Below are positions 1 to 64,000 of a stretch of DNA of 64,000 bases, one piece after another. Source of the stretch: Rosistilla ulvae. Lineage in GTDB: Bacteria; Planctomycetota; Planctomycetia; Pirellulales; Pirellulaceae. The position numbers and the translations under genes are program-made. The notes below the pieces were generated by a model. The model had not been told where the DNA came from and made no database searches. It worked only from the letters and a program-made list of their open reading frames with translations. The DNA lies in contig NZ_CP036261.1 of NCBI RefSeq assembly GCF_007741475.1, positions 7,131,798-7,195,797 on the forward strand. The letters are read 5' to 3'. The stretch's first letter is position 1. Every line of letters starts with the position of its first letter.

Positions 1-412
1 GCACTCCAAGCACGACGAGAGTGTCAAAAAGTTGGCGAAGAACATCGACCAACCGACAGCGGCGCTGTTGGGCGATCTGAAGCAGCGCGGCTTGCTGGAG
101 GACACGCTGGTGATTTGGGGCGGCGAATTTGGCCGGACGCCGACGTCGGAAAACGGCAACGGACGCGATCACAATCACCACGGCTTCACGATGTGGATGG
201 CTGGCGGCGGCGTTCGCGGCGGGATGACCTACGGCGAGACCGACGACTTTGGATTCAAAGCGGTCCAAGACAAGATGCACGTTCACGACATGCACGCCAC
301 CGTCCTGCACCTGTTGGGCCTCGATCACGAGCGCCTGACCTACCGCTACGCCGGCCGCGACTACCGCCTGACCGATGTCCACGGCCGCATCGTCGAAGAG
401 ATCATCGCTTGA
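1..412 (+). CDS. DUF1501 family protein, C-terminal fragment
   Basis: The reading frame is open from base 2 and runs off the left edge, so only the last 136 or so residues are present; an internal TTG at 32 is not the real start. The fragment carries the C-terminal DUF1501 signature: a [30 protein letters not shown] stretch, a [17 protein letters not shown]-type segment and a final [17 protein letters not shown] block, all typical of this sulfatase-fold-like planctomycete family. The same blocks occur in the complete DUF1501 protein at 49466-50965. DUF1501 proteins are usually exported and encoded beside PSCyt1/DUF1553 proteins, so the partner is probably left of the window. The biochemical role of the family is not established. 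Confidence 0.9.
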
Positions 413-439
413 CCGCTGAGCTGAAGTGAACGAGCGGTC
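411..439. terminator. Hairpin between convergent genes
   Basis: A perfect 7-bp inverted repeat (411-417 GACCGCT with 433-439 AGCGGTC, 15-base loop) begins at the stop of the DUF1501 gene and ends just before the stop of the convergent gene at 446. There is no clear T-tract, so it may be a weak bidirectional terminator or chance. Confidence 0.35.
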
Positions 440-445
440 CGACAC

Positions 446-2362
446 TCATTGCTTCGGAACATCCGCGACAAAATATTCGTGCTGAACCCATTGGGCCTCG
501 ACCTCGCATTCGAGCATCACGCGCCCGAGTTCAAAGTCGTCCATCGCACCGCGGACCGGCACCTCACCGCAATCCAGATGATTGCCAATCGCTGGATTGG
601 CGGCGATCCCAGTGATCATCGAACGAATCCGAATCGCTCGGATCGGCCCGCCGACGGCAGCGAAGTGTTGGCCGTAGCCGCCAGCGCGCCCGTGTGTGGA
701 ATTCAGAGCTGCGATCGCATCCCACGACCAAGGAGCTTGGTCGGGAGAGAGCCGCAGATCTTGTCGCAGCGATTCGGCAAAGGGTTCCAGGTCGACGCTT
801 GCTTTCACCGTGGCAAAGGCCTCGCCGTCGTAACGGCTGACAAACTGCACCCCTTCGATCGTGAAAGGCCGAGCCGCAGCGGTGGAGACGTTTTGCCCTA
901 GGAGTCGCGTCGCGGACTCCGGCATCGTTTCGGTAAGTGCAGCCCGCAATCGTGGCGAATGTTGAGGCGTGCCGATCGGTGGGACAAACCCGCGATAGCC
1001 TCCCTCTTCAGCCGTTTGCTTGCGGAACGCACGGGCGAGCGGCACAAACTCGTTTTGCCGACGACCGGCTTCCGCATCGGCGACGCGGCCTCGCCATCGC
1101 AACAGCTCGCGTGAAGCGGCTCGCTCGCCAGAAATCGTCGCGGCGGCGTCCCCCGTTTTGGCAACTAGCGAATCTAACGCAGCGTCAAAAATGAGATAGC
1201 GATCTTTCGGCGGAAGCTGCTGGGAGGCCTGAGCGATCGCATCGATATAATTGCGGTAGAGTGCCAGCGCTTCACCGGCGGAAACTCGCTTTGCATCGGC
1301 TTCGATCAACTGAGCCAACGAGGCGTGCATGTAGGCTCGCGTCTCATCGATCGCGACCAACCAGCGGCCTCCCGGATCTTCCGTTTCGCCACGAGCGTCT
1401 CCATAGCCCGCGGGGGTGGGGAAACGCAGGCCGGTTGTCATCGCCGCCCATTCGATGGCTCGACAACGTGCACAAGCGACGCTCATCGCGTGCCAGCGAT
1501 TGACGAGCACCAGAATCGCCTCGGGCCCCGACAGCGTCTTGCCGCCAATCGTACAAGTTCCGGAGTCGCCGACTTCGCGGACCGCGGTTTCCATGTCGGT
1601 CGCCAAAGATCCAACGTCCGGAGCGACCGCTTGGATTGCTGCGGTCAGCTGTTGCTTGGCAGCTTCGATCCGCACCGGACGCAGCGCTGCATCGATCTTC
1701 GACGTGATGGCCAACGGCTGAACGTACTTTCGCGTCGAGCTACCTGTCAGCCAACCCAACAGTGGATAGAGCGAGTCGATGCCAGCCTGGTATTTCGCTT
1801 CCGCCACCGACCACTGCGATCGAGCCGCCAAAGACTCCAGTTCTTTTCCGAGCTTTTGGATCGCTGGCATTTGTTGCTCCAAACGCTGTCGCGCCTGATC
1901 GCTCTGCCGCTTTCCACGCTCGGTGGTGCGAGCGGCTTCGAAAGCATCGCGCACCGTTTTCAGATGACTCTGAGCTCGCAATTGGTAGTCGACACCGGCA
2001 GGTTCCGCATTAATGACCAACAGCGCTGCATACCGCTGCAACTGCATCGCTTTTGCGTATACCGGCCCTAGTTCATTGATCGGCAATTTTTCAGGTGTGG
2101 CAATCGCCTGTTGGTACAACGGCATACGAGGCGTCAAGAGATTGTCGATCTGGGCACACGCAGCGGCTAGCTGCCCGCTGTGCTGACATGCTTGGTGGAC
2201 ATCCAGCGACGCAGTCACGTCCGTTTCCGTCGGATCGGCGAACCCGACCGAACAAAACATGGATCCCGACACGACTCCCAACAGACTGAGAACCTTCAAC
2301 TTGCCCCACGCCACCGTCAGCATTCGCGGTGCAAGGTTTTTGCAAAGTAACCGTTTCATCAT
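446..2362 (-). CDS. Hypothetical secreted protein, 638 aa
   Basis: No family is recognised. The N-terminus has a basic stretch followed by a hydrophobic segment (about residues 23-40) ending in a possible signal-peptidase site near FADPTE, so the protein is probably exported; an alternative start is Met14. The body is helix-rich and hydrophilic, with long charged stretches around residues 150-250 that could form helical hairpins, and a CxxC pair near residue 297. It overlaps the upstream lipoprotein gene by four bases (ATGA at 2359-2362), so the two are translationally coupled and probably work together at the cell envelope. The opposite strand also has long open frames, but the signal peptide and operon overlap favour this one. 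Confidence 0.75.
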   Translation of the reverse strand: MMKRLLCKNLAPRMLTVAWGKLKVLSLLGVVSGSMFCSVGFADPTETDVTASLDVHQACQHSGQLAAACAQIDNLLTPRMPLYQQAIATPEKLPINELGPVYAKAMQLQRYAALLVINAEPAGVDYQLRAQSHLKTVRDAFEAARTTERGKRQSDQARQRLEQQMPAIQKLGKELESLAARSQWSVAEAKYQAGIDSLYPLLGWLTGSSTRKYVQPLAITSKIDAALRPVRIEAAKQQLTAAIQAVAPDVGSLATDMETAVREVGDSGTCTIGGKTLSGPEAILVLVNRWHAMSVACARCRAIEWAAMTTGLRFPTPAGYGDARGETEDPGGRWLVAIDETRAYMHASLAQLIEADAKRVSAGEALALYRNYIDAIAQASQQLPPKDRYLIFDAALDSLVAKTGDAAATISGERAASRELLRWRGRVADAEAGRRQNEFVPLARAFRKQTAEEGGYRGFVPPIGTPQHSPRLRAALTETMPESATRLLGQNVSTAAARPFTIEGVQFVSRYDGEAFATVKASVDLEPFAESLRQDLRLSPDQAPWSWDAIAALNSTHGRAGGYGQHFAAVGGPIRAIRIRSMITGIAANPAIGNHLDCGEVPVRGAMDDFELGRVMLECEVEAQWVQHEYFVADVPKQ

Positions 2363-2946
2363 TCGAGTGGCCCTGTGAAAGTACCGGTGACAGCGATCGT
2401 CCGATTTTCGTTTGCAAGAGTGAGCGTGCCATCGAGCGTGAGTGTCTGCTGCAAGATCCCTTTTTCTATCGTCAACTGCACCGGTTGAGCGTCGGGGGAA
2501 TACCAGACCTGATCCCCCGCCTGAAAAAAGAAACGGCCGGAGATCTGCCGGCCTGCCAGTTCATCAAAAGTCGCTTCGTAGACCGGTGCATGAATCAGAT
2601 AGGTAATCTTCCCTTCGGCCTCCTCTTCGTTGTGGTAGTTCATCACCTGCAAGATCCCGCCACGCCCATCGGCTAGTGTTTGAAACAATATCCGACACCC
2701 AAGCTCTTCGTAAACTTGGTCGATCGTCACCGTGGCGGTTGGCTTTGCACCGGTCAGGTCCGTTGCCGTTTGCTGCGCCACATCTTTGGCCGCATCAGCG
2801 ATATCGGTCACCGCAGCGGTTGCTTTGTTTTTCGCCTCGGCCAACAAATCCGACTCGCCACCGCAACCCGTCAAACAATTTGCCAACACCACGACCAGCA
2901 ACGCCAAGATCGCTCGTGAATCGATCCCAAGGAACCGTGAAGACAT
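2359..2946 (-). CDS. Hypothetical lipoprotein, 195 aa
   Basis: The start at 2946 (MSSRFLGIDSR) is chosen because it places a classical lipoprotein signal at the N-terminus: a hydrophobic stretch ALLVVVLANC followed by the lipobox LTGC. An upstream ATG at 3000 would add 18 residues that do not resemble a signal. After the lipidated cysteine is an Ala/Thr/Asp-rich helical linker and then a beta-rich domain with no family I can name. The gene is first in a two-gene unit with the secreted protein at 446-2362, sharing an ATGA overlap. Membrane anchorage is inferred from the lipobox; function is unknown. Confidence 0.75.
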   Translation of the reverse strand: MSSRFLGIDSRAILALLVVVLANCLTGCGGESDLLAEAKNKATAAVTDIADAAKDVAQQTATDLTGAKPTATVTIDQVYEELGCRILFQTLADGRGGILQVMNYHNEEEAEGKITYLIHAPVYEATFDELAGRQISGRFFFQAGDQVWYSPDAQPVQLTIEKGILQQTLTLDGTLTLANENRTIAVTGTFTGPLE

Positions 2947-3996
2947 AGGAGAACAACTTGAATAGCGGAAAGAAAAATCGCCTTTACAACGGTACACCAT
3001 TGCTCAAACGAAACAGCGCGTTGTATCGGATCTTCCGCGTCGACCGTACCCAGGCAGTAGTTAATTTTCGATGAAGCCTGGGTTCCGAGAACAGAATTGA
3101 GTGTGTCCCTCGACTCACAAAGTAGAAAGCTGAACTCACCGCGCGGCATTGATGAAAACCGCATCGAGCGGAAGAGGACGCCTCTGTAGTGTCAATCGCC
3201 TACGTATCGCAACCGGCTTCGGTGACCGAGGCCACGGAAATCCAAACCTCACACGATTTGAGACCCAAGTTCCACCTCGGGCTTCCTGCGTCCGAGAGTT
3301 TTCACCCCCAGTCACTCACATCCTCCCGCCCGAATTGCCGCGCCGCATTGACTCCCGATTAACTTTTGCGACTGCGAATCACAACAAGATGCACATACCA
3401 ACACCACCGTTTCCTACAGTGCTCAAAAAGGCCGCTCTAGCGTGAAGGTTACGTGAAGGATGCGCGAGAAGTCGATGTGCAATCCTTGTCCGGCGGTGCC
3501 CCCCTTTGTAACCTTCCTCACAGCCACTGCGGTTGCAGTCGCGACACCGACACCGAGGCGAATTTCTTAACCAGAAACCATCCGAACCGACTGCAGCAGC
3601 TTCACAGTCCCCAACTTCAATACTCAGAAAGCCCAGGAGTCAGAGAGTTGACTTCGGCATGATACGAACCCGGCAAGAGACGAGTTCACTTTTCTTAAGA
3701 CAACCTTCATCGCTGGCAGAAAACCGCGCCGGCGAATCACCATCGACTGACCCACTTCAACACCCAGGCAAAGGAACGCTTGCTCGCGTTCCAAGGAGGA
3801 GCACTCGGCACAGAGAATTCACCGCTAGCAGCCTGACGTAGATGGCAGCCAGCAAAGAGGCACGAGACGACGACCGCTTCGGCTCAATGAAACAAGTCGC
3901 CGCCCCGCGCCGAAACCGATTAGAAAACGATTAGAAAACGAAAAATTAAAAGAAAAGCGTTAACACAGTTTAACACAAATTTGGAGAATTGAAGAG
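2947..3996. other. Intergenic region, about 1 kb, no supported gene
   Basis: This stretch separates a minus-strand lipoprotein unit from the plus-strand DUF1559 gene. Short open frames at 3149-3445, 3453-3662 and 3533-3841 have low-complexity, Arg/Ser/Pro-rich translations with no signal peptide, no good ribosome site and no recognisable domain. The last 80 bases are A-rich and contain two short direct repeats just ahead of the DUF1559 start. The promoters of both flanking genes must lie here. Confidence 0.6.
3917..3978 (+). promoter_or_regulatory. A-rich leader with short direct repeats ahead of the prepilin-like gene
   Basis: Two back-to-back copies of an 11-base unit CGATTAGAAAA (3917-3927, 3928-3938) are followed by an A-rich run and by a second pair, TTAACACA at 3960-3967 and 3970-3977. 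A purine-rich TTTGGAGAA ribosome site follows at about 3979-3987, 10-17 bases before the ATG at 3997. The leader is far more A/T-rich than its surroundings, as expected for a strong promoter or 5' UTR. A protein-binding role for the repeats is inference. Confidence 0.4.
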
Positions 3997-5292
3997 ATGC
4001 AATCTCGAATGAGCCGTAAGGCTTTCACGATCATCGAATTGTTGGTCGTCATTACAATCATCGCGATCTTGGCCGGCCTGTTGTTGCCAGCTTTGAACAA
4101 AGCTCGCGAAGCAGCCCGCAACGCCCAATGCAAGAACAACTTGCGTCAATTCGGCATCGCGCTGAACGAATTTTCGGTCCGCGACCCGCAAAGCCGTATG
4201 TGCACCGGTGCCAGCGACTTCCGTCGCGATGGATGCATGGACAGCATTGGTTGGGTTGCTGACATCGTTAACAGCGGTTCGGGCAACGTCAACGAAATGC
4301 TGTGCCCGTCGAACCCACTGAAGGGATCGGAAAAGCTGAACGACTTGTTGGGAGCCGATACCGACGATAGCAAGGATGGTGCACCGGATTCCGTGCTCAA
4401 CCTGGGCATGTGTGGCACCACCACTCAGTTTGGTGGTTTGACAGCAACCCCACCATTTATGGGAACAGCGAATTTTTCTGATAACCGTGGCGAGTTGGTG
4501 GCCCGGCACTTCTTGGAAAGCGGATACAATTCCAACTATGCAGCGGGCTGGCACCTGGTTCGCGGCATGGTCCGCACCCAATTAGACACCTCGACCGCGC
4601 CCGTAAGTTTGATTAGTTCTACCGCGGGTGGAAACACCGGCGGCGACCACAAGGGACTTGATGGAACTTTGGGCGCCCTTCGCCAAACCGTACTGGACCG
4701 AAGCCCTGTCCCAGCTGCGAACGTTGGAATCTTGGGTGACGCTGGTCCTGGCGACATTGATGAAGGCGTCATGCTGGGCGACCTGCGATATGAACCGGCG
4801 TCTGCAGTTGACTTTAACATCTATGCAAATGGCTCAGAAGAACGTCGCTCGTTCATTACTGAGGGCGAGCTGCTGACCGAATCGTTCAATGATGGTCCTG
4901 CATACTGGGACTCGTCCACCAACAAGGTTGTGCTAATGGCTGGTGGTTCTAGCTTGCGCGCACAGGCTGAGTGTGAGCTCAATGGCGCGGGATCGACTAT
5001 CCAGTGCGCAGCTCCAACCCAAGGCAACGGACTGTTCTTGCAAGACACTCGCGACTGGTTCGCAGTCCACGCTGATTCGGCCAATGTTCTCATGGCTGAT
5101 GCTTCGGTGAAGGTATTCTTCGACTCTAACAACGATCGTTACTTGAATCCTGGATTCTCCGTCCCAACCAACTTGACACCAGCTCAGTATCTGGCAATCG
5201 GATACCGAAGCGGCGACGTCGAAATGGGCCCTGCAGCATTCTTCAGCGGTCTGTTCATCGACGATTCGTACATCAAAGGCAAGTTCGAGTAA
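3997..5292 (+). CDS. DUF1559 prepilin-like protein, 431 aa
   Basis: The N-terminus is a type IV/type II pseudopilin signal: a short basic leader, the [12 protein letters not shown] cleavage/methylation motif (residues 8-19) and a hydrophobic helix ending [20 protein letters not shown], as in planctomycete DUF1559 proteins. Near the C-terminus [12 protein letters not shown] keeps the H-x9-D spacing of the H-X9-DG motif but has Ala instead of Gly. The protein is expected to be processed by a prepilin peptidase and assembled or anchored at the membrane. The ATG at 3997 is preceded by a GGAGA ribosome site. An 11-bp terminator follows, so it may be expressed at a higher level than the DUF1573/PilM-like genes just downstream, which could supply accessory functions. 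Confidence 0.93.
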
Positions 5293-5344
5293 TCGAACTT
5301 TTGGTTGATTCGATCGTAATTTAGTTTGCAAGACAAACTTTGCG

Positions 5345-5371
5345 GGACGGGGCCGGATTTCGGCCCCGTCC
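5345..5371 (+). terminator. Rho-independent-type terminator after the DUF1559 gene
   Basis: A perfect 11-bp stem (5345-5355 with 5361-5371, GGACGGGGCCG pairing with CGGCCCCGTCC) with a GATTT loop is followed by CTATCTTTC. It lies 53 bases after the DUF1559 stop and 47 bases before the DUF1573 start. The downstream T-run is short, so partial read-through is plausible. Confidence 0.8.
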
Positions 5372-5417
5372 TATCTTTCATTCTACTGATAGATTTTGAA
5401 ACAGGTTCAAAACTGAC

Positions 5418-6689
5418 ATGTTAGCAAAAAGAATTCTAATCGCTGGTGTTGTTACATCGGCTATTTTCGTGCCAATCCTTCTGCTTGCAACTTCGGTAAC
5501 CTATGAACCGTACGGGGTCGCTGAATCGCAGCGAGCTGAGTTCCGACAGAAGGTTCAAGAGATCAAAGCTCGGTCGGTTGCATTGGAAAGCATCCGCAAA
5601 GACCCCGATGCGGCGATCCCTAAAGCCGTTTCCACCCATTCCATGCATGACTTTGGGATGATGGATCCGTTAACCATGGGAAGCCATGCCTTCGAAATCC
5701 GCAACGATGGGACAGAGTCGCTGATTCTGACCGGCGGAGAGACGTCGTGCAAATGCACCCTTGTCAAAGGCGCCACGCAGATCATCGAACCGGGCCAGTC
5801 AGCTGAAATTGCCCTCAGCTGGAATAGTGGTCGAGTTCGTGAATTCTACCAACAGACTGCGATCATTCGCACAAACGACCCAATCACTCCCGAGATTCAA
5901 CTGAAGGTCCAAGGCAAGGTGCGTTCCGAGATAGCCACGTCAAGTGAAGAAATACACTTTTCGAACCTTACCCCCGACAGCGAAGGTACGTTTGACCTGG
6001 ACGTCTATTCGCAACTGTATCACGAGTTCGATATCCAGAAGCTTGAGTCAACAATCGAGGATTTGGTTTGGATCGTCGAACCTCTGGGCAGCGACGAACT
6101 GGCTGGTCACCAAGCACGTAGCGGCTTCCGCCTGCATTTACGCCTGCCGACTCGAAACATTGATAGTTACGTTAGCGGCGTCCTGCGATTCAAGGTTCCG
6201 CGCCCCATTCTTGGGGAGAGCGATCCAGCGGGGCAGCTAACGATTGATGGTGAGGTTTTGCCAGCTCCGGAATCGACACTCGATCCCGACCTGAATCGCG
6301 CAGAGATCGTTCGCGAAATTTCCATTCGCGGGAAGATGCCGAACCGGATCGCGCTTTTTGGCCCTGGTCTAAGCGTCGGATCGGGGCTTGACCTTGGCCT
6401 GGTATCTAGCGAGGAGGGCATACAGAGGAAGCTGATCTTGAAGGTCCGAGGAGGGAGAAAGCCCGAGGTTTTGCGAATTGGACGCGTCGAGCCTGAGATA
6501 GTTGATGTTTCAATCACTCCCAACGAAAAGCGTGAGGGACTATACACGGTAACGGTTGCAATTCCTGCGGGGATTCCAATGACGATATTCAACACACCAC
6601 AAAACAAAGGGCGTATTGAAATCGAATCCGACTTGATTCCCAGTGGCGTCCTGGTGATCCCTCTGAAGGGTGCCGTCCTCACCGACTAG
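5418..6689 (+). CDS. DUF1573 domain protein, 423 aa
   Basis: Residues 6-26 form a single hydrophobic segment (signal or anchor). Residues 76-160 match DUF1573: HDFGMMDPLTMGSHAFEIRN, then LILTGGETSCKCT with the conserved Cys-Lys-Cys, and EPGQSAEIALSW. This is an immunoglobulin-like (ASH/MSP-type) fold common in envelope proteins of Planctomycetes and Bacteroidetes. The rest (160-423) appears to be two more beta-rich repeats of unknown type. It lies between the DUF1559 terminator and the zinc-ribbon/PilM-like gene. DUF1573 genes often sit next to DUF1559 genes in planctomycetes; a structural or chaperone role outside the cytoplasmic membrane is inferred. Confidence 0.88.
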   Translation: MLAKRILIAGVVTSAIFVPILLLATSVTYEPYGVAESQRAEFRQKVQEIKARSVALESIRKDPDAAIPKAVSTHSMHDFGMMDPLTMGSHAFEIRNDGTESLILTGGETSCKCTLVKGATQIIEPGQSAEIALSWNSGRVREFYQQTAIIRTNDPITPEIQLKVQGKVRSEIATSSEEIHFSNLTPDSEGTFDLDVYSQLYHEFDIQKLESTIEDLVWIVEPLGSDELAGHQARSGFRLHLRLPTRNIDSYVSGVLRFKVPRPILGESDPAGQLTIDGEVLPAPESTLDPDLNRAEIVREISIRGKMPNRIALFGPGLSVGSGLDLGLVSSEEGIQRKLILKVRGGRKPEVLRIGRVEPEIVDVSITPNEKREGLYTVTVAIPAGIPMTIFNTPQNKGRIEIESDLIPSGVLVIPLKGAVLTD

Positions 6690-6744
6690 GCTACGCGTAA
6701 GTGAATTACACTCCCCCCTCTCGGCGCCGACAAATCTGGATAGC

Positions 6745-8892
6745 ATGACTTCAACCAACTCCGTAAACATAAAGACAGCAGGTATCGCTTGCGCAAAATG
6801 TAGTGCCGGAAACCCTGAGACAGCAAAGTTTTGCGTTAGCTGCGGGACTTCTCTTTATGAGAAATGTCGAAAATGCGGTTGCTCCATCCGACTGGGCATC
6901 ACCTTCTGCGGCGACTGTGGATTTAGCGCAAAAGAGGCTTTCGAAAAAGCGCGCGGTGACTTGAAAGAATCGCTGCGACGGGCGATGCAGCTTGGCAAAG
7001 AGCATAACTACGAAGATGCGATCTACTTTGCTCAAGCCGCTTCGGTTCCCGCCGACTTCCGTTTCCAAGACCTGGCCGATAAAGCGACTGAACTGGTTGA
7101 GCGGCTGACGCAGCGCCGCGACAAATATACAGCCAAAGTCGATCAAGTGGTCCCGGCAGCCAAGGTTGCGTCGGAGCAAGGGCGACTGAACGACGTGATT
7201 CAACTCCTTTCATCGGTCCCCCGCGCGCTGTTGTCGGATGATGTCTGGGCGCTTGCCGAACGGGCCAAAGCGTCGCTGAACGAGAAGGGGGATCTCACGC
7301 AAGAGATCCGCGATGCGGTGGCCCGCCGCGACTTTCAAGATGCGGGTGAATTGCTCGATCGCATGCTGCACCTGAATCCCGACCAGCCCAAGTTCGTCAA
7401 ACTGGCCGGGCAGGTTGGTAACGAGCTGATGAAGGCGGCCCTCAAGTTGTGCGAGTCGGGGCAATATCCTGCGGCCGACAAGCGACTCGCTTGCGTTCCG
7501 GACGTCGCCAAAAATGAAACCTACCGCAAGATGCGGTCGATGCTGGACGAGTTGTTTTGGGTCCGCAACCACTTGATCCGCTATCCCTACGCCACGCCCG
7601 CATTGGCCAAGATCGGCAAGAAGCTAACCAAGCTGACGCCAAATGATCCCAACGCGATCAAGATGCACGAGCAATTGGTGCAGCGAGTCGAATCAGGAGA
7701 ACGGAATGAGCGTGGGGCGCACGCGCGTTGGAACCTGGATAATCCCGAGTTCTACCGCTGCGAAGTGAATCAGTTGGCAAAGCTGCAATCGATCGATTGC
7801 GATGCCGCGGCGGCAATCCAGGAACGCCCGCTGCGATTCGCCACCGCAATTGGTGCTGCATTGCAGGGGATCGGCAAGGCCCGCTACGACATGCGATTTG
7901 CCGGAAAGCCACAAGCGTCGGGCATCAAGAAGCTGCTGCAGCGGAAGAAACAGCAAACGGCAGCAGCGTGGGGCCTGGACATCGGCCCCTCCTCGATCCG
8001 GCTGGTTCGGATGGAACTGGTGGATGAAGCGACGAAGCCAAAAATAACCGAAGCGGAATACCTCGAATTTGCTGCACCGCTATCGCGTCCCGGCAAAGAG
8101 ATGACAGCCTCGGTCGCGATCCGCGAGAAGCTGGACCTGTTAGCCGAAAAGTTCCCACTCAAAGACGAACCGGTTTGGATCCTGTCGCCCGGGCGACAAG
8201 CGCTCGGGCGTTTTCTCGAAATGCCGCCGTCGGACGACAAGAAGCTCAACGGACTGATCGAAGCGGAGGTGGAGCACCAGTTTCCCGTCCCGCCATCGCA
8301 GCTCGTCTGGCGACACTGGCTGGCCGATCCATCGACCGAAGGTGCCGCGCCGCGCTACGCAGCGATCATTGGGGTCCGCGATTTTGTCGTCGATCAACAA
8401 ATGCGACTCTTCGGTGAAGTGGAGATCGAACCGGCAGGGATGCAGGTCGAACCGGTGGCGCTTGCCAACCTGGCAACGTTTGAATTTGCCGACGTTCTAA
8501 AGACGGAAGAGTTCACGATCACGCCCCCCGCGATCGCGATCCTGGACGTGGGTGTAGAGACAAGCATTTTGATGGTCTGCACCGAAAACGCGTTCAGCTA
8601 TCGCACGTTTGATATGGGAGGCGATCTATGGAGCGGTGCGTTGGCGCGTCAACAAAAGGCGACGATGGACAAGGCCGATCAACTGAAGGCAGCGATCGTA
8701 GATCAGCCCCAACTTGCCCCGCTATTTGAATCACTGGACGAGCCATTCGGCCGCTACAACATGCGATTGAAGCAGATGTTTGCTGCCTGCCGGTCGAATC
8801 TCGGCGAATTTGTCCTCAAGGGACTGTGGTGCACTGGCGGAGGCTGCCAGATCCACGGCTTTATGGAACGCATCTTTTCGGATGAACAATGA
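6745..8892 (+). CDS. Zinc-ribbon / helical-repeat / PilM-like fusion protein, 715 aa
   Basis: I chose ATG 6745 rather than GTG 6670 because the latter overlaps the previous gene by 20 bases and adds a non-conserved tail. The N-terminus holds two zinc ribbons (C16-x2-C19/C30-x2-C33 and C41-x2-C44/C55-x2-C58). Residues 65-360 are alpha-helical with TPR-like periodicity. From about residue 408 the sequence resembles PilM/GspL-type actin-fold ATPases: AAAWGLDIGPSSIRLVRM as phosphate-1 motif, a LIEAEVEHQFPVP segment, and ILDVGVETSILMV as the second phosphate motif. PilM binds the PilN cytoplasmic tail in type IV pilus inner-membrane platforms. No PilN/O/P follows here. The gene overlaps the next lipoprotein gene by ATGA. 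Confidence 0.78.
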   Translation: MTSTNSVNIKTAGIACAKCSAGNPETAKFCVSCGTSLYEKCRKCGCSIRLGITFCGDCGFSAKEAFEKARGDLKESLRRAMQLGKEHNYEDAIYFAQAASVPADFRFQDLADKATELVERLTQRRDKYTAKVDQVVPAAKVASEQGRLNDVIQLLSSVPRALLSDDVWALAERAKASLNEKGDLTQEIRDAVARRDFQDAGELLDRMLHLNPDQPKFVKLAGQVGNELMKAALKLCESGQYPAADKRLACVPDVAKNETYRKMRSMLDELFWVRNHLIRYPYATPALAKIGKKLTKLTPNDPNAIKMHEQLVQRVESGERNERGAHARWNLDNPEFYRCEVNQLAKLQSIDCDAAAAIQERPLRFATAIGAALQGIGKARYDMRFAGKPQASGIKKLLQRKKQQTAAAWGLDIGPSSIRLVRMELVDEATKPKITEAEYLEFAAPLSRPGKEMTASVAIREKLDLLAEKFPLKDEPVWILSPGRQALGRFLEMPPSDDKKLNGLIEAEVEHQFPVPPSQLVWRHWLADPSTEGAAPRYAAIIGVRDFVVDQQMRLFGEVEIEPAGMQVEPVALANLATFEFADVLKTEEFTITPPAIAILDVGVETSILMVCTENAFSYRTFDMGGDLWSGALARQQKATMDKADQLKAAIVDQPQLAPLFESLDEPFGRYNMRLKQMFAACRSNLGEFVLKGLWCTGGGCQIHGFMERIFSDEQ

Positions 8893-10427
8893 ACATTAAA
8901 TCTACAATTAACATTTTCTTGACCGCGATGCTCCTCCTGGTGATGGGCTGTGGCAGCAGCATGCAAGATGACATGATGGTCCGCGCCAAGGCGCTTGCCG
9001 AAGCACGCCGCGCGGACCGTGAAAAGGAAGCGGCCGAAGCGGAACAACAAAAGAAGGAAGCAGCGGAAAAAGAGACTGCAGATGCCGAACCCGCAAAGGC
9101 GGAAGTCAAGGTTGCCAAAGCGACACCGCCGGCAGCGCCGCCGAAACCGGCTATTAAAAAAACCGATCCGGTGAAGCCACAAATTGCGAAACCCGCTCCC
9201 CCCGTTGCCGCCGCTGCGCCAACTCCATCGCAGGACGCGCCCAGCGTAACGATGGTCGCTGCGTCCGAAACCGTTTCGCTGTCCGCGGGCACGCCGGCGG
9301 GGCTCGCGATACCGCCGATTCCAGGACTCATGCCTGCAAATGCAGCCCCCGGTTCCGCCGACGACTTTCCGGCGATGGACTTTGGGAACGATGGGGTCGC
9401 CTCGTCGACCACACCATCCTTCGCCCCCGCTGCGCCAGACCCGACGGGCGATACACCGATTCCACCAACGGCCGATGTGAAAGATGCCAGCGATAAGCTG
9501 CGCGAGTTGTTCAGCGAACAAATGGCTGCTGCCAAAACGGCTGCCGATCGCGTTGCTCTGGGGCGACTACTGATAGTACAAGCCGACTCGCTGAGTAACG
9601 ATCCGGCCGCACTCTACGCGACCTTGCAAGCTGCGCGAACCATCGGCTGCTCCGCCGGAAACCTACCACTGGCTCAAGAAGCCGATGTGAAGATCCGACA
9701 GGTGTTTGCTGTCGATCCAGAACAAATGCAACTTGACATGATTCGGCGTTTCGCCGGTACCGCCTACACGCCCCATCGCTATGTCGATGTGAATGGTTTT
9801 GGAACGATGGCGACCAGCGTCCTGACGGGCGCAATCGAAAAGGACGACTATAAAGTCGCGTCGCTCTGCTGCAACCTGATCGGACGCATGGTCCGATTGG
9901 GAGATCAGTCGCTGACTCCGCAGGCATCGGAGCAGTTAGAAAAGTATCTGAAGATTGCCCACAACAAGTACAAGAGTTCGGTGCTGTCGATGGAGGTTCT
10001 CCAAGCCAATCCAGCCGATCCGGAAGCCGCTGCCGTGGTGGGAATGTACTTCTGCTTTGTCCGTGGCAACTGGGACGAAGGAATTCGCCTGCTGCGACTC
10101 GCCTCGGACGAAAAGCTCTCAAAAGCGGCGATCACCGACAGCACGGCGACGGCAAACGAAACGCCTACCGCGATGGTCCATGCAGGCGATGCATGGTGGG
10201 CGGCGAGCGAACACGCCAAAGATCCGCTGTTGGAGTATTTTGGTCGTGGCCGCGCCTTGCACTGGTATCGTCAGGCGCTGCCGCAACTGGGCGAGACTCT
10301 CGATCGCTTACGGGTCACAGGAAGATTGAAAGGTTACTCCGAATCGCTCGATGGTAGTCTCGTCGAATCGATCATGCGCGTGGCGGGAAGCAATGCGCCA
10401 ACCGTCGACTTCTACACAGAAAAATAG
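8889..10427 (+). CDS. Hypothetical lipoprotein, 512 aa
   Basis: The start codon overlaps the stop of the PilM-like gene (ATGA at 8889-8892). A signal peptide with lipobox LVMGC puts the lipidated cysteine at residue 21. Residues 30-75 are a highly charged Ala/Glu/Lys helix, likely coiled coil; 76-200 are Ala/Pro-rich and probably an extended wall-spanning linker; 200-512 form a helical domain of unknown family, possibly with TPR-like repeats (a WxxA-rich segment around 440). The linker plus lipid anchor resembles pilus-platform lipoproteins such as PilP in layout only; there is no sequence evidence for homology. Operon position suggests it works with the PilM-like fusion. Confidence 0.75.
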   Translation: MNIKSTINIFLTAMLLLVMGCGSSMQDDMMVRAKALAEARRADREKEAAEAEQQKKEAAEKETADAEPAKAEVKVAKATPPAAPPKPAIKKTDPVKPQIAKPAPPVAAAAPTPSQDAPSVTMVAASETVSLSAGTPAGLAIPPIPGLMPANAAPGSADDFPAMDFGNDGVASSTTPSFAPAAPDPTGDTPIPPTADVKDASDKLRELFSEQMAAAKTAADRVALGRLLIVQADSLSNDPAALYATLQAARTIGCSAGNLPLAQEADVKIRQVFAVDPEQMQLDMIRRFAGTAYTPHRYVDVNGFGTMATSVLTGAIEKDDYKVASLCCNLIGRMVRLGDQSLTPQASEQLEKYLKIAHNKYKSSVLSMEVLQANPADPEAAAVVGMYFCFVRGNWDEGIRLLRLASDEKLSKAAITDSTATANETPTAMVHAGDAWWAASEHAKDPLLEYFGRGRALHWYRQALPQLGETLDRLRVTGRLKGYSESLDGSLVESIMRVAGSNAPTVDFYTEK

Positions 10428-10538
10428 TGACCGCAGGCACGAAAGTATCACTACTGGTGAGGTTGAGTATCTGCCTCAAAAGCTGGATCTTTAAGCCTCC
10501 TTCACCGATCCTTCACGACCCTCTAGTAGAAAAGGGGG

Positions 10539-11618
10539 ATGAACGATCGCTACAACAACTTGATCGACGTGGAACCCGTCAGCGGCCAGCGATTGGCCGT
10601 AATCATTCCAGCGCTTAACGAAGCGCGGACGATCGGCGATGTGATCGACCGGATCCCTCGCGAAATCGATGGAATCGATTCGATTCGAGTGATAGTGATC
10701 GACGATGGTTCGCGCGATGCAACCGCCGAGATCGCAACTCAACATGGTGCAACGGTCGTACAACATCCACGTAATCTTGGCGTCGGCGCTGCCTTTGCCG
10801 CCGGGCTCGAATACGCGCTCCGCAGCGGAGCCGATGTGATCGTGAACATGGATGGCGATGGCCAATTTCGCCCTGAAGACATCCCCGATCTGATCGCTCC
10901 GATCCTGACGCGGCGCTATGGGTTTGTTACCTGCACGCGATTCGCAGACGTTGAAAAGTTACCCGAGATGCCCCAAATCAAACTTTGGGGAAACCGGATG
11001 ATGTGCCGGTTGGTCAACGCGATCATCGGCGGCGATGGTTTTACCGATGTCTCGTGCGGCTTCCGCGCCTACTCTCGCGACACTGCCCTGCGGATGAATT
11101 TGTTTGGCAGCTTCACCTACACGCAAGAAACCTTCATCGACCTCGCAGCAAAGAGAATCTCGATGACCGAGGTGCCGCTGGTCGTTCGTGGCGAACGGGA
11201 GCATGGCAAGAGCCGCGTGGCATCAAACCTGTGGCACTACGCCTTCCGCACCTCATCGATCATCCTCCGCGCCCTCCGCGACTGGCGGCCGCTGCTCTTC
11301 TTCGGCAGCATCGCCGTAACCTTTTCGGGGCTTGGCGTCGCCATGCTGGCGTTTGTCGGATGGTGGTGGATCACATTCCACCAGACAAGCCCCTGGACGT
11401 CGTTGATCACCGTTGGTGGCGTCTTTGCGGTGATGGGAGTCGCGTTTGCCGTACTGGCGCTGATCGCCGATCAAATCGGCCGCAGCCGCAAGATCCAAGA
11501 GCAATTGTTGTACATGCAGCGGCAACAAGCTTACGCGCGCAGCGGTTCGGAGCTTGATCGGGCAACGCCCCTTCGAGAAAACCTCATCGAACCCGCGTTT
11601 CAGGCGACAACAATATGA
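10539..11618 (+). CDS. Glycosyltransferase family 2 (DPM1/DPG-synthase-like), 359 aa
   Basis: The GT-A domain begins with LAVIIPALNEARTIGDVI, followed by VIVIDDGSRDAT and VNMDGDGQF (a DxD-type metal/nucleotide site), typical of dolichyl/undecaprenyl-phosphate sugar transferases. After about residue 240 two hydrophobic segments (LLFFGSIAVTFSGLGVAMLA and TVGGVFAVMGVAFAVLALIA) form a C-terminal membrane anchor. It probably transfers a hexose from a nucleotide sugar to polyprenyl phosphate or to a lipid-linked glycan at the cytoplasmic face. It is the first gene of the surface-glycan cluster and overlaps the next glycosyltransferase by ATGA. Sugar specificity cannot be read from sequence. Confidence 0.92.
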   Translation: MNDRYNNLIDVEPVSGQRLAVIIPALNEARTIGDVIDRIPREIDGIDSIRVIVIDDGSRDATAEIATQHGATVVQHPRNLGVGAAFAAGLEYALRSGADVIVNMDGDGQFRPEDIPDLIAPILTRRYGFVTCTRFADVEKLPEMPQIKLWGNRMMCRLVNAIIGGDGFTDVSCGFRAYSRDTALRMNLFGSFTYTQETFIDLAAKRISMTEVPLVVRGEREHGKSRVASNLWHYAFRTSSIILRALRDWRPLLFFGSIAVTFSGLGVAMLAFVGWWWITFHQTSPWTSLITVGGVFAVMGVAFAVLALIADQIGRSRKIQEQLLYMQRQQAYARSGSELDRATPLRENLIEPAFQATTI

Positions 11619-12871
11619 AGCCAAACGCAACGCCGATGCGGCTGCTGATCACAACAAGCACCTTCCCGATCCATCCCGACGACGGAATCCCACGATTTGT
11701 CCTAGATCTGGCGCAGGCATTGTCCGCGCATGGAGATGTGCGAGTCTTGGCACCCGATGCGCCAGGCGCAGCGACGGACGAACAGATCGGCGATGTGCAC
11801 GTCCATCGATTCAGCTACTTCTGGCCTCGCTCGCGCCAGCGATTGGCGATCACCAACCAACGCGGCATGCGCGACAATTTGCGTGGCTCGCTGCTAGCCA
11901 AATTGCAAGCTCCCTGCTTCTTGATTCGACAGGCGATGGTGGTGCGCCGCGAGGTGCGACGCCACCGGATCGACGTCGTCAACGCGCACTGGTTGGTCCC
12001 GCAAGGTTTGACGACAGCCTGGGCGCTGAAACGCATGCGACAAGTCAAGTTTGTATTGCATGTACACGCGGGGGATGTCTACATGCTGCAACGTTTACGC
12101 ATCGGCCGAGCGATCGCCCGCTATGTCATCAAACGTTGCGATGCAGTGTTCGCCGATGGCAGCCACGTTCGCGATGCCCTGCACGATCTGGTCGGCAACG
12201 ACTGTGGAACCATCTTGCAGCCGATGGGCGTTGACGGTGCCCGGTTTGCCACCAACACGAACGCTGGACCGGAAGACACGATCGACAAGAATCTCCCCGC
12301 ACGATACATCCTGTTCGTGGGACGATTGGTCGAAAAGAAGGGGACGATCTACCTGATCCGCGCCCTGAAACGACTACAGCAAACGCATCCAGGAATAGGG
12401 CTCGTGATCGCCGGTTTCGGTCCCGACGAGGCAGCCCTGCGTCAGCTGACCGAAGAGCTCGAGCTCACCGAATTGGTAACCTTCCTAGGGCGGCAATCGC
12501 ACGATCAAATTGTCGATCTGCTGCACGGTTGCCGCGTTGCTGCAGTCCCATCGATCATCGACAGTCGAGGCGAGACCGAAGGAATGCCGACGGTGGTCGT
12601 CGAGTCACTAGCCGCAGGAGTCCCCGTTGTCGGCAGTCGCGTCAACGGCATCCCCGACGTCATCCGTCACGCCGAAAACGGCTGGTTGTGCAACGAAAAA
12701 GACCCAGCCGACCTAGCTGAAAAACTACAGCTCGCCCTCGCCTGCGATCGCCCAAGCATGCGCACCGCCGCGGAAGCAACCGCCAGGAATTACGATTGGC
12801 AGCAAGTCGCTGGCAATTACATGCGTCGAATCATGCAACGATGCTCCCATCCGTTGGGGAGCAATCTTTGA
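11615..12871 (+). CDS. Glycosyltransferase family 4, 418 aa
   Basis: GT-B fold enzyme. The N-terminal acceptor domain starts MRLLITTSTFPIHPDDGIPR (residues 6-25) with the usual glycine-containing first loop. The C-terminal donor domain has ILFVGRLVEKKG (about residues 230-241), GFGPDEAALRQL, and the retaining GT4 E-x7-E signature EGMPTVVVESLAAGVPVVGS. Such proteins add a sugar from a nucleotide donor with retention of configuration; the acceptor is presumably the lipid-linked intermediate started by the neighbouring GT2. The start overlaps the previous stop (ATGA at 11615), showing translational coupling. Confidence 0.92.
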   Translation: MKPNATPMRLLITTSTFPIHPDDGIPRFVLDLAQALSAHGDVRVLAPDAPGAATDEQIGDVHVHRFSYFWPRSRQRLAITNQRGMRDNLRGSLLAKLQAPCFLIRQAMVVRREVRRHRIDVVNAHWLVPQGLTTAWALKRMRQVKFVLHVHAGDVYMLQRLRIGRAIARYVIKRCDAVFADGSHVRDALHDLVGNDCGTILQPMGVDGARFATNTNAGPEDTIDKNLPARYILFVGRLVEKKGTIYLIRALKRLQQTHPGIGLVIAGFGPDEAALRQLTEELELTELVTFLGRQSHDQIVDLLHGCRVAAVPSIIDSRGETEGMPTVVVESLAAGVPVVGSRVNGIPDVIRHAENGWLCNEKDPADLAEKLQLALACDRPSMRTAAEATARNYDWQQVAGNYMRRIMQRCSHPLGSNL

Positions 12872-12948
12872 TGCGTCGCGATCGAATCTCAGTTCGACAT
12901 GATCGTTTGCTAGCTATTCTCCAATTGAGTGGCTGAGGAGCTTCGGCA

Positions 12949-14100
12949 ATGAGTCGACCAATCCCGTTGCTGATTGTTAGCACAACGCTTGACTGCGGTG
13001 GCGCAGAGCGTTTCGCCAGCACGCTGCTCGCCAATATCGATCGAGATCGACTGCAGCCGGAATTGGTTCTGTTTCGAAATAAACTTGGCTATGCGATGCC
13101 GGCCGACGTGTCTCTGCACACGTTAGGGCATCGACGTGTATGGAACACGGCGCGAACGGTTGCGCGCCTTCGCCAGCTGATCCGTCGACAACAACCCGCG
13201 ATTATTCTCAGCAACATCGCGGCGACAAACGTCGTTACCGGAATGGCGCTCTGTGGAATCCATGCCCGTCCGCGTTGGGTGGCACGTGTCGGGAACAGCC
13301 CGAGGCTTCACGACTCATTTTTGAAATCATGGGGGGCCAACATCGTCTATCCAATGGCAGACAGAATCGTCGGCAATTCGGTTGGCTTGACGGATGAGCT
13401 TCGAACCCGTTTTTCGCCACTGGCACAGCGAATGACTACGCTCCCCAATCCGACCGACCTCAAAGCGTTGGCGCTGCAGTCGACTTGCGCCGATTCGCTT
13501 CGGCCCCGCATGGAGGGGCCCTTGCTGATTGCCGTCGGTCGGTTATGTCAGCAAAAACGATACGACTTGATGTTAGAGGCCTTCGCGCGGGTTCGAAGCC
13601 AGGTCTCCGCTGAACTCTGGATTTGTGGTGACGGCCCTCTTCGCAGACAACTTGAGCGACAGATTCGTCACCTCAAACTAACGTCGAGCGTTCGGTTACT
13701 GGGGCTTCGCAGAAACCCACACGCGTTGATGAAGCAAGCGGATCTGTTTCTGATGAGCAGCGATCACGAAGGTAGCCCCAATGCATTGATCGAGGCGCAG
13801 GTACTCGGCATCCCTGCGGTCACAACAAAATGCCCTCACGGCCCGGAAGAAATTGTCATTCACAGAACCACGGGATTCCTGACGCCCGTTGGCAACGCGG
13901 ACGCATTCGCCAACGCCGTACTCCGCGCACTCAAAACGAAGGAATTGCTTTCGCATACATCTGCCTATGAACAGGTGCGTCGTCGGTTCGATGCGAATCG
14001 CGTGGTGCGTCAGTGGGAAGATTTGCTCTGCCAGCAAGTGATGACGACTCGGTCGGAACCCAGCGATTTCCACTCGGTTTCGCAGGTACAATCGCCATGA
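12949..14100 (+). CDS. Glycosyltransferase family 4, 383 aa
   Basis: GT-B protein with an N-terminal LLIVSTTLDCGGAERFASTL motif, the GGAER first loop of many GT4 exopolysaccharide transferases. The C-terminal half has LLIAVGRLCQQKRYDLMLEAF, ELWICGDGPLRRQL, and the E-x7-E region EGSPNALIEAQVLGIPAVTT. A GAG purine run about 14 bases upstream of the ATG at 12949 may be the ribosome site; the 77-base gap from the previous gene is the largest early break in this cluster and could hold a secondary promoter. It overlaps the following GT4 gene by ATGA. Confidence 0.92.
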   Translation: MSRPIPLLIVSTTLDCGGAERFASTLLANIDRDRLQPELVLFRNKLGYAMPADVSLHTLGHRRVWNTARTVARLRQLIRRQQPAIILSNIAATNVVTGMALCGIHARPRWVARVGNSPRLHDSFLKSWGANIVYPMADRIVGNSVGLTDELRTRFSPLAQRMTTLPNPTDLKALALQSTCADSLRPRMEGPLLIAVGRLCQQKRYDLMLEAFARVRSQVSAELWICGDGPLRRQLERQIRHLKLTSSVRLLGLRRNPHALMKQADLFLMSSDHEGSPNALIEAQVLGIPAVTTKCPHGPEEIVIHRTTGFLTPVGNADAFANAVLRALKTKELLSHTSAYEQVRRRFDANRVVRQWEDLLCQQVMTTRSEPSDFHSVSQVQSP

Positions 14101-15233
14101 AGCTCTATTACTTGTCCAACTCTACCATTCCATCCACGGCGGCAAATAGCATTCACGCGATGCATATGTGTAGTGCTTTCGTGCAAGCCGGACACGATGT
14201 CACGCTCTTTGCGGGAAAGGGAGTAGACATCACCGAGAATCCTTTTACCTACTACGGTGTCCCCGAATGCTTCCGTCTGATTCGTCTTCCTCGGCCGGAG
14301 ATCCCTATCGTCAAAAGCGCGCTCTTTGGCAATCACGTTGCCCGACGGATTCGCACAATGCCCCCCCCGGATTTGCTATATGCTCGGGACCCGTGGTCTC
14401 TGTGGAGATGTCGCAACACGCCCTGCCCGTTGGTCTTTGAGGCTCACTCAGCAGCCGGGGGGATTCGCAAATTTGTAGAACGGCAACTGTTTCGATCTCC
14501 CAACTTTTCTCATCTCGTCGTCATCTCGAAGGCATTACAAAGCAGCTATGCCGAACTGCTCTCTGCAACGTCTTCGAGAGTCCGGTCCGTCGTGGCCCAC
14601 GATGCGGCTCCTTTCATTGATGAGACGGCACCCGCGACACAGCAACAGCGGCCTGGATCGTTGAGAATTGGATACCTCGGTCAACTCTATGCGGGCAAAG
14701 GAGCAGAGATCGTATCGACGCTTGCCCGCTTGATGCCGCAACATGAATTTCACATTGTTGGTGGCAGGCCCGGCGACGTCAAAACGCTGAAAGACCGATC
14801 CGCGGGAGTTTCCAATCTGGTGACTCATGGCTTCGTTCCGCCAAGTCGTGTTGGGAGTCTTCGCGCCACGATGGATGTCTTGGTAGCCCCGTATCAGCGG
14901 ACCGTCGCTGGATCAGGCGGCGGCGATATCAGTCGTTGGATGTCACCATTAAAGATCTTTGAATATATGTCTTCGGGCAAGGCGATCGTCGCTTCCGAAT
15001 TGTCGGTGCTTCGCGAGATCCTCGAACACAACCGCAACTGCCTTCTGGTCGAGCCGGATCGCATTCAAGCATGGCTCGCTGCGATCGTGCGATTGGAAGA
15101 CGCTCAACTTCGCAACCGGCTCGGCAAGGCTGCGCGGCAGCAGTTTGAACGAGAACACACATGGAGCAAGCGGGTTGATACCGTACTGCGTCCGCTTCTG
15201 GATGACGGCGAGGATCACAAATGTGTGGATTAG
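14097..15233 (+). CDS. Glycosyltransferase family 4, 378 aa
   Basis: The start at 14097 (MKLYYLSNSTIPSTAANSIH) is chosen over 14013 because it gives the family's usual first strand and an ATGA overlap with the previous stop. The N-terminal domain has HAMHMCSAFVQAGHDVTLFA, typical of GT4 enzymes acting on cell-surface glycans. The donor domain shows LRIGYLGQLYAGKGAEIVS, then SPLKIFEYMSSGKAIVASE in the E-x7-E position. It ends inside the next gene: the asparagine-synthase start at 15221 lies 13 bases before this stop. Donor and acceptor sugars are unknown. Confidence 0.92.
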   Translation: MKLYYLSNSTIPSTAANSIHAMHMCSAFVQAGHDVTLFAGKGVDITENPFTYYGVPECFRLIRLPRPEIPIVKSALFGNHVARRIRTMPPPDLLYARDPWSLWRCRNTPCPLVFEAHSAAGGIRKFVERQLFRSPNFSHLVVISKALQSSYAELLSATSSRVRSVVAHDAAPFIDETAPATQQQRPGSLRIGYLGQLYAGKGAEIVSTLARLMPQHEFHIVGGRPGDVKTLKDRSAGVSNLVTHGFVPPSRVGSLRATMDVLVAPYQRTVAGSGGGDISRWMSPLKIFEYMSSGKAIVASELSVLREILEHNRNCLLVEPDRIQAWLAAIVRLEDAQLRNRLGKAARQQFEREHTWSKRVDTVLRPLLDDGEDHKCVD

Positions 15234-17014
15234 TTGGTGGAACCGATCCGCGATGGGACTACGCCCGTGCCGTGGAAGCTATCCGTCATCGAGGCCCAGA
15301 CTCGCAAGCGGTCGTGACCGTCGATGAGGTCACGTTGGGTTTTGCGCGACTGGCTGTGATCGACATCCGCGATGTCGCCAACCAACCGATGGCTAGCCCA
15401 GACGGAAAGCAGTGGATCGTTTTTAACGGAGAAATCTACGGGCACGTGGCATTGCGCAAGAAACTAGAATCCTATGGCGTGAGATTCCGTACCACAAGCG
15501 ATACCGAAGTGCTTCTGGAAGCCTATCGACATTGGGGCGAATCGTTCACCGAGCATATTGATGGGATGTTCGCTATCGCAATTTATGACAGAGTGAACCG
15601 CCAGATTAAGCTGTTTCGCGATCGGGCTGGCATCAAGCCGCTGTATTACTATTGGAACGGAACCCACTTTGCTTTTGCTTCGGAATTGAAGGCAGTGGTG
15701 GAGCTCCTCGGACAATCGACTCTCATGATCGATCCGACCGCGGCGTACGACTTCCTCACCTATGGCTACGTGCCGACTCCCAAGTCGCTCTACCAGAACG
15801 TTTTCAAGCTCCCTCCGGCTAGCCGGCTGACACTCGATCTTCCCAATCGTCGGCTTCGAGGTCCCGAAACCTATTGGGAACTTGTCGTCGATTTGGAAGC
15901 TTCAACAACTCAATCCACTGTCGACGCGACCGCCAAACTTCATCAACTGGTGGATCGATCCGTCGCAGACCAGATGGTTGCCGACGTACCCGTTGGTTGC
16001 TTCCTCAGTGGCGGTATCGACTCCAGCATGGTTGTCGCTTCTGCGACAAAACGGTGCCAAGATTTCCGAACCTTTACTATCGGATTCGAGGAGAGTTCAC
16101 ACAGCGAGATAGCGTATGCGAAGAAGGTGGCCGAACGCTTTGATACGCATCATCACGAAAGAACTCTACCCAAAAACGCGGTGGGAGATTCATTCGACCA
16201 ACTGAGGGCGTGGTATGACGAACCGTTTGCTGACTCTTCTGCGTTTCCAACCTTTCTTGTTTGCCGAGTTGCGCGAGAGACGGTGACCGTCGCCCTCTCG
16301 GGAGACGGTGGCGACGAGCTATTTGGTGGCTATCGCCGATACCGGCAGTTTCAGCGTCTCGAACGAATTTGCAAGCGTGGTCCGACGAACTGGGCTCGCT
16401 TCTTTGCGCGACGAAAACGGCAATGGCGACGGCGATCCATTCCGCGTCGACTGTTGACATTCGGACACGTTATAACAAGCTCGCCACTGGCGTTTTATAC
16501 CATGCTGTTGGGAGGGTTGACTCGTGAAGAAAAGACTCGATACGCTCAGCGATTGGAGATACCAGAGGATTACGATGACTACTGGTACTTCCGCGCACAC
16601 TGGAGGCCTTCGTTGCCGTTGTTGACGCGACTCCAATGCCTCGATTTCCACACCTATCTTCCCGACGACATCTTAACCAAGGTGGATCGCACAAGCATGG
16701 CGAACTCACTGGAAGTTCGCGTACCTTTGCTCAGTCGTTCGTTGATCGAGTACGCATTTTCGCTACCAGAACAACTTCGATTTCAGGGCGGAATGCCCAA
16801 AGGCATACTTCGCAACGCCTATCGCGGCATCCTTCCCACCGTGGTGATCGACCGGAAAAAACGTGGTTTTTCAATCCCCTTGGGTTATCACCCGAGTCGA
16901 GTTGAATCATTTGTTGAATCGGTCTTCCACAACGTGTTTGCCGATCTGTTGGTCGACCGCACTGGCGAAACAGAACCTTCGGGACTGGCGACTTGGGAGA
17001 CAACGACTGGATGA
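15221..17014 (+). CDS. asnB: Asparagine synthase (glutamine-hydrolysing) family amidotransferase, 597 aa
   Basis: The protein begins MCGLVGG, leaving Cys2 as the N-terminal nucleophile of a class II glutamine amidotransferase domain (about residues 2-200, with FNGEIYGHVALR and FRDRAGIKPLYY). The synthetase domain follows with the PP-loop SGGIDSSMVVA (about residues 266-276) and LSGDGGDELFGGYRRY. The length is slightly under the family norm of about 630. AsnB-type enzymes are common in polysaccharide clusters, where they may amidate a sugar acid or simply make asparagine. The gene overlaps both neighbours (13 bases upstream, ATGA downstream), so it belongs to the glycan operon. A sugar-modifying role is inferred from context. 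Confidence 0.93.
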   Translation: MCGLVGGTDPRWDYARAVEAIRHRGPDSQAVVTVDEVTLGFARLAVIDIRDVANQPMASPDGKQWIVFNGEIYGHVALRKKLESYGVRFRTTSDTEVLLEAYRHWGESFTEHIDGMFAIAIYDRVNRQIKLFRDRAGIKPLYYYWNGTHFAFASELKAVVELLGQSTLMIDPTAAYDFLTYGYVPTPKSLYQNVFKLPPASRLTLDLPNRRLRGPETYWELVVDLEASTTQSTVDATAKLHQLVDRSVADQMVADVPVGCFLSGGIDSSMVVASATKRCQDFRTFTIGFEESSHSEIAYAKKVAERFDTHHHERTLPKNAVGDSFDQLRAWYDEPFADSSAFPTFLVCRVARETVTVALSGDGGDELFGGYRRYRQFQRLERICKRGPTNWARFFARRKRQWRRRSIPRRLLTFGHVITSSPLAFYTMLLGGLTREEKTRYAQRLEIPEDYDDYWYFRAHWRPSLPLLTRLQCLDFHTYLPDDILTKVDRTSMANSLEVRVPLLSRSLIEYAFSLPEQLRFQGGMPKGILRNAYRGILPTVVIDRKKRGFSIPLGYHPSRVESFVESVFHNVFADLLVDRTGETEPSGLATWETTTG

Positions 17015-18384
17015 GTGAGACCAGCGTTTTAAAAATGGGTACCTCGCTGCGTCGTGTTTTACGCAACTCCAGCTGGTTGATGGCTGCGCAGGTCCTGGCT
17101 GGTGCGTTGATGTTTGCACAGACAATTGTGGTGACGCGCAGCTTAGGAGTTACGGCGTACGGAACATTTGCGATTGCGACAACTGTCGTGATGTCGGTTA
17201 TTCAAATCTGCGATTGCCGCGTTTGGGAGGCGTTGATCGCGTTTGCGCCGCGCTATCGCGCTCAGGGCGAACCCGCCAAGTCGATCGCGACGTTGCAATT
17301 GTGTCTGGCGGTGGAATTGGTCAGCGGAACTTTGGCATGGGGCGCAGTCGTCGCGGTTGCTGATATCGCCAGTCGCGTACTGTTCCCAACCGATGAGATC
17401 GCGGGGTCGATTCGAATGCTGGGAATCCTCGCGCTGGTCAAATTCCCGCACGAACCGCTCACGGCCCTGCTGCGCATCGAAAATCGGTTCCACTGGCAGG
17501 CTTCGTATCGATTGGCATTGGCGGTATTGCGGATGCTCGCAGCGGCGATCGTCTGCTCCGTTTCGCCCAGTATCGACAACTTGTTGATTGCAGAAATCGC
17601 CAGCCATCTCGTCGGGTCAGTGTTTTTGCTGGTGTTGGGAAATTCGACCGTTCGGTCACTTGGATTTTCGCTTTGGGACCTTTCCACGATGCCGTCCCTG
17701 TGGTCCGACGTCCCCAAGATCTTGCGATTTATGCTCTACAGTAGTATCGCAGGCAACACGCGGATGATCACGACAAAGGCTGATGTCTTGCTGCTTGGTC
17801 TTTTCTCTTCCCCGGCAGTTGTGGGGGGCTACGATTTAGCCAAGAAAGTTGCAGATGGGCTCGCGAGTATGGCCACACCGCTTTACATGGCGATCTTTCC
17901 AGAGATTTCTAAGCATGTTGCCGCAGCTAGTTTCGATGAGACCCGCGAACTTCAACGCGGCCTCACCAAACTTGTTCTTTGGGGCGGAATTCCTTCTTGC
18001 GCCGTCGCAACGGCCCTGGCCCCGACGCTGATTGATCTTGGCTTTGGAACCGGTTACCAGGAATCCGGATTGCTTCTCCAGATTCTGGTGTGGCAGTTGC
18101 TCGCAACCTGCATGGCTTGGGTCCCGGGATACCTGCTTGCTTTGGGAATGGCAGGAACGCAAACGTTGTTGGTGGCATGCGATGCGTTGATCTATCTGTT
18201 GCTGCTTGCGGCGCTGATACCCACGTTGGGAAATGTCGGTGCGGCGATTGCTACAACGGGCCGAGTCGTTGTGTGGATGACGATGGCAAGTTGCGTCCTC
18301 CGCCGTCTTCATCAACCCCATCCCAGCGATTCACCATTGCATTCCGATACGACTCCCAAGGGGGAACAGAAGTTAATCCGATGA
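17011..18384 (+). CDS. Polysaccharide flippase (Wzx/MOP superfamily), 457 aa
   Basis: I chose ATG 17011 (ATGA overlap with asnB) rather than TTG 16993. The sequence is a multi-spanning membrane protein of the size and layout of MOP-family lipid-linked oligosaccharide flippases: the first helix is preceded by LRNSSWLMAAQVLAGALMFA, then SLGVTAYGTFAIATTVVMSV, and later NTRMITTKADVLLLGLFSSP, a charged re-entrant segment typical of Wzx. About 12 hydrophobic segments are visible. It would move the undecaprenyl-linked glycan made by the neighbouring glycosyltransferases across the cytoplasmic membrane. No Wzy polymerase is recognisable nearby. Confidence 0.88.
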   Translation: MSETSVLKMGTSLRRVLRNSSWLMAAQVLAGALMFAQTIVVTRSLGVTAYGTFAIATTVVMSVIQICDCRVWEALIAFAPRYRAQGEPAKSIATLQLCLAVELVSGTLAWGAVVAVADIASRVLFPTDEIAGSIRMLGILALVKFPHEPLTALLRIENRFHWQASYRLALAVLRMLAAAIVCSVSPSIDNLLIAEIASHLVGSVFLLVLGNSTVRSLGFSLWDLSTMPSLWSDVPKILRFMLYSSIAGNTRMITTKADVLLLGLFSSPAVVGGYDLAKKVADGLASMATPLYMAIFPEISKHVAAASFDETRELQRGLTKLVLWGGIPSCAVATALAPTLIDLGFGTGYQESGLLLQILVWQLLATCMAWVPGYLLALGMAGTQTLLVACDALIYLLLLAALIPTLGNVGAAIATTGRVVVWMTMASCVLRRLHQPHPSDSPLHSDTTPKGEQKLIR

Positions 18385-19151
18385 CGACAAGCGATGCGAC
18401 GGACTATTGTCTGCCAGATGACTATCATAGCCAACCGATTCCACCGATGGTTTCGGAGAACATACGCGCCGAGCAGTATTGGACGCCGAAGCGAATTCGA
18501 CTCTCCAGTCGATATCAATACGATGTCTATCGTGTCGCGCGTGAAATCGCCGATTCCAACGAAGGGCGACCGACCATTTACGACATCGGATGTGGTCCGG
18601 CGACAAAGTTGATGCGGTTCTTCGGCGCCGAATTTAACGTTATTGGATTTGACCGCCCCGAAGCAATCTCCTATTGCCGAAGGACCTACCGGAGAGGCAC
18701 ATTCGTCGAGGTGGACTTGGACAACACCTGCCGCTTGCATGCTCCAGATATTCCCCCCGCTGACATCGTGATATGCGCCGATGTGATTGAACACTTGCAG
18801 CGTCCCGAACGCCTGATCGCTACGATGATCGCGTTGGCTGGAAACTCAGGAACGATAATCATCAGCACACCAGAACGAGACAGGTTGCGTGGACCTTCAA
18901 ACCGCAAGCCCACCAATCCGGAGCACATTCGCGAATGGAACGCTACGGAATTCTCTCAGTTCCTGAACCGTTGCGGACTCGAGGTCGTGCAGCATTCGAT
19001 CCAACCCCAGTTGCTACCTGGGGCCAGCTTTATCGCATGGCGGTGGATCTTCGGACAGTGGCTTGCGGGAAGATCGCATCACACCAATCAAGTCGCGGTT
19101 TGCCGAACCAAACGGCAAGTTACCCCATCGGATGCGGGAACAACGAAGTGA
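18381..19151 (+). CDS. Class I SAM-dependent methyltransferase, 256 aa
   Basis: The frame is open upstream to 18090, but the ATG at 18381 (MTTSDATDYCLPDD) overlaps the flippase stop as ATGA and fits the family length. The SAM-binding motif I is TIYDIGCGPATKLMRFFG, followed by an acidic loop end at VIGFDRPEA and by DIVICADVIEHLQRPERLI, the motif IV/post-II pattern of Methyltransf_11/23 enzymes. It probably methylates a sugar or lipid intermediate of the surface glycan; the substrate is not evident. It overlaps the next methyltransferase (GTGA), so two methylation steps may be coupled. Confidence 0.85.
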   Translation: MTTSDATDYCLPDDYHSQPIPPMVSENIRAEQYWTPKRIRLSSRYQYDVYRVAREIADSNEGRPTIYDIGCGPATKLMRFFGAEFNVIGFDRPEAISYCRRTYRRGTFVEVDLDNTCRLHAPDIPPADIVICADVIEHLQRPERLIATMIALAGNSGTIIISTPERDRLRGPSNRKPTNPEHIREWNATEFSQFLNRCGLEVVQHSIQPQLLPGASFIAWRWIFGQWLAGRSHHTNQVAVCRTKRQVTPSDAGTTK

Positions 19152-19867
19152 CAGACATCGACATTAAGAAAACGCGCCCCAAAGCGACACATTCCACATT
19201 GCGAAAACTCCCCCTCGCGCGTCTTTGCTATCGACTGTTGCGACGTTTTACGAATCACTTCAGTCGGGGTAATCTGCAAAGCTTTGCAACCGATCAACGG
19301 TCTCGGTTCGCGGGAAAAGTGTTGTCGATCGGAGCCGGAGGGGAGCTCGGGAAGTTGGTCCAACAAGGGAACTGCCTCTCCATCGATATCGAACCAGAGC
19401 GAACGCCAGACATCGTAGCTGACGCACATCATCTCGATGATCTGTTTCAAGAAGGAGAATTTGAGGCCGTATTCCTCATCGAGGTACTGGAGCACGTGCA
19501 CGATCCCGCGGTCGTTCTAAAACAAATCAGGCACGTCCTTCAACCTGGAGGCACGCTGGTCATGAGTGTTCCGTTTGTTTTTGAACTGCACGATGCGCCT
19601 CACGACTACTGGCGTTTCACCGAATTTGGATTGCGTCACTTGCTGTCAGACTTTCACAACGTGCAAATCTCGCGACGGAATGGGTTCATTAAATCAACGT
19701 GCAGTCCGGCACTGCGCTTGGTTTACAGCGCAAAAGGCATCGACTGCTTTATCGGGATGATCTTTGTGTCTATTTGCTTCTTGCTCTACCCCGTCATTGC
19801 GCTGCTGGATCATGCAATTGCGTCCGAAGCGTCGACATCGGGATTTAACGTGATGGCGACCCGATGA
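19148..19867 (+). CDS. Class I SAM-dependent methyltransferase, 239 aa
   Basis: A GTG at 19148 overlapping the previous stop (GTGA) is the best start; the upstream ATG at 18935 lies deep in the preceding gene. Motif I is degenerate but present (KVLSIGAGGELGKLV), followed by SIDIEPERTPDIVAD and FLIEVLEHVHDPAVVLKQIR. A PHDYWRFTEFGLRHLL block is typical of a methyltransferase family common in O-antigen and exopolysaccharide clusters. A hydrophobic stretch near the C-terminus (GMIFVSICFLLYPVIALL) suggests membrane association. A role in glycan decoration or chain capping is inferred from position. Confidence 0.85.
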   Translation: MTDIDIKKTRPKATHSTLRKLPLARLCYRLLRRFTNHFSRGNLQSFATDQRSRFAGKVLSIGAGGELGKLVQQGNCLSIDIEPERTPDIVADAHHLDDLFQEGEFEAVFLIEVLEHVHDPAVVLKQIRHVLQPGGTLVMSVPFVFELHDAPHDYWRFTEFGLRHLLSDFHNVQISRRNGFIKSTCSPALRLVYSAKGIDCFIGMIFVSICFLLYPVIALLDHAIASEASTSGFNVMATR

Positions 19868-19913
19868 TGCTACGAGACCGAAAAGCCTCCCCACCAGTTA
19901 TTCAAGCTGGGCC

Positions 19914-21581
19914 ATGGACGCCCCCGCTTTGAAGCAAACATGGAAGATGTACGAAGCTCGCGGAACGCCCGCGCCAATGTTGACGCAATCAAATTGTCGC
20001 ACCGCAGCCATGATGAACTTGTTTGCAGCCAAACCCCAGACTGCAATGCGATTTGTTGGCTTGCTTTGTGCCGGGACATTCGCGACCAATGCATTTCGAC
20101 TTTGCCGAAAGCTGGAACCCTCCACCTTTGAAGGCCCCTGGCTGCTGAGAGAGACACTCGGTCCCCCCTGGGGCTTGAGCATGTTTGCAATTGCAGTTGC
20201 CTCACTTTGGCTGCTCTTTTCGCGACGGTGGTCGAGTATCGATCAGTGGCACAGTCTTCGCTGGATCATCATACCCACGATCGCCATTCTCACATGGTGT
20301 TACTCGACGTACGACTTCAACTTTTTCTTGCAACAACAGCATCTCATCGATCGAACTACTTTAGTCGCATTGGGGCTAGCGTCGATCTGGCGACCTGCAT
20401 TTCTGGGAGCCTTTTTGCTTCAACTGGGAATCCTATTTGCCCATCTCAGCCACCCTCTTCCCTTCTCCTGGACCGACAAATCTCCTCTGATCGACATCCT
20501 TGTCGTCGCGAATGTCTTCCTGTTGGGGTGGCGTTCTAATTTTTGGCGGTCCGAACACCTCCTCGTGGCAGTGGTCTACATCGTCGCCATCCACTATTTC
20601 CGACCTGGTGTTGGCAAGTTGGCAATCGGCTGGCTTTCCGAAGGCAATCTATCCAATCTGTTTCTGAGTGCAGTCTACCAAAATGGATGGTTGGCAGGAT
20701 GGGATACTGCGGACGTCTATCGTTTTGCCAAGCTGATCGCATCCGCAGATTATCTACTGAAAGCAACGACACTATTCATTGAATTGCTGCCACTTTTCTT
20801 CTTGATGCGTCGTCGATGGTTGATTATCGGATTGGTGCTTGCTAGCGGCTTGCATGTCGGCATCTACCTTTCCAGTGGAATTCTATTTTGGAAATGGATC
20901 GTTTTAGACATCTTGACTGCTGTCGCTTTTGGCACCCTGCCAAAGTCCATGACGAATCGACTGTTTAACCGGGATGCGGCGATCGGATTCGGATTTTCGC
21001 TGTGCCTGGGACTCATCTTCTATGTATCGGCTCCAGTCCTGGCGTGGTATGACACGCCGGTGGCTTTCCATTATCACCTGCAAGTGACCGGAGTGTCGGG
21101 GAAAGTCTATCAAATCACACCGTCGTCGCTGGCGCCGTTCGACCTTCAGTTTGCTCAAGGCCGCTTGGGGTTTCTGGAAAAGCAAGCGTTGCTCGTGGAT
21201 TGCTTGGGAGCCTGCTCCACTACGCAGACACTCAAGGCCTGCCAACACATCGATAGCGATGTACAACTTGGAGAAGCACGTAAAAACTTGGGAACAAGAA
21301 GGTTCGACAAAAAGCGGACGTCCGAGTTGGACTTGTTGCTTCGACGCTACGTAAACCACGGGAATCAGGACGTGAGAAGGAATCTGTTTGACTATATCCC
21401 CGATCCTCCTCAGCACATCTGGACGTTCCCGCAAGCTGGGCTTGATCAGGAACTCTGGACTTGGCAGGAACGGCCCAAGCGGGTCACGATCCAGAGAACA
21501 ACGGCTTTCCATCGGGATTTTAGAACGACCACCATCGAATACCGAATGGTTCATTCGATCGACATTGAGACACCTCGATAG
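19914..21581 (+). CDS. Polytopic membrane protein, HTTM-like, 555 aa
   Basis: About ten hydrophobic segments lie between residues 40 and 380, followed by a soluble C-terminal domain of roughly 175 residues. The membrane region resembles the HTTM/vitamin-K-carboxylase-like pattern: VVYIVAIHYFRPGVGKLAIG, then FIELLPLFFLMRRRWLIIG and LHVGIYLSSGILFWKWIVLD. This assignment is by pattern only and I am not certain. The start is uncertain because ATGs also occur at residues 12, 22 and 33-34; translation from Met34 would begin close to the first hydrophobic segment. It closes the glycan cluster, 46 bases after the second methyltransferase, and could be a membrane enzyme or transporter for the polymer. 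Confidence 0.7.
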   Translation: MDAPALKQTWKMYEARGTPAPMLTQSNCRTAAMMNLFAAKPQTAMRFVGLLCAGTFATNAFRLCRKLEPSTFEGPWLLRETLGPPWGLSMFAIAVASLWLLFSRRWSSIDQWHSLRWIIIPTIAILTWCYSTYDFNFFLQQQHLIDRTTLVALGLASIWRPAFLGAFLLQLGILFAHLSHPLPFSWTDKSPLIDILVVANVFLLGWRSNFWRSEHLLVAVVYIVAIHYFRPGVGKLAIGWLSEGNLSNLFLSAVYQNGWLAGWDTADVYRFAKLIASADYLLKATTLFIELLPLFFLMRRRWLIIGLVLASGLHVGIYLSSGILFWKWIVLDILTAVAFGTLPKSMTNRLFNRDAAIGFGFSLCLGLIFYVSAPVLAWYDTPVAFHYHLQVTGVSGKVYQITPSSLAPFDLQFAQGRLGFLEKQALLVDCLGACSTTQTLKACQHIDSDVQLGEARKNLGTRRFDKKRTSELDLLLRRYVNHGNQDVRRNLFDYIPDPPQHIWTFPQAGLDQELWTWQERPKRVTIQRTTAFHRDFRTTTIEYRMVHSIDIETPR

Positions 21582-21909
21582 CAACCAAGGGTTTGTCTGC
21601 TGGCCGCCCTATGATTTGCTTGATGATCGATCGAGACATAACTCGCGCGTATGGCGGCATGATCGCTGGGACCGCCCCCCAACAAACTCATCGTGCTCCT
21701 CGAGCCCCACAAATCTTCGCAAATTATTCATGGAGTCGAGATGAGTTGCAGGCGACATCATCATTAGAATGACGCGAGAACAATCCTGTTGTTTTCCTCT
21801 ATTCTCATATCGCCACGAACTTAGCCAAGGTTGCGTTCGCGGCGAACGGCCACAACATGTTGCTCGAAGGAAATCTGTGGGGCAGTCGTCGTCCGATCAG
21901 CGAACACCG

Positions 21910-23619
21910 ATGCGCAAGGCGTGGAACGAGGATCCGAGCAAGGCTGCGGGGGCGGCGATGCACAAGTTGTTGTGCGAGTTGAGCGATGCGTATTTGGCGC
22001 AGCTGCGACCGTTCAGCTATCGCATCGGTGTGAATGCCTTGGTGATCGTCAGCGCGCTTTTGTCGTTCGGCTTGGCTTCTCTGGGCGTTTGGTCTTGGGT
22101 TGCTATTGGCCCAGCGATTGTATTTGCAACTTTTGCTACCGGCGCGGCGCTTGGCGGTGTCGCTCGCCGGCGCGTGCTCGTTGCGAAATTGTGGCAGTGG
22201 ATGCGAGTCTGGCGATGGTATGAGTTGGCCGCTGGAGCCCTGATCGCCTTATTGCTGTTGGGACTAGTGGTGGCGACTCCGATTTTTTGGAGTGTTTTAT
22301 TGGGGACGATCGTTGGCAGCGGGACCGCCGCGATCTATTTCCTGGGCGTCGTCTTGCCGGCTCGCCAGGAGCTGCAGCGAATCGAACGTCGCGCTCACCA
22401 AGTTGTCGACGGGATCGCGCGAACCGGGATCGATCCCTGGGCGATCCGCGCCGGGTTGCCACGATTGATGGGCGACGATTGGATGCCGTTATACGAAGCG
22501 TTGTTTGGACACGACGAACTGTCCAATGCTCGCATGCAGATCAATGCGGATAACGGCTTGCCACCTCGGACGACTTGGTCGCCACGCGATCATGCGTTGG
22601 AATTCCTGCTGGCCCAAACGCTTCAGCGACAGGGGCCCATCACTTGGCTGCGCTCTTGCCGGATAGCGGCGACCACCCAGACTTCAGGCTCCGCGCCGGA
22701 CGCACAGCAAACTGCTGCGGCTACACACTTGCATTCTGGCGGAAATCGATCGGGCGAGATTGCGGTGGCGTCCAGCCGAGCGAAGGGGAGCTCGCATGAG
22801 TTGGCGACACGCGACCAGACTGCGGCGTTGTGCGAGGCGAGTGCCGAGGGAAAAGACGTCAAAATGAATGTCACGATCCAATCGGACAAGCTGTCGATCG
22901 GATCGCTGAACGCGAGCCAAGTAATGTTGCAACTGGATTCTCGCGAGCTGATGGACGCGTTGCCCGAATTGGTCGAGCGCGCCGATAAAGCCAAGCGTCA
23001 AGAGAAACGCACGAAGATCAAATCGATGCTGGCCGAAGCTCGCAACGGTGGCGGAGAAGAACAGGTGCGACGCTCCCTGGGGGACGCGTCGACAGACGAT
23101 AGTCGCCTCGCGGATCGCAAGTCGATCTGGCTTGGATCGCGTTCGCGTTTGCTGACCGCAGGCGCGCTGCTGCTGTTGGCGGCAGGTTGGGTCGGCATCT
23201 ATCTGGCACATCATCAAGAGAGCTTTGGTCAACTATCGGAACTTGTTGCCCAGCTGCGTTCGGGTGCCAGCGATTTTGGAAATTCAATCCACTCCGTGGG
23301 CGAAATGTTTACAAAATCGGAACCGACGTGGCTGCCACCTGCAGCCCTGGCGATCGCGTTGCTGCCCGGCGGGCTCGTCTTGCTGGGCAGCTCCTTTCTG
23401 GCTGGCTGGCGAATCAGCTTGTTCGCCTACCCGGCAGCGATCCTGGCAATCGCCGGTTCTTGGTTCAACAAACCGTTGATCGGCAATGTGATGCTGTGGC
23501 ATCTGAGCTTTGCCCTTGCCGCGCTGTTGGTCGCCGGAGGGTATTGGTACTGCCAGCGGATGCCGAACCAAACAACCACCCGATCCAAGGTCGATGGGAA
23601 TGCCTCCAGCACGCCGTAA
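21910..23619 (+). CDS. Polytopic membrane protein with soluble insert, 569 aa
   Basis: The frame is open from 21769, but the first 47 residues are Cys/Arg-rich and unlike a membrane protein start, so I prefer ATG 21910 (MRKAWNEDPSKAAGAAMHKL). Four hydrophobic helices lie in the first 170 residues; a soluble middle contains a GDDWMPLYEALFGHDELSNA block that recalls a conserved planctomycete membrane family, then a low-complexity Ser/Ala/Thr stretch and a basic coiled-coil-like segment; five or so hydrophobic helices close the protein. Function is unknown. It overlaps the start of the first TMTC-like gene, so the three genes to 27510 probably form one transcript. Confidence 0.68.
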   Translation: MRKAWNEDPSKAAGAAMHKLLCELSDAYLAQLRPFSYRIGVNALVIVSALLSFGLASLGVWSWVAIGPAIVFATFATGAALGGVARRRVLVAKLWQWMRVWRWYELAAGALIALLLLGLVVATPIFWSVLLGTIVGSGTAAIYFLGVVLPARQELQRIERRAHQVVDGIARTGIDPWAIRAGLPRLMGDDWMPLYEALFGHDELSNARMQINADNGLPPRTTWSPRDHALEFLLAQTLQRQGPITWLRSCRIAATTQTSGSAPDAQQTAAATHLHSGGNRSGEIAVASSRAKGSSHELATRDQTAALCEASAEGKDVKMNVTIQSDKLSIGSLNASQVMLQLDSRELMDALPELVERADKAKRQEKRTKIKSMLAEARNGGGEEQVRRSLGDASTDDSRLADRKSIWLGSRSRLLTAGALLLLAAGWVGIYLAHHQESFGQLSELVAQLRSGASDFGNSIHSVGEMFTKSEPTWLPPAALAIALLPGGLVLLGSSFLAGWRISLFAYPAAILAIAGSWFNKPLIGNVMLWHLSFALAALLVAGGYWYCQRMPNQTTTRSKVDGNASSTP

Positions 23620-25534
23620 AGCACCATCGATTCGATCCGTGAAACCATCGCAAACGACAGACTTGCAGCAACCATTCGATGGTGCTGTGTCGCTGCGGAG
23701 ACCTCTGCTTGCCTGCTGGTTGATCGTTGCAGCAGGCTGCTTGGCGTACGCCAATAGCTTTGCGGGCGTCTTCGTCTACGACGATCTGCCAACGATTGTC
23801 GAAAACATGGCGATTCGTTCACTGGACACAGCCTGGAACGCTCAACCGCAAGATATTCCGATGGGGTTGTGGCGACGACCGGTTGGCCGCTGGACGGTCG
23901 CTCTGAACTATGCCGCCGGCGGTCTGAATCCATGGGGCTACCACGCGCTGAACCTCGGCGTCCATCTGATCGCCGCGCTGTTGTTGTTCGACTTGATTCG
24001 CCGAACCTTGCTCCTGCCCAAGATACCGCCGCAATTGCAACAAGCTGCATCGATGTTGGCCTTGGCAACAGCACTGATCTGGACGGTCCACCCACTGCAG
24101 ACCGAAAGCGTTACCTACATCATCCAACGTCTTGAGTCGATTGTTGGGATGTTTTACCTGGCGACTATCTATTGCCTGTTGCGAGGTTCCCAGTCTTGCC
24201 ATCGCTGGAGTTGGTACTGCATCGCAGCACTCGCCTGCTGGTTGGGCGTCGCGACCAAAGAAGTCATGGTCACAGCCCCCGTGGTCGCGTTGCTCTTTGA
24301 CCGGATCTTTTTGACCGACTCCTGGAAACAAACATTTCGAGATCGAGGCGCGCTACATGCGGTGCTGATAGCCGCCGCGATCTTTCTCGTCTGGCGGTCG
24401 GGCTACCTGCCGGTCGCCCCCCGACCTCCGGCTTTCCCGTCGCTTCCCGACCCGTTTCGCGAAGACCGTCCCGATCGCTGGAACTACCTGCTGTCCCAGC
24501 CCGGCGTGCTGGTGCATTACCTGAAGCTTTGCTATTGGCCCACGGGGCAATGCCTCGATTACATGTGGCCGGTTGCCGACAGTTGGTCAAAAATCGTCCT
24601 GCCAGGCCTGGTGATCGTGGGGCTACTTGCGGCAACCTTCGTGGCACTTTGGTATCGGCCGCGAATAGGCTTCGTCGGTTTGGCCTCTTTTTTGGTCCTC
24701 GCCCCCACATCGACAATCATCCCGCTGCGATTGGCCTTTGAACACCGGATGTATTTGCCTCTAGCCGGGGTTGCGTTTTTGAGCGTCCTGGCCTGTTACT
24801 GGCTGATGTTGCGGATGAAGCTTTCCGATTCCGCCATGCGTCGCGGGGGCGGTATCTTGTGCGCGGTCGTCTGTCTAAGCCTGTTGATCACAACAATCAA
24901 TCGCAATCGCGTCTACCACAGCATGACCGCCATCTACATCGACAATGTAGCCAAAGCACCATGGAACCATTTGGCCTACCTGAATCTTGGCACCGCTTAT
25001 TTTGAGCAAGGCGACCAACAAGCGGCACTGCAAATGTTCCAACGCGCCGCGGAACTGAAACCGGAAGATGCTCGCCCCTGGGCAAACCTGGGGTATTCAC
25101 TGCAGATCGAAGGAGAGACCGATCGCGCGATCGAGGCATTGCGCCGCGCGATCCAGATCAACCCCGGCTACCTTCGACCGCATCGAGAACTTGCCGTCCT
25201 ATTGCAACACAAACAGCAATGGCCAGCCGCCCGCGAACTTTTCGAACAGGCGCTGAAAATCAACGCTACCGATCCACAAACGCTAAACGACTACGCCATC
25301 GGCTTGGCCTCCAATGGTGATCCGGCAGCAGGTGAAGCCATGCTGCGGCGATGTATCGATTACGACCCAAATCGCCCCAAATCACACTTCAATTTGGCAA
25401 TGCTGATCCTGCGCCGAGAAGGGGCAAACGACGATGCGCGAGCTCATCTGCGGTGGGCGCTCAACTTGGATCCCAACCTTCAACAGGCGCGCCAAATTTT
25501 ACAGCAATTGCCATCGCTCGAACCATCCTCATGA
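23594..25534 (+). CDS. TMTC-like GT-C membrane protein with TPR repeats, copy 1, 646 aa
   Basis: I chose ATG 23594 (or 23600); the longer frame from 23510 starts well inside the previous gene. The membrane half shows YDDLPTIVENMAIRSL just after the first helix (the acidic first-loop motif of GT-C enzymes), WRRPVGRWTVALNYAAGG, HPLQTESVTYIIQRLES and ATKEVMVTAPVVALLFDR, matching bacterial relatives of TMTC/DUF1736 proteins. The C-terminal 200 residues hold about four to five TPRs (NLGTAYFEQGDQQAALQMFQ). TMTC proteins in animals are O-mannosyltransferases; a polyprenyl-sugar-dependent glycosyltransferase role here is inference. Its stop overlaps the start of a close paralogue. Confidence 0.85.
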   Translation: MGMPPARRKAPSIRSVKPSQTTDLQQPFDGAVSLRRPLLACWLIVAAGCLAYANSFAGVFVYDDLPTIVENMAIRSLDTAWNAQPQDIPMGLWRRPVGRWTVALNYAAGGLNPWGYHALNLGVHLIAALLLFDLIRRTLLLPKIPPQLQQAASMLALATALIWTVHPLQTESVTYIIQRLESIVGMFYLATIYCLLRGSQSCHRWSWYCIAALACWLGVATKEVMVTAPVVALLFDRIFLTDSWKQTFRDRGALHAVLIAAAIFLVWRSGYLPVAPRPPAFPSLPDPFREDRPDRWNYLLSQPGVLVHYLKLCYWPTGQCLDYMWPVADSWSKIVLPGLVIVGLLAATFVALWYRPRIGFVGLASFLVLAPTSTIIPLRLAFEHRMYLPLAGVAFLSVLACYWLMLRMKLSDSAMRRGGGILCAVVCLSLLITTINRNRVYHSMTAIYIDNVAKAPWNHLAYLNLGTAYFEQGDQQAALQMFQRAAELKPEDARPWANLGYSLQIEGETDRAIEALRRAIQINPGYLRPHRELAVLLQHKQQWPAARELFEQALKINATDPQTLNDYAIGLASNGDPAAGEAMLRRCIDYDPNRPKSHFNLAMLILRREGANDDARAHLRWALNLDPNLQQARQILQQLPSLEPSS

Positions 25535-27510
25535 ACCGAACCAAATCCAATCGCAACGGCATGTTGGCCGCAACGTCAGGCAATCGGCCAGCTTCGAAGA
25601 CAGGGAAAGGGGACGTAGCGGAGAACGCTTCAGCTCGCAGCGTTTCGTTTCCGACGAGAACTTGTATCGCCCTGACCGCCACGGCGGTGCTGCTTACGTT
25701 TGCGAACAGTTTCCATGGCGTCTTTCTCTACGACGATCAACCGAACATCCATGAAAACTTATCGCTGCGCAGCCTACAGGCAACATGGGAGGCCAGCGGA
25801 ACCGATGTCCCTTCGGGCCTGTGGCGGCGTCCAGTAGGGAGATGGTCGTTGGCGATGAACTACTGGATCAGCGGGCTGGATCCATGGAGCTACCATGCGG
25901 TCAATCTTGCCATCCATCTCGCCGCCTCGTTAATCCTGTTGGACCTGCTGCGTCGGACGATGCATCTGCGCGGCACGCCCCGCTGGATTCGCGAACATGC
26001 CAACCCGATCGCGTTGGTCGTGACGCTGATCTGGGCCGTCCATCCGCTGCAAACCGAAAGCGTCACCTATATCGTCCAACGGCTCGAATCGTTGATGGGG
26101 ATGTTTTACTTGGCGACGATCTATTGCCTGTTGCGAGGCGCACGATCGCGCCGCCACTTGCCATGGTATGCGGCGGCGGTGGCCAGTTGTTGGCTGGGAG
26201 CTTTTACCAAAGAGGTGATGGTTACCGCGCCGGTGGTCGCATTGTTATACGACCGGATTTTCTTAAGCCGATCGTGGCTTACCGTATTGCGGCGGCGAGG
26301 CTGGGTTCACGCGATGATGCTGCCGTCGTCGATCTATCTCGTCTGGGCCGCTCGGCGCCTGCCGCTGCTGCCGAAGCCCGCCTCGCGCCCTACGATCCCG
26401 AGCCCCTTCCGCGATTACTCCGATCCGTGGAACTATCTGCTGTCGCAGCCGGGTGTGCTGCTGCACTATCTGCAGCTGACCTTCTGGCCGCGCGGCCAGT
26501 GCCTCGATTACATGTGGCCTGTTGCCGACAACTGGCTCAAAATCGTGCTGCCAGGCCTGGTGATCGTCGGCCTATTAGCCGCATCGTTTATCGCGTTGTG
26601 GCGTTGGCCACGACTGGGCTTTGTCGGCGTGGCTTCGTTTCTCGTCTTGGCACCGACATCGACGATCATTCCGCTGCGACTGGCTTTTGAGCACCGGATG
26701 TATCTCTCGTTGGCAGGCGTCGCGCTACTGACAGTGCTTGCCGTCGCGTGGGCGATTCGCCGATATCTCGACGATCCCCAACAACAGCGACGCATGGCGA
26801 TCGGACTGTCGGCGATTGTGATCATCGCCTTGATGATCACAACGCATCTCCGAAACACTGTTTACTACAGCCGCCTGGCGATGTTTCAAGACAACGTCGC
26901 CAAAGCCCCCGCAAACATCTTCGCCTACATGAATCTGGGCGACTATTACCTGGAAGTCGATGATCCGGCGAGCGCTTTGGCCCTGTTCCAAGCGACAACC
27001 AAGATCAAGCCCGACGATGCGCGGACGTGGACCTGCGTCGGTTGCGCCCTGAAAGAAATGGGCAAGGTCGACCAAGCGGCCGCGATGCTCAAGCGAGCGG
27101 TCGAATTGAATCCTGAATACGGTCAGGCCAATCATCACTACGCGATCGCGATGGAACAGTTGGGAGACTGGCCCACGGCGGCGGCCCACTTTGAAAAGGC
27201 GATCGCACAGGAGCCGGGGAATGCCACAATTCATAACGATGTCGCCGTCGCGTTGGGTTCGCGTGGCCTGTTCGCCGATGCAGAAGGGTACCTGCGGCAA
27301 GCACTTCAGCTGAATCCCGAACACGCCGAGGCGCACACAAATCTAGGCAGCATGATCATGAGCCAGGGGGGATCGCCACGGGAAGCGGAGTTCCATTTTC
27401 GCGAAGCGGTACGGTTGCAGCCCGACAGTCGCGAGGCGGCGCTCAACCTCCAACGCGTCCAACAATTGACCGCTCCCGCTGCCGCCAACGGTCTCCAACA
27501 ACAAGGCTGA
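25531..27510 (+). CDS. TMTC-like GT-C membrane protein with TPR repeats, copy 2, 659 aa
   Basis: The ATG at 25531 overlaps the previous stop (ATGA) and precedes a poorly conserved 40-residue N-terminal tail; the ORF extends to 25351 but that part lies in copy 1. The protein has the same layout as copy 1: YDDQPNIHENLSLRSLQ, HPLQTESVTYIVQRLES, GMFYLATIYCLLRG and TKEVMVTAPVVALLYDR, then about five TPRs. Long identical blocks indicate a tandem duplication followed by divergence mostly in the N-terminal tail and TPRs. Different TPR acceptor surfaces could give different substrates. A 289-base gap without a supported gene follows. Confidence 0.85.
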   Translation: MNRTKSNRNGMLAATSGNRPASKTGKGDVAENASARSVSFPTRTCIALTATAVLLTFANSFHGVFLYDDQPNIHENLSLRSLQATWEASGTDVPSGLWRRPVGRWSLAMNYWISGLDPWSYHAVNLAIHLAASLILLDLLRRTMHLRGTPRWIREHANPIALVVTLIWAVHPLQTESVTYIVQRLESLMGMFYLATIYCLLRGARSRRHLPWYAAAVASCWLGAFTKEVMVTAPVVALLYDRIFLSRSWLTVLRRRGWVHAMMLPSSIYLVWAARRLPLLPKPASRPTIPSPFRDYSDPWNYLLSQPGVLLHYLQLTFWPRGQCLDYMWPVADNWLKIVLPGLVIVGLLAASFIALWRWPRLGFVGVASFLVLAPTSTIIPLRLAFEHRMYLSLAGVALLTVLAVAWAIRRYLDDPQQQRRMAIGLSAIVIIALMITTHLRNTVYYSRLAMFQDNVAKAPANIFAYMNLGDYYLEVDDPASALALFQATTKIKPDDARTWTCVGCALKEMGKVDQAAAMLKRAVELNPEYGQANHHYAIAMEQLGDWPTAAAHFEKAIAQEPGNATIHNDVAVALGSRGLFADAEGYLRQALQLNPEHAEAHTNLGSMIMSQGGSPREAEFHFREAVRLQPDSREAALNLQRVQQLTAPAAANGLQQQG

Positions 27511-27799
27511 TTCATTAACAACGCATAAGCCGCCACTCGACCCACCCACAAACCCACCTAAGCGAAATTCAGCACCATTGACCAACGCGACGTTCTCTCG
27601 AGACTGCGATCGTGGCCCGAATCAGCGCTACCATGCGTGGGCCGGGGGCCGCGCTGGCTTGAATTTACCGAACCCGGCCCGGCAATCTGGCCTCTGTTGA
27701 TGGTGGCACCGGTGACATCACAGGGCAATTGGTTAGAATCTGATTGGGTGGCGACATCGTCCACCTTCCAAGAGAACCTTAACCACACAAGACGATTTG

Positions 27800-28222
27800 G
27801 TGAGCGAACAAGCACAAAACGAAGATTCACAGACGCATCCACCCGTTTCGGGCAAGCAGCGGAGCCTGGAACTGGCGACCGCGGCAGCTCGCGTAGCGAT
27901 CGAAAATCGTGGTAGCGACGTGATGGTGATCGATGTTTCCGACCAAACGGTCCTCTTCGACTATTTTGTCCTGGCGACCGGAACCAGCCGGCGGCAGCTG
28001 CACGCGATCAGCGAAGAGATCGACGATGTGCTGGAAAAATCGCTCAACGACAAACGGATGGGGATCGAAGGCTACCAAGAGAGCCGCTGGATCGTGCTCG
28101 ATTACGGCACGATCGTCGTCCATCTATTCGATCAAGAGACCCGCGGCTATTACGATCTCGAATCGCTGTGGGCCGACGGGAAACCTGTCGATCTGAAGAC
28201 GCTGGGGCTGCAAGAGGACTGA
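27800..28222 (+). CDS. rsfS: Ribosomal silencing factor RsfS
   Basis: The protein is of the Iojap/RsfS (DUF143) family: ARVAIENRGSDVMVIDVSDQ, then LFDYFVLATGTSRRQLHAIS, YQESRWIVLDYGTIVVHLFD and TRGYYDLESLWAD, all diagnostic. RsfS binds ribosomal protein L14 of the 50S subunit and blocks subunit joining when nutrients are scarce. The start is either GTG 27800 or the TTG three bases earlier; the first 20 residues are not conserved. Total length of about 140 is normal once this N-terminal extension is allowed for. The nearby nadD and proBA genes often linked to rsfS are not present. Confidence 0.95.
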   Translation: MSEQAQNEDSQTHPPVSGKQRSLELATAAARVAIENRGSDVMVIDVSDQTVLFDYFVLATGTSRRQLHAISEEIDDVLEKSLNDKRMGIEGYQESRWIVLDYGTIVVHLFDQETRGYYDLESLWADGKPVDLKTLGLQED

Positions 28223-28379
28223 TTCAGCCCGAGGGGATTGGGACGCGGAAGTTTTTGCGTGCAACAGCGACCGTTCTGCTATAATCGGCAGCTACCAACC
28301 TAGCGGTCGATCGTCGAGCTATCGACAATCGCAAACGATCGCTGTCACTTCACCGCCTGACAATCCCCGAGAGTTCTGC

Positions 28380-29336
28380 ATGCGATACCTGTCCCTTTTG
28401 ATTGCCTTTACCTGCCTCAGCACCGCCGCCGTCTCGCAAGTCAGCGGCGAAGAGTTTTCGGTTCGCAAAACCGACAAGTCGATCGAGGTCAAACAGGGCG
28501 ATTCGCCCGTAGCCACGTACCTGTTCCGCAGTGGAGCGAAGCCGATCATCTGGCCGCTGTACGGACCGGGCGACGTCGAGATGACTCGCGGCTATCCGAT
28601 GCGCGACGCTTCTTCCGACGAACGCAGCGATCACATCCACCATCGCTCGCTGTGGTTCACCCACGGCGAAGTCAATGACATCGACTTCTGGGCCGAGACC
28701 GAAGGGCACGGCGTCATCGAGCAGAAAGAAATCCTGGAAGCCAAGGGTGGCAAGCAGGCCGTGATCGCAACGGCCAATGATTGGATGAGCCCCGAGGGGA
28801 AGAAGATCCTGTCGGACCGCCGCCGGTTCACTTTTGGTGGCGATGACACGATGCGTTGGGTCGATTGCGATTTCACCTTGATCGCTTCGGCTGGCGAAGT
28901 TCACTTCGGCGACACCAAAGAAGGTTCGTTCGGAATCCGCACCGCGGGGACGATGAAAGTCGACGCCAAGACGGGCGGAACAATCCTCAACAGCAACGGC
29001 GAAAAGAACATCGACGCCTGGGGCACTAAAGCCAAATGGTGCGACTACTTCGGACCAGTTCAAGGTAAGACGCGCGGCATCGCGATCCTGAACCATCCGT
29101 CGAGCTTCCAATATCCCTGCCGCTGGCACGTGCGAAACTACGGCCTGTTCGCTGCCAACCCCTTCGGTCACTATCACTTTGTCGGCGACAAAAAGAAGAC
29201 CGACGGCTTCCGCTTGGCACCGGGCGAAACGATCCAGCTGCGATATCGCGTGATCTTGCACGACGGAACCACCGAAGAAGCTGAGATCGCGAAGCAGTTC
29301 GAAGCGTTTTCGGCTACCGAGATCGCGGGCCCTTAA
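28380..29336 (+). CDS. PmoA-like (DUF6807) secreted protein, 318 aa
   Basis: A clear signal peptide (MRYLSLLIAFTCLSTAAVSQ) ends near residue 23, so the protein is exported. The mature part has the pattern of planctomycete 'methane oxygenase PmoA family' proteins: KPIIWPLYGPGDVEMTRGYP, DHIHHRSLWFTHGEVNDIDF, a central beta-sandwich, and LNHPSSFQYPCRWHVRNYGL. Despite the name the family is unrelated to the membrane subunit of particulate methane monooxygenase and is usually found in carbohydrate-degradation contexts. His-rich motif HIHHRS could bind metal. It is a single-gene unit closed by the hairpin at 29371-29394. Confidence 0.88.
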   Translation: MRYLSLLIAFTCLSTAAVSQVSGEEFSVRKTDKSIEVKQGDSPVATYLFRSGAKPIIWPLYGPGDVEMTRGYPMRDASSDERSDHIHHRSLWFTHGEVNDIDFWAETEGHGVIEQKEILEAKGGKQAVIATANDWMSPEGKKILSDRRRFTFGGDDTMRWVDCDFTLIASAGEVHFGDTKEGSFGIRTAGTMKVDAKTGGTILNSNGEKNIDAWGTKAKWCDYFGPVQGKTRGIAILNHPSSFQYPCRWHVRNYGLFAANPFGHYHFVGDKKKTDGFRLAPGETIQLRYRVILHDGTTEEAEIAKQFEAFSATEIAGP

Positions 29337-29370
29337 GTTCGCTCGAAGCTCTTCGCTCGAAGCCCTCTGC

Positions 29371-29394
29371 ACAGCGGCGGCACACCGCCGCTGT
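29371..29394 (+). terminator. Rho-independent-type terminator after the PmoA-like gene
   Basis: A perfect 10-bp stem, ACAGCGGCGG (29371-29380) pairing with CCGCCGCTGT (29385-29394) around a CACA loop, is followed by GGTTTTG. It lies 34 bases after the stop codon. Confidence 0.8.
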
Positions 29395-29683
29395 GGTTTT
29401 GATTCGAGCACCAAACAAGCGACAAAAGCTCCGACGCGTCGGAGCAGATCGCCCAAGCGTGTCGGCATGTTCTCCTGGACGAACTCTCGTCGCCTGCCCG
29501 CACCTGCAACGCAACACGCCATCTCTTGTGGCACCTGGTGATCCGTGACGGCTCGCCACGGACTCTGCGACGCTCTATCATTTCTGGCATCGCCCCCGAT
29601 GCCAGCGCGTCCGTCAATTTTGGAACAACACGATTAACAACGACAGCGAAAAGCACTTCGATCAGCTCGCCGAATGGCTCAAG

Positions 29684-31516
29684 ATGGAATCGGTCGCCGA
29701 GCGGCTGCGGATGGACGAACGCCGCCAAAGGGCAAGCGGCAAGCAGGCCGAATCGTACGGCGAAACGCTGTTGGATCTGGTCGTCAGCGATCATGACACC
29801 GGGCTCGGCGGACGTTATCTACTGAGCTTCGTCAAGCGAAATCGCAATCTCCAACTCCCCTGGAACCGCTTCAAAGTCGGTTCGCCGGTGATCGTCGCCG
29901 CCCAAGACGATCACTCGATCGACAGCATGCCGGGCGTTGTCAGCCGCCGCAACAACGAATCGATCCAAGTCGCCCTGGACCAATGGCCCGACGGCGACGT
30001 CTATCGCATCGACATGTCTCCCGACGAAGTCACGCGGGTCCGCCAGCATCAAGCGCTAGCGACGGTCCGGACCAGCCGCGGCCGATTGGCTCAGCTGCGC
30101 GACGTGCTGTTGGGCGAGCGGGAGCCGGCGTTTGGCAAGCTGCCCGAGATCTTGATCTCCAGCCGACTGAACCAGTCGCAACAGGAAGCGATCCGGTTCG
30201 CGCTGAGCGCTCGCGACGTGGCAATCATCCACGGCCCGCCGGGAACCGGCAAGACGACGACCGTGGTCGAGATGATTCGTTACGCCGTCGGTCGCGGCGA
30301 CACCGTGTTGGCTTGTGCCCCCAGCAACACCGCGGTCGACAATCTGGTGACGCGACTGGTCCAAGCCGGTTCCAAGGTAGTCCGACTGGGACATCCGGCT
30401 CGCGTCAATCAAGACCTGCAACTGCATACGCTCGACGGCCAAGCGGCCAACGATCCGGCGATGCGAGTCGTCAGCGAGATGATGCGTGAATCGGAAGAGC
30501 TGTTCCGACAACTGGGCCGCTACACGCGAGCCAAGCCGGACAAGGGACACAAACAATCGCTGCGACGCGAGGCCTGCCGATTGCGCGACGACGCTCGGTT
30601 GATGGAACGGCAAGTGATCCAGAACGTGATCGATCGCGCCGACATCGTCTGTGCGACGACGACGTTTGATGGCCAGATCTTGGGGGACCGGACGTTTGAT
30701 CTCGCCGTGGTCGACGAAGCGTGTCAGAGCACCGAACCGGGCAACTGGCCCGTCGTCACCCGCGCCGACCGGATCGTTCTGGCCGGGGACCACTGCCAGT
30801 TGCCGCCGACGGTGCTGTCGGTCGAAGCGGCCAATGAAGGGTTTGCGATCAGCATGATGCAGCGGCTGGTCGAACATTACGGCGACGCGATCACGCGGCA
30901 GTTAAACGTTCAGTACCGGATGCACAACCACGTCATGGACTTTGCCTCGCAGCAGTTTTATGACGGATCATTAGTCGCCGACCCGAGCGTCGCTTCGCAC
31001 CGATTGAGCGATCTCGAATCGATCGACCTGCTGCCCGAGACCGATCAACCGGTCACCTACTACGATTCTGCCGGCGCCGGTTGGGACGAGGAACTCGAAC
31101 CCGATGGGCTGAGCAAACGGAATCCGCAAGAGGCGATTCTCGTCTTGCGAAAGGCGCACGAACTGCGAGAAGCGGGCGTCGCGGCGGAGGACATCGGGAT
31201 CATCGCACCCTATGCGGCCCAGGTCCGCCTGCTGCGTCAGCGGTGCCAGCATCCGCGGATCGAAATCGACACGGTCGATGGATTTCAGGGCCGCGAAAAA
31301 GAAGCGATCCTGATCTCATTGGTCCGATCCAACGCGATCGGCGAGATCGGATTTCTGGCCGATAAGCGGCGGATGAACGTTGCCCTGACCCGAGCCCGCC
31401 GCAAATTGATCGTCGTCGGCGACAGCGCCACGTTGGGCGCAAACCCGTTTTATACGGAATTTCTTGAATACGTCGAAGCGATCGGCGGCTACCACAGCGT
31501 CTGGGAAGAACTCTAA
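29684..31516 (+). CDS. Upf1/SMUBP-2-like superfamily 1 helicase, 610 aa or longer
   Basis: Superfamily 1B helicase related to IGHMBP2/SMUBP-2. Visible motifs are Q-motif/Walker A SQQEAIRFALSARDVAIIHGP then GPPGTGKTTTVVEM (about residues 185-198), motif II VVDEACQSTEP, motif III LAGDHCQLPPT, motif IV/V QYRMHNHVMDF and VDGFQGREKEAILISLVRSN, and motif VI NVALTRARRKLIVVGD. It is likely a cytoplasmic 5'-to-3' DNA/RNA helicase. ATG 29684 is the first standard start, but coding similarity appears to begin earlier: HFDQLAEWLK immediately upstream in frame matches the usual N-terminal HF..L..LL..E helix of the family. See the finding on a possible ATT start at 29633. Confidence 0.93.
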   Translation: MESVAERLRMDERRQRASGKQAESYGETLLDLVVSDHDTGLGGRYLLSFVKRNRNLQLPWNRFKVGSPVIVAAQDDHSIDSMPGVVSRRNNESIQVALDQWPDGDVYRIDMSPDEVTRVRQHQALATVRTSRGRLAQLRDVLLGEREPAFGKLPEILISSRLNQSQQEAIRFALSARDVAIIHGPPGTGKTTTVVEMIRYAVGRGDTVLACAPSNTAVDNLVTRLVQAGSKVVRLGHPARVNQDLQLHTLDGQAANDPAMRVVSEMMRESEELFRQLGRYTRAKPDKGHKQSLRREACRLRDDARLMERQVIQNVIDRADIVCATTTFDGQILGDRTFDLAVVDEACQSTEPGNWPVVTRADRIVLAGDHCQLPPTVLSVEAANEGFAISMMQRLVEHYGDAITRQLNVQYRMHNHVMDFASQQFYDGSLVADPSVASHRLSDLESIDLLPETDQPVTYYDSAGAGWDEELEPDGLSKRNPQEAILVLRKAHELREAGVAAEDIGIIAPYAAQVRLLRQRCQHPRIEIDTVDGFQGREKEAILISLVRSNAIGEIGFLADKRRMNVALTRARRKLIVVGDSATLGANPFYTEFLEYVEAIGGYHSVWEEL

Positions 31517-31771
31517 CCCCGCCAGACTTGCTACAGCCCAAATGCGCTTTATTCGCAGCTCTCCACAGCCACAGCCTAAATATCCTGCAGAAATCATCGA
31601 TTTCCGGTTTCAACCAAAACTTTCGCAACTTAAACATAGAAAGGCTAGGCAAACTATTCCGGCCATGCTAAACATTGGTCTGGCCAGCAAACCGCCGCGA
31701 TTGCTAGGCTGCCCGCCTACGAACAGGATCGGTGTTGCAATGGCCCTGGGCGGCGCGAAGGAGATGGTTGG

Positions 31772-33631
31772 ATGTGCGGAATCGTTGGATATGTCGGTAA
31801 ACGAGACTCGCTCGATTTTTTGATGAGCGGCTTGCGGCGGCTGGAATATCGAGGCTACGACAGCGCCGGAGTCGCCCTGCACGACGCGACGCAGGTCTAC
31901 AAATGTCGCAGCGTCGGCCGGATCGCCGACCTCGCCACTGCATTGGAAAAACAACCTGGAATCGCTGGCACGCTAGGCATCGGCCACACGCGGTGGGCCA
32001 CGCACGGACCCGCGACCGAACCGAACGCCCACCCACACGTCGGCGGCGACAATCTTGTCACCCTGGTTCACAACGGCGTGATCGAAAACTTTCAGATCCT
32101 GAAAGAGGAACTGATCGCCAAGGGGTACCACTTCCAATCCGATACCGACAGCGAAGTCATCGCCCACTTGATCGCCGAGGGCCTGAAGAATGCCAGCCCC
32201 AGCGAAACCGACCGCTACTCCCATTATCTGACTGCCGTCCAACAAGCTGTCGCCAAATTGCGCGGCACCTACGGATTGGCGATCTTATTTAAAGACGAAC
32301 CCGAATTGCTGATCGCTGCACGCTTCGGCAGCCCCTTGGTAATCGGCGTCGGACGCGGCGAACACTTTGTCGCCAGCGACGCTTCCCCTTTGGCTGGGCA
32401 CACCGACCGCATCGTCTACTTGGCCGATCACCAGATCGCCATGCTGACTCCCGATTCGATGACCGTCACGCATCGCGAACAGGGCCGCGTTCGCTTGGAC
32501 GTGCAGCCATTGGAAGTTGGCGAGGACCAAGTCAGCCTCGAAGGCTTCGACCACTACATGCTCAAAGAGATCTACGAGCAGCCCGAAGCGCTGAAAAATG
32601 CGATCCGCGGCCGCTTGGACGAAGAGAACGCGACAGCGATCTTCGGCGGATTGAATCTCACCCCGCAACAACTCCGTTCGGTCAACCGCATCATCCTGAC
32701 CGGCTGCGGCACCAGTTGGCACTCAGCGCTGGTGGGTGAGTATCTGCTGGAAGAGTTTGCACGGATTCCTGTCGAAGTCGAATATGCCAGCGAACTGCGA
32801 TACCGCAATCCTCCGTTGGAATCGGACACGATCGTGTTTGGGATTACGCAAAGCGGTGAGACAGCGGACACATTAGCGGCGCTGCGTGAAATGAAACGCA
32901 AAGGTCACCGCACGTTGGCCCTTTGCAACGTGGTCGGCAGCAGTATCGCGCAGAACGCCGATGGCGGTGTCTACCTGCACGCGGGCCCCGAGATCGGCGT
33001 GGCCAGCACCAAAGCCTACACATCCCAGTGCATCGTGTTGGCTCTGCTGACGCTCTACTTCGGCCGCCTGCGACACCTCAGCTTCGAAGCGGGCAAGCAG
33101 ATGATCGAAGAGATCAAACGCGTCCCCGGAGCGGTTCAAGAAGCGCTCAGCTGCGATCAACAGATCCGCCAAGTCGCTGCCAAGTACCAATCGGCAACCA
33201 ACGTCCTCTACCTCGGCCGCCAATACAACTTCCCTACCGCGCTCGAAGGGGCGTTGAAGCTGAAGGAAATCAGCTACATCCACGCCGAGGGTTATCCGGC
33301 CGCGGAGATGAAGCACGGCCCGATCGCTTTGGTCGACGAACATACCCCCAGCGTCTTCATCATTCCGCGCGGTACGGTTTACGACAAAGTGATGTCGAAC
33401 ATGGAAGAGGTTCACGCCCGCGGCGGGCCGATCATCGCGATCACATCCCACGACGACAACCGGATCACCGAGATCGCCGAAGATGTGATCCGGATCCCCG
33501 AGGTCCCCGAGTTCCTGCAGCCGATCGTCAGCGTCGTGCCACTGCAACTGCTGTCGTATCACATCGCGCTGGCACGCGGTTGCGATGTAGATAAACCGCG
33601 TAATTTAGCGAAGAGTGTTACGGTTGAGTGA
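31772..33631 (+). CDS. glmS: Glutamine--fructose-6-phosphate aminotransferase (isomerising)
   Basis: The protein begins MCGIVGYVGKRD, so Cys2 is the glutaminase nucleophile after Met removal. The amidotransferase domain (to about residue 240) contains GIGHTRWATHGPATEPNAHPH and SDTDSEVIAHL. Two SIS domains follow with ILTGCGTSWHSALVGEY, FGITQSGETADT, GVASTKAYTSQC and the C-terminal tail PRNLAKSVTVE, all diagnostic of GlmS. It makes glucosamine-6-phosphate, the entry to UDP-GlcNAc for cell wall and surface glycans. The length of 619 is normal. The 255 bases upstream show no glmS-ribozyme core that I can recognise. Confidence 0.97.
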   Translation: MCGIVGYVGKRDSLDFLMSGLRRLEYRGYDSAGVALHDATQVYKCRSVGRIADLATALEKQPGIAGTLGIGHTRWATHGPATEPNAHPHVGGDNLVTLVHNGVIENFQILKEELIAKGYHFQSDTDSEVIAHLIAEGLKNASPSETDRYSHYLTAVQQAVAKLRGTYGLAILFKDEPELLIAARFGSPLVIGVGRGEHFVASDASPLAGHTDRIVYLADHQIAMLTPDSMTVTHREQGRVRLDVQPLEVGEDQVSLEGFDHYMLKEIYEQPEALKNAIRGRLDEENATAIFGGLNLTPQQLRSVNRIILTGCGTSWHSALVGEYLLEEFARIPVEVEYASELRYRNPPLESDTIVFGITQSGETADTLAALREMKRKGHRTLALCNVVGSSIAQNADGGVYLHAGPEIGVASTKAYTSQCIVLALLTLYFGRLRHLSFEAGKQMIEEIKRVPGAVQEALSCDQQIRQVAAKYQSATNVLYLGRQYNFPTALEGALKLKEISYIHAEGYPAAEMKHGPIALVDEHTPSVFIIPRGTVYDKVMSNMEEVHARGGPIIAITSHDDNRITEIAEDVIRIPEVPEFLQPIVSVVPLQLLSYHIALARGCDVDKPRNLAKSVTVE

Positions 33632-33669
33632 ATTCCACAAACTTTAGGTAGTACATTTCATTAATATTG

Positions 33670-33700
33670 GCGTTCCCGGCTGGCCAATCGACCGGAACGC
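33670..33700 (+). other. Hairpin between glmS and the small gene
   Basis: GCGTTCCCGG (33670-33679) pairs with CCGGAACGC (33692-33700) in a 9-bp stem with one bulged C and a 12-base loop. It lies between the glmS stop and the ribosome site of the small gene at 33727. There is no following T-run, so it could be a terminator without U-tract, an mRNA-end stabiliser or a leader structure. Confidence 0.4.
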
Positions 33701-33726
33701 TCCGCATCACAACAGGAGATAAACCG

Positions 33727-33921
33727 ATGAAAACAAATGGTTTAAGCTACAACTCGCGCAAAGCTCTGATGGTCAATATCGGCGATTCGGCCGGATCGGA
33801 AATCGCGAACCTGATCCAACGCATGTCCGCTCAAATCGACGAACTGCAACGCAACAAAGTTTCGGTTACACGGATTGTGCCGAACCAAGAACCACAGATG
33901 GCTGGCGAAGAACCGCGTTAA
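33727..33921 (+). CDS. Hypothetical small protein, 64 aa
   Basis: The start is set by a strong ribosome site, AGGAGATAAACCG, directly before the ATG. The protein starts MKTNGLSYNSRKALMVNIGD, then has an amphipathic helix-like stretch SEIANLIQRMSAQIDELQRN and a short C-terminal tail. There is no signal peptide or membrane segment. No family is recognised. It lies 95 bases after glmS and 139 bases before the epimerase gene; a link to either is not shown. Codon use and the ribosome site make it more likely real than chance. Confidence 0.65.
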   Translation: MKTNGLSYNSRKALMVNIGDSAGSEIANLIQRMSAQIDELQRNKVSVTRIVPNQEPQMAGEEPR

Positions 33922-34060
33922 ACGGTTCGGTACGTCTGCCAGCAGCGGACTGGTTTTGCCGATGACAACTAGATTTTCAAAAAAACCTTCCCGCAATTTG
34001 GGATGATCCCGCGGGGACCGCATTTTTGCTGGCCCCGCCACTGGACGGACGAATTCGACC

Positions 34061-35071
34061 ATGAAGTATTTAATCACCGGAGCCGCAGGCTTTATCGGTT
34101 TCCATCTCTCCCAATATCTACTGGCCCGCGATCACAGCGTCGTCGGCATCGATAACCTGAACGACTACTACTCGGTCGATCTCAAAAACAGCCGGCTGTC
34201 GCAACTCAAAAGCCACCCCAATTTTGAGTTCCAACAGATCAGCCTGGAAGATACGGGTCCGATGACGGAACTGTTCCAGTCGCATCAGTTTGATCGCGTC
34301 GTGAACCTCGCCGCGCAAGCCGGTGTTCGCTATTCGATCGAAAATCCTGCGGCTTATATCCAAAGCAACATCAACGGATTTCTAAACATCCTGGAAGGTT
34401 GCCGGCACACACAAGTTCCACATCTGACGTACGCCAGCAGCAGTAGCGTCTACGGCGCCAACACCAAGATGCCGTTTTCGGTTCATCACAATGTCGACCA
34501 TCCGGTCAGCTTGTATGCGGCTACCAAAAAGTCGAATGAACTGATGGCTCACACCTACAGCCATCTCTACGGTCTACCGACCACGGGGCTACGGTTCTTC
34601 ACCGTCTACGGCCCCTGGGGACGCCCCGACATGGCGCTGTTCCTGTTCACCAAAGCGATCCTCGAAGGCCGCCCGATCAACGTCTTCAACCACGGTCGGA
34701 TGCAGCGCGACTTCACCTACATCGATGACATCGTCGAAGGAGTCGCCCGAACAGCCGACCAGATCGCGGCTCCCAATCCCGATTGGTCCAGCGACAAACC
34801 CGATCCCGGAACCAGCAAAGCTCCCTATCGGATCTACAACATCGGCAACAACAATCCGGTGGAATTGAACCAGTTCATCGGCGCGATCGAAACCGCGCTG
34901 GGGCGGACCGCGGAAAAGAACTTTATGGACATGCAACCGGGCGACGTCCCGGCGACCTATGCCGACGTGCAAGCCCTCGTCGATGCTGTCGGATTCCAAC
35001 CGAAGACGTCGATCGAAACCGGTATTGGCCGCTTCGTCGATTGGTATCGCGAGTACTACCAAGTCGGCTAA
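34061..35071 (+). CDS. NAD-dependent epimerase, UDP-glucuronate 4-epimerase type, 336 aa
   Basis: Extended short-chain dehydrogenase/reductase. The Rossmann motif is [20 protein letters not shown] (GxxGxxG), followed by [20 protein letters not shown], a signature of the UDP-glucuronate 4-epimerase (GAE/LpsL/CapI) group. The catalytic Ser/Tyr/Lys are in YASSSSVYG and [29 protein letters not shown] is also typical of that group. It would interconvert UDP-glucuronate and UDP-galacturonate for surface glycans. It is a single-gene unit here, about 12 kb from the glycan cluster. A UDP-glucose 4-epimerase activity cannot be excluded. Confidence 0.92.
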
Positions 35072-35634
35072 AACCTGCTGACGGCAATCACTGCAGCGAC
35101 GCCAGGGCCCTTCCGGCACACGGCAACGCCCTCTGTGCCCAATCGATCCCCCTGGACCTCACACACGATCGGGGCCAGGCAGCGAACCGCGTCGGCTCCA
35201 TCCCGCTTCGAATTCCGAGGGTTGCCTGCCGTCCGCGTGGCGCAAAACAGAACGACTGCTTCTAAAAAGTCGTTCCGCCCCGCGTCGCAACCTCGGATTG
35301 CGACGATATCGCCGATCTTGCGGCATCTCCCCCTCCGACCCGCCCTTGCTCTAAGTGTCGCCTCTCGACACCCGTTTATTTGCGAAAACGCCCCGGTTTG
35401 GCAACGCAAAACGGAGCCTCTCCCGGACCAAAAGAGACGCTCCGAAAGGGCACCAAGTTTCCCTATGCACCAAGTAATTTGCTGGATATTTGTCTCTCCA
35501 GCTCGTTTCGAACCTAGGTTTATTTATCTCGCCGCAGTCCAACATGAGGGGTAGTTTCGGATTAACCTGAACGCAGCCCTATGCGACAGCGGTACTATTT
35601 TAATTGACCTGAGATCCCAACAGAGCCAACGGAC
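35072..35634. other. Intergenic region upstream of the lipid-synthase gene
   Basis: This 563-base stretch has no supported gene; the open frame at 35135-35554 has a low-complexity Arg/Ser/Pro-rich translation and no ribosome site. It contains the hairpin at 35412-35444 and a more A/T-rich segment between 35460 and 35610, which probably includes the promoter of the synthase gene. Confidence 0.55.
35412..35444 (+). other. Interrupted hairpin in the lipid-synthase leader
   Basis: CGGAGC (35412-35417) pairs with GCTCCG (35439-35444) and, after one mismatch, TCTC (35419-35422) pairs with GAGA (35434-35437), leaving an 11-base loop CCGGACCAAAA. It sits 190 bases before the synthase ATG. It could be a terminator for upstream transcription or a leader structure; neither is shown. 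Confidence 0.4.
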
Positions 35635-38600
35635 ATGCTCCCGACCGATATTTTTGTCGTCACCCAGCCTCGTCTCGCTTCGATCGACCTCGCTATCGCC
35701 GCCTGCCGCGCGGGCGCGATCGGCACCCTCGACCTCGTCGGCAACGGAGATTCGACAGCGACTTCCATCAACCGCATGGTTCGCTTCACGAACAACCCCT
35801 TCGCCGCGCGAATCGACCACAACACTAAATCGCGTCACATCGAACTTTTGGTTCAACACGCTTCGCAGCTCGATGCGGTGATCTTGGCAGGTGAATTCAC
35901 GCCCCAACTGGTTTCGACACTACGCAGCCTGCTCGGCAACGACGTTCGATTGTTGGCAGAGATCACGCGCAGCGAGACCCTTCAAGAAGCGATCGGCCTG
36001 CCGCTTGATGGCGTGATCCTCAAGGGGAACGAAGCGGGCGGCTGGGTCGCCAGCGAAACCACCTTCTTGCTGCTGCAGCGTTGGGCCCGATTGGACGACG
36101 CGACTCGCCAGCGTCTGCCCGCCTACGCTCAAGGTGGAATCGGCCCACACACCGCCGCCGCTTGCGAAGCGGCCGGCGCTCGCGGCGTCGTCATCGATTC
36201 TCAGGTCCTCTTGGCCCAAGCATCGCCACTCTCCCCCGCAGCCGCCACCTGGGTCCGATCCTATGACGGCAGCCAGACTCATTTGTTGGGCGAAGCGTTG
36301 GGGCGATGCTTCCGATTTGCCGCGCCGCCAAGCGCGGGACTCGTACAACAACTGCGCGAACTCGAACTGAACCTGTTGGCCAAACAGGAAGCCGCCCCCG
36401 ACCAATCGCTTGCACAAGCCTGGATCGACGGCGTCGAACAAGCAGTCGCGGCAAACGATGACCCGCGCGTCTTGATCGCCGGCCAAGACCTCGCCTTTGC
36501 CGCGGGACTGGCCCAGCGCTGCGTCGACGTTCGCGGCACCGTCACCGCCATCATCGATCAATCGCGCGAGAACATCCAAGCGGCAGCCGAAGTGAATCCG
36601 TTAGACGCCGACGGACCGCTCGCCGCCAGCCACGGCATCGGGTTGCCAATCGTTCAGGGCCCGATGACGCGAGTCAGCGACACGGCGGAGTTTGCCGAAG
36701 CGGTCGCCAGCGAAGGAGGCCTGCCGCTGATCGCGCTGGCCCTGATGCGCGGCCCCGAAGCCTCCAAAATCCTGGCAGCCACGCGAGCCAAGCTGGGCGA
36801 TCGCGGTTGGGGTGCGGGCCTGCTGGGCTTCTTGCCGCCCGAGATCCGCAACGAACAGATCGCTGCGATTCGAGAGCACCGACCACCGGTTGCCCTGATC
36901 GCAGGCGGGCGTCCCGACCAAGCCAAAGAACTCGAAGCGATCGACATCCCGACCTACCTGCACGCCCCTTCGCCGGGGCTGCTGGAAATGTTCCTCCGCG
37001 ACGGTGCCCGGCGGTTCGTCTTCGAAGGCCGCGAGTGCGGCGGACACGTCGGACCGCGCAGCAGCTTCGTGTTGTGGGAAAGCTTGTTGGTCGTCCTCGA
37101 AGCGTTCGCCAAGAAGAATCCCAGAGAAGTCGCCAAGCTGCATCTGCTGTTCGCCGGCGGCATCCACGATGGCCTCTCCGCCGCGATGGCAACATCGGTT
37201 GCCGGCCGTCTGTCGCAATTGGGAGCCAAAGTTGGCGTGCTGATGGGCTCGGCTTATCTGTTCACCAAAGAAGCTGTCGAAGCCGGCGCGATCGTGCCAC
37301 GCTTTCAAGAGGAAGCGATCCGCAGCCACGACACCGTCCTCTTGGAAACCGGTCCCGGCCACGCGATCCGCTGTATCCGAACCCCTTACCGCGACCTGTT
37401 CGATCGCGAGCGGCGACGACTGGCTGGCGAAGGCAAAACAGCCGACGAGATCACACGCGAACTGGAATGGATGAACATCGGGCGGCTGCGCGTCGCCAGC
37501 AAAGGAATCGAGCGATCGACGCCCAGCGATGGTGGCAAGAGCAAACTGGAAAACGTCTCCAGCGACAAACAATACGAACGCGGAATGTACATGGTCGGCC
37601 AAGTCGCCGCGCTCCGCGACAGCGTGACGACGATCGGCCAACTGCACGCCGATGTCAGCCAAACCGGAACGCAGCGACTGCAACAAGCCGCGGCGAATTT
37701 GAACGTCGCTCCCAAACCAAGCTTCACCGATTCGGTCGACGCGCCGCCTCCCTGCGATATCGCGATCGTTGGGATGAGTGCGATGTATCCCGGCGGCAAC
37801 GAACTGGCGCAGTACTGGGAGAACATCCTCAACAAACACTACGCCGTCACCGAAGTCCCTCGCGATTCGCACTGGGACTGGACGTTGTTCTACGATCCCG
37901 ACCCGCGAGCTCCCGATAAGATCGTCAGCAAGTGGGGCGGCTTCCTGACCGACCAAGTCTTTAATCCGTTCGAATACGGGATCACGCCGCGAAGCATCGC
38001 ATCGATCGAACCGCTGCAATTGTTGCTGCTGGAATCGATGAAGCGAACGCTGTCCGACGGCGGTTACGATCGCCGACCTTTCAACCGCGAAACAGCATGT
38101 GCGGTGCTGGGCATCGGCGGCGGTGGCAGCCCAATGGGCGTGATGTATGGCATCCGCAGCTCGTTGCCGATCATCGAAACCGCTCCCGAACTTCCGATCG
38201 GCGGTCAAGCGATCTACGACGCGGTGAAGAACCATCTGCCCGAGTGGACCGAAGATTCGTTCCCCGGAATTTTGATGAACGTCGCCGTCGGCCGCGTCGC
38301 CAACCGGTTTAACCTGGGCGGATCGAACTACGCTCTGGACGCCGCCTGCGCCTCGTCGCTGGCCGCGGTCCACGCCTGCATCCGCGAATTGCAACTGGGA
38401 ACCACCGACGTCGCGTTTGCGATGGGTGCCGACACCGTGCAAACGCCTTACGCCTTTATGGCCTTCAGCAAAACGCACGCCCTCTCGCCGCAGGGACGCT
38501 GCCGTCCGTTCGACGCCGAAGCCGACGGGATCGTGCTCAGCGAAGGCCTTGGCATCGTGATGCTGAAGCGTTTGGCCGACGCCGAGCGCGACGGCGACAA

Positions 38601-41600
38601 GATCTACGCAGTCATCCGCGGCATCGGCAGCAGCAGCGACGGCAAGGACAAAGGGCTGACCGCCCCCAACGCCACCGGACAGATCCGCGCCCTGCGACGC
38701 GCCTACGAACAGGCCCGCGTCGAACCATCGTCGATCGGTTTGGTCGAAGCCCATGGAACGGGAACCGTCGTCGGCGATCGGACCGAAGCAACTTCGGTCG
38801 CGACCGTCCTGGACGAATCGGGAGCTCGCCGCCAATCGGTTGCGATCGGCAGCGTTAAATCGATGATCGGTCACAGCAAGTGTGCCGCCGGCGTCGCGGG
38901 TCTGATCAAAGCCGCGATGGCCTTGCACACCAAGACCCTGCCGCCGACGCTCGTCGAAACGCCCAGCCCCGCGATCGACTTCCCCAACACCGGGCTGTAC
39001 CTGAACACCGAGACGCGTCCCTGGATCAACGGCGAAGATCACCCACGTCGCGCCGGAGTCAGTGCGTTCGGATTTGGCGGCACCAACGTCCACTTGGTCC
39101 TGGAAGAATACACCGAAGACTTCGCCAATCCGCCCGAGGTCGCTCGCGACCACTGGCCCGCCGAACTGCTGGTCTGGCGAGCGGCGAATCCTGCCGCATT
39201 GCGAACCGAACTGACGCGGATCCACGCCTGGCTGGCCGCCGGCGCGATGCCGGAACTGCCCGAATTGGCAGCTTCGCTGGCCGACGCCTTTGAAAAGACA
39301 ACCGCCTCGGGATGCGTGGCGGCAATCGTTGCCAAGGACCTGGGCCAGCTGACCGACCATCTGGCGATCGCGATCGAAAAATGTGAAGCGACGCCGTTGG
39401 CGATCTCCGATCCGCGCGGCATCTACCTCGCCGAGATCGAACCCGAGACCGCGGGCAAGGTCGCGCTGCTGTTCCCCGGCCAAGGAGCGCAATATCCCGA
39501 CATGCTCGCCGAACTGCTGCTCGCATTCCCCGCGGCACACGCTGCGGTCGATCATGCCGCCGCGGTCTACGACGAACATTTTGCCGGTCGATTTGCTCAA
39601 CTGATCTATCCGCCATCGCCGTTCTCCGACGCCGATCGCGATGCCAACCGTAAGGCCTTGGCCGACACCGCGGTGGCTCAACCGGCACTCGCCGCCACAT
39701 CGTGGGCCGCGCTGCAGGTGATCGATGCGTTGGGGATTCGCGCCGATGTCGTCGGCGGTCACAGCTTTGGCGAACTAGTCGCCGTGGCAGCCGCCGAAGC
39801 GTTGACGTACGACGATCTGTTGAGCCTTGCCGCGGCGCGTGGCGACGCGATGCGATCGGCCGCTCAACCGCAGCCCGACGGCGGTTTTGCCGGAGCGATG
39901 GCGGCGGTTTCCGCCGACGCAGCCACGATTCAAAAGGAGCTATCCGCCGCCGGATTAGCCGAAGCGATCACGATCGCCAACGACAACTCGCCGCAGCAGA
40001 TCGTGATCTCCGGTCCCACCGCAGCGGTCGACAGCGCGATCGAAAAACTGACGGCCGCCGGAATGCGAGTCGTCAAGTTGGACGTCTCGTGCGCCTTCCA
40101 TTCGCCGCAAGTCGCCGCCGCTGGAACCGAATTTGCCGAGAAGCTCGATTCGCTCGCGTGGAAAGCTCCGCAGCGAACGGTCTACAGCAACACAACCGCC
40201 GCCAAACATCCGGCCGCTCCGGCAGAGATGCTCGCCACGCTCAAGTCGCACCTCGCATCGCCGGTTCGCTTCCGCCAACAGGTTGCCGCGATGTACGCCG
40301 ACGGCGTGCGAACGTTTATCGAAGTCGGCCCCGGCAGCGCGTTGACCGGTCTGGTCGGGCAAACTCTGCAAGGCCAACCGCACACCGCCGTCTCGATCGA
40401 TCGACGCGGTCGCGATTCGTTGACTCAATTGGTTCACACGCTGGGCCGCTTGATCACCGCGGGTGTCGACGGCATCCGGCCTTCGGCTCTGTTCGCCGCA
40501 CGTGCTCCGCAACGCATCGACCTGCGAAAATTGAATTCACAGATCGGCCATCCCGACTATCCTAAGAACGCATGGATGGTCAACGGGATGCGGAACCGCC
40601 CGATTAACGAACCGGAAAAACATTATCTGGGCCAGCGTCATCCCGACGCCGACAAACCTCGGCCGGCCGCCACTGGAAACGGCCAACCTGCGAAACAGGA
40701 ACCCGCCGCCAAACCATCGGCGGCTGCGGCAACCGCGAAACCGATTGCCGCCGCAGCGGAGCTGCAAAAACCACAACAAGTCCCAACACACAAACCTCGT
40801 GAAACGAAGCCGCTGCCGCCAGCAGCATCCGCCGCGCCACAGCGGCCGCAAAAACCGACAGCTCCAACTCCCGTTGTTCCATCTGATCAAAACACCATGC
40901 AACTAACATCCTCCGCTACGAATCGTCTTCCACAAGAAACCAACGGATCGGCTCAAGCACCCGCTGCCGCTTATCATGACGAAGCGACAGCCGTGATGCT
41001 TGGCTACCAACAACTGATGCGTCAGTTCTTGCAAACGCAACGCGATGTGATGGTCACGTACCTGCAAGGGGAAGCTCCCGAAGCCGACAACGGCATGCTC
41101 CCACAAGCTGCTCAACCGCAGATCGCTCAGCGACCGCAGCCGACCTACGCGGCGATCAGCCACAACGGCGAAAACGGCCACGCAGCGAAGCCCGCACCGG
41201 CGATCCCTGCCGCCGCGCCAGTCGCCGCTGCACCGCCAGCTGCCGTAGCTCCCGCACCCGCGCCGGCGCCAGCTGCTGCACCTGAACCGACACCCGCCGC
41301 GCCAGCACCCGCTGCCGCAACGCCTGCGGTTGCCGAACCAGCCGCCGCAGCGCCAACCGACAACGGCCAAGCGGCTCCCGCGTCGATCCAACAAGCCGAA
41401 GAAGCGCTGCTGGAACTGGTCGCCGACCGGACCGGATACCCCGTCGACATGCTCGACATGGAAGCGGACCTCGAAGGCGATCTCGGAATCGATTCGATCA
41501 AGCGAGTCGAGATCCTGGGGAACCTCGCCGAAGTCCTGCAGCTTGCTGGCGACGGCGAAGATCTGGAAGATACGCTGGAACTGGAGAAATTGACGACGCT

Positions 41601-41679
41601 TCGCACGCTGCGAGGAATCGTCGACTATCTCGATGAAGCGATCTTCAGCGACGACGCAAAAAAAAAAGTGACGTCGTAG
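35635..41679 (+). CDS. Pfa-type secondary-lipid synthase: (NMO)2-KS-AT-ACP, 2014 aa
   Basis: Type I iterative synthase. Residues 1-290 form a degenerate nitronate-monooxygenase/PfaD-like barrel (VILKGNEAGGWV); 325-650 form a second, better-kept copy (GLPIVQGPMTRVSDTAEFAE, FEGRECGGHVGPR), the enoyl-reductase family of PUFA synthases. KS starts near residue 706 (CDIAIVGMSAMYPGG), with Cys905 in DAACASS, His in HGTGT (about 1040) and in GHSKC (about 1078). AT spans about 1270-1600 (FPGQGAQYP; GGHSFGE with Ser at about 1376). A 300-residue Ala/Pro linker leads to one ACP, phosphopantetheine Ser at about 1955 in LGIDSIKR. The ketoreductase continues in the -1 frame after an A10 run. The order KS-AT-ACP-KR is that of PfaA. 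The product is probably a long-chain or polyunsaturated lipid. Confidence 0.93.
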   Translation: MLPTDIFVVTQPRLASIDLAIAACRAGAIGTLDLVGNGDSTATSINRMVRFTNNPFAARIDHNTKSRHIELLVQHASQLDAVILAGEFTPQLVSTLRSLLGNDVRLLAEITRSETLQEAIGLPLDGVILKGNEAGGWVASETTFLLLQRWARLDDATRQRLPAYAQGGIGPHTAAACEAAGARGVVIDSQVLLAQASPLSPAAATWVRSYDGSQTHLLGEALGRCFRFAAPPSAGLVQQLRELELNLLAKQEAAPDQSLAQAWIDGVEQAVAANDDPRVLIAGQDLAFAAGLAQRCVDVRGTVTAIIDQSRENIQAAAEVNPLDADGPLAASHGIGLPIVQGPMTRVSDTAEFAEAVASEGGLPLIALALMRGPEASKILAATRAKLGDRGWGAGLLGFLPPEIRNEQIAAIREHRPPVALIAGGRPDQAKELEAIDIPTYLHAPSPGLLEMFLRDGARRFVFEGRECGGHVGPRSSFVLWESLLVVLEAFAKKNPREVAKLHLLFAGGIHDGLSAAMATSVAGRLSQLGAKVGVLMGSAYLFTKEAVEAGAIVPRFQEEAIRSHDTVLLETGPGHAIRCIRTPYRDLFDRERRRLAGEGKTADEITRELEWMNIGRLRVASKGIERSTPSDGGKSKLENVSSDKQYERGMYMVGQVAALRDSVTTIGQLHADVSQTGTQRLQQAAANLNVAPKPSFTDSVDAPPPCDIAIVGMSAMYPGGNELAQYWENILNKHYAVTEVPRDSHWDWTLFYDPDPRAPDKIVSKWGGFLTDQVFNPFEYGITPRSIASIEPLQLLLLESMKRTLSDGGYDRRPFNRETACAVLGIGGGGSPMGVMYGIRSSLPIIETAPELPIGGQAIYDAVKNHLPEWTEDSFPGILMNVAVGRVANRFNLGGSNYALDAACASSLAAVHACIRELQLGTTDVAFAMGADTVQTPYAFMAFSKTHALSPQGRCRPFDAEADGIVLSEGLGIVMLKRLADAERDGDKIYAVIRGIGSSSDGKDKGLTAPNATGQIRALRRAYEQARVEPSSIGLVEAHGTGTVVGDRTEATSVATVLDESGARRQSVAIGSVKSMIGHSKCAAGVAGLIKAAMALHTKTLPPTLVETPSPAIDFPNTGLYLNTETRPWINGEDHPRRAGVSAFGFGGTNVHLVLEEYTEDFANPPEVARDHWPAELLVWRAANPAALRTELTRIHAWLAAGAMPELPELAASLADAFEKTTASGCVAAIVAKDLGQLTDHLAIAIEKCEATPLAISDPRGIYLAEIEPETAGKVALLFPGQGAQYPDMLAELLLAFPAAHAAVDHAAAVYDEHFAGRFAQLIYPPSPFSDADRDANRKALADTAVAQPALAATSWAALQVIDALGIRADVVGGHSFGELVAVAAAEALTYDDLLSLAAARGDAMRSAAQPQPDGGFAGAMAAVSADAATIQKELSAAGLAEAITIANDNSPQQIVISGPTAAVDSAIEKLTAAGMRVVKLDVSCAFHSPQVAAAGTEFAEKLDSLAWKAPQRTVYSNTTAAKHPAAPAEMLATLKSHLASPVRFRQQVAAMYADGVRTFIEVGPGSALTGLVGQTLQGQPHTAVSIDRRGRDSLTQLVHTLGRLITAGVDGIRPSALFAARAPQRIDLRKLNSQIGHPDYPKNAWMVNGMRNRPINEPEKHYLGQRHPDADKPRPAATGNGQPAKQEPAAKPSAAAATAKPIAAAAELQKPQQVPTHKPRETKPLPPAASAAPQRPQKPTAPTPVVPSDQNTMQLTSSATNRLPQETNGSAQAPAAAYHDEATAVMLGYQQLMRQFLQTQRDVMVTYLQGEAPEADNGMLPQAAQPQIAQRPQPTYAAISHNGENGHAAKPAPAIPAAAPVAAAPPAAVAPAPAPAPAAAPEPTPAAPAPAAATPAVAEPAAAAPTDNGQAAPASIQQAEEALLELVADRTGYPVDMLDMEADLEGDLGIDSIKRVEILGNLAEVLQLAGDGEDLEDTLELEKLTTLRTLRGIVDYLDEAIFSDDAKKKVTS
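41658..41667 (+). promoter_or_regulatory. A10 slippery run at the frame junction of the lipid synthase
   Basis: Ten consecutive A lie ten bases before the TAG stop (41677) of the synthase frame. In the -1 frame the sequence is open from the TGA at 41634-41636 through the run into the ketoreductase ORF, reading K-K-K-S-D-V-V-D-P-A-A-A-V-E-P, a linker of the same Ala/Pro/Glu kind used elsewhere in the protein. A 4-5 bp hairpin (41686-41697) and a perfect 6-bp hairpin (CCGCTG 41704-41709 with CAGCGG 41716-41721) follow. A-runs like this support ribosomal -1 slippage or RNA-polymerase slippage, and are also prone to sequencing error. Confidence 0.6.
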
Positions 41680-41741
41680 ATCCAGCCGCTGCGGCGGTCG
41701 AACCCGCTGAACCGACAGCGGTTGCCGAACCCGCGACCGCT

Positions 41742-43415
41742 GTGGAATCAACGCCCCCAGCGCCCGAAGCATCACCAGCCGCAGAGGTCGTCGACGACGG
41801 AACGATTCCGATCTCGCGAGGTGGCGTGCGGTTGATCCCCGCGCCATTGGGCAGCAACCTGGGTGCTGGGATCTTGCCCGCCGGAACCGTGGTCATCACC
41901 TGCGATGACCGCGGGATCGCCAACAAAGTCGTCGAACGTTTTGACATGTTCGACCATCCCACCGTTCTGCTGCGTCATGTCGACGGCAAACCGTTGGACC
42001 TGTCGACGATCGACGATGTGATCGAAGCCGATCTCAGCGACGCCGCGGTGATCGATGCTCTGATCCCAGCTCTGCGTCAGCACCACGACGCCCTGGCCGG
42101 ACTGATCCATCTATCGCCTCTGTCGCAGTTTAGCGACACCGACACCCTTGTCGATCGCGCACGCCGCGATTCCCGTTCGCTCTACCTGTTGGCTCGGGCG
42201 ATGGAATCGGATCTCACCGAAGCGGCTAAGAACGGCAGCGCAGTCCTGCTGGCAGCAACCGCCATCGACGGACGACTCGGCTACGGCACGTCGGCCGACC
42301 AACCAATCGCTCGCGCCGCCCATGGCGGTATCTTGGGTCTGGTTAAATGCATCGGCTTGGAATGGCCCGACGTCTTGGTTCGCGCCGTCGATATCTCCCC
42401 CGAAATGAACACCGCCACGACGTTTGATGCCATCGCGGCGGAACTGGGACAGTCGACAGGACCGCTGGAAATTGGTGTCAGCAGTGCTAGCCGGATCACC
42501 TGGGAACCGATCGCCGCGACGATCGATCCCGCCAACGAAAACAAGCTGGTTCTGGAACCAGGTGAAGTGATCGTGATGACCGGTGGCGCCCGAGGGATCA
42601 CCGCCGAGATGGCGGTCGGCCTGGCGAAGAAGTATCAACCGCAATTGGTTTTGCTGGGACGGTCTCAATTGCCCGAACAGGTTGAACCGGCGGAGATCGC
42701 TGCCGCGACCAGCGACGTCGAACTGAAATCCGCCCTGATCCAACTGGCCAAAGCGCGAGGCGAAACGCCCAAACCGGCCGAGATCGGACGCCAAGCGAAT
42801 CGCATCATGGCGGCTCGCGAGATCCGGCAAACGTTGGATCGAATCCGGCAGGCCGGCGGTCACGCCGACTACCGATCGGTCGACGTCTCGGATCGCGAAT
42901 CGTTTGCCGCCATGCTGCAGAACATCCAAGCCGAATACGGCCAGATCGCCGGAGTGGTCCACGGCGCGGGAGTGATCGAAGACAAGCTGTTGCGCGACAA
43001 GACTCCCGATTCGTTCGATCGCGTCTTCAACACCAAAGTCCACAGCACAGCGGGACTGATCGATGCGATCGCCCCGAACCAATTGAAGTTCCTCGCCCTG
43101 TTTGCTTCGGTCGCCAGCCGATTTGGCAACCGCGGACAGAGCGACTACGCGGCGGCGAACGAGGTCCTGGGAAAAGTCGCCTGCACGCTGAACCAAGCCT
43201 GGCCACAAACGCGGACCTTCGCGGTCGCTTGGGGACCGTGGGCGGAAATTGGAATGGTCGCCGACCTGGAGAAGCATCTCACAGCGCGCGGGCTGACCCT
43301 GATCCCACCACCGCTGGGCGTGCAGATGTTCCTCGACGAAATCGCCAGCGGAGATCGGGGAACCCCCGAAGTGATCATCGCCGGCGGCGCAGAACAGCTG
43401 GCCACGCCGAACTAG
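41742..43415 (+). CDS. Ketoreductase part of the Pfa-type synthase (in -1 frame)
   Basis: The frame is open from 41637, but the only standard start before the domain is GTG 41742, which has no ribosome site; translation most likely enters from the upstream frame at the A10 run, giving a combined protein of about 2593 residues. Residues 1-270 are the structural sub-domain of a modular ketoreductase (VRLIPAPLGSNLGAGILPAG). The catalytic Rossmann half has IVMTGGARGITAEMAVGLAK (NADPH site), VVHGAGVIEDKLL and SDYAAANEVLGKVA with the active-site Tyr. It would reduce the beta-keto group on the ACP-bound chain. No dehydratase domain follows; the gene ends with TAG 31 bases from a convergent gene. Confidence 0.9.
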   Translation: MESTPPAPEASPAAEVVDDGTIPISRGGVRLIPAPLGSNLGAGILPAGTVVITCDDRGIANKVVERFDMFDHPTVLLRHVDGKPLDLSTIDDVIEADLSDAAVIDALIPALRQHHDALAGLIHLSPLSQFSDTDTLVDRARRDSRSLYLLARAMESDLTEAAKNGSAVLLAATAIDGRLGYGTSADQPIARAAHGGILGLVKCIGLEWPDVLVRAVDISPEMNTATTFDAIAAELGQSTGPLEIGVSSASRITWEPIAATIDPANENKLVLEPGEVIVMTGGARGITAEMAVGLAKKYQPQLVLLGRSQLPEQVEPAEIAAATSDVELKSALIQLAKARGETPKPAEIGRQANRIMAAREIRQTLDRIRQAGGHADYRSVDVSDRESFAAMLQNIQAEYGQIAGVVHGAGVIEDKLLRDKTPDSFDRVFNTKVHSTAGLIDAIAPNQLKFLALFASVASRFGNRGQSDYAAANEVLGKVACTLNQAWPQTRTFAVAWGPWAEIGMVADLEKHLTARGLTLIPPPLGVQMFLDEIASGDRGTPEVIIAGGAEQLATPN

Positions 43416-43420
43416 ATCGA

Positions 43421-43438
43421 TCGTGGTTCCTTCCACGA
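43421..43438. terminator. Bidirectional hairpin between synthase and HyuA-HyuB genes
   Basis: A 6-bp stem TCGTGG (43421-43426) with CCACGA (43433-43438) around TTCCTT occupies most of the 31 bases between two convergent stop codons. A symmetric hairpin here could terminate both transcripts; there is no strong T-tract. Confidence 0.5.
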
Positions 43439-43446
43439 CGTAGGCT

Positions 43447-46400
43447 CTACGTTTTCGCGCCGTACCCGCCGCCGCCGGGCGTCCGCAAGGTGATCCTGTC
43501 GCCCGCTTGGACTTCGATCCGGCAACAGGCGGCGAGCCGCTGTTTCACGCCGTCGACCGCGGTGTGCCAATTCTCGCCCAACGCGCCATCGGCTCCGCCA
43601 GCGAGACCGTAGGGTGGGCGATCGGTTCGCCGCCCGGTCAAAAGCGAGACGGTCAGCGGTTTCAAAAACTCGACCTCGCGAATCGCGCCGTCGCCGCCGC
43701 GATGTTCCCCCACGCCGCCGCTGTCGCGTCGAATCGCAAACCGAATCAAACGCATCGGATACCGCAACTCGAGCACCTCCGGATCGGTGATCCTTGTGTT
43801 CGTCATGTGCGTGTGGACCGCCGACGCTCCGTCGCCAGTCGCCGTTGCGCCGCTGCCACCACAAATCGTTTCATAGTAGCCGAACGTGGCGTCGCCGATG
43901 ACGAAGTTGTTCATCGTCCCTTGGCTTGCCGCCGCCACGCCCAATGCTCCCAACAGCACGTCGACCACGCGTTGGCTCGTCTCCACATTCCCCGCCACCA
44001 CCGCGGGACACTTTCTCGGATCGTCGTCTCGCGTCGGGTTCAACAGCCCAACCGGTAGATGCAGGTCGACGCATCGCAGCACGCCTTCGTTCAACGGCAG
44101 CGGTTGATCGATCAAGGTTCGCAGCACGTACAAAACCGCTGCGGTCACAATCGCCGGGGTCGCATTAAATCCGCGCGGATGGACGCCCGCGGTGCCGGCG
44201 AAATCGATCCGCAAGCGATCGTCGATGACTTGCATCTGCACGCAGATTGGCGTGCCATCGTCCAGAGAGTCTTCGAACGTCATCTCACCGGCGGGCAACC
44301 GGCGCAGGCGAGCGGAAACCGCGGCGGCGGCGACATCTTGCAGATGCATCATGTAGCGATCGACCACCGCGCCGCCGTATTGAGCGACCAACGCGCAGAG
44401 ATCGCGTGCCCCGCCCGTTCCGGCGGCTTGCTGCGCTGCAATGTCGGCAAGATTCTCCGCCACGCATCGCGAAGGATATTCGCCGGCCGAAAGCAACCGC
44501 TTCAAATCCTCTTGATGTTGCTGGCCGTTGCGGACCAATGCCAGACCGCGAATCAAGACACCTTCCTGGCTGAGGTTGCTCGCGTCCGGCGGCATCGATC
44601 CGGGCGTGACCCCACCGATCTCAGCGTGATGCGCTCGGCTGGCGACAAAGAAATCGGGACGTCTCGTTCCCTGATCGCTCGCCGATTGCGGATCGCTATC
44701 GACAAAGACCGGCGTGATCACCGTCACGTCGGGCAGATGCGAACCGCCGGCAAACGGATCGTTGGTGACAAAACAATCTCCCGGAAACATCTCGGGAAAC
44801 TGCTGCATGATCGATCGGACGGTATGCCCCATCGCCCCCAGATGCACCGGCACGTGAGGCGCGTTGGCGACCAGGCTGCCGTCGCCGCGGAAGACTGCAC
44901 AACTGTAGTCCCGCCGCTCTTTGACGTTCACGCTGATCGCGGTCCGCCCGAGGACCAGTCCCATCTGATTGGCGATCTGCTGGAATCGGCTGGCAAAAAT
45001 CTCCAACAGCACCGGATCGCAAGTCGCTTCGTCCGTTTCAACAGCAACTCGCCGATCGCTTGCCCCTTCCTCTTGAACCAGCACGATCGAATGGTCTTCG
45101 GCGACCTGAGCCTTCCAGTTGCGATCGACGATCAACGTGTGATGATCCGACGCGACGATCGCGGGGCCAACGATCTGCGATCCGGGGACCAATTGATCGC
45201 GGTCGAACGAAGCAACTTGTTGCCAGCGGTCGCCGAGCCAGACCTCTTGAAACACTGTCGGTTGGCAAGCCTGCGATTCGACTTCGGCAAGAGGCTGCAG
45301 ACTCGCTGCACCCGGCAAGCTGACAGTCGCACGAACCGCGACAAGTTCCAACGGTTGATCGATCCGCTGGTACCCAAACTGTTCGCGATGCTGACGGTGA
45401 AACGCCGCTGCGATCTCGTCGCGCGATCGGCAATCGATCTCGAGCGCCGCGTCGGTTCCGAGGTAGCGGACGTCGATCGTTTGTCGAATCGTTGCCGCGA
45501 CACCGTCGGGAGCTGTTGGAAGTTCGGCGAGCGCCTGTTGCGTGACTGCTTCGATTCGATCGGTTAGTTCCTCGTCGGAGACCTTTTCCAGCGGCCGATA
45601 GATGCCGTGCGATTGCGTGTTGCCCGTCGCGGCCAGTCCCATTCCCAACGCGCTCAGCAGACTCGCTTGCGGGTGATCGATGATCTTGCGAATCCCCAAC
45701 ACCTCGGCGACATCACACAGATGCTGCCCCGCGGCGCCGCCAAATCCGACGAGCGTCATACCTCGCGGATCGCGGCCTTCGGCGGTCGTGACCGCGCGGA
45801 CGGCTTCGGCCATATGATGGTTCGCGATCGCGCGAAAGCCAGCGGCCAACGCCTCGGCCGATTCGATCGGATGCCCCGCCGCTTCCATCGTCTGCTGAAT
45901 CTCGGACAACCGAGCGATCGCTGCATCGCGATCCATCGGGAAGGGAAACCGATCGGCCAACACGCGTCCCAAGACGACGTTCAGATCGGTTACCGTCAAC
46001 GGACCGCCACGCCCATAACAGGCTGGGCCTGGATCGGCGCCAGCGCTTTCGGGCCCCACACACATCCGTTGGCCATCGAACCGGCAGATCGAACCGCCCC
46101 CGGCGGCAACCGTTTCGATCGCCATCATCGGTGTCAGGATTCGCGTCCCCGCTTTGAAGGCTTCGTATTGACGGACCGGCTGCCCCGCGAATCGACTCAC
46201 GTCGGTGCTGGTCCCTCCCATGTCGAAACCGATCGCCTCATCCGCCCCATGCGCGCGGGCGATTTCCGCCAGCGCCACGACGCCGCCGGCTGGCCCCGAA
46301 AGGATGCTGTCTTTGCCGCGGAAGGCGTCGCCGGGAACCAACGTCCCGCCACTTGTCATCAACTGCAACTGACATCGATCGACGCCGCCGAACTGCTGCC

Positions 46401-47286
46401 AAACTTGAGCGACATAGTCGGCGATGACCGGATTCAGGTAGGCATCCAAGACCGTGGTTTCGGCTCGATCGACCAACTTGATCACCGGAGCAATCCGATG
46501 CGACGCGCTCACGTTGGCGAACCCAGCGGCCAGGGCAAGATCGACCAGTGCTTGTTCGTGGGCCGGGTTGATGTAGGCGTTTAATAAACCGATCGCCAGC
46601 GATTCGGCTCCGGAGCGTCGCAGCGCGTCGATCTGCTTGCGGGCCGCGTCGAGATCCAACGGCTGCAAAATCGTGCCATCGGCGGCGATCCGTTCTTCGA
46701 CTGCGGCGACCGTCGAATAGAGCGGCTTGCGTTTGACGATGTTTAACGTGAACAGATCGGGGCGATCCTGCTGACCGATCTCCAACAGATCCTCGAAGCC
46801 GGCGGTCGTGAGGAATGCGGTCGGCGCACCGCGGCGAGTCAAGAGCGCGTTGGTGCCGCGAGTGGTTCCCATCCGAACGTCCAGCGGCGGCAGCGGTTGA
46901 TCCGCAGACAGACGCAGCAGCAGCCGCGTGGCGATCACCGGAGCGGTCAGATCGCTTGTCAGTTCGTAGGCCCAACCGGGCTGTGGCGGTTGGGAAAACG
47001 GCTCGGCCAGTTGCAACTGGCCCGTCGCGGCGGTAAACGATTCGACGACGCGTTGCTCGACGAGTGTGCCGTGAGGGTCGAGCAGCCGCAGGACCGAACC
47101 GTTCCAAAATCGGTCGGGATCGCCGACGCGAAGCCGATCGATCACCGTCGCGGCGGTCGAATCGGCGTCGATGCGTCCCTTGATGCTGCCACTGCTGAGC
47201 ACCTTGGTCCAACGCAACGGTTGTCCTGGAATCGAAACAAAACAATCGGTAAATGTGCCGCCGATATCGGCCCAGACTTTGATCAT
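43447..47286 (-). CDS. Hydantoinase/5-oxoprolinase family fusion (HyuA-HyuB), 1279 aa
   Basis: The start at 47286 (MIKVWADIGGTFTDCFVSIP) is chosen because it gives the first phosphate-binding motif of the ASKHA-fold HyuA domain; a longer frame from 47406 adds a non-conserved 40 residues. HyuA covers about 1-730, with GTTRGTNALLTRRG, IGFDMGGTSTDVSRF and LVGFGGAAGQHLCDVAEVLG. HyuB covers about 760-1279, starting DPVLLEIFASRFQQIANQMG and including DCFVTNDPFAGGSHLPDVTV and a C-terminal RTPGGGGYG. The length matches eukaryotic-style 5-oxoprolinase, which opens 5-oxoproline to glutamate with ATP; a hydantoinase or acetone-carboxylase-like substrate is also possible. It is divergent from the kinase-fold gene, 120 bases away. 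Confidence 0.92.
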   Translation of the reverse strand: MIKVWADIGGTFTDCFVSIPGQPLRWTKVLSSGSIKGRIDADSTAATVIDRLRVGDPDRFWNGSVLRLLDPHGTLVEQRVVESFTAATGQLQLAEPFSQPPQPGWAYELTSDLTAPVIATRLLLRLSADQPLPPLDVRMGTTRGTNALLTRRGAPTAFLTTAGFEDLLEIGQQDRPDLFTLNIVKRKPLYSTVAAVEERIAADGTILQPLDLDAARKQIDALRRSGAESLAIGLLNAYINPAHEQALVDLALAAGFANVSASHRIAPVIKLVDRAETTVLDAYLNPVIADYVAQVWQQFGGVDRCQLQLMTSGGTLVPGDAFRGKDSILSGPAGGVVALAEIARAHGADEAIGFDMGGTSTDVSRFAGQPVRQYEAFKAGTRILTPMMAIETVAAGGGSICRFDGQRMCVGPESAGADPGPACYGRGGPLTVTDLNVVLGRVLADRFPFPMDRDAAIARLSEIQQTMEAAGHPIESAEALAAGFRAIANHHMAEAVRAVTTAEGRDPRGMTLVGFGGAAGQHLCDVAEVLGIRKIIDHPQASLLSALGMGLAATGNTQSHGIYRPLEKVSDEELTDRIEAVTQQALAELPTAPDGVAATIRQTIDVRYLGTDAALEIDCRSRDEIAAAFHRQHREQFGYQRIDQPLELVAVRATVSLPGAASLQPLAEVESQACQPTVFQEVWLGDRWQQVASFDRDQLVPGSQIVGPAIVASDHHTLIVDRNWKAQVAEDHSIVLVQEEGASDRRVAVETDEATCDPVLLEIFASRFQQIANQMGLVLGRTAISVNVKERRDYSCAVFRGDGSLVANAPHVPVHLGAMGHTVRSIMQQFPEMFPGDCFVTNDPFAGGSHLPDVTVITPVFVDSDPQSASDQGTRRPDFFVASRAHHAEIGGVTPGSMPPDASNLSQEGVLIRGLALVRNGQQHQEDLKRLLSAGEYPSRCVAENLADIAAQQAAGTGGARDLCALVAQYGGAVVDRYMMHLQDVAAAAVSARLRRLPAGEMTFEDSLDDGTPICVQMQVIDDRLRIDFAGTAGVHPRGFNATPAIVTAAVLYVLRTLIDQPLPLNEGVLRCVDLHLPVGLLNPTRDDDPRKCPAVVAGNVETSQRVVDVLLGALGVAAASQGTMNNFVIGDATFGYYETICGGSGATATGDGASAVHTHMTNTRITDPEVLELRYPMRLIRFAIRRDSGGVGEHRGGDGAIREVEFLKPLTVSLLTGRRTDRPPYGLAGGADGALGENWHTAVDGVKQRLAACCRIEVQAGDRITLRTPGGGGYGAKT

Positions 47287-47406
47287 TCCTAGACTATCGC
47301 ATTTTTCGAGCCACTTTCCCAGACAACCTGCCCGACCGCTCGCAAACCAAGACGATTGTGAACAGAATAGAGAGAAATCTCTGGCCCTTTGTTGTTTCTC
47401 TTCCAC

Positions 47407-49068
47407 ATGTTTGTGTCGCCGATGTCTCGCTCTCGCCTCGGACCGCTCGCCCTAGAATCCAAGCTAGGTGCCCATCCTTCGCAGTCCTCGGTCTGGAGTG
47501 CCGTGCATGTGGAGCAGCGGATTCGGTTGGCGATCAAAGTCTTTTCGCTGCCGCTGGGAGGGACGACGGAGTCGCGGAAGGAGCTGGCGGCCGAATGGGC
47601 GCGGTTGAAACAATTGCAACATCCGGCGATCGCCCGCTGCTACGGCGGCGGGTTTGAAGAGACCGACGCCTACTTGGCGTACGAGCTGGTCGAGGGTGAA
47701 ACGCTGGCTCAACAGATCGAACGCCGCGGGCGATTGCCTTGGGAAACGGTGCTCGATTACGCCGACAACCTGATCGCCGCGATGGTTGTGGCGCACGATC
47801 AACAGATCATTCACGGAGGGCTTGAGCCCGACAAGATCATGATCGAACCGCTGGGCCAGGCGCAGATCCTCGACTTCCGAATCGATCGCTACGATTCACC
47901 CTACCACACCAATCAGCCTGCATCGTTGTTGCACTACGCTTGCCGAGCGCCCGAACTGATCACATCGACAAGCAACCTGTCGGTCAAATCGGATCTCTAT
48001 TCGCTCGGCGCAATCCTTTATTTCGCTTTGACCGGACGGCCTCCGATCTCTGGCGACACGCCCGAAGCGGTTGCTGCGGCGAGCGCCACCGAAGTCCCAT
48101 CGCCGATCAATGCCGTCGTGATGGAGTGTCCGATCTGGTTCGCTGCCGTCATCGACCAGTTGTTAGACAAAGATCCCGCCGGGCGACCGTTTGGGACGCA
48201 AGCCGCTCAACTGGCCTTTGTCGAAGTCCGCCGCAAATCGGCGTCGGGAGTTGGCGTGGCCGAACACGCTTCGGCCGGCTTCAGTCCGCTGAACATGAAA
48301 GTCGACAAACAGGAAGCGAAGAAGGTGTTGGGGCGAGCCGACGATGGCGTGCTCAAACCTGTCGACGGCGCGTCGTTCTACGAGAAGGCTTGGTTCCTGT
48401 TGTTCACGTTAGTCGTCTTGGTTGGCGTGGCGGCATGGTTCTTCATTCCGCCGAGCGAAGACAAATTGCGAGCCAGCGCCGAACGGATGTTGGCGACTGA
48501 AAACCGGACCAATCTGCGGATCGCCAAAGACGAATATCTGATGCCGATGACGCGTCGCTTCCCCGATGGAAAGCACATCGATTGGGCGATGGAACAGATC
48601 GACCAGATCGACATGCTGGAAGCTGAATACCAATTGGGGATCAAGCTGAAGCATGGCCGCCCGATTCGCAACGAGGCAGAGCGGTTGTATTCACAGGGCC
48701 GCGAATACGAACAGTTTGGCGATATGGTTTCGGCGATCGATCAATATAAAAATATGGTCACGCTGTTGGATCCCGAGGATGAAAAATCGCGGCCCTACAT
48801 CAATCTTGCACACCGCCAGATCAGCACGATCGAACGCGAAGGGACTCAGTCGGGCGTGCGGGTTAAATTGATCGAAGCTCGGTTGGCCGAAGCTGAATCC
48901 TTGGAAGCTCAGGGCCGCCAGATCGAAGCTCGCAAAATCTGGTACAGCATCGTCGAGCTGTATGCCGACAACCAAGAGATGCAGCGGCAAGTGCAGATCG
49001 CCCAAGACAAGCTCCGCGAAGTGACCGAGAAGTCCAAGCCACGGGAATCCGACAGCAGCGATGAGTGA
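47407..49068 (+). CDS. Membrane-anchored pseudokinase-like protein, 553 aa
   Basis: A protein-kinase fold occupies about residues 10-280. The VAIK lysine is kept (LAIK, Lys44) and hydrophobic spine motifs YLAYELVEGETLAQQIERRG and SDLYSLGAILYFALTGRPP are normal. The catalytic loop, however, reads HGGLEPDKI (from residue 136) instead of HRDLKPxN, losing the catalytic Asp, the Lys and the metal-binding Asn, and DFG is DFR (from residue 156). Catalysis is therefore doubtful. A single membrane helix lies at about 329-348 (FLLFTLVVLVGVAAWFF), followed by a helical, TPR-like and coiled-coil outer domain. The start may be ATG 47407 or 47422. The gene overlaps the next small membrane protein gene by 8 bases. 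Confidence 0.85.
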   Translation: MFVSPMSRSRLGPLALESKLGAHPSQSSVWSAVHVEQRIRLAIKVFSLPLGGTTESRKELAAEWARLKQLQHPAIARCYGGGFEETDAYLAYELVEGETLAQQIERRGRLPWETVLDYADNLIAAMVVAHDQQIIHGGLEPDKIMIEPLGQAQILDFRIDRYDSPYHTNQPASLLHYACRAPELITSTSNLSVKSDLYSLGAILYFALTGRPPISGDTPEAVAAASATEVPSPINAVVMECPIWFAAVIDQLLDKDPAGRPFGTQAAQLAFVEVRRKSASGVGVAEHASAGFSPLNMKVDKQEAKKVLGRADDGVLKPVDGASFYEKAWFLLFTLVVLVGVAAWFFIPPSEDKLRASAERMLATENRTNLRIAKDEYLMPMTRRFPDGKHIDWAMEQIDQIDMLEAEYQLGIKLKHGRPIRNEAERLYSQGREYEQFGDMVSAIDQYKNMVTLLDPEDEKSRPYINLAHRQISTIEREGTQSGVRVKLIEARLAEAESLEAQGRQIEARKIWYSIVELYADNQEMQRQVQIAQDKLREVTEKSKPRESDSSDE

Positions 49069-49411
49069 TCCATCGAAGTCCACGCCCATCGAAGCCGAGA
49101 TCGTCTCGGCGACGCTCGTCGACGACGCGCCGCAGCCCGAGGCAAAGCACTGGATCGAGGATCTTGCCGACAACCGCGCGATCGTCATCGGAACGCTGTT
49201 TTTGGTGACCGGAGTGTTGGGGCTGCCGCTGTTGTGGATCAGCCGCCAATTCACGCCGCTGCAGAAATGGCTGCTCTCGATCGTCGTCACGATCTACACG
49301 CTGGTCCTAATCGTGATCGTCGCCCTAGTACTGATGTGGAGCTGGAACCGGATCCAACAATCGATCGTCAGCAGCCCCGCTCGCCCCCACGCGATACGCG
49401 TAGCGGGCTGA
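49061..49411 (+). CDS. Small membrane protein, 116 aa
   Basis: The ATG at 49061 lies inside the last codons of the pseudokinase-like gene (8-base overlap), so the two are probably translated together. The first 45 residues are acidic and cytoplasmic-like; two membrane helices follow (AIVIGTLFLVTGVLGLPLLW and WLLSIVVTIYTLVLIVIVAL), then a short basic tail. No family is recognised beyond a general resemblance to small planctomycete membrane proteins. It may partner with the pseudokinase in the membrane. The gene converges on the DUF1501 gene ending at 49466 with a 54-base gap. Confidence 0.75.
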   Translation: MSDPSKSTPIEAEIVSATLVDDAPQPEAKHWIEDLADNRAIVIGTLFLVTGVLGLPLLWISRQFTPLQKWLLSIVVTIYTLVLIVIVALVLMWSWNRIQQSIVSSPARPHAIRVAG

Positions 49412-49465
49412 GCGGAAGAGAAGCGAGGATCGGGAAAGTCGCGTTGGCCCGTACGGCGATGCGCG

Positions 49466-50965
49466 CTACGCGAGGATATCGTTGACAACCCGACCGGCGA
49501 CATCGGTTAGGCGGAAGTCGCGTCCTTGGACGCGATAGGTCAGACGCGTGTGGTCGAGACCAAACAAATGCAGCACCGTGGCATGCAGGTCGTGGACGTG
49601 GACGGGGTTCTCGGCAACATGCCATCCGATATCGTCGGAAGCTCCGTAGGTAAAGCCCTGCTTAACGCCGCCCCCGGCCATCAGAATGGTGAACGCACCG
49701 GGGTGATGATCGCGACCGGTCACCTTCTTGTACCCAGGCCGATTCTCGCCCAAGGGAGTTCGGCCAAACTCCGATCCGACAATCACCAACGTGTCGTCGA
49801 GTAGTCCGCGCTGCTTAAGATCCTTGATCAGTGCGGCAATCGGTTGATCGGCCATCAGGCTGTTGTGTGTCAATTCGGGTTCGAGTCGCGAGTGGTGATC
49901 CCATGACGAGTGAATGATATTGACGACACGGACACCGCGTTCCACCAATCGCCGCGCCATCAAGCAATCGTAAGCGAATTCGCGGAAGAGGCCTTTGCCT
50001 CCGCGGTTGCTCTTAATCTCAGGCTCTTTGCGATCGAAACCGTACATGTCGAGCGTACTTTGGGACTCGTTCGAAAGATCCGTTAGTTCGGGAGCCGACG
50101 ATTGAAGTCGGAAGCCGAGTTCATACGCTTTAATACGGCTGATGAGCTCGGAGTCGCCGGTGTGGTCGATCCTTTGACGATTTAACGTGTTGATGAAGTT
50201 CACCGAAGAACGCTGGATTTCATCCGTGATTCCCTCGGGATTCTGGATGTTATTGACGGTTTGCCCTTCGCTGCCGAACAACACACCGGAATACGATGAA
50301 GGGAGAAAGCCGCTCGACCAACTCGCCGAGCCGCCGGGGATGCCGCGTCCTGTCGTTGCCAGTGAAACATACGCAGGTAGATTCTGCGATTCACTTCCCA
50401 ATCCGTAACAAAGCCAAGAACCCATACTTGGCCGCCCGGCAATCGCCGAACCGCAGTTCATCAGCAGTTGGGCAGGCACATGATTAAATTGGTCGGTATG
50501 AACCGAGCGGACCATGCACAGGTCGTCGGCGCAACTTGCCAGGTGGGGAAGAAGGTCGGAGAAATCCATACCGCACTTGCCGTGCTTAGAGAACTTCCGC
50601 GATGTCCCCATGATGCGTGCCGTTTCCTTTTGCAGGAATGCGAACTGCATGTTTTCGAGCATCGATTCCGGCAATGGCTGGCCATCGAGCTTGTTCAAAG
50701 TTGGCTTGGGATCGTAAAGATCCATCTGGCTGGGCCCGCCTTCGAGATAGATATAGATACAGTTCTTTGCGCGGGCCGGAAAGTGCGAGTCCCTCTTAAC
50801 GAGTGGATCCACCCGTTCATCGGCCGCCGCGTTCGATACGATCTCTTCCGGGGCAAGCAGGTTCGAGAGCGTTACAGCCCCCATGCCCCATAGCGATTGA
50901 AATAGAAAGTCGCGGCGTGCGCGTTGGCTGGCGGATTGATAGGCAAGCATATTCATGGTGGTCAT
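49466..50965 (-). CDS. DUF1501 family protein, 499 aa
   Basis: The open frame extends to 51265 but that part overlaps the upstream gene; the ATG at 50965, 18 bases after the DUF1553-gene stop and preceded by a GGAAG site, is the real start. Residues 12-35 carry a twin-arginine-like signal (RARRDFLFQSLWGMGAVTLS), so the protein is probably exported folded. The body shows DUF1501 blocks: YIYLEGGPSQMDLYDPKPTL, IVGSEFGRTPLGENRPGYK, GRDHHPGAFTILMAGGGVKQ and HVHDLHATVLHLFGLDHTRL. The family is related to the sulfatase/alkaline-phosphatase fold. It is second in a two-gene unit with the PSCyt1/DUF1553 gene, the standard planctomycete pair. Confidence 0.95.
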   Translation of the reverse strand: MTTMNMLAYQSASQRARRDFLFQSLWGMGAVTLSNLLAPEEIVSNAAADERVDPLVKRDSHFPARAKNCIYIYLEGGPSQMDLYDPKPTLNKLDGQPLPESMLENMQFAFLQKETARIMGTSRKFSKHGKCGMDFSDLLPHLASCADDLCMVRSVHTDQFNHVPAQLLMNCGSAIAGRPSMGSWLCYGLGSESQNLPAYVSLATTGRGIPGGSASWSSGFLPSSYSGVLFGSEGQTVNNIQNPEGITDEIQRSSVNFINTLNRQRIDHTGDSELISRIKAYELGFRLQSSAPELTDLSNESQSTLDMYGFDRKEPEIKSNRGGKGLFREFAYDCLMARRLVERGVRVVNIIHSSWDHHSRLEPELTHNSLMADQPIAALIKDLKQRGLLDDTLVIVGSEFGRTPLGENRPGYKKVTGRDHHPGAFTILMAGGGVKQGFTYGASDDIGWHVAENPVHVHDLHATVLHLFGLDHTRLTYRVQGRDFRLTDVAGRVVNDILA

Positions 50966-50982
50966 CTTTTTCGATTCTTCCG

Positions 50983-53403
50983 CTAGGGGCGGGTGATAAA
51001 TTCGTCGAGATTCATCAGGCTTCGCGCCAATAGAACCTGAGCGGCTTGCTGAATGAGAGACGCGCTGCTCTTCTCGTCTTTCACAATCGCTTTCAGATCG
51101 GATTGCTTGCTGTTTTCCAGGGAATCGAGCAACTCCCGATAGAACTCCTGCGAGGCTGCCAACTCTTCGCTGGTCGGATTTCGTGAGAGCATGCGCTGAA
51201 ACATCTCGGAAATCCAAGCGTCTTCTTCGGCGGCAAGCTTTTGCTGCCCAAGCGATTGAGCACACTCAAAGAAAACCGGATCGTTCAACAGGGTGAGCGA
51301 CTGCAGGGGAGAGTTTGAGATCTCGCGAGCTGCACAGGCGGACGTCGAGTCGGGACCGTCAAAGGTAGAAAGCATCGGAAACGGAGTAGCCCGGCGGAAC
51401 AGGATATACATACCCCGTCGGTACTTCTGTTCCCCACGACTCACATCCCAGCTCTGATTTCGACTGATCGAAGTCAGGCGTTTATTCATCGGTGGGCGAA
51501 TACTGGGGCCGCCGATGTTCTTTGAGATCAAGCCGCTCACCGAGAGAGCCAGATCGCGAATGATTTCCGCTTCCAAGCGATATCGAAACTGGCGGCCCAG
51601 CAAACGGTTCTCGGGATCCACTTCCTTCAGTCGCTGAGTCTGTTGAGAACTTTGGCGATAGGTCGACGAAAGAACAATCGTCTTGATCAGTGACTTTCGG
51701 CTCCAGCCGTTTTCCTGTAGCTCGCCTGCTAACCAATCGAGAAGCTGAGGATGCGTCGGCGGATCCCCGGCGACGCCAAGATTGTCTTCGGTCCGAAACA
51801 TTCCCTCCAGAAATAGATGCTGCCAGATGTGATTGGCAGCTGTCCGCGCGGTCAGCGGATGCTCCGGATGGAATAGCCACTTCGCCAAGTCCACACGATC
51901 CGCTTCCTTCTCGCTTGATTCCAGTGGAGGAAGAAAACTAGGCGTCCCTGGATAGACCTTATCGCTTGGTTGTCGGAAGTCGCCGCGATAGTGAATGAAT
52001 GTTTGGCGTGGCTTGCGGCGTTGCTGCACGGCGGGGGCGACAATTTGTTTCGGCGCCGGTCGTTTGCTGGCCAGATCTTCGTACTCGGCCAGTCGTGATC
52101 GTGTGTCGTCCGGCAGATCGGCAAGCCAGTGTTCGAGCGACTCCTTCTCCTCCTCAGTGCGATGTTTCTCTGGCTTGGCCAGCGTATCCAAACGCTGGTC
52201 GACCAACTCTTTCTGAGCAGGATCCAAGGAATCCAGGTCCTGCAGAATCTTCGCAACGATCTCGTCGATCTTTTCTTCCCGTTGCTTGGCCTCTTGGGAA
52301 TCTTCGGCGACTTGGTCTCGATAGCCAAGGACGACTTTGTCACTCTCGAGATTGTTGAAGAACGCGTAGAGTTGATAGAACTCCTGGTGCGTCAGCGGGT
52401 CGTATTTATGGGTATGGCATTCGGCACACCCGACCGTCATGCCCATCCAGATCGTTCCGAAGGTACTGAGCCGGTCTACCGTTTGGGCGACGCGGTCGGC
52501 CTCTTTATCAACACCCGCTTCGGTATTCTCCATGGCGTTGCGATGAAAGCCGGTGGCGATCCGCTGTGATTCCGTCGCGTCCTCCAACAAGTCACCAGCA
52601 ATTTGTTCCGTCGAGAACTGATCGTACGGCAGATCGCTGTTGATCGCTTCGATCACCCAGTCGCGGTAACGCCAGGCCTCCGGTCGAAGCTCGTCTCCCA
52701 AATATCCGTTGCTGTCGGCGTACCGGGCCAGGTCGAGCCAGTGGCGTCCCCAACGTTCGCCGAAGTGCTTCGATGCAAGCAGCCTGTCGACGATCTGCCC
52801 GTAGGCTTCGTCATTGGGGTCGCTGGCAAACTCTTGAACCTCTGTATAGGTCGGTGGAAGGCCGATCAAATCGAGATAGAGTCGACGCATCAACTCTTCT
52901 GGTGAAGCCTCGGGACTGGGAGACAAATCGGCCGCTTGAAGCTTCGCCAGCACAAACGCATCCACTTCGTTGCGTCCCCAGCCACCGTTTGCTGACAGTG
53001 GGGGAGTCGGCTTCTGGATTGGCTGAAACGCCCAGTGCAAAGAATATTTTGCACCACTCTCGACCCAGCGTCGAAGGATCTCCTTCTCGTCATCCGACAA
53101 AGACTTGCCCGTTTCCGGGGGAGGCATCTGTAGGAACTCATCCGATGTGACCACGCGGGCCATTAGTTCGCTTTGGTCAGCGTCGCCGGGCACGATCGCC
53201 CTGCTGCCGCTATCGAGTTCTTCAACCGCATGCTCGCGCATGTCGAGTCGCAGTCCTCCCTCACGCGTCTCTTCGTCTGGACCGTGACAAGCAAAGCACT
53301 GTTTCGACAGAATCGGGAGAACCTCGCGAGCAAAGTCGGGAGCTTCATCTGCCCCAACGGAGCTTGCAAAGAGAATCAGGATGATCAGGGAAACAACGAC
53401 CAT
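50983..53403 (-). CDS. PSCyt1/DUF1549/DUF1553 protein, 806 aa
   Basis: A signal peptide (MVVVSLIILILFASSVGADE) is followed by the planctomycete cytochrome-C-like domain PSCyt1 with its CFACHGPDEETREGGLRLDM motif (CxxCH heme site), then DUF1549/PSCyt2 (NEVDAFVLAKLQAADLSPSP; RWGRHWLDLARYADSNGYLG) and DUF1553/PSD1 (LAKWLFHPEHPLTARTAANH). A charged coiled-coil insert lies between the last two at about 370-470. The protein is expected outside the cytoplasmic membrane with a covalently bound heme. It is first in a two-gene unit with the DUF1501 gene. Electron transfer or polysaccharide-linked roles have been proposed for such pairs but are not settled. Confidence 0.95.
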   Translation of the reverse strand: MVVVSLIILILFASSVGADEAPDFAREVLPILSKQCFACHGPDEETREGGLRLDMREHAVEELDSGSRAIVPGDADQSELMARVVTSDEFLQMPPPETGKSLSDDEKEILRRWVESGAKYSLHWAFQPIQKPTPPLSANGGWGRNEVDAFVLAKLQAADLSPSPEASPEELMRRLYLDLIGLPPTYTEVQEFASDPNDEAYGQIVDRLLASKHFGERWGRHWLDLARYADSNGYLGDELRPEAWRYRDWVIEAINSDLPYDQFSTEQIAGDLLEDATESQRIATGFHRNAMENTEAGVDKEADRVAQTVDRLSTFGTIWMGMTVGCAECHTHKYDPLTHQEFYQLYAFFNNLESDKVVLGYRDQVAEDSQEAKQREEKIDEIVAKILQDLDSLDPAQKELVDQRLDTLAKPEKHRTEEEKESLEHWLADLPDDTRSRLAEYEDLASKRPAPKQIVAPAVQQRRKPRQTFIHYRGDFRQPSDKVYPGTPSFLPPLESSEKEADRVDLAKWLFHPEHPLTARTAANHIWQHLFLEGMFRTEDNLGVAGDPPTHPQLLDWLAGELQENGWSRKSLIKTIVLSSTYRQSSQQTQRLKEVDPENRLLGRQFRYRLEAEIIRDLALSVSGLISKNIGGPSIRPPMNKRLTSISRNQSWDVSRGEQKYRRGMYILFRRATPFPMLSTFDGPDSTSACAAREISNSPLQSLTLLNDPVFFECAQSLGQQKLAAEEDAWISEMFQRMLSRNPTSEELAASQEFYRELLDSLENSKQSDLKAIVKDEKSSASLIQQAAQVLLARSLMNLDEFITRP

Positions 53404-53838
53404 TACTAAGTACCATCGGCAACGGTATCCTGCATCAAGGACACGAGGGAGGGAGCCAACAAAAGTTCATTGGCGTATATCAGGTAGGCTGCAACTATAA
53501 ATCGTAGTGACCGCGGCCGACTTCATGTCAAAAACGTCTCACCTAACGGAAAACTTTCCAGGAGAGGTGCAGCGCCCGGTAATCTTCTTCTTCCGGCTTG
53601 CGTAGCTAACTTCTGTCCTAGAGAGACCTTACGCTGCTCCAATAGCTGCAATTGAAGCTCTCGCCAACGCGAACCAATCCGAAAAAACAATGCGTTTTTG
53701 TCGGATTGTGCCATGAAAGGTTATGCATTCCCGACGATTTAGGGGTGACGATTGTCTTATTCTTTACTTGTTTAACAAGCCGAAGAGTCTATCACACGTC
53801 GTCACTATCATTTCCACTACTTCCAAAGGACTCATATC
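53404..53838. other. Divergent intergenic region
   Basis: This 435-base region separates the minus-strand PSCyt1/DUF1501 unit from the plus-strand DUF1559 unit and must hold both promoters. The open frame at 53523-53714 on the minus strand is short and has no ribosome site. A perfect 13-base palindrome lies at 53767-53779. Confidence 0.55.
53767..53779. promoter_or_regulatory. 13-base palindrome upstream of the DUF1559 gene
   Basis: CTTGTT (53767-53772), a central T and AACAAG (53774-53779) form a perfect inverted repeat 59 bases before the ATG at 53839, in an A/T-rich stretch. This is the size and place of a dimeric repressor site. No regulator can be assigned. Confidence 0.4.
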
Positions 53839-54846
53839 ATGTTGCGGTTCCATCCTTTCCGTCGACACGGATTCACCCTAGTCGAGCTCTTGGTCGTCAT
53901 CGCCATCATCGGCATCTTGGTCGGGCTTCTTCTTCCCGCCGTGCAAGCCGCCCGCGAAGCAGCCCGGCGGATGTCGTGCGGTAACAATCTGAAACAGATC
54001 GGCCTAGGACTGCATAACTACCACGACACCTTCCAATCGTTCCCGATCGGTTCGCGACATTCGAAGGGCGACTTGGCGAACCCAGGGTTTGGTGTCTCGT
54101 GGTGGCTAGGGCTGTTGCCGTTTGTAGAGCAGGGCAATCTATCCGACCAATTAACCGTTGATGGTAATCACCCGGGCAGCCTGTCCAACGGTGGCGGTGG
54201 CGCATACGACGGTCACGCCGTGAATGGACCGATCATCGACGGGATCGAAATCGACGTGATGCTTTGCCCCTCGAGCCCGCTGCAAGCCGTTCGCAGTTCG
54301 GGTTATTCCTACACGATTACCTGTCCGCAATACACGGGCATTTCGGGAGCCGCCAACGATGCGTTGGGCTTTAACCTGAATCCTACCAATCGCGAGTGGG
54401 TAGGTTATCAAAGTGGGATTGTTTCGCTGAGCGGCATGTTAACCCCACTCAACTCCATCAAAATGCGTGATGCGACCGATGGGCTTTCCAACACGCTCAT
54501 TGTTGGCGAGCAGGCTGATTTCGTCGTCGATACAAATGGCAATCGTACGGCGACCATCAACAACCACCAGGGATTCATGTGCGGCATCAATAAGACAGCA
54601 TTCGGATTTACCGAACGCACTTTCAATACGACCACCATCATGTATCCGATCAACGGATCGTCCTTGAGCCTAACCGGCGTGAAGAACAACGACGGCACCA
54701 ACAACGGTATCTTCTCGGCTCACCCTGGCGGGTCATTAGTTGCGATCAGCGATGGGGCGGTGCGTTTCGCAAGCGAAAACCTCGAGCTACGAACACTAAA
54801 ACTCCTGGCGACACGCGATGATGGTCAGGTCCTTGGCGAATTCTAG
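53839..54846 (+). CDS. DUF1559 prepilin-like protein, 335 aa
   Basis: Textbook planctomycete DUF1559 protein. A basic leader is followed by RHGFTLVELLVVIAIIGILV (prepilin-peptidase site before Phe, N-methylation) and the helix LLPAVQAAREAARRMSCGNN. The conserved LGLHNYHDTFQSFPIG block follows. The C-terminal H-X9-DG motif is complete (HPGGSLVAISDG), in contrast to the paralogue at 3997-5292 where it ends DA. The protein is expected to be cleaved and inserted in the membrane as a pseudopilin. It begins the plus-strand module that ends with a sigma factor and FecR-like protein. Confidence 0.97.
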   Translation: MLRFHPFRRHGFTLVELLVVIAIIGILVGLLLPAVQAAREAARRMSCGNNLKQIGLGLHNYHDTFQSFPIGSRHSKGDLANPGFGVSWWLGLLPFVEQGNLSDQLTVDGNHPGSLSNGGGGAYDGHAVNGPIIDGIEIDVMLCPSSPLQAVRSSGYSYTITCPQYTGISGAANDALGFNLNPTNREWVGYQSGIVSLSGMLTPLNSIKMRDATDGLSNTLIVGEQADFVVDTNGNRTATINNHQGFMCGINKTAFGFTERTFNTTTIMYPINGSSLSLTGVKNNDGTNNGIFSAHPGGSLVAISDGAVRFASENLELRTLKLLATRDDGQVLGEF

Positions 54847-54950
54847 TCATTCCCCAAGACGCAGTACTCGGCGCCAGGCATCGCGATGATTTACGAGCGG
54901 TTGGCTGGCTCCGAGTCCTTCACTTGTAAACTTTGCCGATTGTCTTTCCA

Positions 54951-56006
54951 ATGCAACACTTCACCTTGTTTCGATCTCAACTGAAACCATTTAGATTCTT
55001 TGGGCTGATCGTTTTGCTACTCGCGTCGACTGGTGAAATAGAAGCCGTGGATCCATCACCCCAAGAGTTGCCCAACTCATCCGTCGATCCGCGATATATC
55101 GAGGCTGAATTCGTCAGCACGTTCGACAGGACGATGCAACCGCTTCGCTACGCACTTCCTCCAAAAAGCCAGGATGCAGAGCGTCCCGTTCTCGTGTTCC
55201 TGCATTCCTGGAGTAGCGACTATCATCTGCATAAACCCGAGTGGCTGCGTGCCGCTTTGAGTCGCGGTTGGATCTTTGTCGAGCCCAATTTCCGCGGCCC
55301 CAATGACACCCCTGAGGCCTGCGGTTCAGCAGCAGCACGTGCCGATGTGTTGGACTGCGTCGAATTTGCGATCAAGCATTTGAATGCTGACACGAATCGG
55401 ATCTACCTTGCAGGTGCTTCGGGAGGTGGTCATATGACGATGCTGATGGCAGGCCGGCATCCCGAGCGATTTACCGCGGCTTCTGCGTGGGTTGGAATCA
55501 GCGATTTGAAGAAGTGGTATGAACACCATTCTCCCAACGGCATCCCCCAGAACTATGCCAAGAAGGTTGCCAAGTGCTGTGGCAGTGCTCCTGGTGTCAG
55601 CAAGCTGGTGGACCAGCAGTACTACCAGCGTTCCCCGATTCATTGGATCACCAACGCGGGAGATCTACCACTCGACATCGCCGCAGGTGTTCACGATGGC
55701 CAGTCCGGCTCGGTACCATTCCAACACTCGGTCCGACTCTATAACGCAATTGCCAAAAGCCATGCCGCTCCTCTTGTGAGCGACGCAGAGATGCAGCAGC
55801 TTTGGGACCTGGGCAAACTCACCAAACCCCAGGCCCAGGACACGGCAGAGGACCCAACTTATCGACGAGACATCAAACTTCGACGGAAGACCAACAACGC
55901 ACGCTTGACCATCTTCGAGGGAGGCCATGAAGGACTTGCCGAAGCGGCTTGCGCCTGGTTGGAAGTCCAGCGGCGATCTACACGCCTGTCGTCCGTCCTT
56001 GAGTAA
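54951..56006 (+). CDS. Secreted alpha/beta hydrolase (prolyl-oligopeptidase/esterase type), 351 aa
   Basis: The ATG at 54951 starts a signal peptide (hydrophobic FFGLIVLLLAS at about residues 16-26); a TTG at 54933 is also in frame. The fold is alpha/beta hydrolase: RPVLVFLHSWSSDYHL (first strand and oxyanion region), the nucleophile elbow YLAGASGGGHMTML (GxSxG with Ser about 164), AAGVHDGQSGSVPFQHSVR for the acid region and FEGGHEGLAEAA for the catalytic His. Such proteins are peptidases or carbohydrate esterases. It lies 104 bases after the DUF1559 gene. The substrate is unknown; the context of a PSCyt1/DUF1501 locus suggests polymer degradation, as an inference. Confidence 0.85.
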   Translation: MQHFTLFRSQLKPFRFFGLIVLLLASTGEIEAVDPSPQELPNSSVDPRYIEAEFVSTFDRTMQPLRYALPPKSQDAERPVLVFLHSWSSDYHLHKPEWLRAALSRGWIFVEPNFRGPNDTPEACGSAAARADVLDCVEFAIKHLNADTNRIYLAGASGGGHMTMLMAGRHPERFTAASAWVGISDLKKWYEHHSPNGIPQNYAKKVAKCCGSAPGVSKLVDQQYYQRSPIHWITNAGDLPLDIAAGVHDGQSGSVPFQHSVRLYNAIAKSHAAPLVSDAEMQQLWDLGKLTKPQAQDTAEDPTYRRDIKLRRKTNNARLTIFEGGHEGLAEAACAWLEVQRRSTRLSSVLE

Positions 56007-56077
56007 CTCCCACTCTACTACGACATCCAAACCTTACACTGTTTTTTCAACGCAAATCCCACAGGTGATCCACTATC

Positions 56078-56515
56078 ATGTTTTCAGGCCGTATCGTCTT
56101 GCTTTGTTTGATTGCCGGTGGCTTGAGCCTGGGATGCAGTCGTGCACACAATCTTCCCGGAGAAACGGGCACTTTAAAGGGACACGTTAGCTACCGCGAC
56201 GGGACCATTCCTGAAGGTTCCTCGGTCGTCATGCTTCACAAGGGGACCGGAATTCCTGCGGTCGGCGTGACAGATTCCGACGGCAACTTCACAATGATCA
56301 TGCGAGAAGGCCCCGACGTTCTCGTCGGTGACTATGTTGTCAATATCCGACCGCCGGGCGAGATTGATGACAACGTATTGGAGATCACCGCTGAGACCGT
56401 ACCGCCGCTTTGGAATGAGGTCCCACAAAAATACTGGAATCCATCGACCAGCAACGAGGCCTACACGGTGAATTCAGGTACCAACTTTTACGAGTTCACG
56501 CTAACTGACAATTAG
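56078..56515 (+). CDS. Small lipoprotein with carboxypeptidase-regulatory-like domain, 145 aa
   Basis: A lipoprotein signal (LLCLIAGGLSLGC, Cys20) starts at ATG 56078. The mature part is a single beta-sandwich of the carboxypeptidase-regulatory/transthyretin-like type: GTLKGHVSYRDGTIPEGSSV, then GVTDSDGNFTMIM and VLVGDYVVNIRPP. Lipoproteins of this kind directly follow DUF1559 genes very often in planctomycete genomes; here the hydrolase gene is inserted between them. A structural or adhesive role at the membrane is likely. No catalytic residues are visible. Confidence 0.88.
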   Translation: MFSGRIVLLCLIAGGLSLGCSRAHNLPGETGTLKGHVSYRDGTIPEGSSVVMLHKGTGIPAVGVTDSDGNFTMIMREGPDVLVGDYVVNIRPPGEIDDNVLEITAETVPPLWNEVPQKYWNPSTSNEAYTVNSGTNFYEFTLTDN

Positions 56516-56571
56516 AACGCCAAGGTAGGCCCGTGCCAGTAGCGAATTCGATGCGTTATCGGAGAGTTGTC

Positions 56572-57174
56572 ATGTCCGATCTTGATTTGTCAGCGCAAAG
56601 TAATGCGGACGGAATGAATCGAAAAGTAGAAGAATTGAACGAGGATGCCGAAGCCCGAGAGATGGAGCTGCGTCTGGAGTTCGAACAGATGCTACAAGCT
56701 TCACGGGATAAACTGATGCTCTACCTGGTCGCGCTCGTGAGCAATGTCGCTGATGCGGAAGACCTTTGTCAGCGGATAAGCCTGGTAATGTGGCAGAAAT
56801 TTTCCGATTACGACCGTTCACGTAGCTTCCTGTCGTGGGCATGTGGGATCGCACGATTCGAAGCGTATAACTTTCGTCGGGCGCGTGTCGCAGATCGAAT
56901 GCTTTGGCGAAACGACCTGCCAGAACTATTGGCCAGCACGCTCGAGAATTTAGACCAAGCCCCATCTCATCAGCGATTGTCGGCATTGCGAAATTGTGTG
57001 CAGGCACTTCCCGAGCGGGAGCAATCCTTTGTCTGGCAAATCTACTGGGAAGGACGCTCGTTCGATTCCATTGCGCAATCACTGGGCTGCTCGGTTCGCA
57101 CGTTTTACAACCGAATGTATTTACTCCGGCGTCGATTGTCCCATTGTGTCGCCAGGCGTTCGAAGGCGGAATAG
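56572..57174 (+). CDS. ECF sigma factor (Rhodopirellula/Verrucomicrobium type), 200 aa
   Basis: Sigma-70 family, ECF group. Region 2 includes FEQMLQASRDKLMLYLVALV and NVADAEDLCQRISLVMWQKF then the -10-recognition SFLSWACGIARFEAYNFRR; region 4 is LRNCVQALPEREQSFVWQIY with the helix-turn-helix SIAQSLGCSVRTFYNRMYLL. The start may be ATG 56572 or, less likely, GTG 56533. It is followed 48 bases later by a FecR-like membrane protein, which is its probable anti-sigma or signal partner. In planctomycetes such pairs are commonly linked to PSCyt1/DUF1501 genes, as here. Target promoters are not identifiable. Confidence 0.93.
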   Translation: MSDLDLSAQSNADGMNRKVEELNEDAEAREMELRLEFEQMLQASRDKLMLYLVALVSNVADAEDLCQRISLVMWQKFSDYDRSRSFLSWACGIARFEAYNFRRARVADRMLWRNDLPELLASTLENLDQAPSHQRLSALRNCVQALPEREQSFVWQIYWEGRSFDSIAQSLGCSVRTFYNRMYLLRRRLSHCVARRSKAE

Positions 57175-57222
57175 TACAAGTTTTTACAGAGCCCGACGCG
57201 GATTGTCCAAAGAGAGGGCGTT

Positions 57223-58791
57223 ATGAGCGATTCAGAATTTCAACGTATTTCATCGTTATTCGAGGCGATCATCGCCGGCACGCTAACTCTTCAGCAAAAA
57301 GAAGATCTAGAGTGTGCCCTTGTCGAGTCCGAGCCGCTGCGTGTCGCCTATCTGCAGGCCATGAGCATGCATCTCGATTTAGATCAACTGAGCCGCTCGG
57401 ATGAAGACATCCCGGAACTCGTGAAATCGCAAGGGGAAACCTTGGTCCCGGACAAGCACAACCTGTGGCGCAGCAGGATCTTTCTGGCTGGTTTGGCTGC
57501 CAGTATTCTGGTCTTGGTCTCACTCCTCACGGTTTTGTTGACAACGCCCCAATCAAATCCCGTCGCCGTAGTTCCCCAAGGTGGCGACGAGGATCACTCG
57601 CCAAAGACGGTTGCGGTGGCCAACGCAATACTCGTTAGCCAAGGTGGCGATCCCACAACCGGCGGCCAGAAAGTAACGATTGGCAAGAACTATGTTCTCA
57701 CCGAGGGGGTCCTTGGAATCGAGTTTGCATCGGGGGCCCGTGCCGTCTTTCAGGCGCCGTGTGTCTTCACCGCAGAAGGTCGCCAGTCGCTGCGTGTACG
57801 ATCGGGAAAGTGTTCGGTCGATGCGCCCCCTGGGGCCGAGGGTGTCGAGCTGCTGGGACCTGCGGCCGAGGGTGTCGACCAGGGAACGCGCTGCGCAACC
57901 GGTATTGCGGAGACGGGCGAAGCTCAACTCGTGGCGATCGACGGGGAAGCGACGCTGTCTTCCTTGAAACAACGCACACGTCCGACCATGCACTTACGTA
58001 GCGGCGATATGGCACCGGAACCCGGCATGTCCCCGCATCGATCGAAGGGTTCTCTTCCCTCTCGGACCAATTTAGATCGCTTACCGGATCGCATCATTCG
58101 CTACGAAGCAACGTTCATTGACTCATACGCCGACGAATTACTCACCCTTACGGTTCAACGAAATGGCGTCACCAGCACGATCGACCGCGACGATCTCATT
58201 CGGGCTCGCGTTGTGCATTTTGAATCGGGGAAAAATGCGGCTACGTTTTGCACGAAGATGGGAGACCATCTGCCGACAGGAGAGGATCGCTTAAAGCTCC
58301 TGCACGGCGACTTTAGTCTGGTCACGGGGATCATCAATCCAATCGCCCGTCCCGGTCGAAAGGTTTCCATGCGGGTTGAGTTCGAAGAGGCAATCGTCAA
58401 TGCACCAGGCCCCGACATTGTGATCTTCGATCTCCAACTCCTGGTCTACGATCCCGATGGCGACAAGCTGGTCTTGCGATCAGGTGACGAGCGTCAGAAC
58501 CGCCCTACATTGACTGTCGAGCAGTTCGATATTGGACTGAACTCCCCGTATGCGCTCGACCTCTTTCCTCATTGCACGTATCGCGCGCAGGAAGCCACCC
58601 GTTCGATCGACGACCTGAAGCAAAACGCGTTCATTCATGGTCGTCAGATCAACATCGATGCACGTGCCCTCGCGGTCGCGATCGATTTAAGCGACCTCGG
58701 CTATGAGGAAGGTGAGTCGCTGCAGAGGCTCGAATTTCTAAACACTTCAGGCGGTATCGATCCAGTCCTCATCGTCGGCTTGCGACCGTAA
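57223..58791 (+). CDS. FecR-like membrane protein, 522 aa
   Basis: The N-terminal 80 residues are acidic and helical (FEAIIAGTLTLQQKEDLECA), a cytoplasmic part that could hold the sigma factor. A membrane helix follows (IFLAGLAASILVLVSLLTVL, about 86-105). The FecR-type beta domain occupies about 130-270 (GVLGIEFASGARAVFQAPCV, LRVRSGKCSVDAPPGAEGVE), then a second beta-rich domain of unknown family, possibly lectin-like, to the end. The layout is that of planctomycete FecR proteins paired with ECF sigma factors. A purine-rich GAGAGGGCGTT site precedes ATG 57223. An internal 14-base direct repeat (GCCGAGGGTGTCGA) occurs twice around 57835-57885. Confidence 0.88.
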   Translation: MSDSEFQRISSLFEAIIAGTLTLQQKEDLECALVESEPLRVAYLQAMSMHLDLDQLSRSDEDIPELVKSQGETLVPDKHNLWRSRIFLAGLAASILVLVSLLTVLLTTPQSNPVAVVPQGGDEDHSPKTVAVANAILVSQGGDPTTGGQKVTIGKNYVLTEGVLGIEFASGARAVFQAPCVFTAEGRQSLRVRSGKCSVDAPPGAEGVELLGPAAEGVDQGTRCATGIAETGEAQLVAIDGEATLSSLKQRTRPTMHLRSGDMAPEPGMSPHRSKGSLPSRTNLDRLPDRIIRYEATFIDSYADELLTLTVQRNGVTSTIDRDDLIRARVVHFESGKNAATFCTKMGDHLPTGEDRLKLLHGDFSLVTGIINPIARPGRKVSMRVEFEEAIVNAPGPDIVIFDLQLLVYDPDGDKLVLRSGDERQNRPTLTVEQFDIGLNSPYALDLFPHCTYRAQEATRSIDDLKQNAFIHGRQINIDARALAVAIDLSDLGYEEGESLQRLEFLNTSGGIDPVLIVGLRP

Positions 58792-58793
58792 GC

Positions 58794-59029
58794 GTTCTCG
58801 GGGCTGACGACGTCGGCCCCGCCGGGGCGTTTGGGGTTGAGGGCGGTCTTCGTGGCGTCATCTGTTCTCGGGGCTGACGCCCCGAGCTAACGACGTCGGC
58901 CCCGCCGGGGCGTTTGGGGATGAGGATGGTTTTCGTGGCGCCATCTGTTCTCGGGGCTGACGCCCCGAGCTAACGACGCCGGCCCCGTCGGGGCGTTTGG
59001 GGTGATGGCGGTTGCTCGTGGAGTGATGC
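58794..59029. repeat. Three copies of an 83-base palindromic repeat
   Basis: Units begin with GTTCTCGGGGCTGACG at 58794, 58864 and 58947. The period is 83 bases; the first copy lacks 13 bases between CTGACG and the second palindrome, and the third copy is degenerate at its 3' end. Each full unit holds two hairpins: CTCGGGGC-TGAC-GCCCCGAG and a C/G-rich GGCCCC-GCC-GGGGC. This is the form of a REP/BIME-like element. It begins three bases after the stop of the FecR-like gene and could act as terminator or mRNA stabiliser. Confidence 0.85.
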
Positions 59030-59073
59030 CGTGGGTAGCCCAAAGATTCGATACGCGTGGAGATTCTTCCGCC

Positions 59074-59191
59074 CAAATCACCCCGCACCAAATCACCCCG
59101 CACCAAATCACCCCGCACCAAATCACCCCGCACCAAGTCACCCCGCACCAAGTCACCCCGCACCAATCATCCCGCACCAATCATCCTGCTT
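59074..59191. repeat. Eight tandem copies of a 15-base unit
   Basis: Units CAAATCACCCCGCAC start at 59074, 59089, 59104 and 59119; variants CAAGTCACC at 59134 and 59149; shortened variants CAATCATCC at 59164 and 59178. The array is a minisatellite. It ends inside the last codons of the minus-strand gene at 59181. Open frames through it give artificial five-residue repeats and are not genes. Confidence 0.9.
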
Positions 59192-59609
59192 CCTCTCCCT
59201 CTCCTCTATGCATAGACACGGATTGAAGATAGGTTTGGATGCTCGCGTCGGGAGATTGATTCGGACCATGCGATGGCTGGCCGTAGCGCGATCGCAGGAA
59301 GCGAAACTCGGGTTGCAGTGAGGCGGGCGAAGTCGATGGGGGATGATGTGGATCGGCGGCGAAGTCGATCTCGACGAAGTGCTGCAAGTCGTCGAAGTCC
59401 AAGTCGCGGCCGGATCGCCCAAGGCAGATGGCGTAGTCGTCGCGGAGTGCTTCCCAGTTGCTTGGCCATGTGTCGCCATTGGCTTTCATGTGCTCGATGC
59501 ACATCGACGCGACAAACTGGGACGCATTAAAACTGGTGACGCGACGAATCGTCTGATAGACATTCCGCAGGCCGAGGCAGATCGCAGCGACGCTGACAAC
59601 CGCCAGCAA
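59181..59609 (-). CDS. Hypothetical protein with N-terminal membrane helix, at least 142 aa
   Basis: The first usable start is TTG 59609, but in-frame codons just upstream read T-R-F-Q-L-R-T-L-L-L-A-V-V, the usual N-terminus of a large group of small planctomycete membrane proteins (RFxLRTLL followed by a hydrophobic helix). A stop lies ten codons upstream of the TTG, so the true start must be within those codons and may be non-standard. The rest is soluble and acidic with no recognised domain. It follows the TPR gene with almost no gap and its stop lies in the 15-base tandem array, so the C-terminus may be altered by that array. Confidence 0.6.
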   Translation of the reverse strand: MLAVVSVAAICLGLRNVYQTIRRVTSFNASQFVASMCIEHMKANGDTWPSNWEALRDDYAICLGRSGRDLDFDDLQHFVEIDFAADPHHPPSTSPASLQPEFRFLRSRYGQPSHGPNQSPDASIQTYLQSVSMHRGEGEEAG

Positions 59610-59632
59610 CAGCGTGCGAAGCTGGAACCGCG

Positions 59633-60793
59633 TTACATGCTAGCCCACCGACTGCCGGCGTAGCGGTCGTTCAACAGGTTGCGAGCCGCGACGGCGCGGT
59701 CGGTCTTCTTCACTTGCTCCCAAAGCTTGCTCAATTGATACAGCGCTTCGGCGTGGATCTCGGGTTGATCATAAAACAGCACGTCGACGTGCAGGTAGGC
59801 CATCAGAGCTTCCTTGGGCTTGTTGGCTTTCAAGTAGCAGGCCCCTAGCGCGTTGTAGGCGCGGCCAAATAGTTCCGCGTCCGATTCGTCGCTTTCGGCA
59901 ATCAACTTTTCGATCTTGGCGATCGATGCGTCGGGCGATCCCGTCTCCGCTTGGCAGCGAGCCACGCCGACTTGAGCCAACAACTGCTGTCGTTTGATTT
60001 CAGCTGTCGCTGCGGAAACTCCCGCCAACGAAGCAAACTTCTTCTCCGCCCCAGCAAAATCTTTCTGCGCCATCAAGGCGCGGGCTTCCAGCATCACCGC
60101 GTGCATCTTGTAGTCGGGCCAAGGGGCTTGAGCGGAGATCGCGCCGTAATATTTGATCGCTTCAGGGTATTTGCCCAATGCCACCGCGAGATCGCCGAGC
60201 GTTTCGGCAGCCGTGAAGAAGTGATGGCTCTTGGAGGCCTTGCGGACAAAGGCGAGCATCGACGAAGCAGCCCGCCCTTTGTCGCCACCGCTGGAAAGAG
60301 CCAACCGCCCCTCGCACAACGCCAAGTAGAATTGCAGATCTTGCAAAATGATTGGTCGCGTGACACTGGCTGGATTGATCTTCTTCAATTCGTCCATCGC
60401 CGATTGATAATCGCCCGCCAAAACCCGCGCCCGAGCTTGCTTCAATTCCGCCGGATCCTCCTTGAATCCAAGCCGACGGATTTCGTTGACGGCGATCTCG
60501 CGATCGGTCCCCTGGACCTTGATCGTGACCGCCGTTGGCGTCGAACCAACAAACTCGCCATTCATCGGCGTGCCACGCAGCGGATAGACTTGGTCGAATT
60601 GCGCGGTTGCGACACCAGGCAGCCCCAATAACATCACAAACGCCATACACTTGATCGAAGCAGGAAGACCGATCGACCGACAAACGGAACGGCGTTGCTG
60701 TGGCGAACACATATCTTCAGCGGTCCGCAACGGAGAACCGTGCATCCGAGCCATCAAGCTAGTCCCATTCAAATCGAGGTTGTGAAAACTCAT
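59633..60793 (-). CDS. Hypothetical secreted TPR-like protein, 386 aa
   Basis: The ATG at 60793 overlaps the stop of the preceding gene (ATGA at 60790-60793). The first 49 residues are hydrophilic; a signal-peptide-like segment is at Met50 (MAFVMLLGLPGVATAQFDQV), so either the start is Met50 or the protein has an unusual long leader. Residues 70-120 contain a small beta domain (VTIKVQGTDREIAVNEIRRL); the rest is helical TPR (SAMDELKKINPASVTRPIIL; FGRAYNALGACYLKANKPKE). It is the second gene in a minus-strand unit with the 1036-residue TPR protein. An envelope scaffold role is inferred only from the repeats and export signal. Confidence 0.75.
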   Translation of the reverse strand: MSFHNLDLNGTSLMARMHGSPLRTAEDMCSPQQRRSVCRSIGLPASIKCMAFVMLLGLPGVATAQFDQVYPLRGTPMNGEFVGSTPTAVTIKVQGTDREIAVNEIRRLGFKEDPAELKQARARVLAGDYQSAMDELKKINPASVTRPIILQDLQFYLALCEGRLALSSGGDKGRAASSMLAFVRKASKSHHFFTAAETLGDLAVALGKYPEAIKYYGAISAQAPWPDYKMHAVMLEARALMAQKDFAGAEKKFASLAGVSAATAEIKRQQLLAQVGVARCQAETGSPDASIAKIEKLIAESDESDAELFGRAYNALGACYLKANKPKEALMAYLHVDVLFYDQPEIHAEALYQLSKLWEQVKKTDRAVAARNLLNDRYAGSRWASM

Positions 60794-63700
60794 TTACTTT
60801 CTCCGCTGTCCGCTTCGTTTGCTGGTTGTTCGATCTTTGGAAGTCCGACGGCTGGCTTGCCCATCGCGGTCTGCACTTCCTTTAATGTTTCGTCGTATTT
60901 GGCTGGCCACTGATCGCCACCCAAAGTGGGATACAATTTCTGCGTCTGGGATAGGCTGCGCTCCGCCTTGGACAACAGCGTGTCCTTTTCGGCCCCCTGT
61001 CGCGACGCAGCCAACGCCAACGCCAACGCGCTGCGGGCGTATTCGTAACGTGCTTCGTAAAATGTGTTGCGAAATTGTGGGTAGGTGATCGTCGTCTTGG
61101 CGATCTTGGCCCATCCCCAAACCGATACGGCATCGCTGCCGGGCCCATTCATCGCGTCGAAATATTTGTCAGCATCCTGCTGGCCCCAGTCTTGCAGCAA
61201 CTTTGCCGCTTCGACCTGCACGTTCAACATCATCGCATTTTTTGCCAACACCTCTTCGAAGATCGCCAGCGCTGCACCGAAGTTGCCCGTCGTGGCTTGC
61301 ACCTGAGCCATCCGCAATTTGATCTGCGTCGCGGTCCCCTCGGGCAGATCGGGACGCTGCAACATGTTCTCGAACGCGGCAATCGATTGATCGTAATACT
61401 TCTTCGCATCGGGACCGATCTCGCCGTCGGTCGTGAATCCAGCTCCCAAACTGGAGAAGGTTTCGGCGACCCAGTTCAAAACGTTCAGGTCGCTCGATCC
61501 GCTGCTCAGCTGTTCCAGAAACGCTTCGAAAACAACCGACAACGCTCGCTTGTCGTCATCCGACTGAGCGGCTTTCATCTGGCGTTCGATGTCTTGAGCC
61601 AAGCTAATGTAGACACTCAACATCCGCTGCGTGCCCGCTTCGTCGTCGGCAACCGCCTGTTGCATCGACGTCATCACGCCTTTGGCTTTCTCCATCATCG
61701 CGTCGCCGTTGTCGCCCAACGAACCGATATAGGCACGAAGCGCGGTCCGGTAGGTCTCTTCGACCATCACCGGATTGCTGACCGATGGATCCTTTTTATC
61801 GACCAGCGTCAGCGGGCCAACTTGCGCATTCTCAAGAACTTCGACAGCTTCGGGGCCTTGCAGCGTTTCGACGTAGGCTTGCGCCAGCGAAAGCATCGCA
61901 GTAACCGTTGTCGTATCGGCAGGTCCTTTGGCCGCCAGACTGGCAAACGCCGCCGACAACAGTTCGATCGTCCCCTTCTGCAGCGTCTCCAACTCCGCTC
62001 GCTCCTTGGCCAGATCGGTTCCCTCGGGAGCTCCTTCCTGTTCCCACGTTCGCACTTGTTGTGAGTGGGTAATGTATCGGCCCCACATCGCTTGGCCGGT
62101 TTGCAGTTCGGCCTGCAAGCGCCCCGCCGATCCGGCCGGTATCCGCTGCGTCAGCTGTTTGGCGAGCGTCAAGTCGCCATCGTTGATCACAAACGGGATC
62201 ACCGTCGTCAACGCTTCGGCCGCTTCAGGACGCTTGGGCCAGGTGTCGGCGATGTACATCGCCAGCGTTGTGATCCGATCGGCTTCGAAGTCGGCATCAG
62301 CCGCATCGGCTTGATCGTACAGGGTGACATAACTGGCCAGCGCGATCTTGGCCGAGGGGACTGCGCCGGCGGAAGTTGGATGCCGGCGGGCGACAAATTC
62401 TCCCATCAACGCCGCTTCGAATGGCTTTTGTTCCAGGTAATACAGATAGCACATGAAGTAGCGGACAAAGTTGACTTCCGATTGCGGCGTATCGCGATCG
62501 GCCAAAGCGAGGGCAAGCCGGAAGAAACGCATCGCTTTATCGCGTGCTGATTGCGCGGCGGCTTGGCTAGTCTTCAACTTCTCTTGCAGCGACTTCTTGG
62601 TGGCTTCGTCTTTGGCCGCCGCCAATTCGCTAGCGACTTGCTGGACCGCCGCATCGCTGCTGGCGATCGCTTGCAACGCCTCCTGACCAGCAACCTTGGC
62701 GTCCTCGAAGTTCTCCGGGACAAATTCGACTTGCGCGTCCTCGGGTCCGCCCAAGCGAGCGGCCAGACGGCGGGCTTCGTCTTGGAATTCGGAGCGCACC
62801 TTGGCGACCGCCTCCGCATGCGTGCGGGCCTCAGCGATCGACCGACTGACCAATCGCTTGTCGCTTTCCTCCGCGTCGTCGGCCTGCATTTTGTAAGCCT
62901 TGGCGAGACTCAACCGGATCGCCAACCAATCGGGTTCGCGATCTTCGTGCGGTCTTGCCAGTCCGATCCAACGATCTCCCTGCTTGATCGCTTCAAGGTA
63001 TTTTTGTTGCGAGTTATCGAGCCAACACTCCATCGCCAATCGGAGTGTCTTGGTCTTGAGAACGCGAAACGCATCGGGTTCGTCGGGCTGGTCCAACAGT
63101 TCGCCGTAGTAGCCCAGAGCATCGCGAAGCCGTCCCAATCGCTGGTTGCAGCGGCCTTGATACATCCGCGCATACAAGCCGGCCAAACGCGTGCGATATT
63201 CTTTATAGATCTCGTCGTACAGCGTGGCCGCTTCGATCAGATACTTCTTCTGCTCGGGCGAACCAGCCGGCACGGTTTCGGCCGATTCCTCGCGAATCGC
63301 CGCGGCGAGCAATTGGGTTTGCAAGTTATCGGCTCGCAACTGGGTTCGCTGTTGGATCAATGCCGCCTGTTTGCGATCCTTGGAATCGAGGACCTTGGGG
63401 ATTTTGTCCAGTTCCGCGTTGACCGACTTGTTCAGTTCCGCCAGCACCGCGGCCGCTTCGTTGTATTGTTTGGTCGCCTGTTGAAGCAGTTTAGGCCCGC
63501 CGCCGTCATTGGCTTGCTGGACACTCATCCGCGCCCGTTCGGCGATCAATCCGGCCAACTGGCTGCGAGCGGCATTGACCTGCGGGCTGTCCGGTTTCGC
63601 TTTCGCAAACGCCTTCAGCGCCGTTTCGGCATCGCTGAGATATTTAGTTCTCAGTTTGGGATCGTTCTGAGACCGGGAGGCCTCGATCAGCGTCACACCG

Positions 63701-63900
63701 CGTTCGAATTCGATCGCCTCTTTCAGGTCCGCTGGAGCGGCCGGATTGGCCTGCAGCGACTGCAAATAGTCCAAGGCGATATCGTGATAGCCGCGTGCCC
63801 GGAGCCCATCGAGGAAGGCGCGGGCAGGCTCGGCCGCCGACGCGGGGATCACCATGCCAATCAGCCAACAGGCGATGATCTGTAAACAAAATCGTTGCAT
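60790..63900 (-). CDS. Large secreted TPR-rich protein, 1036 aa
   Basis: A signal peptide (MQRFCLQIIACWLIGMVIPASA) starts at ATG 63900. The whole mature protein is alpha-helical with many TPR-like pairs, for example RGYHDIALDYLQSLQ, YYGELLDQPDEPDAFRV, AFENMLQRPDLPEGTATQIK and GNFGAALAIFEEVLAK, plus a charged coiled-coil near residues 400-450 (ASELAAAKDEATKKSLQEKL). No enzymatic domain is seen. It overlaps the second TPR gene by ATGA, and a third small membrane protein follows, so the three are probably one operon. The opposite strand also has long open frames but these lack signals and have shadow composition. Function is unknown. Confidence 0.85.
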   Translation of the reverse strand: MQRFCLQIIACWLIGMVIPASAAEPARAFLDGLRARGYHDIALDYLQSLQANPAAPADLKEAIEFERGVTLIEASRSQNDPKLRTKYLSDAETALKAFAKAKPDSPQVNAARSQLAGLIAERARMSVQQANDGGGPKLLQQATKQYNEAAAVLAELNKSVNAELDKIPKVLDSKDRKQAALIQQRTQLRADNLQTQLLAAAIREESAETVPAGSPEQKKYLIEAATLYDEIYKEYRTRLAGLYARMYQGRCNQRLGRLRDALGYYGELLDQPDEPDAFRVLKTKTLRLAMECWLDNSQQKYLEAIKQGDRWIGLARPHEDREPDWLAIRLSLAKAYKMQADDAEESDKRLVSRSIAEARTHAEAVAKVRSEFQDEARRLAARLGGPEDAQVEFVPENFEDAKVAGQEALQAIASSDAAVQQVASELAAAKDEATKKSLQEKLKTSQAAAQSARDKAMRFFRLALALADRDTPQSEVNFVRYFMCYLYYLEQKPFEAALMGEFVARRHPTSAGAVPSAKIALASYVTLYDQADAADADFEADRITTLAMYIADTWPKRPEAAEALTTVIPFVINDGDLTLAKQLTQRIPAGSAGRLQAELQTGQAMWGRYITHSQQVRTWEQEGAPEGTDLAKERAELETLQKGTIELLSAAFASLAAKGPADTTTVTAMLSLAQAYVETLQGPEAVEVLENAQVGPLTLVDKKDPSVSNPVMVEETYRTALRAYIGSLGDNGDAMMEKAKGVMTSMQQAVADDEAGTQRMLSVYISLAQDIERQMKAAQSDDDKRALSVVFEAFLEQLSSGSSDLNVLNWVAETFSSLGAGFTTDGEIGPDAKKYYDQSIAAFENMLQRPDLPEGTATQIKLRMAQVQATTGNFGAALAIFEEVLAKNAMMLNVQVEAAKLLQDWGQQDADKYFDAMNGPGSDAVSVWGWAKIAKTTITYPQFRNTFYEARYEYARSALALALAASRQGAEKDTLLSKAERSLSQTQKLYPTLGGDQWPAKYDETLKEVQTAMGKPAVGLPKIEQPANEADSGESK

Positions 63901-64000
63901 TTTCTTAGATTAGCCGTGCTGCCAGTTGGATTGCGTAAAGCCGGGAACCAGTGCAAGTTAAGCGAAAACAGGATGTCGAAGCAAGCATATTACAACGTCT

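Follow-up and report, generated by a model that had tools for sequence, protein, structure and literature searches.

In Thermus dnaX, transcriptional slippage on a run of nine adenines gives the gamma and tau products (PMC1088944), and dnaX genes made of two open reading frames carry runs of 7-10 A (PMC1088944, PMC3711429, PMC5009743). The tssM genes of Citrobacter rodentium and Yersinia pseudotuberculosis have an A11 run ahead of a stop codon, and slippage there brings back a C-terminal domain at about 20-25%; the two protein lengths are both needed, as is their ratio, and Yersinia tssM3 yields mainly full-length protein (PMC4256274). Transposase genes of IS elements likewise reach an out-of-frame second ORF via poly-A (PMC1088944, PMC3711429). 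These statements rest on the accessible parts of the cited reports. For polyketide and Pfa synthases, our literature searches turned up no description of slippage.

The locus described here, from the marine planctomycete Rosistilla ulvae, resembles dnaX in having poly-A at a domain border with short and long predicted products, and in the presence among orthologues of both in-frame versions and -1 versions whose long form needs recoding (compare PMC1088944, PMC3711429, PMC5009743). It differs in what is optional: a clamp-loader tail in dnaX, but in Rosistilla one of the catalytic domains that make up a type I synthase. With tssM it shares an A run before a stop and a C-terminal domain behind the proposed slippage, but tssM offers two single cases, whereas the run discussed below spans several lineages of one enzyme family. 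The likeness to IS-element transposases ends with the out-of-frame second ORF, as the Rosistilla gene is biosynthetic and no transposase was found among ten ORFs scanned around the synthase.

In domain order, ketosynthase (KS), acyltransferase (AT), acyl carrier protein (ACP) and ketoreductase (KR), the gene matches PfaA and pfa-like secondary lipid synthases (TIGR02813), whose types D and H have a split pfaA. The preliminary description held that PfaA-type enzymes carry these four domains in one chain; the order stands, but the single chain is too strong a rule, since a split PfaA with a separate KR gene appears in the part of a published account available to us (PMC3098273). The Rosistilla synthase differs from PfaA in its extra N-terminal nitronate-monooxygenase (NMO)/FabK-like regions, its one ACP and a KR that is read in a different frame after an A run; the ten window ORFs scanned included no neighbour of pfa type, the window being the whole 64-kb stretch analysed. 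The tandem ACPs of a PUFA synthase subunit, as given in the accessible part of its description (PMC3585217), were not met in Rosistilla.

Two reading frames meeting at an A10 run

All features lie on the + strand of the window. The short form is encoded by ORF1 (35635-41679, 2014 aa), whose ATG start was assigned from the ORF only. It comprises an NMO-like region (35914-36486; best PF03060 stretch, residues 94-284), a FabK-like enoyl reductase region (36634-37659; residues 334-675, a TIGR03151 match below the cut-off of that model), KS (37756-38952; PF00109 and PF02801, residues 708-1106), AT (39469-40452; PF00698, residues 1279-1606) and ACP (41401-41631; PF00550, residues 1923-1999). The Pfam scan found KS, AT and ACP on the 0-frame product. 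It has a single PP-binding stretch and its translation shows LGIDSIKR once, giving an ACP count of one.

Behind the ACP lies an A10 run (41658-41667), the proposed slippage site, and the junction reads gcA AAA AAA AAA GTG ACG TCG TAG in the 0 frame. The TAG (41677-41679), the fourth codon past the run, ends ORF1 where the preliminary description had placed the synthase stop. The KR frame (41637-43415) is -1 relative to ORF1 and stop-free up to its stop codon at 43413-43415; it is shut upstream by a TGA (41634-41636), opens 30 nt before the run ends and continues through it, also as first described. A Pfam KR match (1.5e-37) in the -1 product bore out the claim that a ketoreductase sits behind the run, the catalytic domain (42570-43247; PF08659, residues 312-537 of that product) following a pseudo-KR half. 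Joined, ORF1 and the KR frame would give a long form of 2593 aa. Scored separately rather than joined, the 0-frame and KR parts reached 807 and 291 bits against TIGR02813 (PfaA; cut-off 1010.1 bits), and two fused relatives (G037:C10 and G033:C45) exceed the cut-off with 1173 and 1093 bits.

The suggested comparison of the run in close relatives showed that the A10, the TAG stop and the -1 KR frame are the same in both other Rosistilla species examined. The three genomes of the genus (7.3-7.5 Mb) hold 7, 4 and 7 runs of exactly ten A and no run of at least 11 A, and the + strand of the window has no other run of at least nine. Because A10 is rare per genome yet kept at the synthase border in all three species, its presence there exceeds chance.

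The KR region is intact and under purifying selection. Its dN/dS in the -1 frame is 0.04-0.12, similar to ORF1 (0.08-0.11), and rises to 1.3-5.7 in the two other frames (two pairs computed). The predicted structure is a pseudo-KR/KR fold (pLDDT 86.9) whose best PDB matches are PKS/NRPS ketoreductases. The NADPH motif TGGARGIT is present, and S456, Y469 and N473 are invariant across 11 sequences; we take these to be the Ser/Tyr/Asn residues of PKS ketoreductases, with roles presumed. On fold, NADPH motif and these residues, the Rosistilla KR meets the criteria for a PKS ketoreductase.

Split and fused relatives

The comparison set consisted of 50 loci, of which 10 are split, 4 have an in-frame run and 36 lack a run of at least nine A. 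In every split the frames meet at A9 (two loci, G056 and G736) or A10 (eight), and KR lies in the -1 frame in 10/10. The seven splits beyond Rosistilla represent seven other genera, and all have an A9 or A10 where ACP gives way to KR. Four further loci carry an in-frame A10 or A12 at this border (A12 in G588), both shifted frames meeting a stop 8-18 codons further on. All 14 runs of at least nine A in the 50 loci are at the ACP|KR border, 12 placed by a fixed window and two by inspection (the ACP of G588 is off its contig); there are no T runs of this length in the set. No frame break at the border was seen in the 36 run-less loci, in several of which no ACP motif was identified or the contig stopped short. 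Among the KR matches listed, an open frame below 800 aa was found only in the ten splits and in G114:C257, which sits at a contig edge and was left out.

Homology with fused relatives extends over the junction and is clearest in the second clade. Two members of that clade, G033:C1 and G118, are fused but have no run, which shows that the run can be dispensed with. Placing the split label on the KR tree takes four changes, three of them forced by well-supported branches, and these may be gains or losses; the run label takes six, four of them forced. The split-label count sets splits against all 40 other rows, an earlier comparison having used only the four in-frame loci. In the ten splits, border lysines are pure AAA except for run-ending codons, in genes that use AAG for 22-82% of Lys, and all five lysine triplets outside the border in large ORFs include AAG; the ten were selected by their split, not by their run. 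A related-locus search of the genome contigs returned a single, weak relative (28% across about 108 residues).

Proposed slippage and its rivals

Type I synthases are treated as having a domain content that is fixed by the gene and defines the product. If RNA-polymerase slippage decides for each chain whether it carries KR, one gene would give a mixed enzyme population at a set ratio. Annotation would then be expected to divide such a synthase into one gene for a KR-less enzyme and another for an orphan reductase, or to flag a frameshift error, and the product would be predicted wrongly. Such use would be a recurrent and testable one beyond replication, secretion and mobile elements.

We judge it probable, without RNA, protein or read data, that programmed slippage, probably by RNA polymerase, yields KR-minus and KR-plus enzymes from this gene. 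The model starts from what is observed: the anatomy of the locus, its conservation in the genus, the constraint on KR, the -1 split at A9 or A10 elsewhere and, in at least one relative, a KR without a start of its own. RNA polymerase would slip at the A10 and produce mRNAs differing in their number of A's. Unslipped mRNA would give the short form, with NMO/FabK-like regions, KS, AT and ACP before the stop, and mRNA with one extra A, or a frame-equivalent change, the long form running into the ketoreductase. The run may be maintained because it sets the share of KR-bearing chains. That slippage happens in the cell, by transcription rather than on the ribosome, and that both forms have a use, is inferred. 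The criterion for poly-A transcriptional slippage (PTR), a homopolymer of at least 8-9 A/T where frames change, is met by A10 in 3/3 species and A9/A10 in 10/10 splits; as for a conserved run and frame relation, the shift is -1 in 10/10 and four more loci have an in-frame run, with 36/50 lacking one. The slippage option raised in the preliminary description has thereby gained strong comparative support, from ten splits out of ten meeting at A9/A10 with KR in -1 and from the four tree changes.

Ribosomes making a programmed -1 shift at A_AAA_AAA or A_AAA_AAG within the run could also produce these two proteins, and a slippery heptamer does lie in the correct phase inside the A9/A10 runs of the splits, with A_AAA_AAG in G310 and G594. 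Downstream fold z ranges from about -2.8 to +0.8 in the splits, with negative values in 8/10 (9/10 in a first run); 350 random windows of the same loci average -0.23 (sd 1.13), and each of the four in-frame loci has a positive value. This mildly stronger folding possibly leans towards a ribosomal part, and because of this fold control we gave the ribosomal reading slightly more weight than before. Inside the genus, however, z is inconsistent (about -2, -1 and 0), and the Shine-Dalgarno-like 4-mer found 5' of the run in 3/10 splits is absent from the other seven, including all three Rosistilla. Nine to ten pure A's are also more than a heptamer requires, and the tssM study, in its accessible part, argued likewise from a lack of stimulators (PMC4256274). 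We regard ribosomal frameshifting as unlikely, though still the foremost rival. A sequencing undercall, in which the run is truly A11 (or A10 where A9 is read) and the gene continuous, is less likely again. It would explain why one extra A is needed in 10/10 splits, why the 3-keto-disaccharide hydrolase|ThuA gene is split at an A10 only in G000, the A10 of the two other species keeping the frame, and why no run of at least 11 A occurs in the three Rosistilla genomes, where the relatives' ratio predicts about 4.4 (P about 0.013). Such runs occur in 24/60 genomes (41 matches against 187 A10); as about ten of the 41, all from relatives, lie near contig ends, the true expectation is below about 4.4. 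These runs rule out a general assembly length cap, yet Rosistilla has them in 0/3, and two of its genomes, perhaps all three, come from one sequencing study, according to the part of that report available (PMC7716947). Against an undercall, other assemblies show the same split, twice at A9, the split genome G228 has an in-frame A11 in dnaX, G588 reads A12 in frame, and in the three further Rosistilla genes that have shared A10 sites, 9/10 A10 runs keep frame. A true A11 would still leave an in-frame run like that of G588. The A11 option of the preliminary description is not excluded for the three Rosistilla assemblies; it would not account for the other lineages and is disfavoured as a general explanation.

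Homopolymers are slippery for DNA polymerase as well, and relatives with in-frame runs exist, so that phase variation could toggle KR on and off between cells. Such switching predicts a mixture of phases; 3/3 species and 10/10 splits are in one -1 phase and no third-frame case occurs in the 50 loci, which makes it improbable. Fainter still is the prospect that KR is a separate gene, self-started or coupled, like pfaA2 of the split PfaA systems in which KR is known as its own gene (PMC3098273, accessible part). The first ATG, GTG or TTG in the Rosistilla KR frame is GTG 41742 (41742-41744), 75 nt past the run, and the preliminary description was right that it lacks a ribosome site: no Shine-Dalgarno-like sequence occurs in the 18 nt 5' of it, and it was rejected as an independent start. 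The KR frame of G736 has no start of these types until 377 nt past the run, within the domain, and in G228, G056, G355 and G284 the first comes at 22-58 nt, no earlier than the domain's first strand. On this start-codon map we rejected independent KR translation, with G310 as the exception, where the KR frame has a GTG 10 nt 5' of the run. Orthologues in which KR stood as a gene by itself, with a start codon and ribosome site of its own, would have refuted the initial reading; none was seen among the 50 loci examined. Gene decay, an indel having cut off KR with its loss under way, could point to the 0-frame stop directly past the run, but we give it hardly any credence: the domain is complete, other lineages are in the same state, and decay was rejected on the KR dN/dS and fold.

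Other A runs in these genomes

Beyond the programmed slippage favoured for the synthase, we entertain only tentatively, at somewhat under even chances, the idea that A9-A12 runs at domain borders serve planctomycetes generally as a domain-plus/domain-minus device that has evolved repeatedly. In-frame runs would give the long form when unslipped and -1 runs when slipped, and the two states would interchange. dnaX would be the old use; the ACP|KR border, an aminotransferase|thioesterase border beside a PKS and the 3-keto-disaccharide hydrolase|ThuA border would be others. The KR-minus synthase might then be a working partner, for instance setting the number of unreduced beta-keto groups.

In Rosistilla, dnaX carries a conserved in-frame A10, which we count in favour of slippage at the synthase, dnaX being the gene known for slippage in Thermus (PMC1088944). 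The 27 A9 runs of the genus, taken as background, included one other gene-border break of a similar kind, in G001. Across six split-synthase genomes, 30 of 49 runs of at least nine A were inspected; five were the synthase, three were dnaX, and another (G736 L161) lies between two long ORFs with the opposite direction of shift.

Frame arrangement and coding of the ketoreductase

The 2014-aa synthase frame, ORF1 (35635-41679, + strand), terminates at TAG 41677-41679 after an A10 run (41658-41667, +), and the ketoreductase (KR) frame, -1 relative to ORF1, is closed upstream by TGA 41634-41636 and then open to 43415 (+); the junction is exactly as given in the preliminary description. Pfam matches assigned NMO, KS, AT and ACP domains to ORF1 and the KR domain to the product of the -1 frame. 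Scored apart against the NCBIfam PfaA model, the two parts reached 807 and 291 bits, respectively (cut-off 1010). By length, one added A gives a product of 2593 residues.

Read from the run onward, the KR had dN/dS values of 0.039, 0.121 and 0.119 for the three Rosistilla species pairs (ORF1: 0.095, 0.083 and 0.108), and values of 1.3-5.7 were obtained in the two wrong frames (two pairs computed). Since dN/dS is low in its own frame and high in the wrong ones, sequence comparison indicates that the -1 KR frame in Rosistilla is very probably translated and used. The KR alone (557 aa) gave a predicted fold with pLDDT 86.9, and its best PDB matches by Foldseek were PKS and NRPS ketoreductases (e.g. 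6ulw, 5d2e, 5ktk, 2fr0).

Among the ten neighbouring ORFs scanned with Pfam, no Pfa gene was found. Matches upstream were to an AAA/helicase-like protein, a GATase/SIS protein and an NAD-dependent epimerase; those downstream were to a convergent hydantoinase/oxoprolinase, a protein kinase and two planctomycete-type proteins. The 1319-aa hydantoinase A/B (oxoprolinase-like) gene occupies 43447-47406 (- strand), convergent with the KR frame, and the three scanned + strand ORFs overlying it had no Pfam match.

The ACP/KR border in Rosistilla and other lineages

The preliminary description had proposed comparing the run in close relatives; the A10, the 0-frame TAG and the -1 KR proved common to all three Rosistilla species (genomes of 7,475,804 bp, the single contig of the window, 7,437,004 bp for G001 and 7,250,512 bp for G002). 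Relatives were sought with the KR protein or an 11-row profile in overlapping sets of 60, 241, 396 and 392 genomes, and 50 KR loci, window included, were examined in detail; some matches were never fetched. ACP and KR were split between frames at ten loci: the three Rosistilla and seven in seven other genera, with A9 at G056:C132 and G736:C3 and A10 at G228:C283, G355:C210, G284:C4, G310:C3 and G594:C12, the last encoding a different, more distant KS-AT-ACP/KR type. In all ten the frames meet at the run and the KR lies in -1; counting from the first codon within the run, a 0-frame stop is reached after 3-13 codons. Four further loci carry an in-frame run at the border, A10 in G033:C45, G115 and G012 and A12 in G588 (ACP off contig), with a stop in both shifted frames within 8-18 codons. 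These are weaker evidence than the splits because they were noticed through the run itself. A run of at least nine A was absent from the other 36 loci, several of which lack a found ACP motif or end at the contig end.

All 14 runs of at least nine A in the 50 loci lie at the ACP/KR border, and no T run of that length occurs anywhere in these loci. For the border test, 12 of the 14 fell within a fixed interval covering 26,346 of 476,652 nt; G588 and G594:C12 were placed by inspection, the KR start being poorly extrapolated from partial matches. Such clustering is very unlikely under a uniform null, a crude test with related loci. Border Lys codons compared with each gene's own AAA share gave a product of 2.7e-8 over the eight split genera, treated as independent (G594 adds little), and all five Lys triplets elsewhere in the large ORFs contain AAG.

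In the 50-KR tree (INDEPENDENCE), the split label requires four changes when set against all other rows, starred branches forcing three of them; for the run label six are required and four forced. Each change may be a gain or a loss. Rosistilla sits within a clade of 12 rows (99/97) that is otherwise unsplit, two of its rows having an in-frame run. Six splits share a second clade (100/100) with two fused rows inside, and G594:C12 is sister to the in-frame G588 (100/97). The position of the run differs as well: Rosistilla, G033:C45 and G115 have it ahead of the QRG-type strand, the second clade behind that strand, where the first pseudo-KR strand lies.

A separate KR start was considered and, from the positions of the start codons, rejected, G310 apart. 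The KR frame of G736 has no ATG, GTG or TTG from the upstream stop to 377 nt past the run, well inside the KR domain, and the first such codon in Rosistilla is, as described earlier, a GTG at +75 from the run with no ribosome site before it. In G310, exceptionally, a GTG stands in the KR frame 10 nt upstream of the run.

Polymerase, ribosome or a miscalled run

All 18 exact A10 runs of the three Rosistilla genomes were opened. Matched by flanks, A10 recurs in all three species at four sites: the synthase, dnaX, an aminotransferase/thioesterase gene and a 3-keto-disaccharide hydrolase/ThuA gene (one copy of each scanned for domains). The synthase is in -1 at its run; dnaX and the aminotransferase/thioesterase gene are in frame. 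In dnaX (L047 in G000; L042 in G001 and L048 in G002 by flank likeness only) the G000 run lies 23 residues past the Pfam match to domain III, and changing the number of A by -1, +1 or +2 brings a stop 2-10 codons on. In-frame dnaX runs were also found in split relatives, A9 in G056 (L151), A10 in G284 (L156) and A11 in G228 (L165), again past domain III and with stops 2-10 codons further in the shifted frames. This combination of in-frame runs and shifted-frame stops in planctomycetes resembles Thermus gamma/tau slippage. Because slippage occurs at A9 in Thermus dnaX (PMC1088944) and two-ORF dnaX genes with runs up to A10 have been described from other bacteria (PMC3711429), Rosistilla and the split-relative lineages probably use slippage in dnaX. 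Judged by sequence, the synthase carries the same A-run signal.

The long form could instead arise by ribosomal frameshifting, and neither route has been demonstrated. Downstream structure is mildly stronger in the splits, which raises the odds of a ribosomal origin: in the control run, the fold z of the downstream 70 nt spanned about -2.8 to +0.8 over the ten splits, eight of them below zero (about -2, -1 and 0 within Rosistilla), and was +0.6 to +1.1 at the four in-frame loci (background mean -0.23, sd 1.13, 350 windows). SD-like 4-mers occurred in 3/10 splits and in none of the three Rosistilla. That the run is so long and pure, and that such runs are used in frame in dnaX, speaks for the polymerase. 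On balance we favour RNA polymerase over the ribosome, slippage itself being inferred; the argument parallels that for tssM, where polymerase slippage was argued from a lack of stimulators (PMC4256274). Within the literature reached on slippage or frameshifting together with polyketide, pfaA or Planctomycetes, no such report was found, which is not proof of novelty because subscription papers lay mostly outside the search; the only polyketide mention found in the accessible part of PMC3711429 was a polyketide cyclase in a table.

The Rosistilla run might also truly be A11, undercalled in the assemblies. This stays open because runs of at least 11 A number zero in the three genomes against about 4.4 expected (P 0.013; the expectation falls if matches near contig ends are excluded) and because in G000 the ThuA gene appears to lack one A. 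The absence of such runs from whole genomes with 18 A10 may reflect undercalling or selection against longer runs. Were A11 correct, Rosistilla would join the in-frame class, with a slippery run still at the ACP/KR border.

Further A runs in these genomes

Beside a KS-AT PKS gene, the protein with ACP-aminotransferase III, A10 and thioesterase (L041, L039, L046; L168:10379-13606) is in frame in three species, and stops follow within 2-7 codons in the shifted frames. In the 3-keto-disaccharide hydrolase/ThuA/NPCBM gene, A10 lies at borders between domains and keeps the frame in G001 (L045) and G002 (L050/L052), whereas G000 (L044) is split in -1; G002 has a second run directly before the NPCBM domain. 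For the remaining five A10 runs (L038, L040, L043, L049, L051), no A10 was seen in the other species; at the L040 site the two others apparently have A9 (L064, L065). At L062 (G001:C1:496150), a Glycosyltransferase-4 ORF ends at A9 and an O-antigen-ligase-like ORF follows in the -1 frame; this may be a further slippage fusion or a pair of genes that overlap. At L161 (G736:C12:43886), A9 stands at the end of an ORF of at least 503 aa, and another long ORF lies in the +1 frame.
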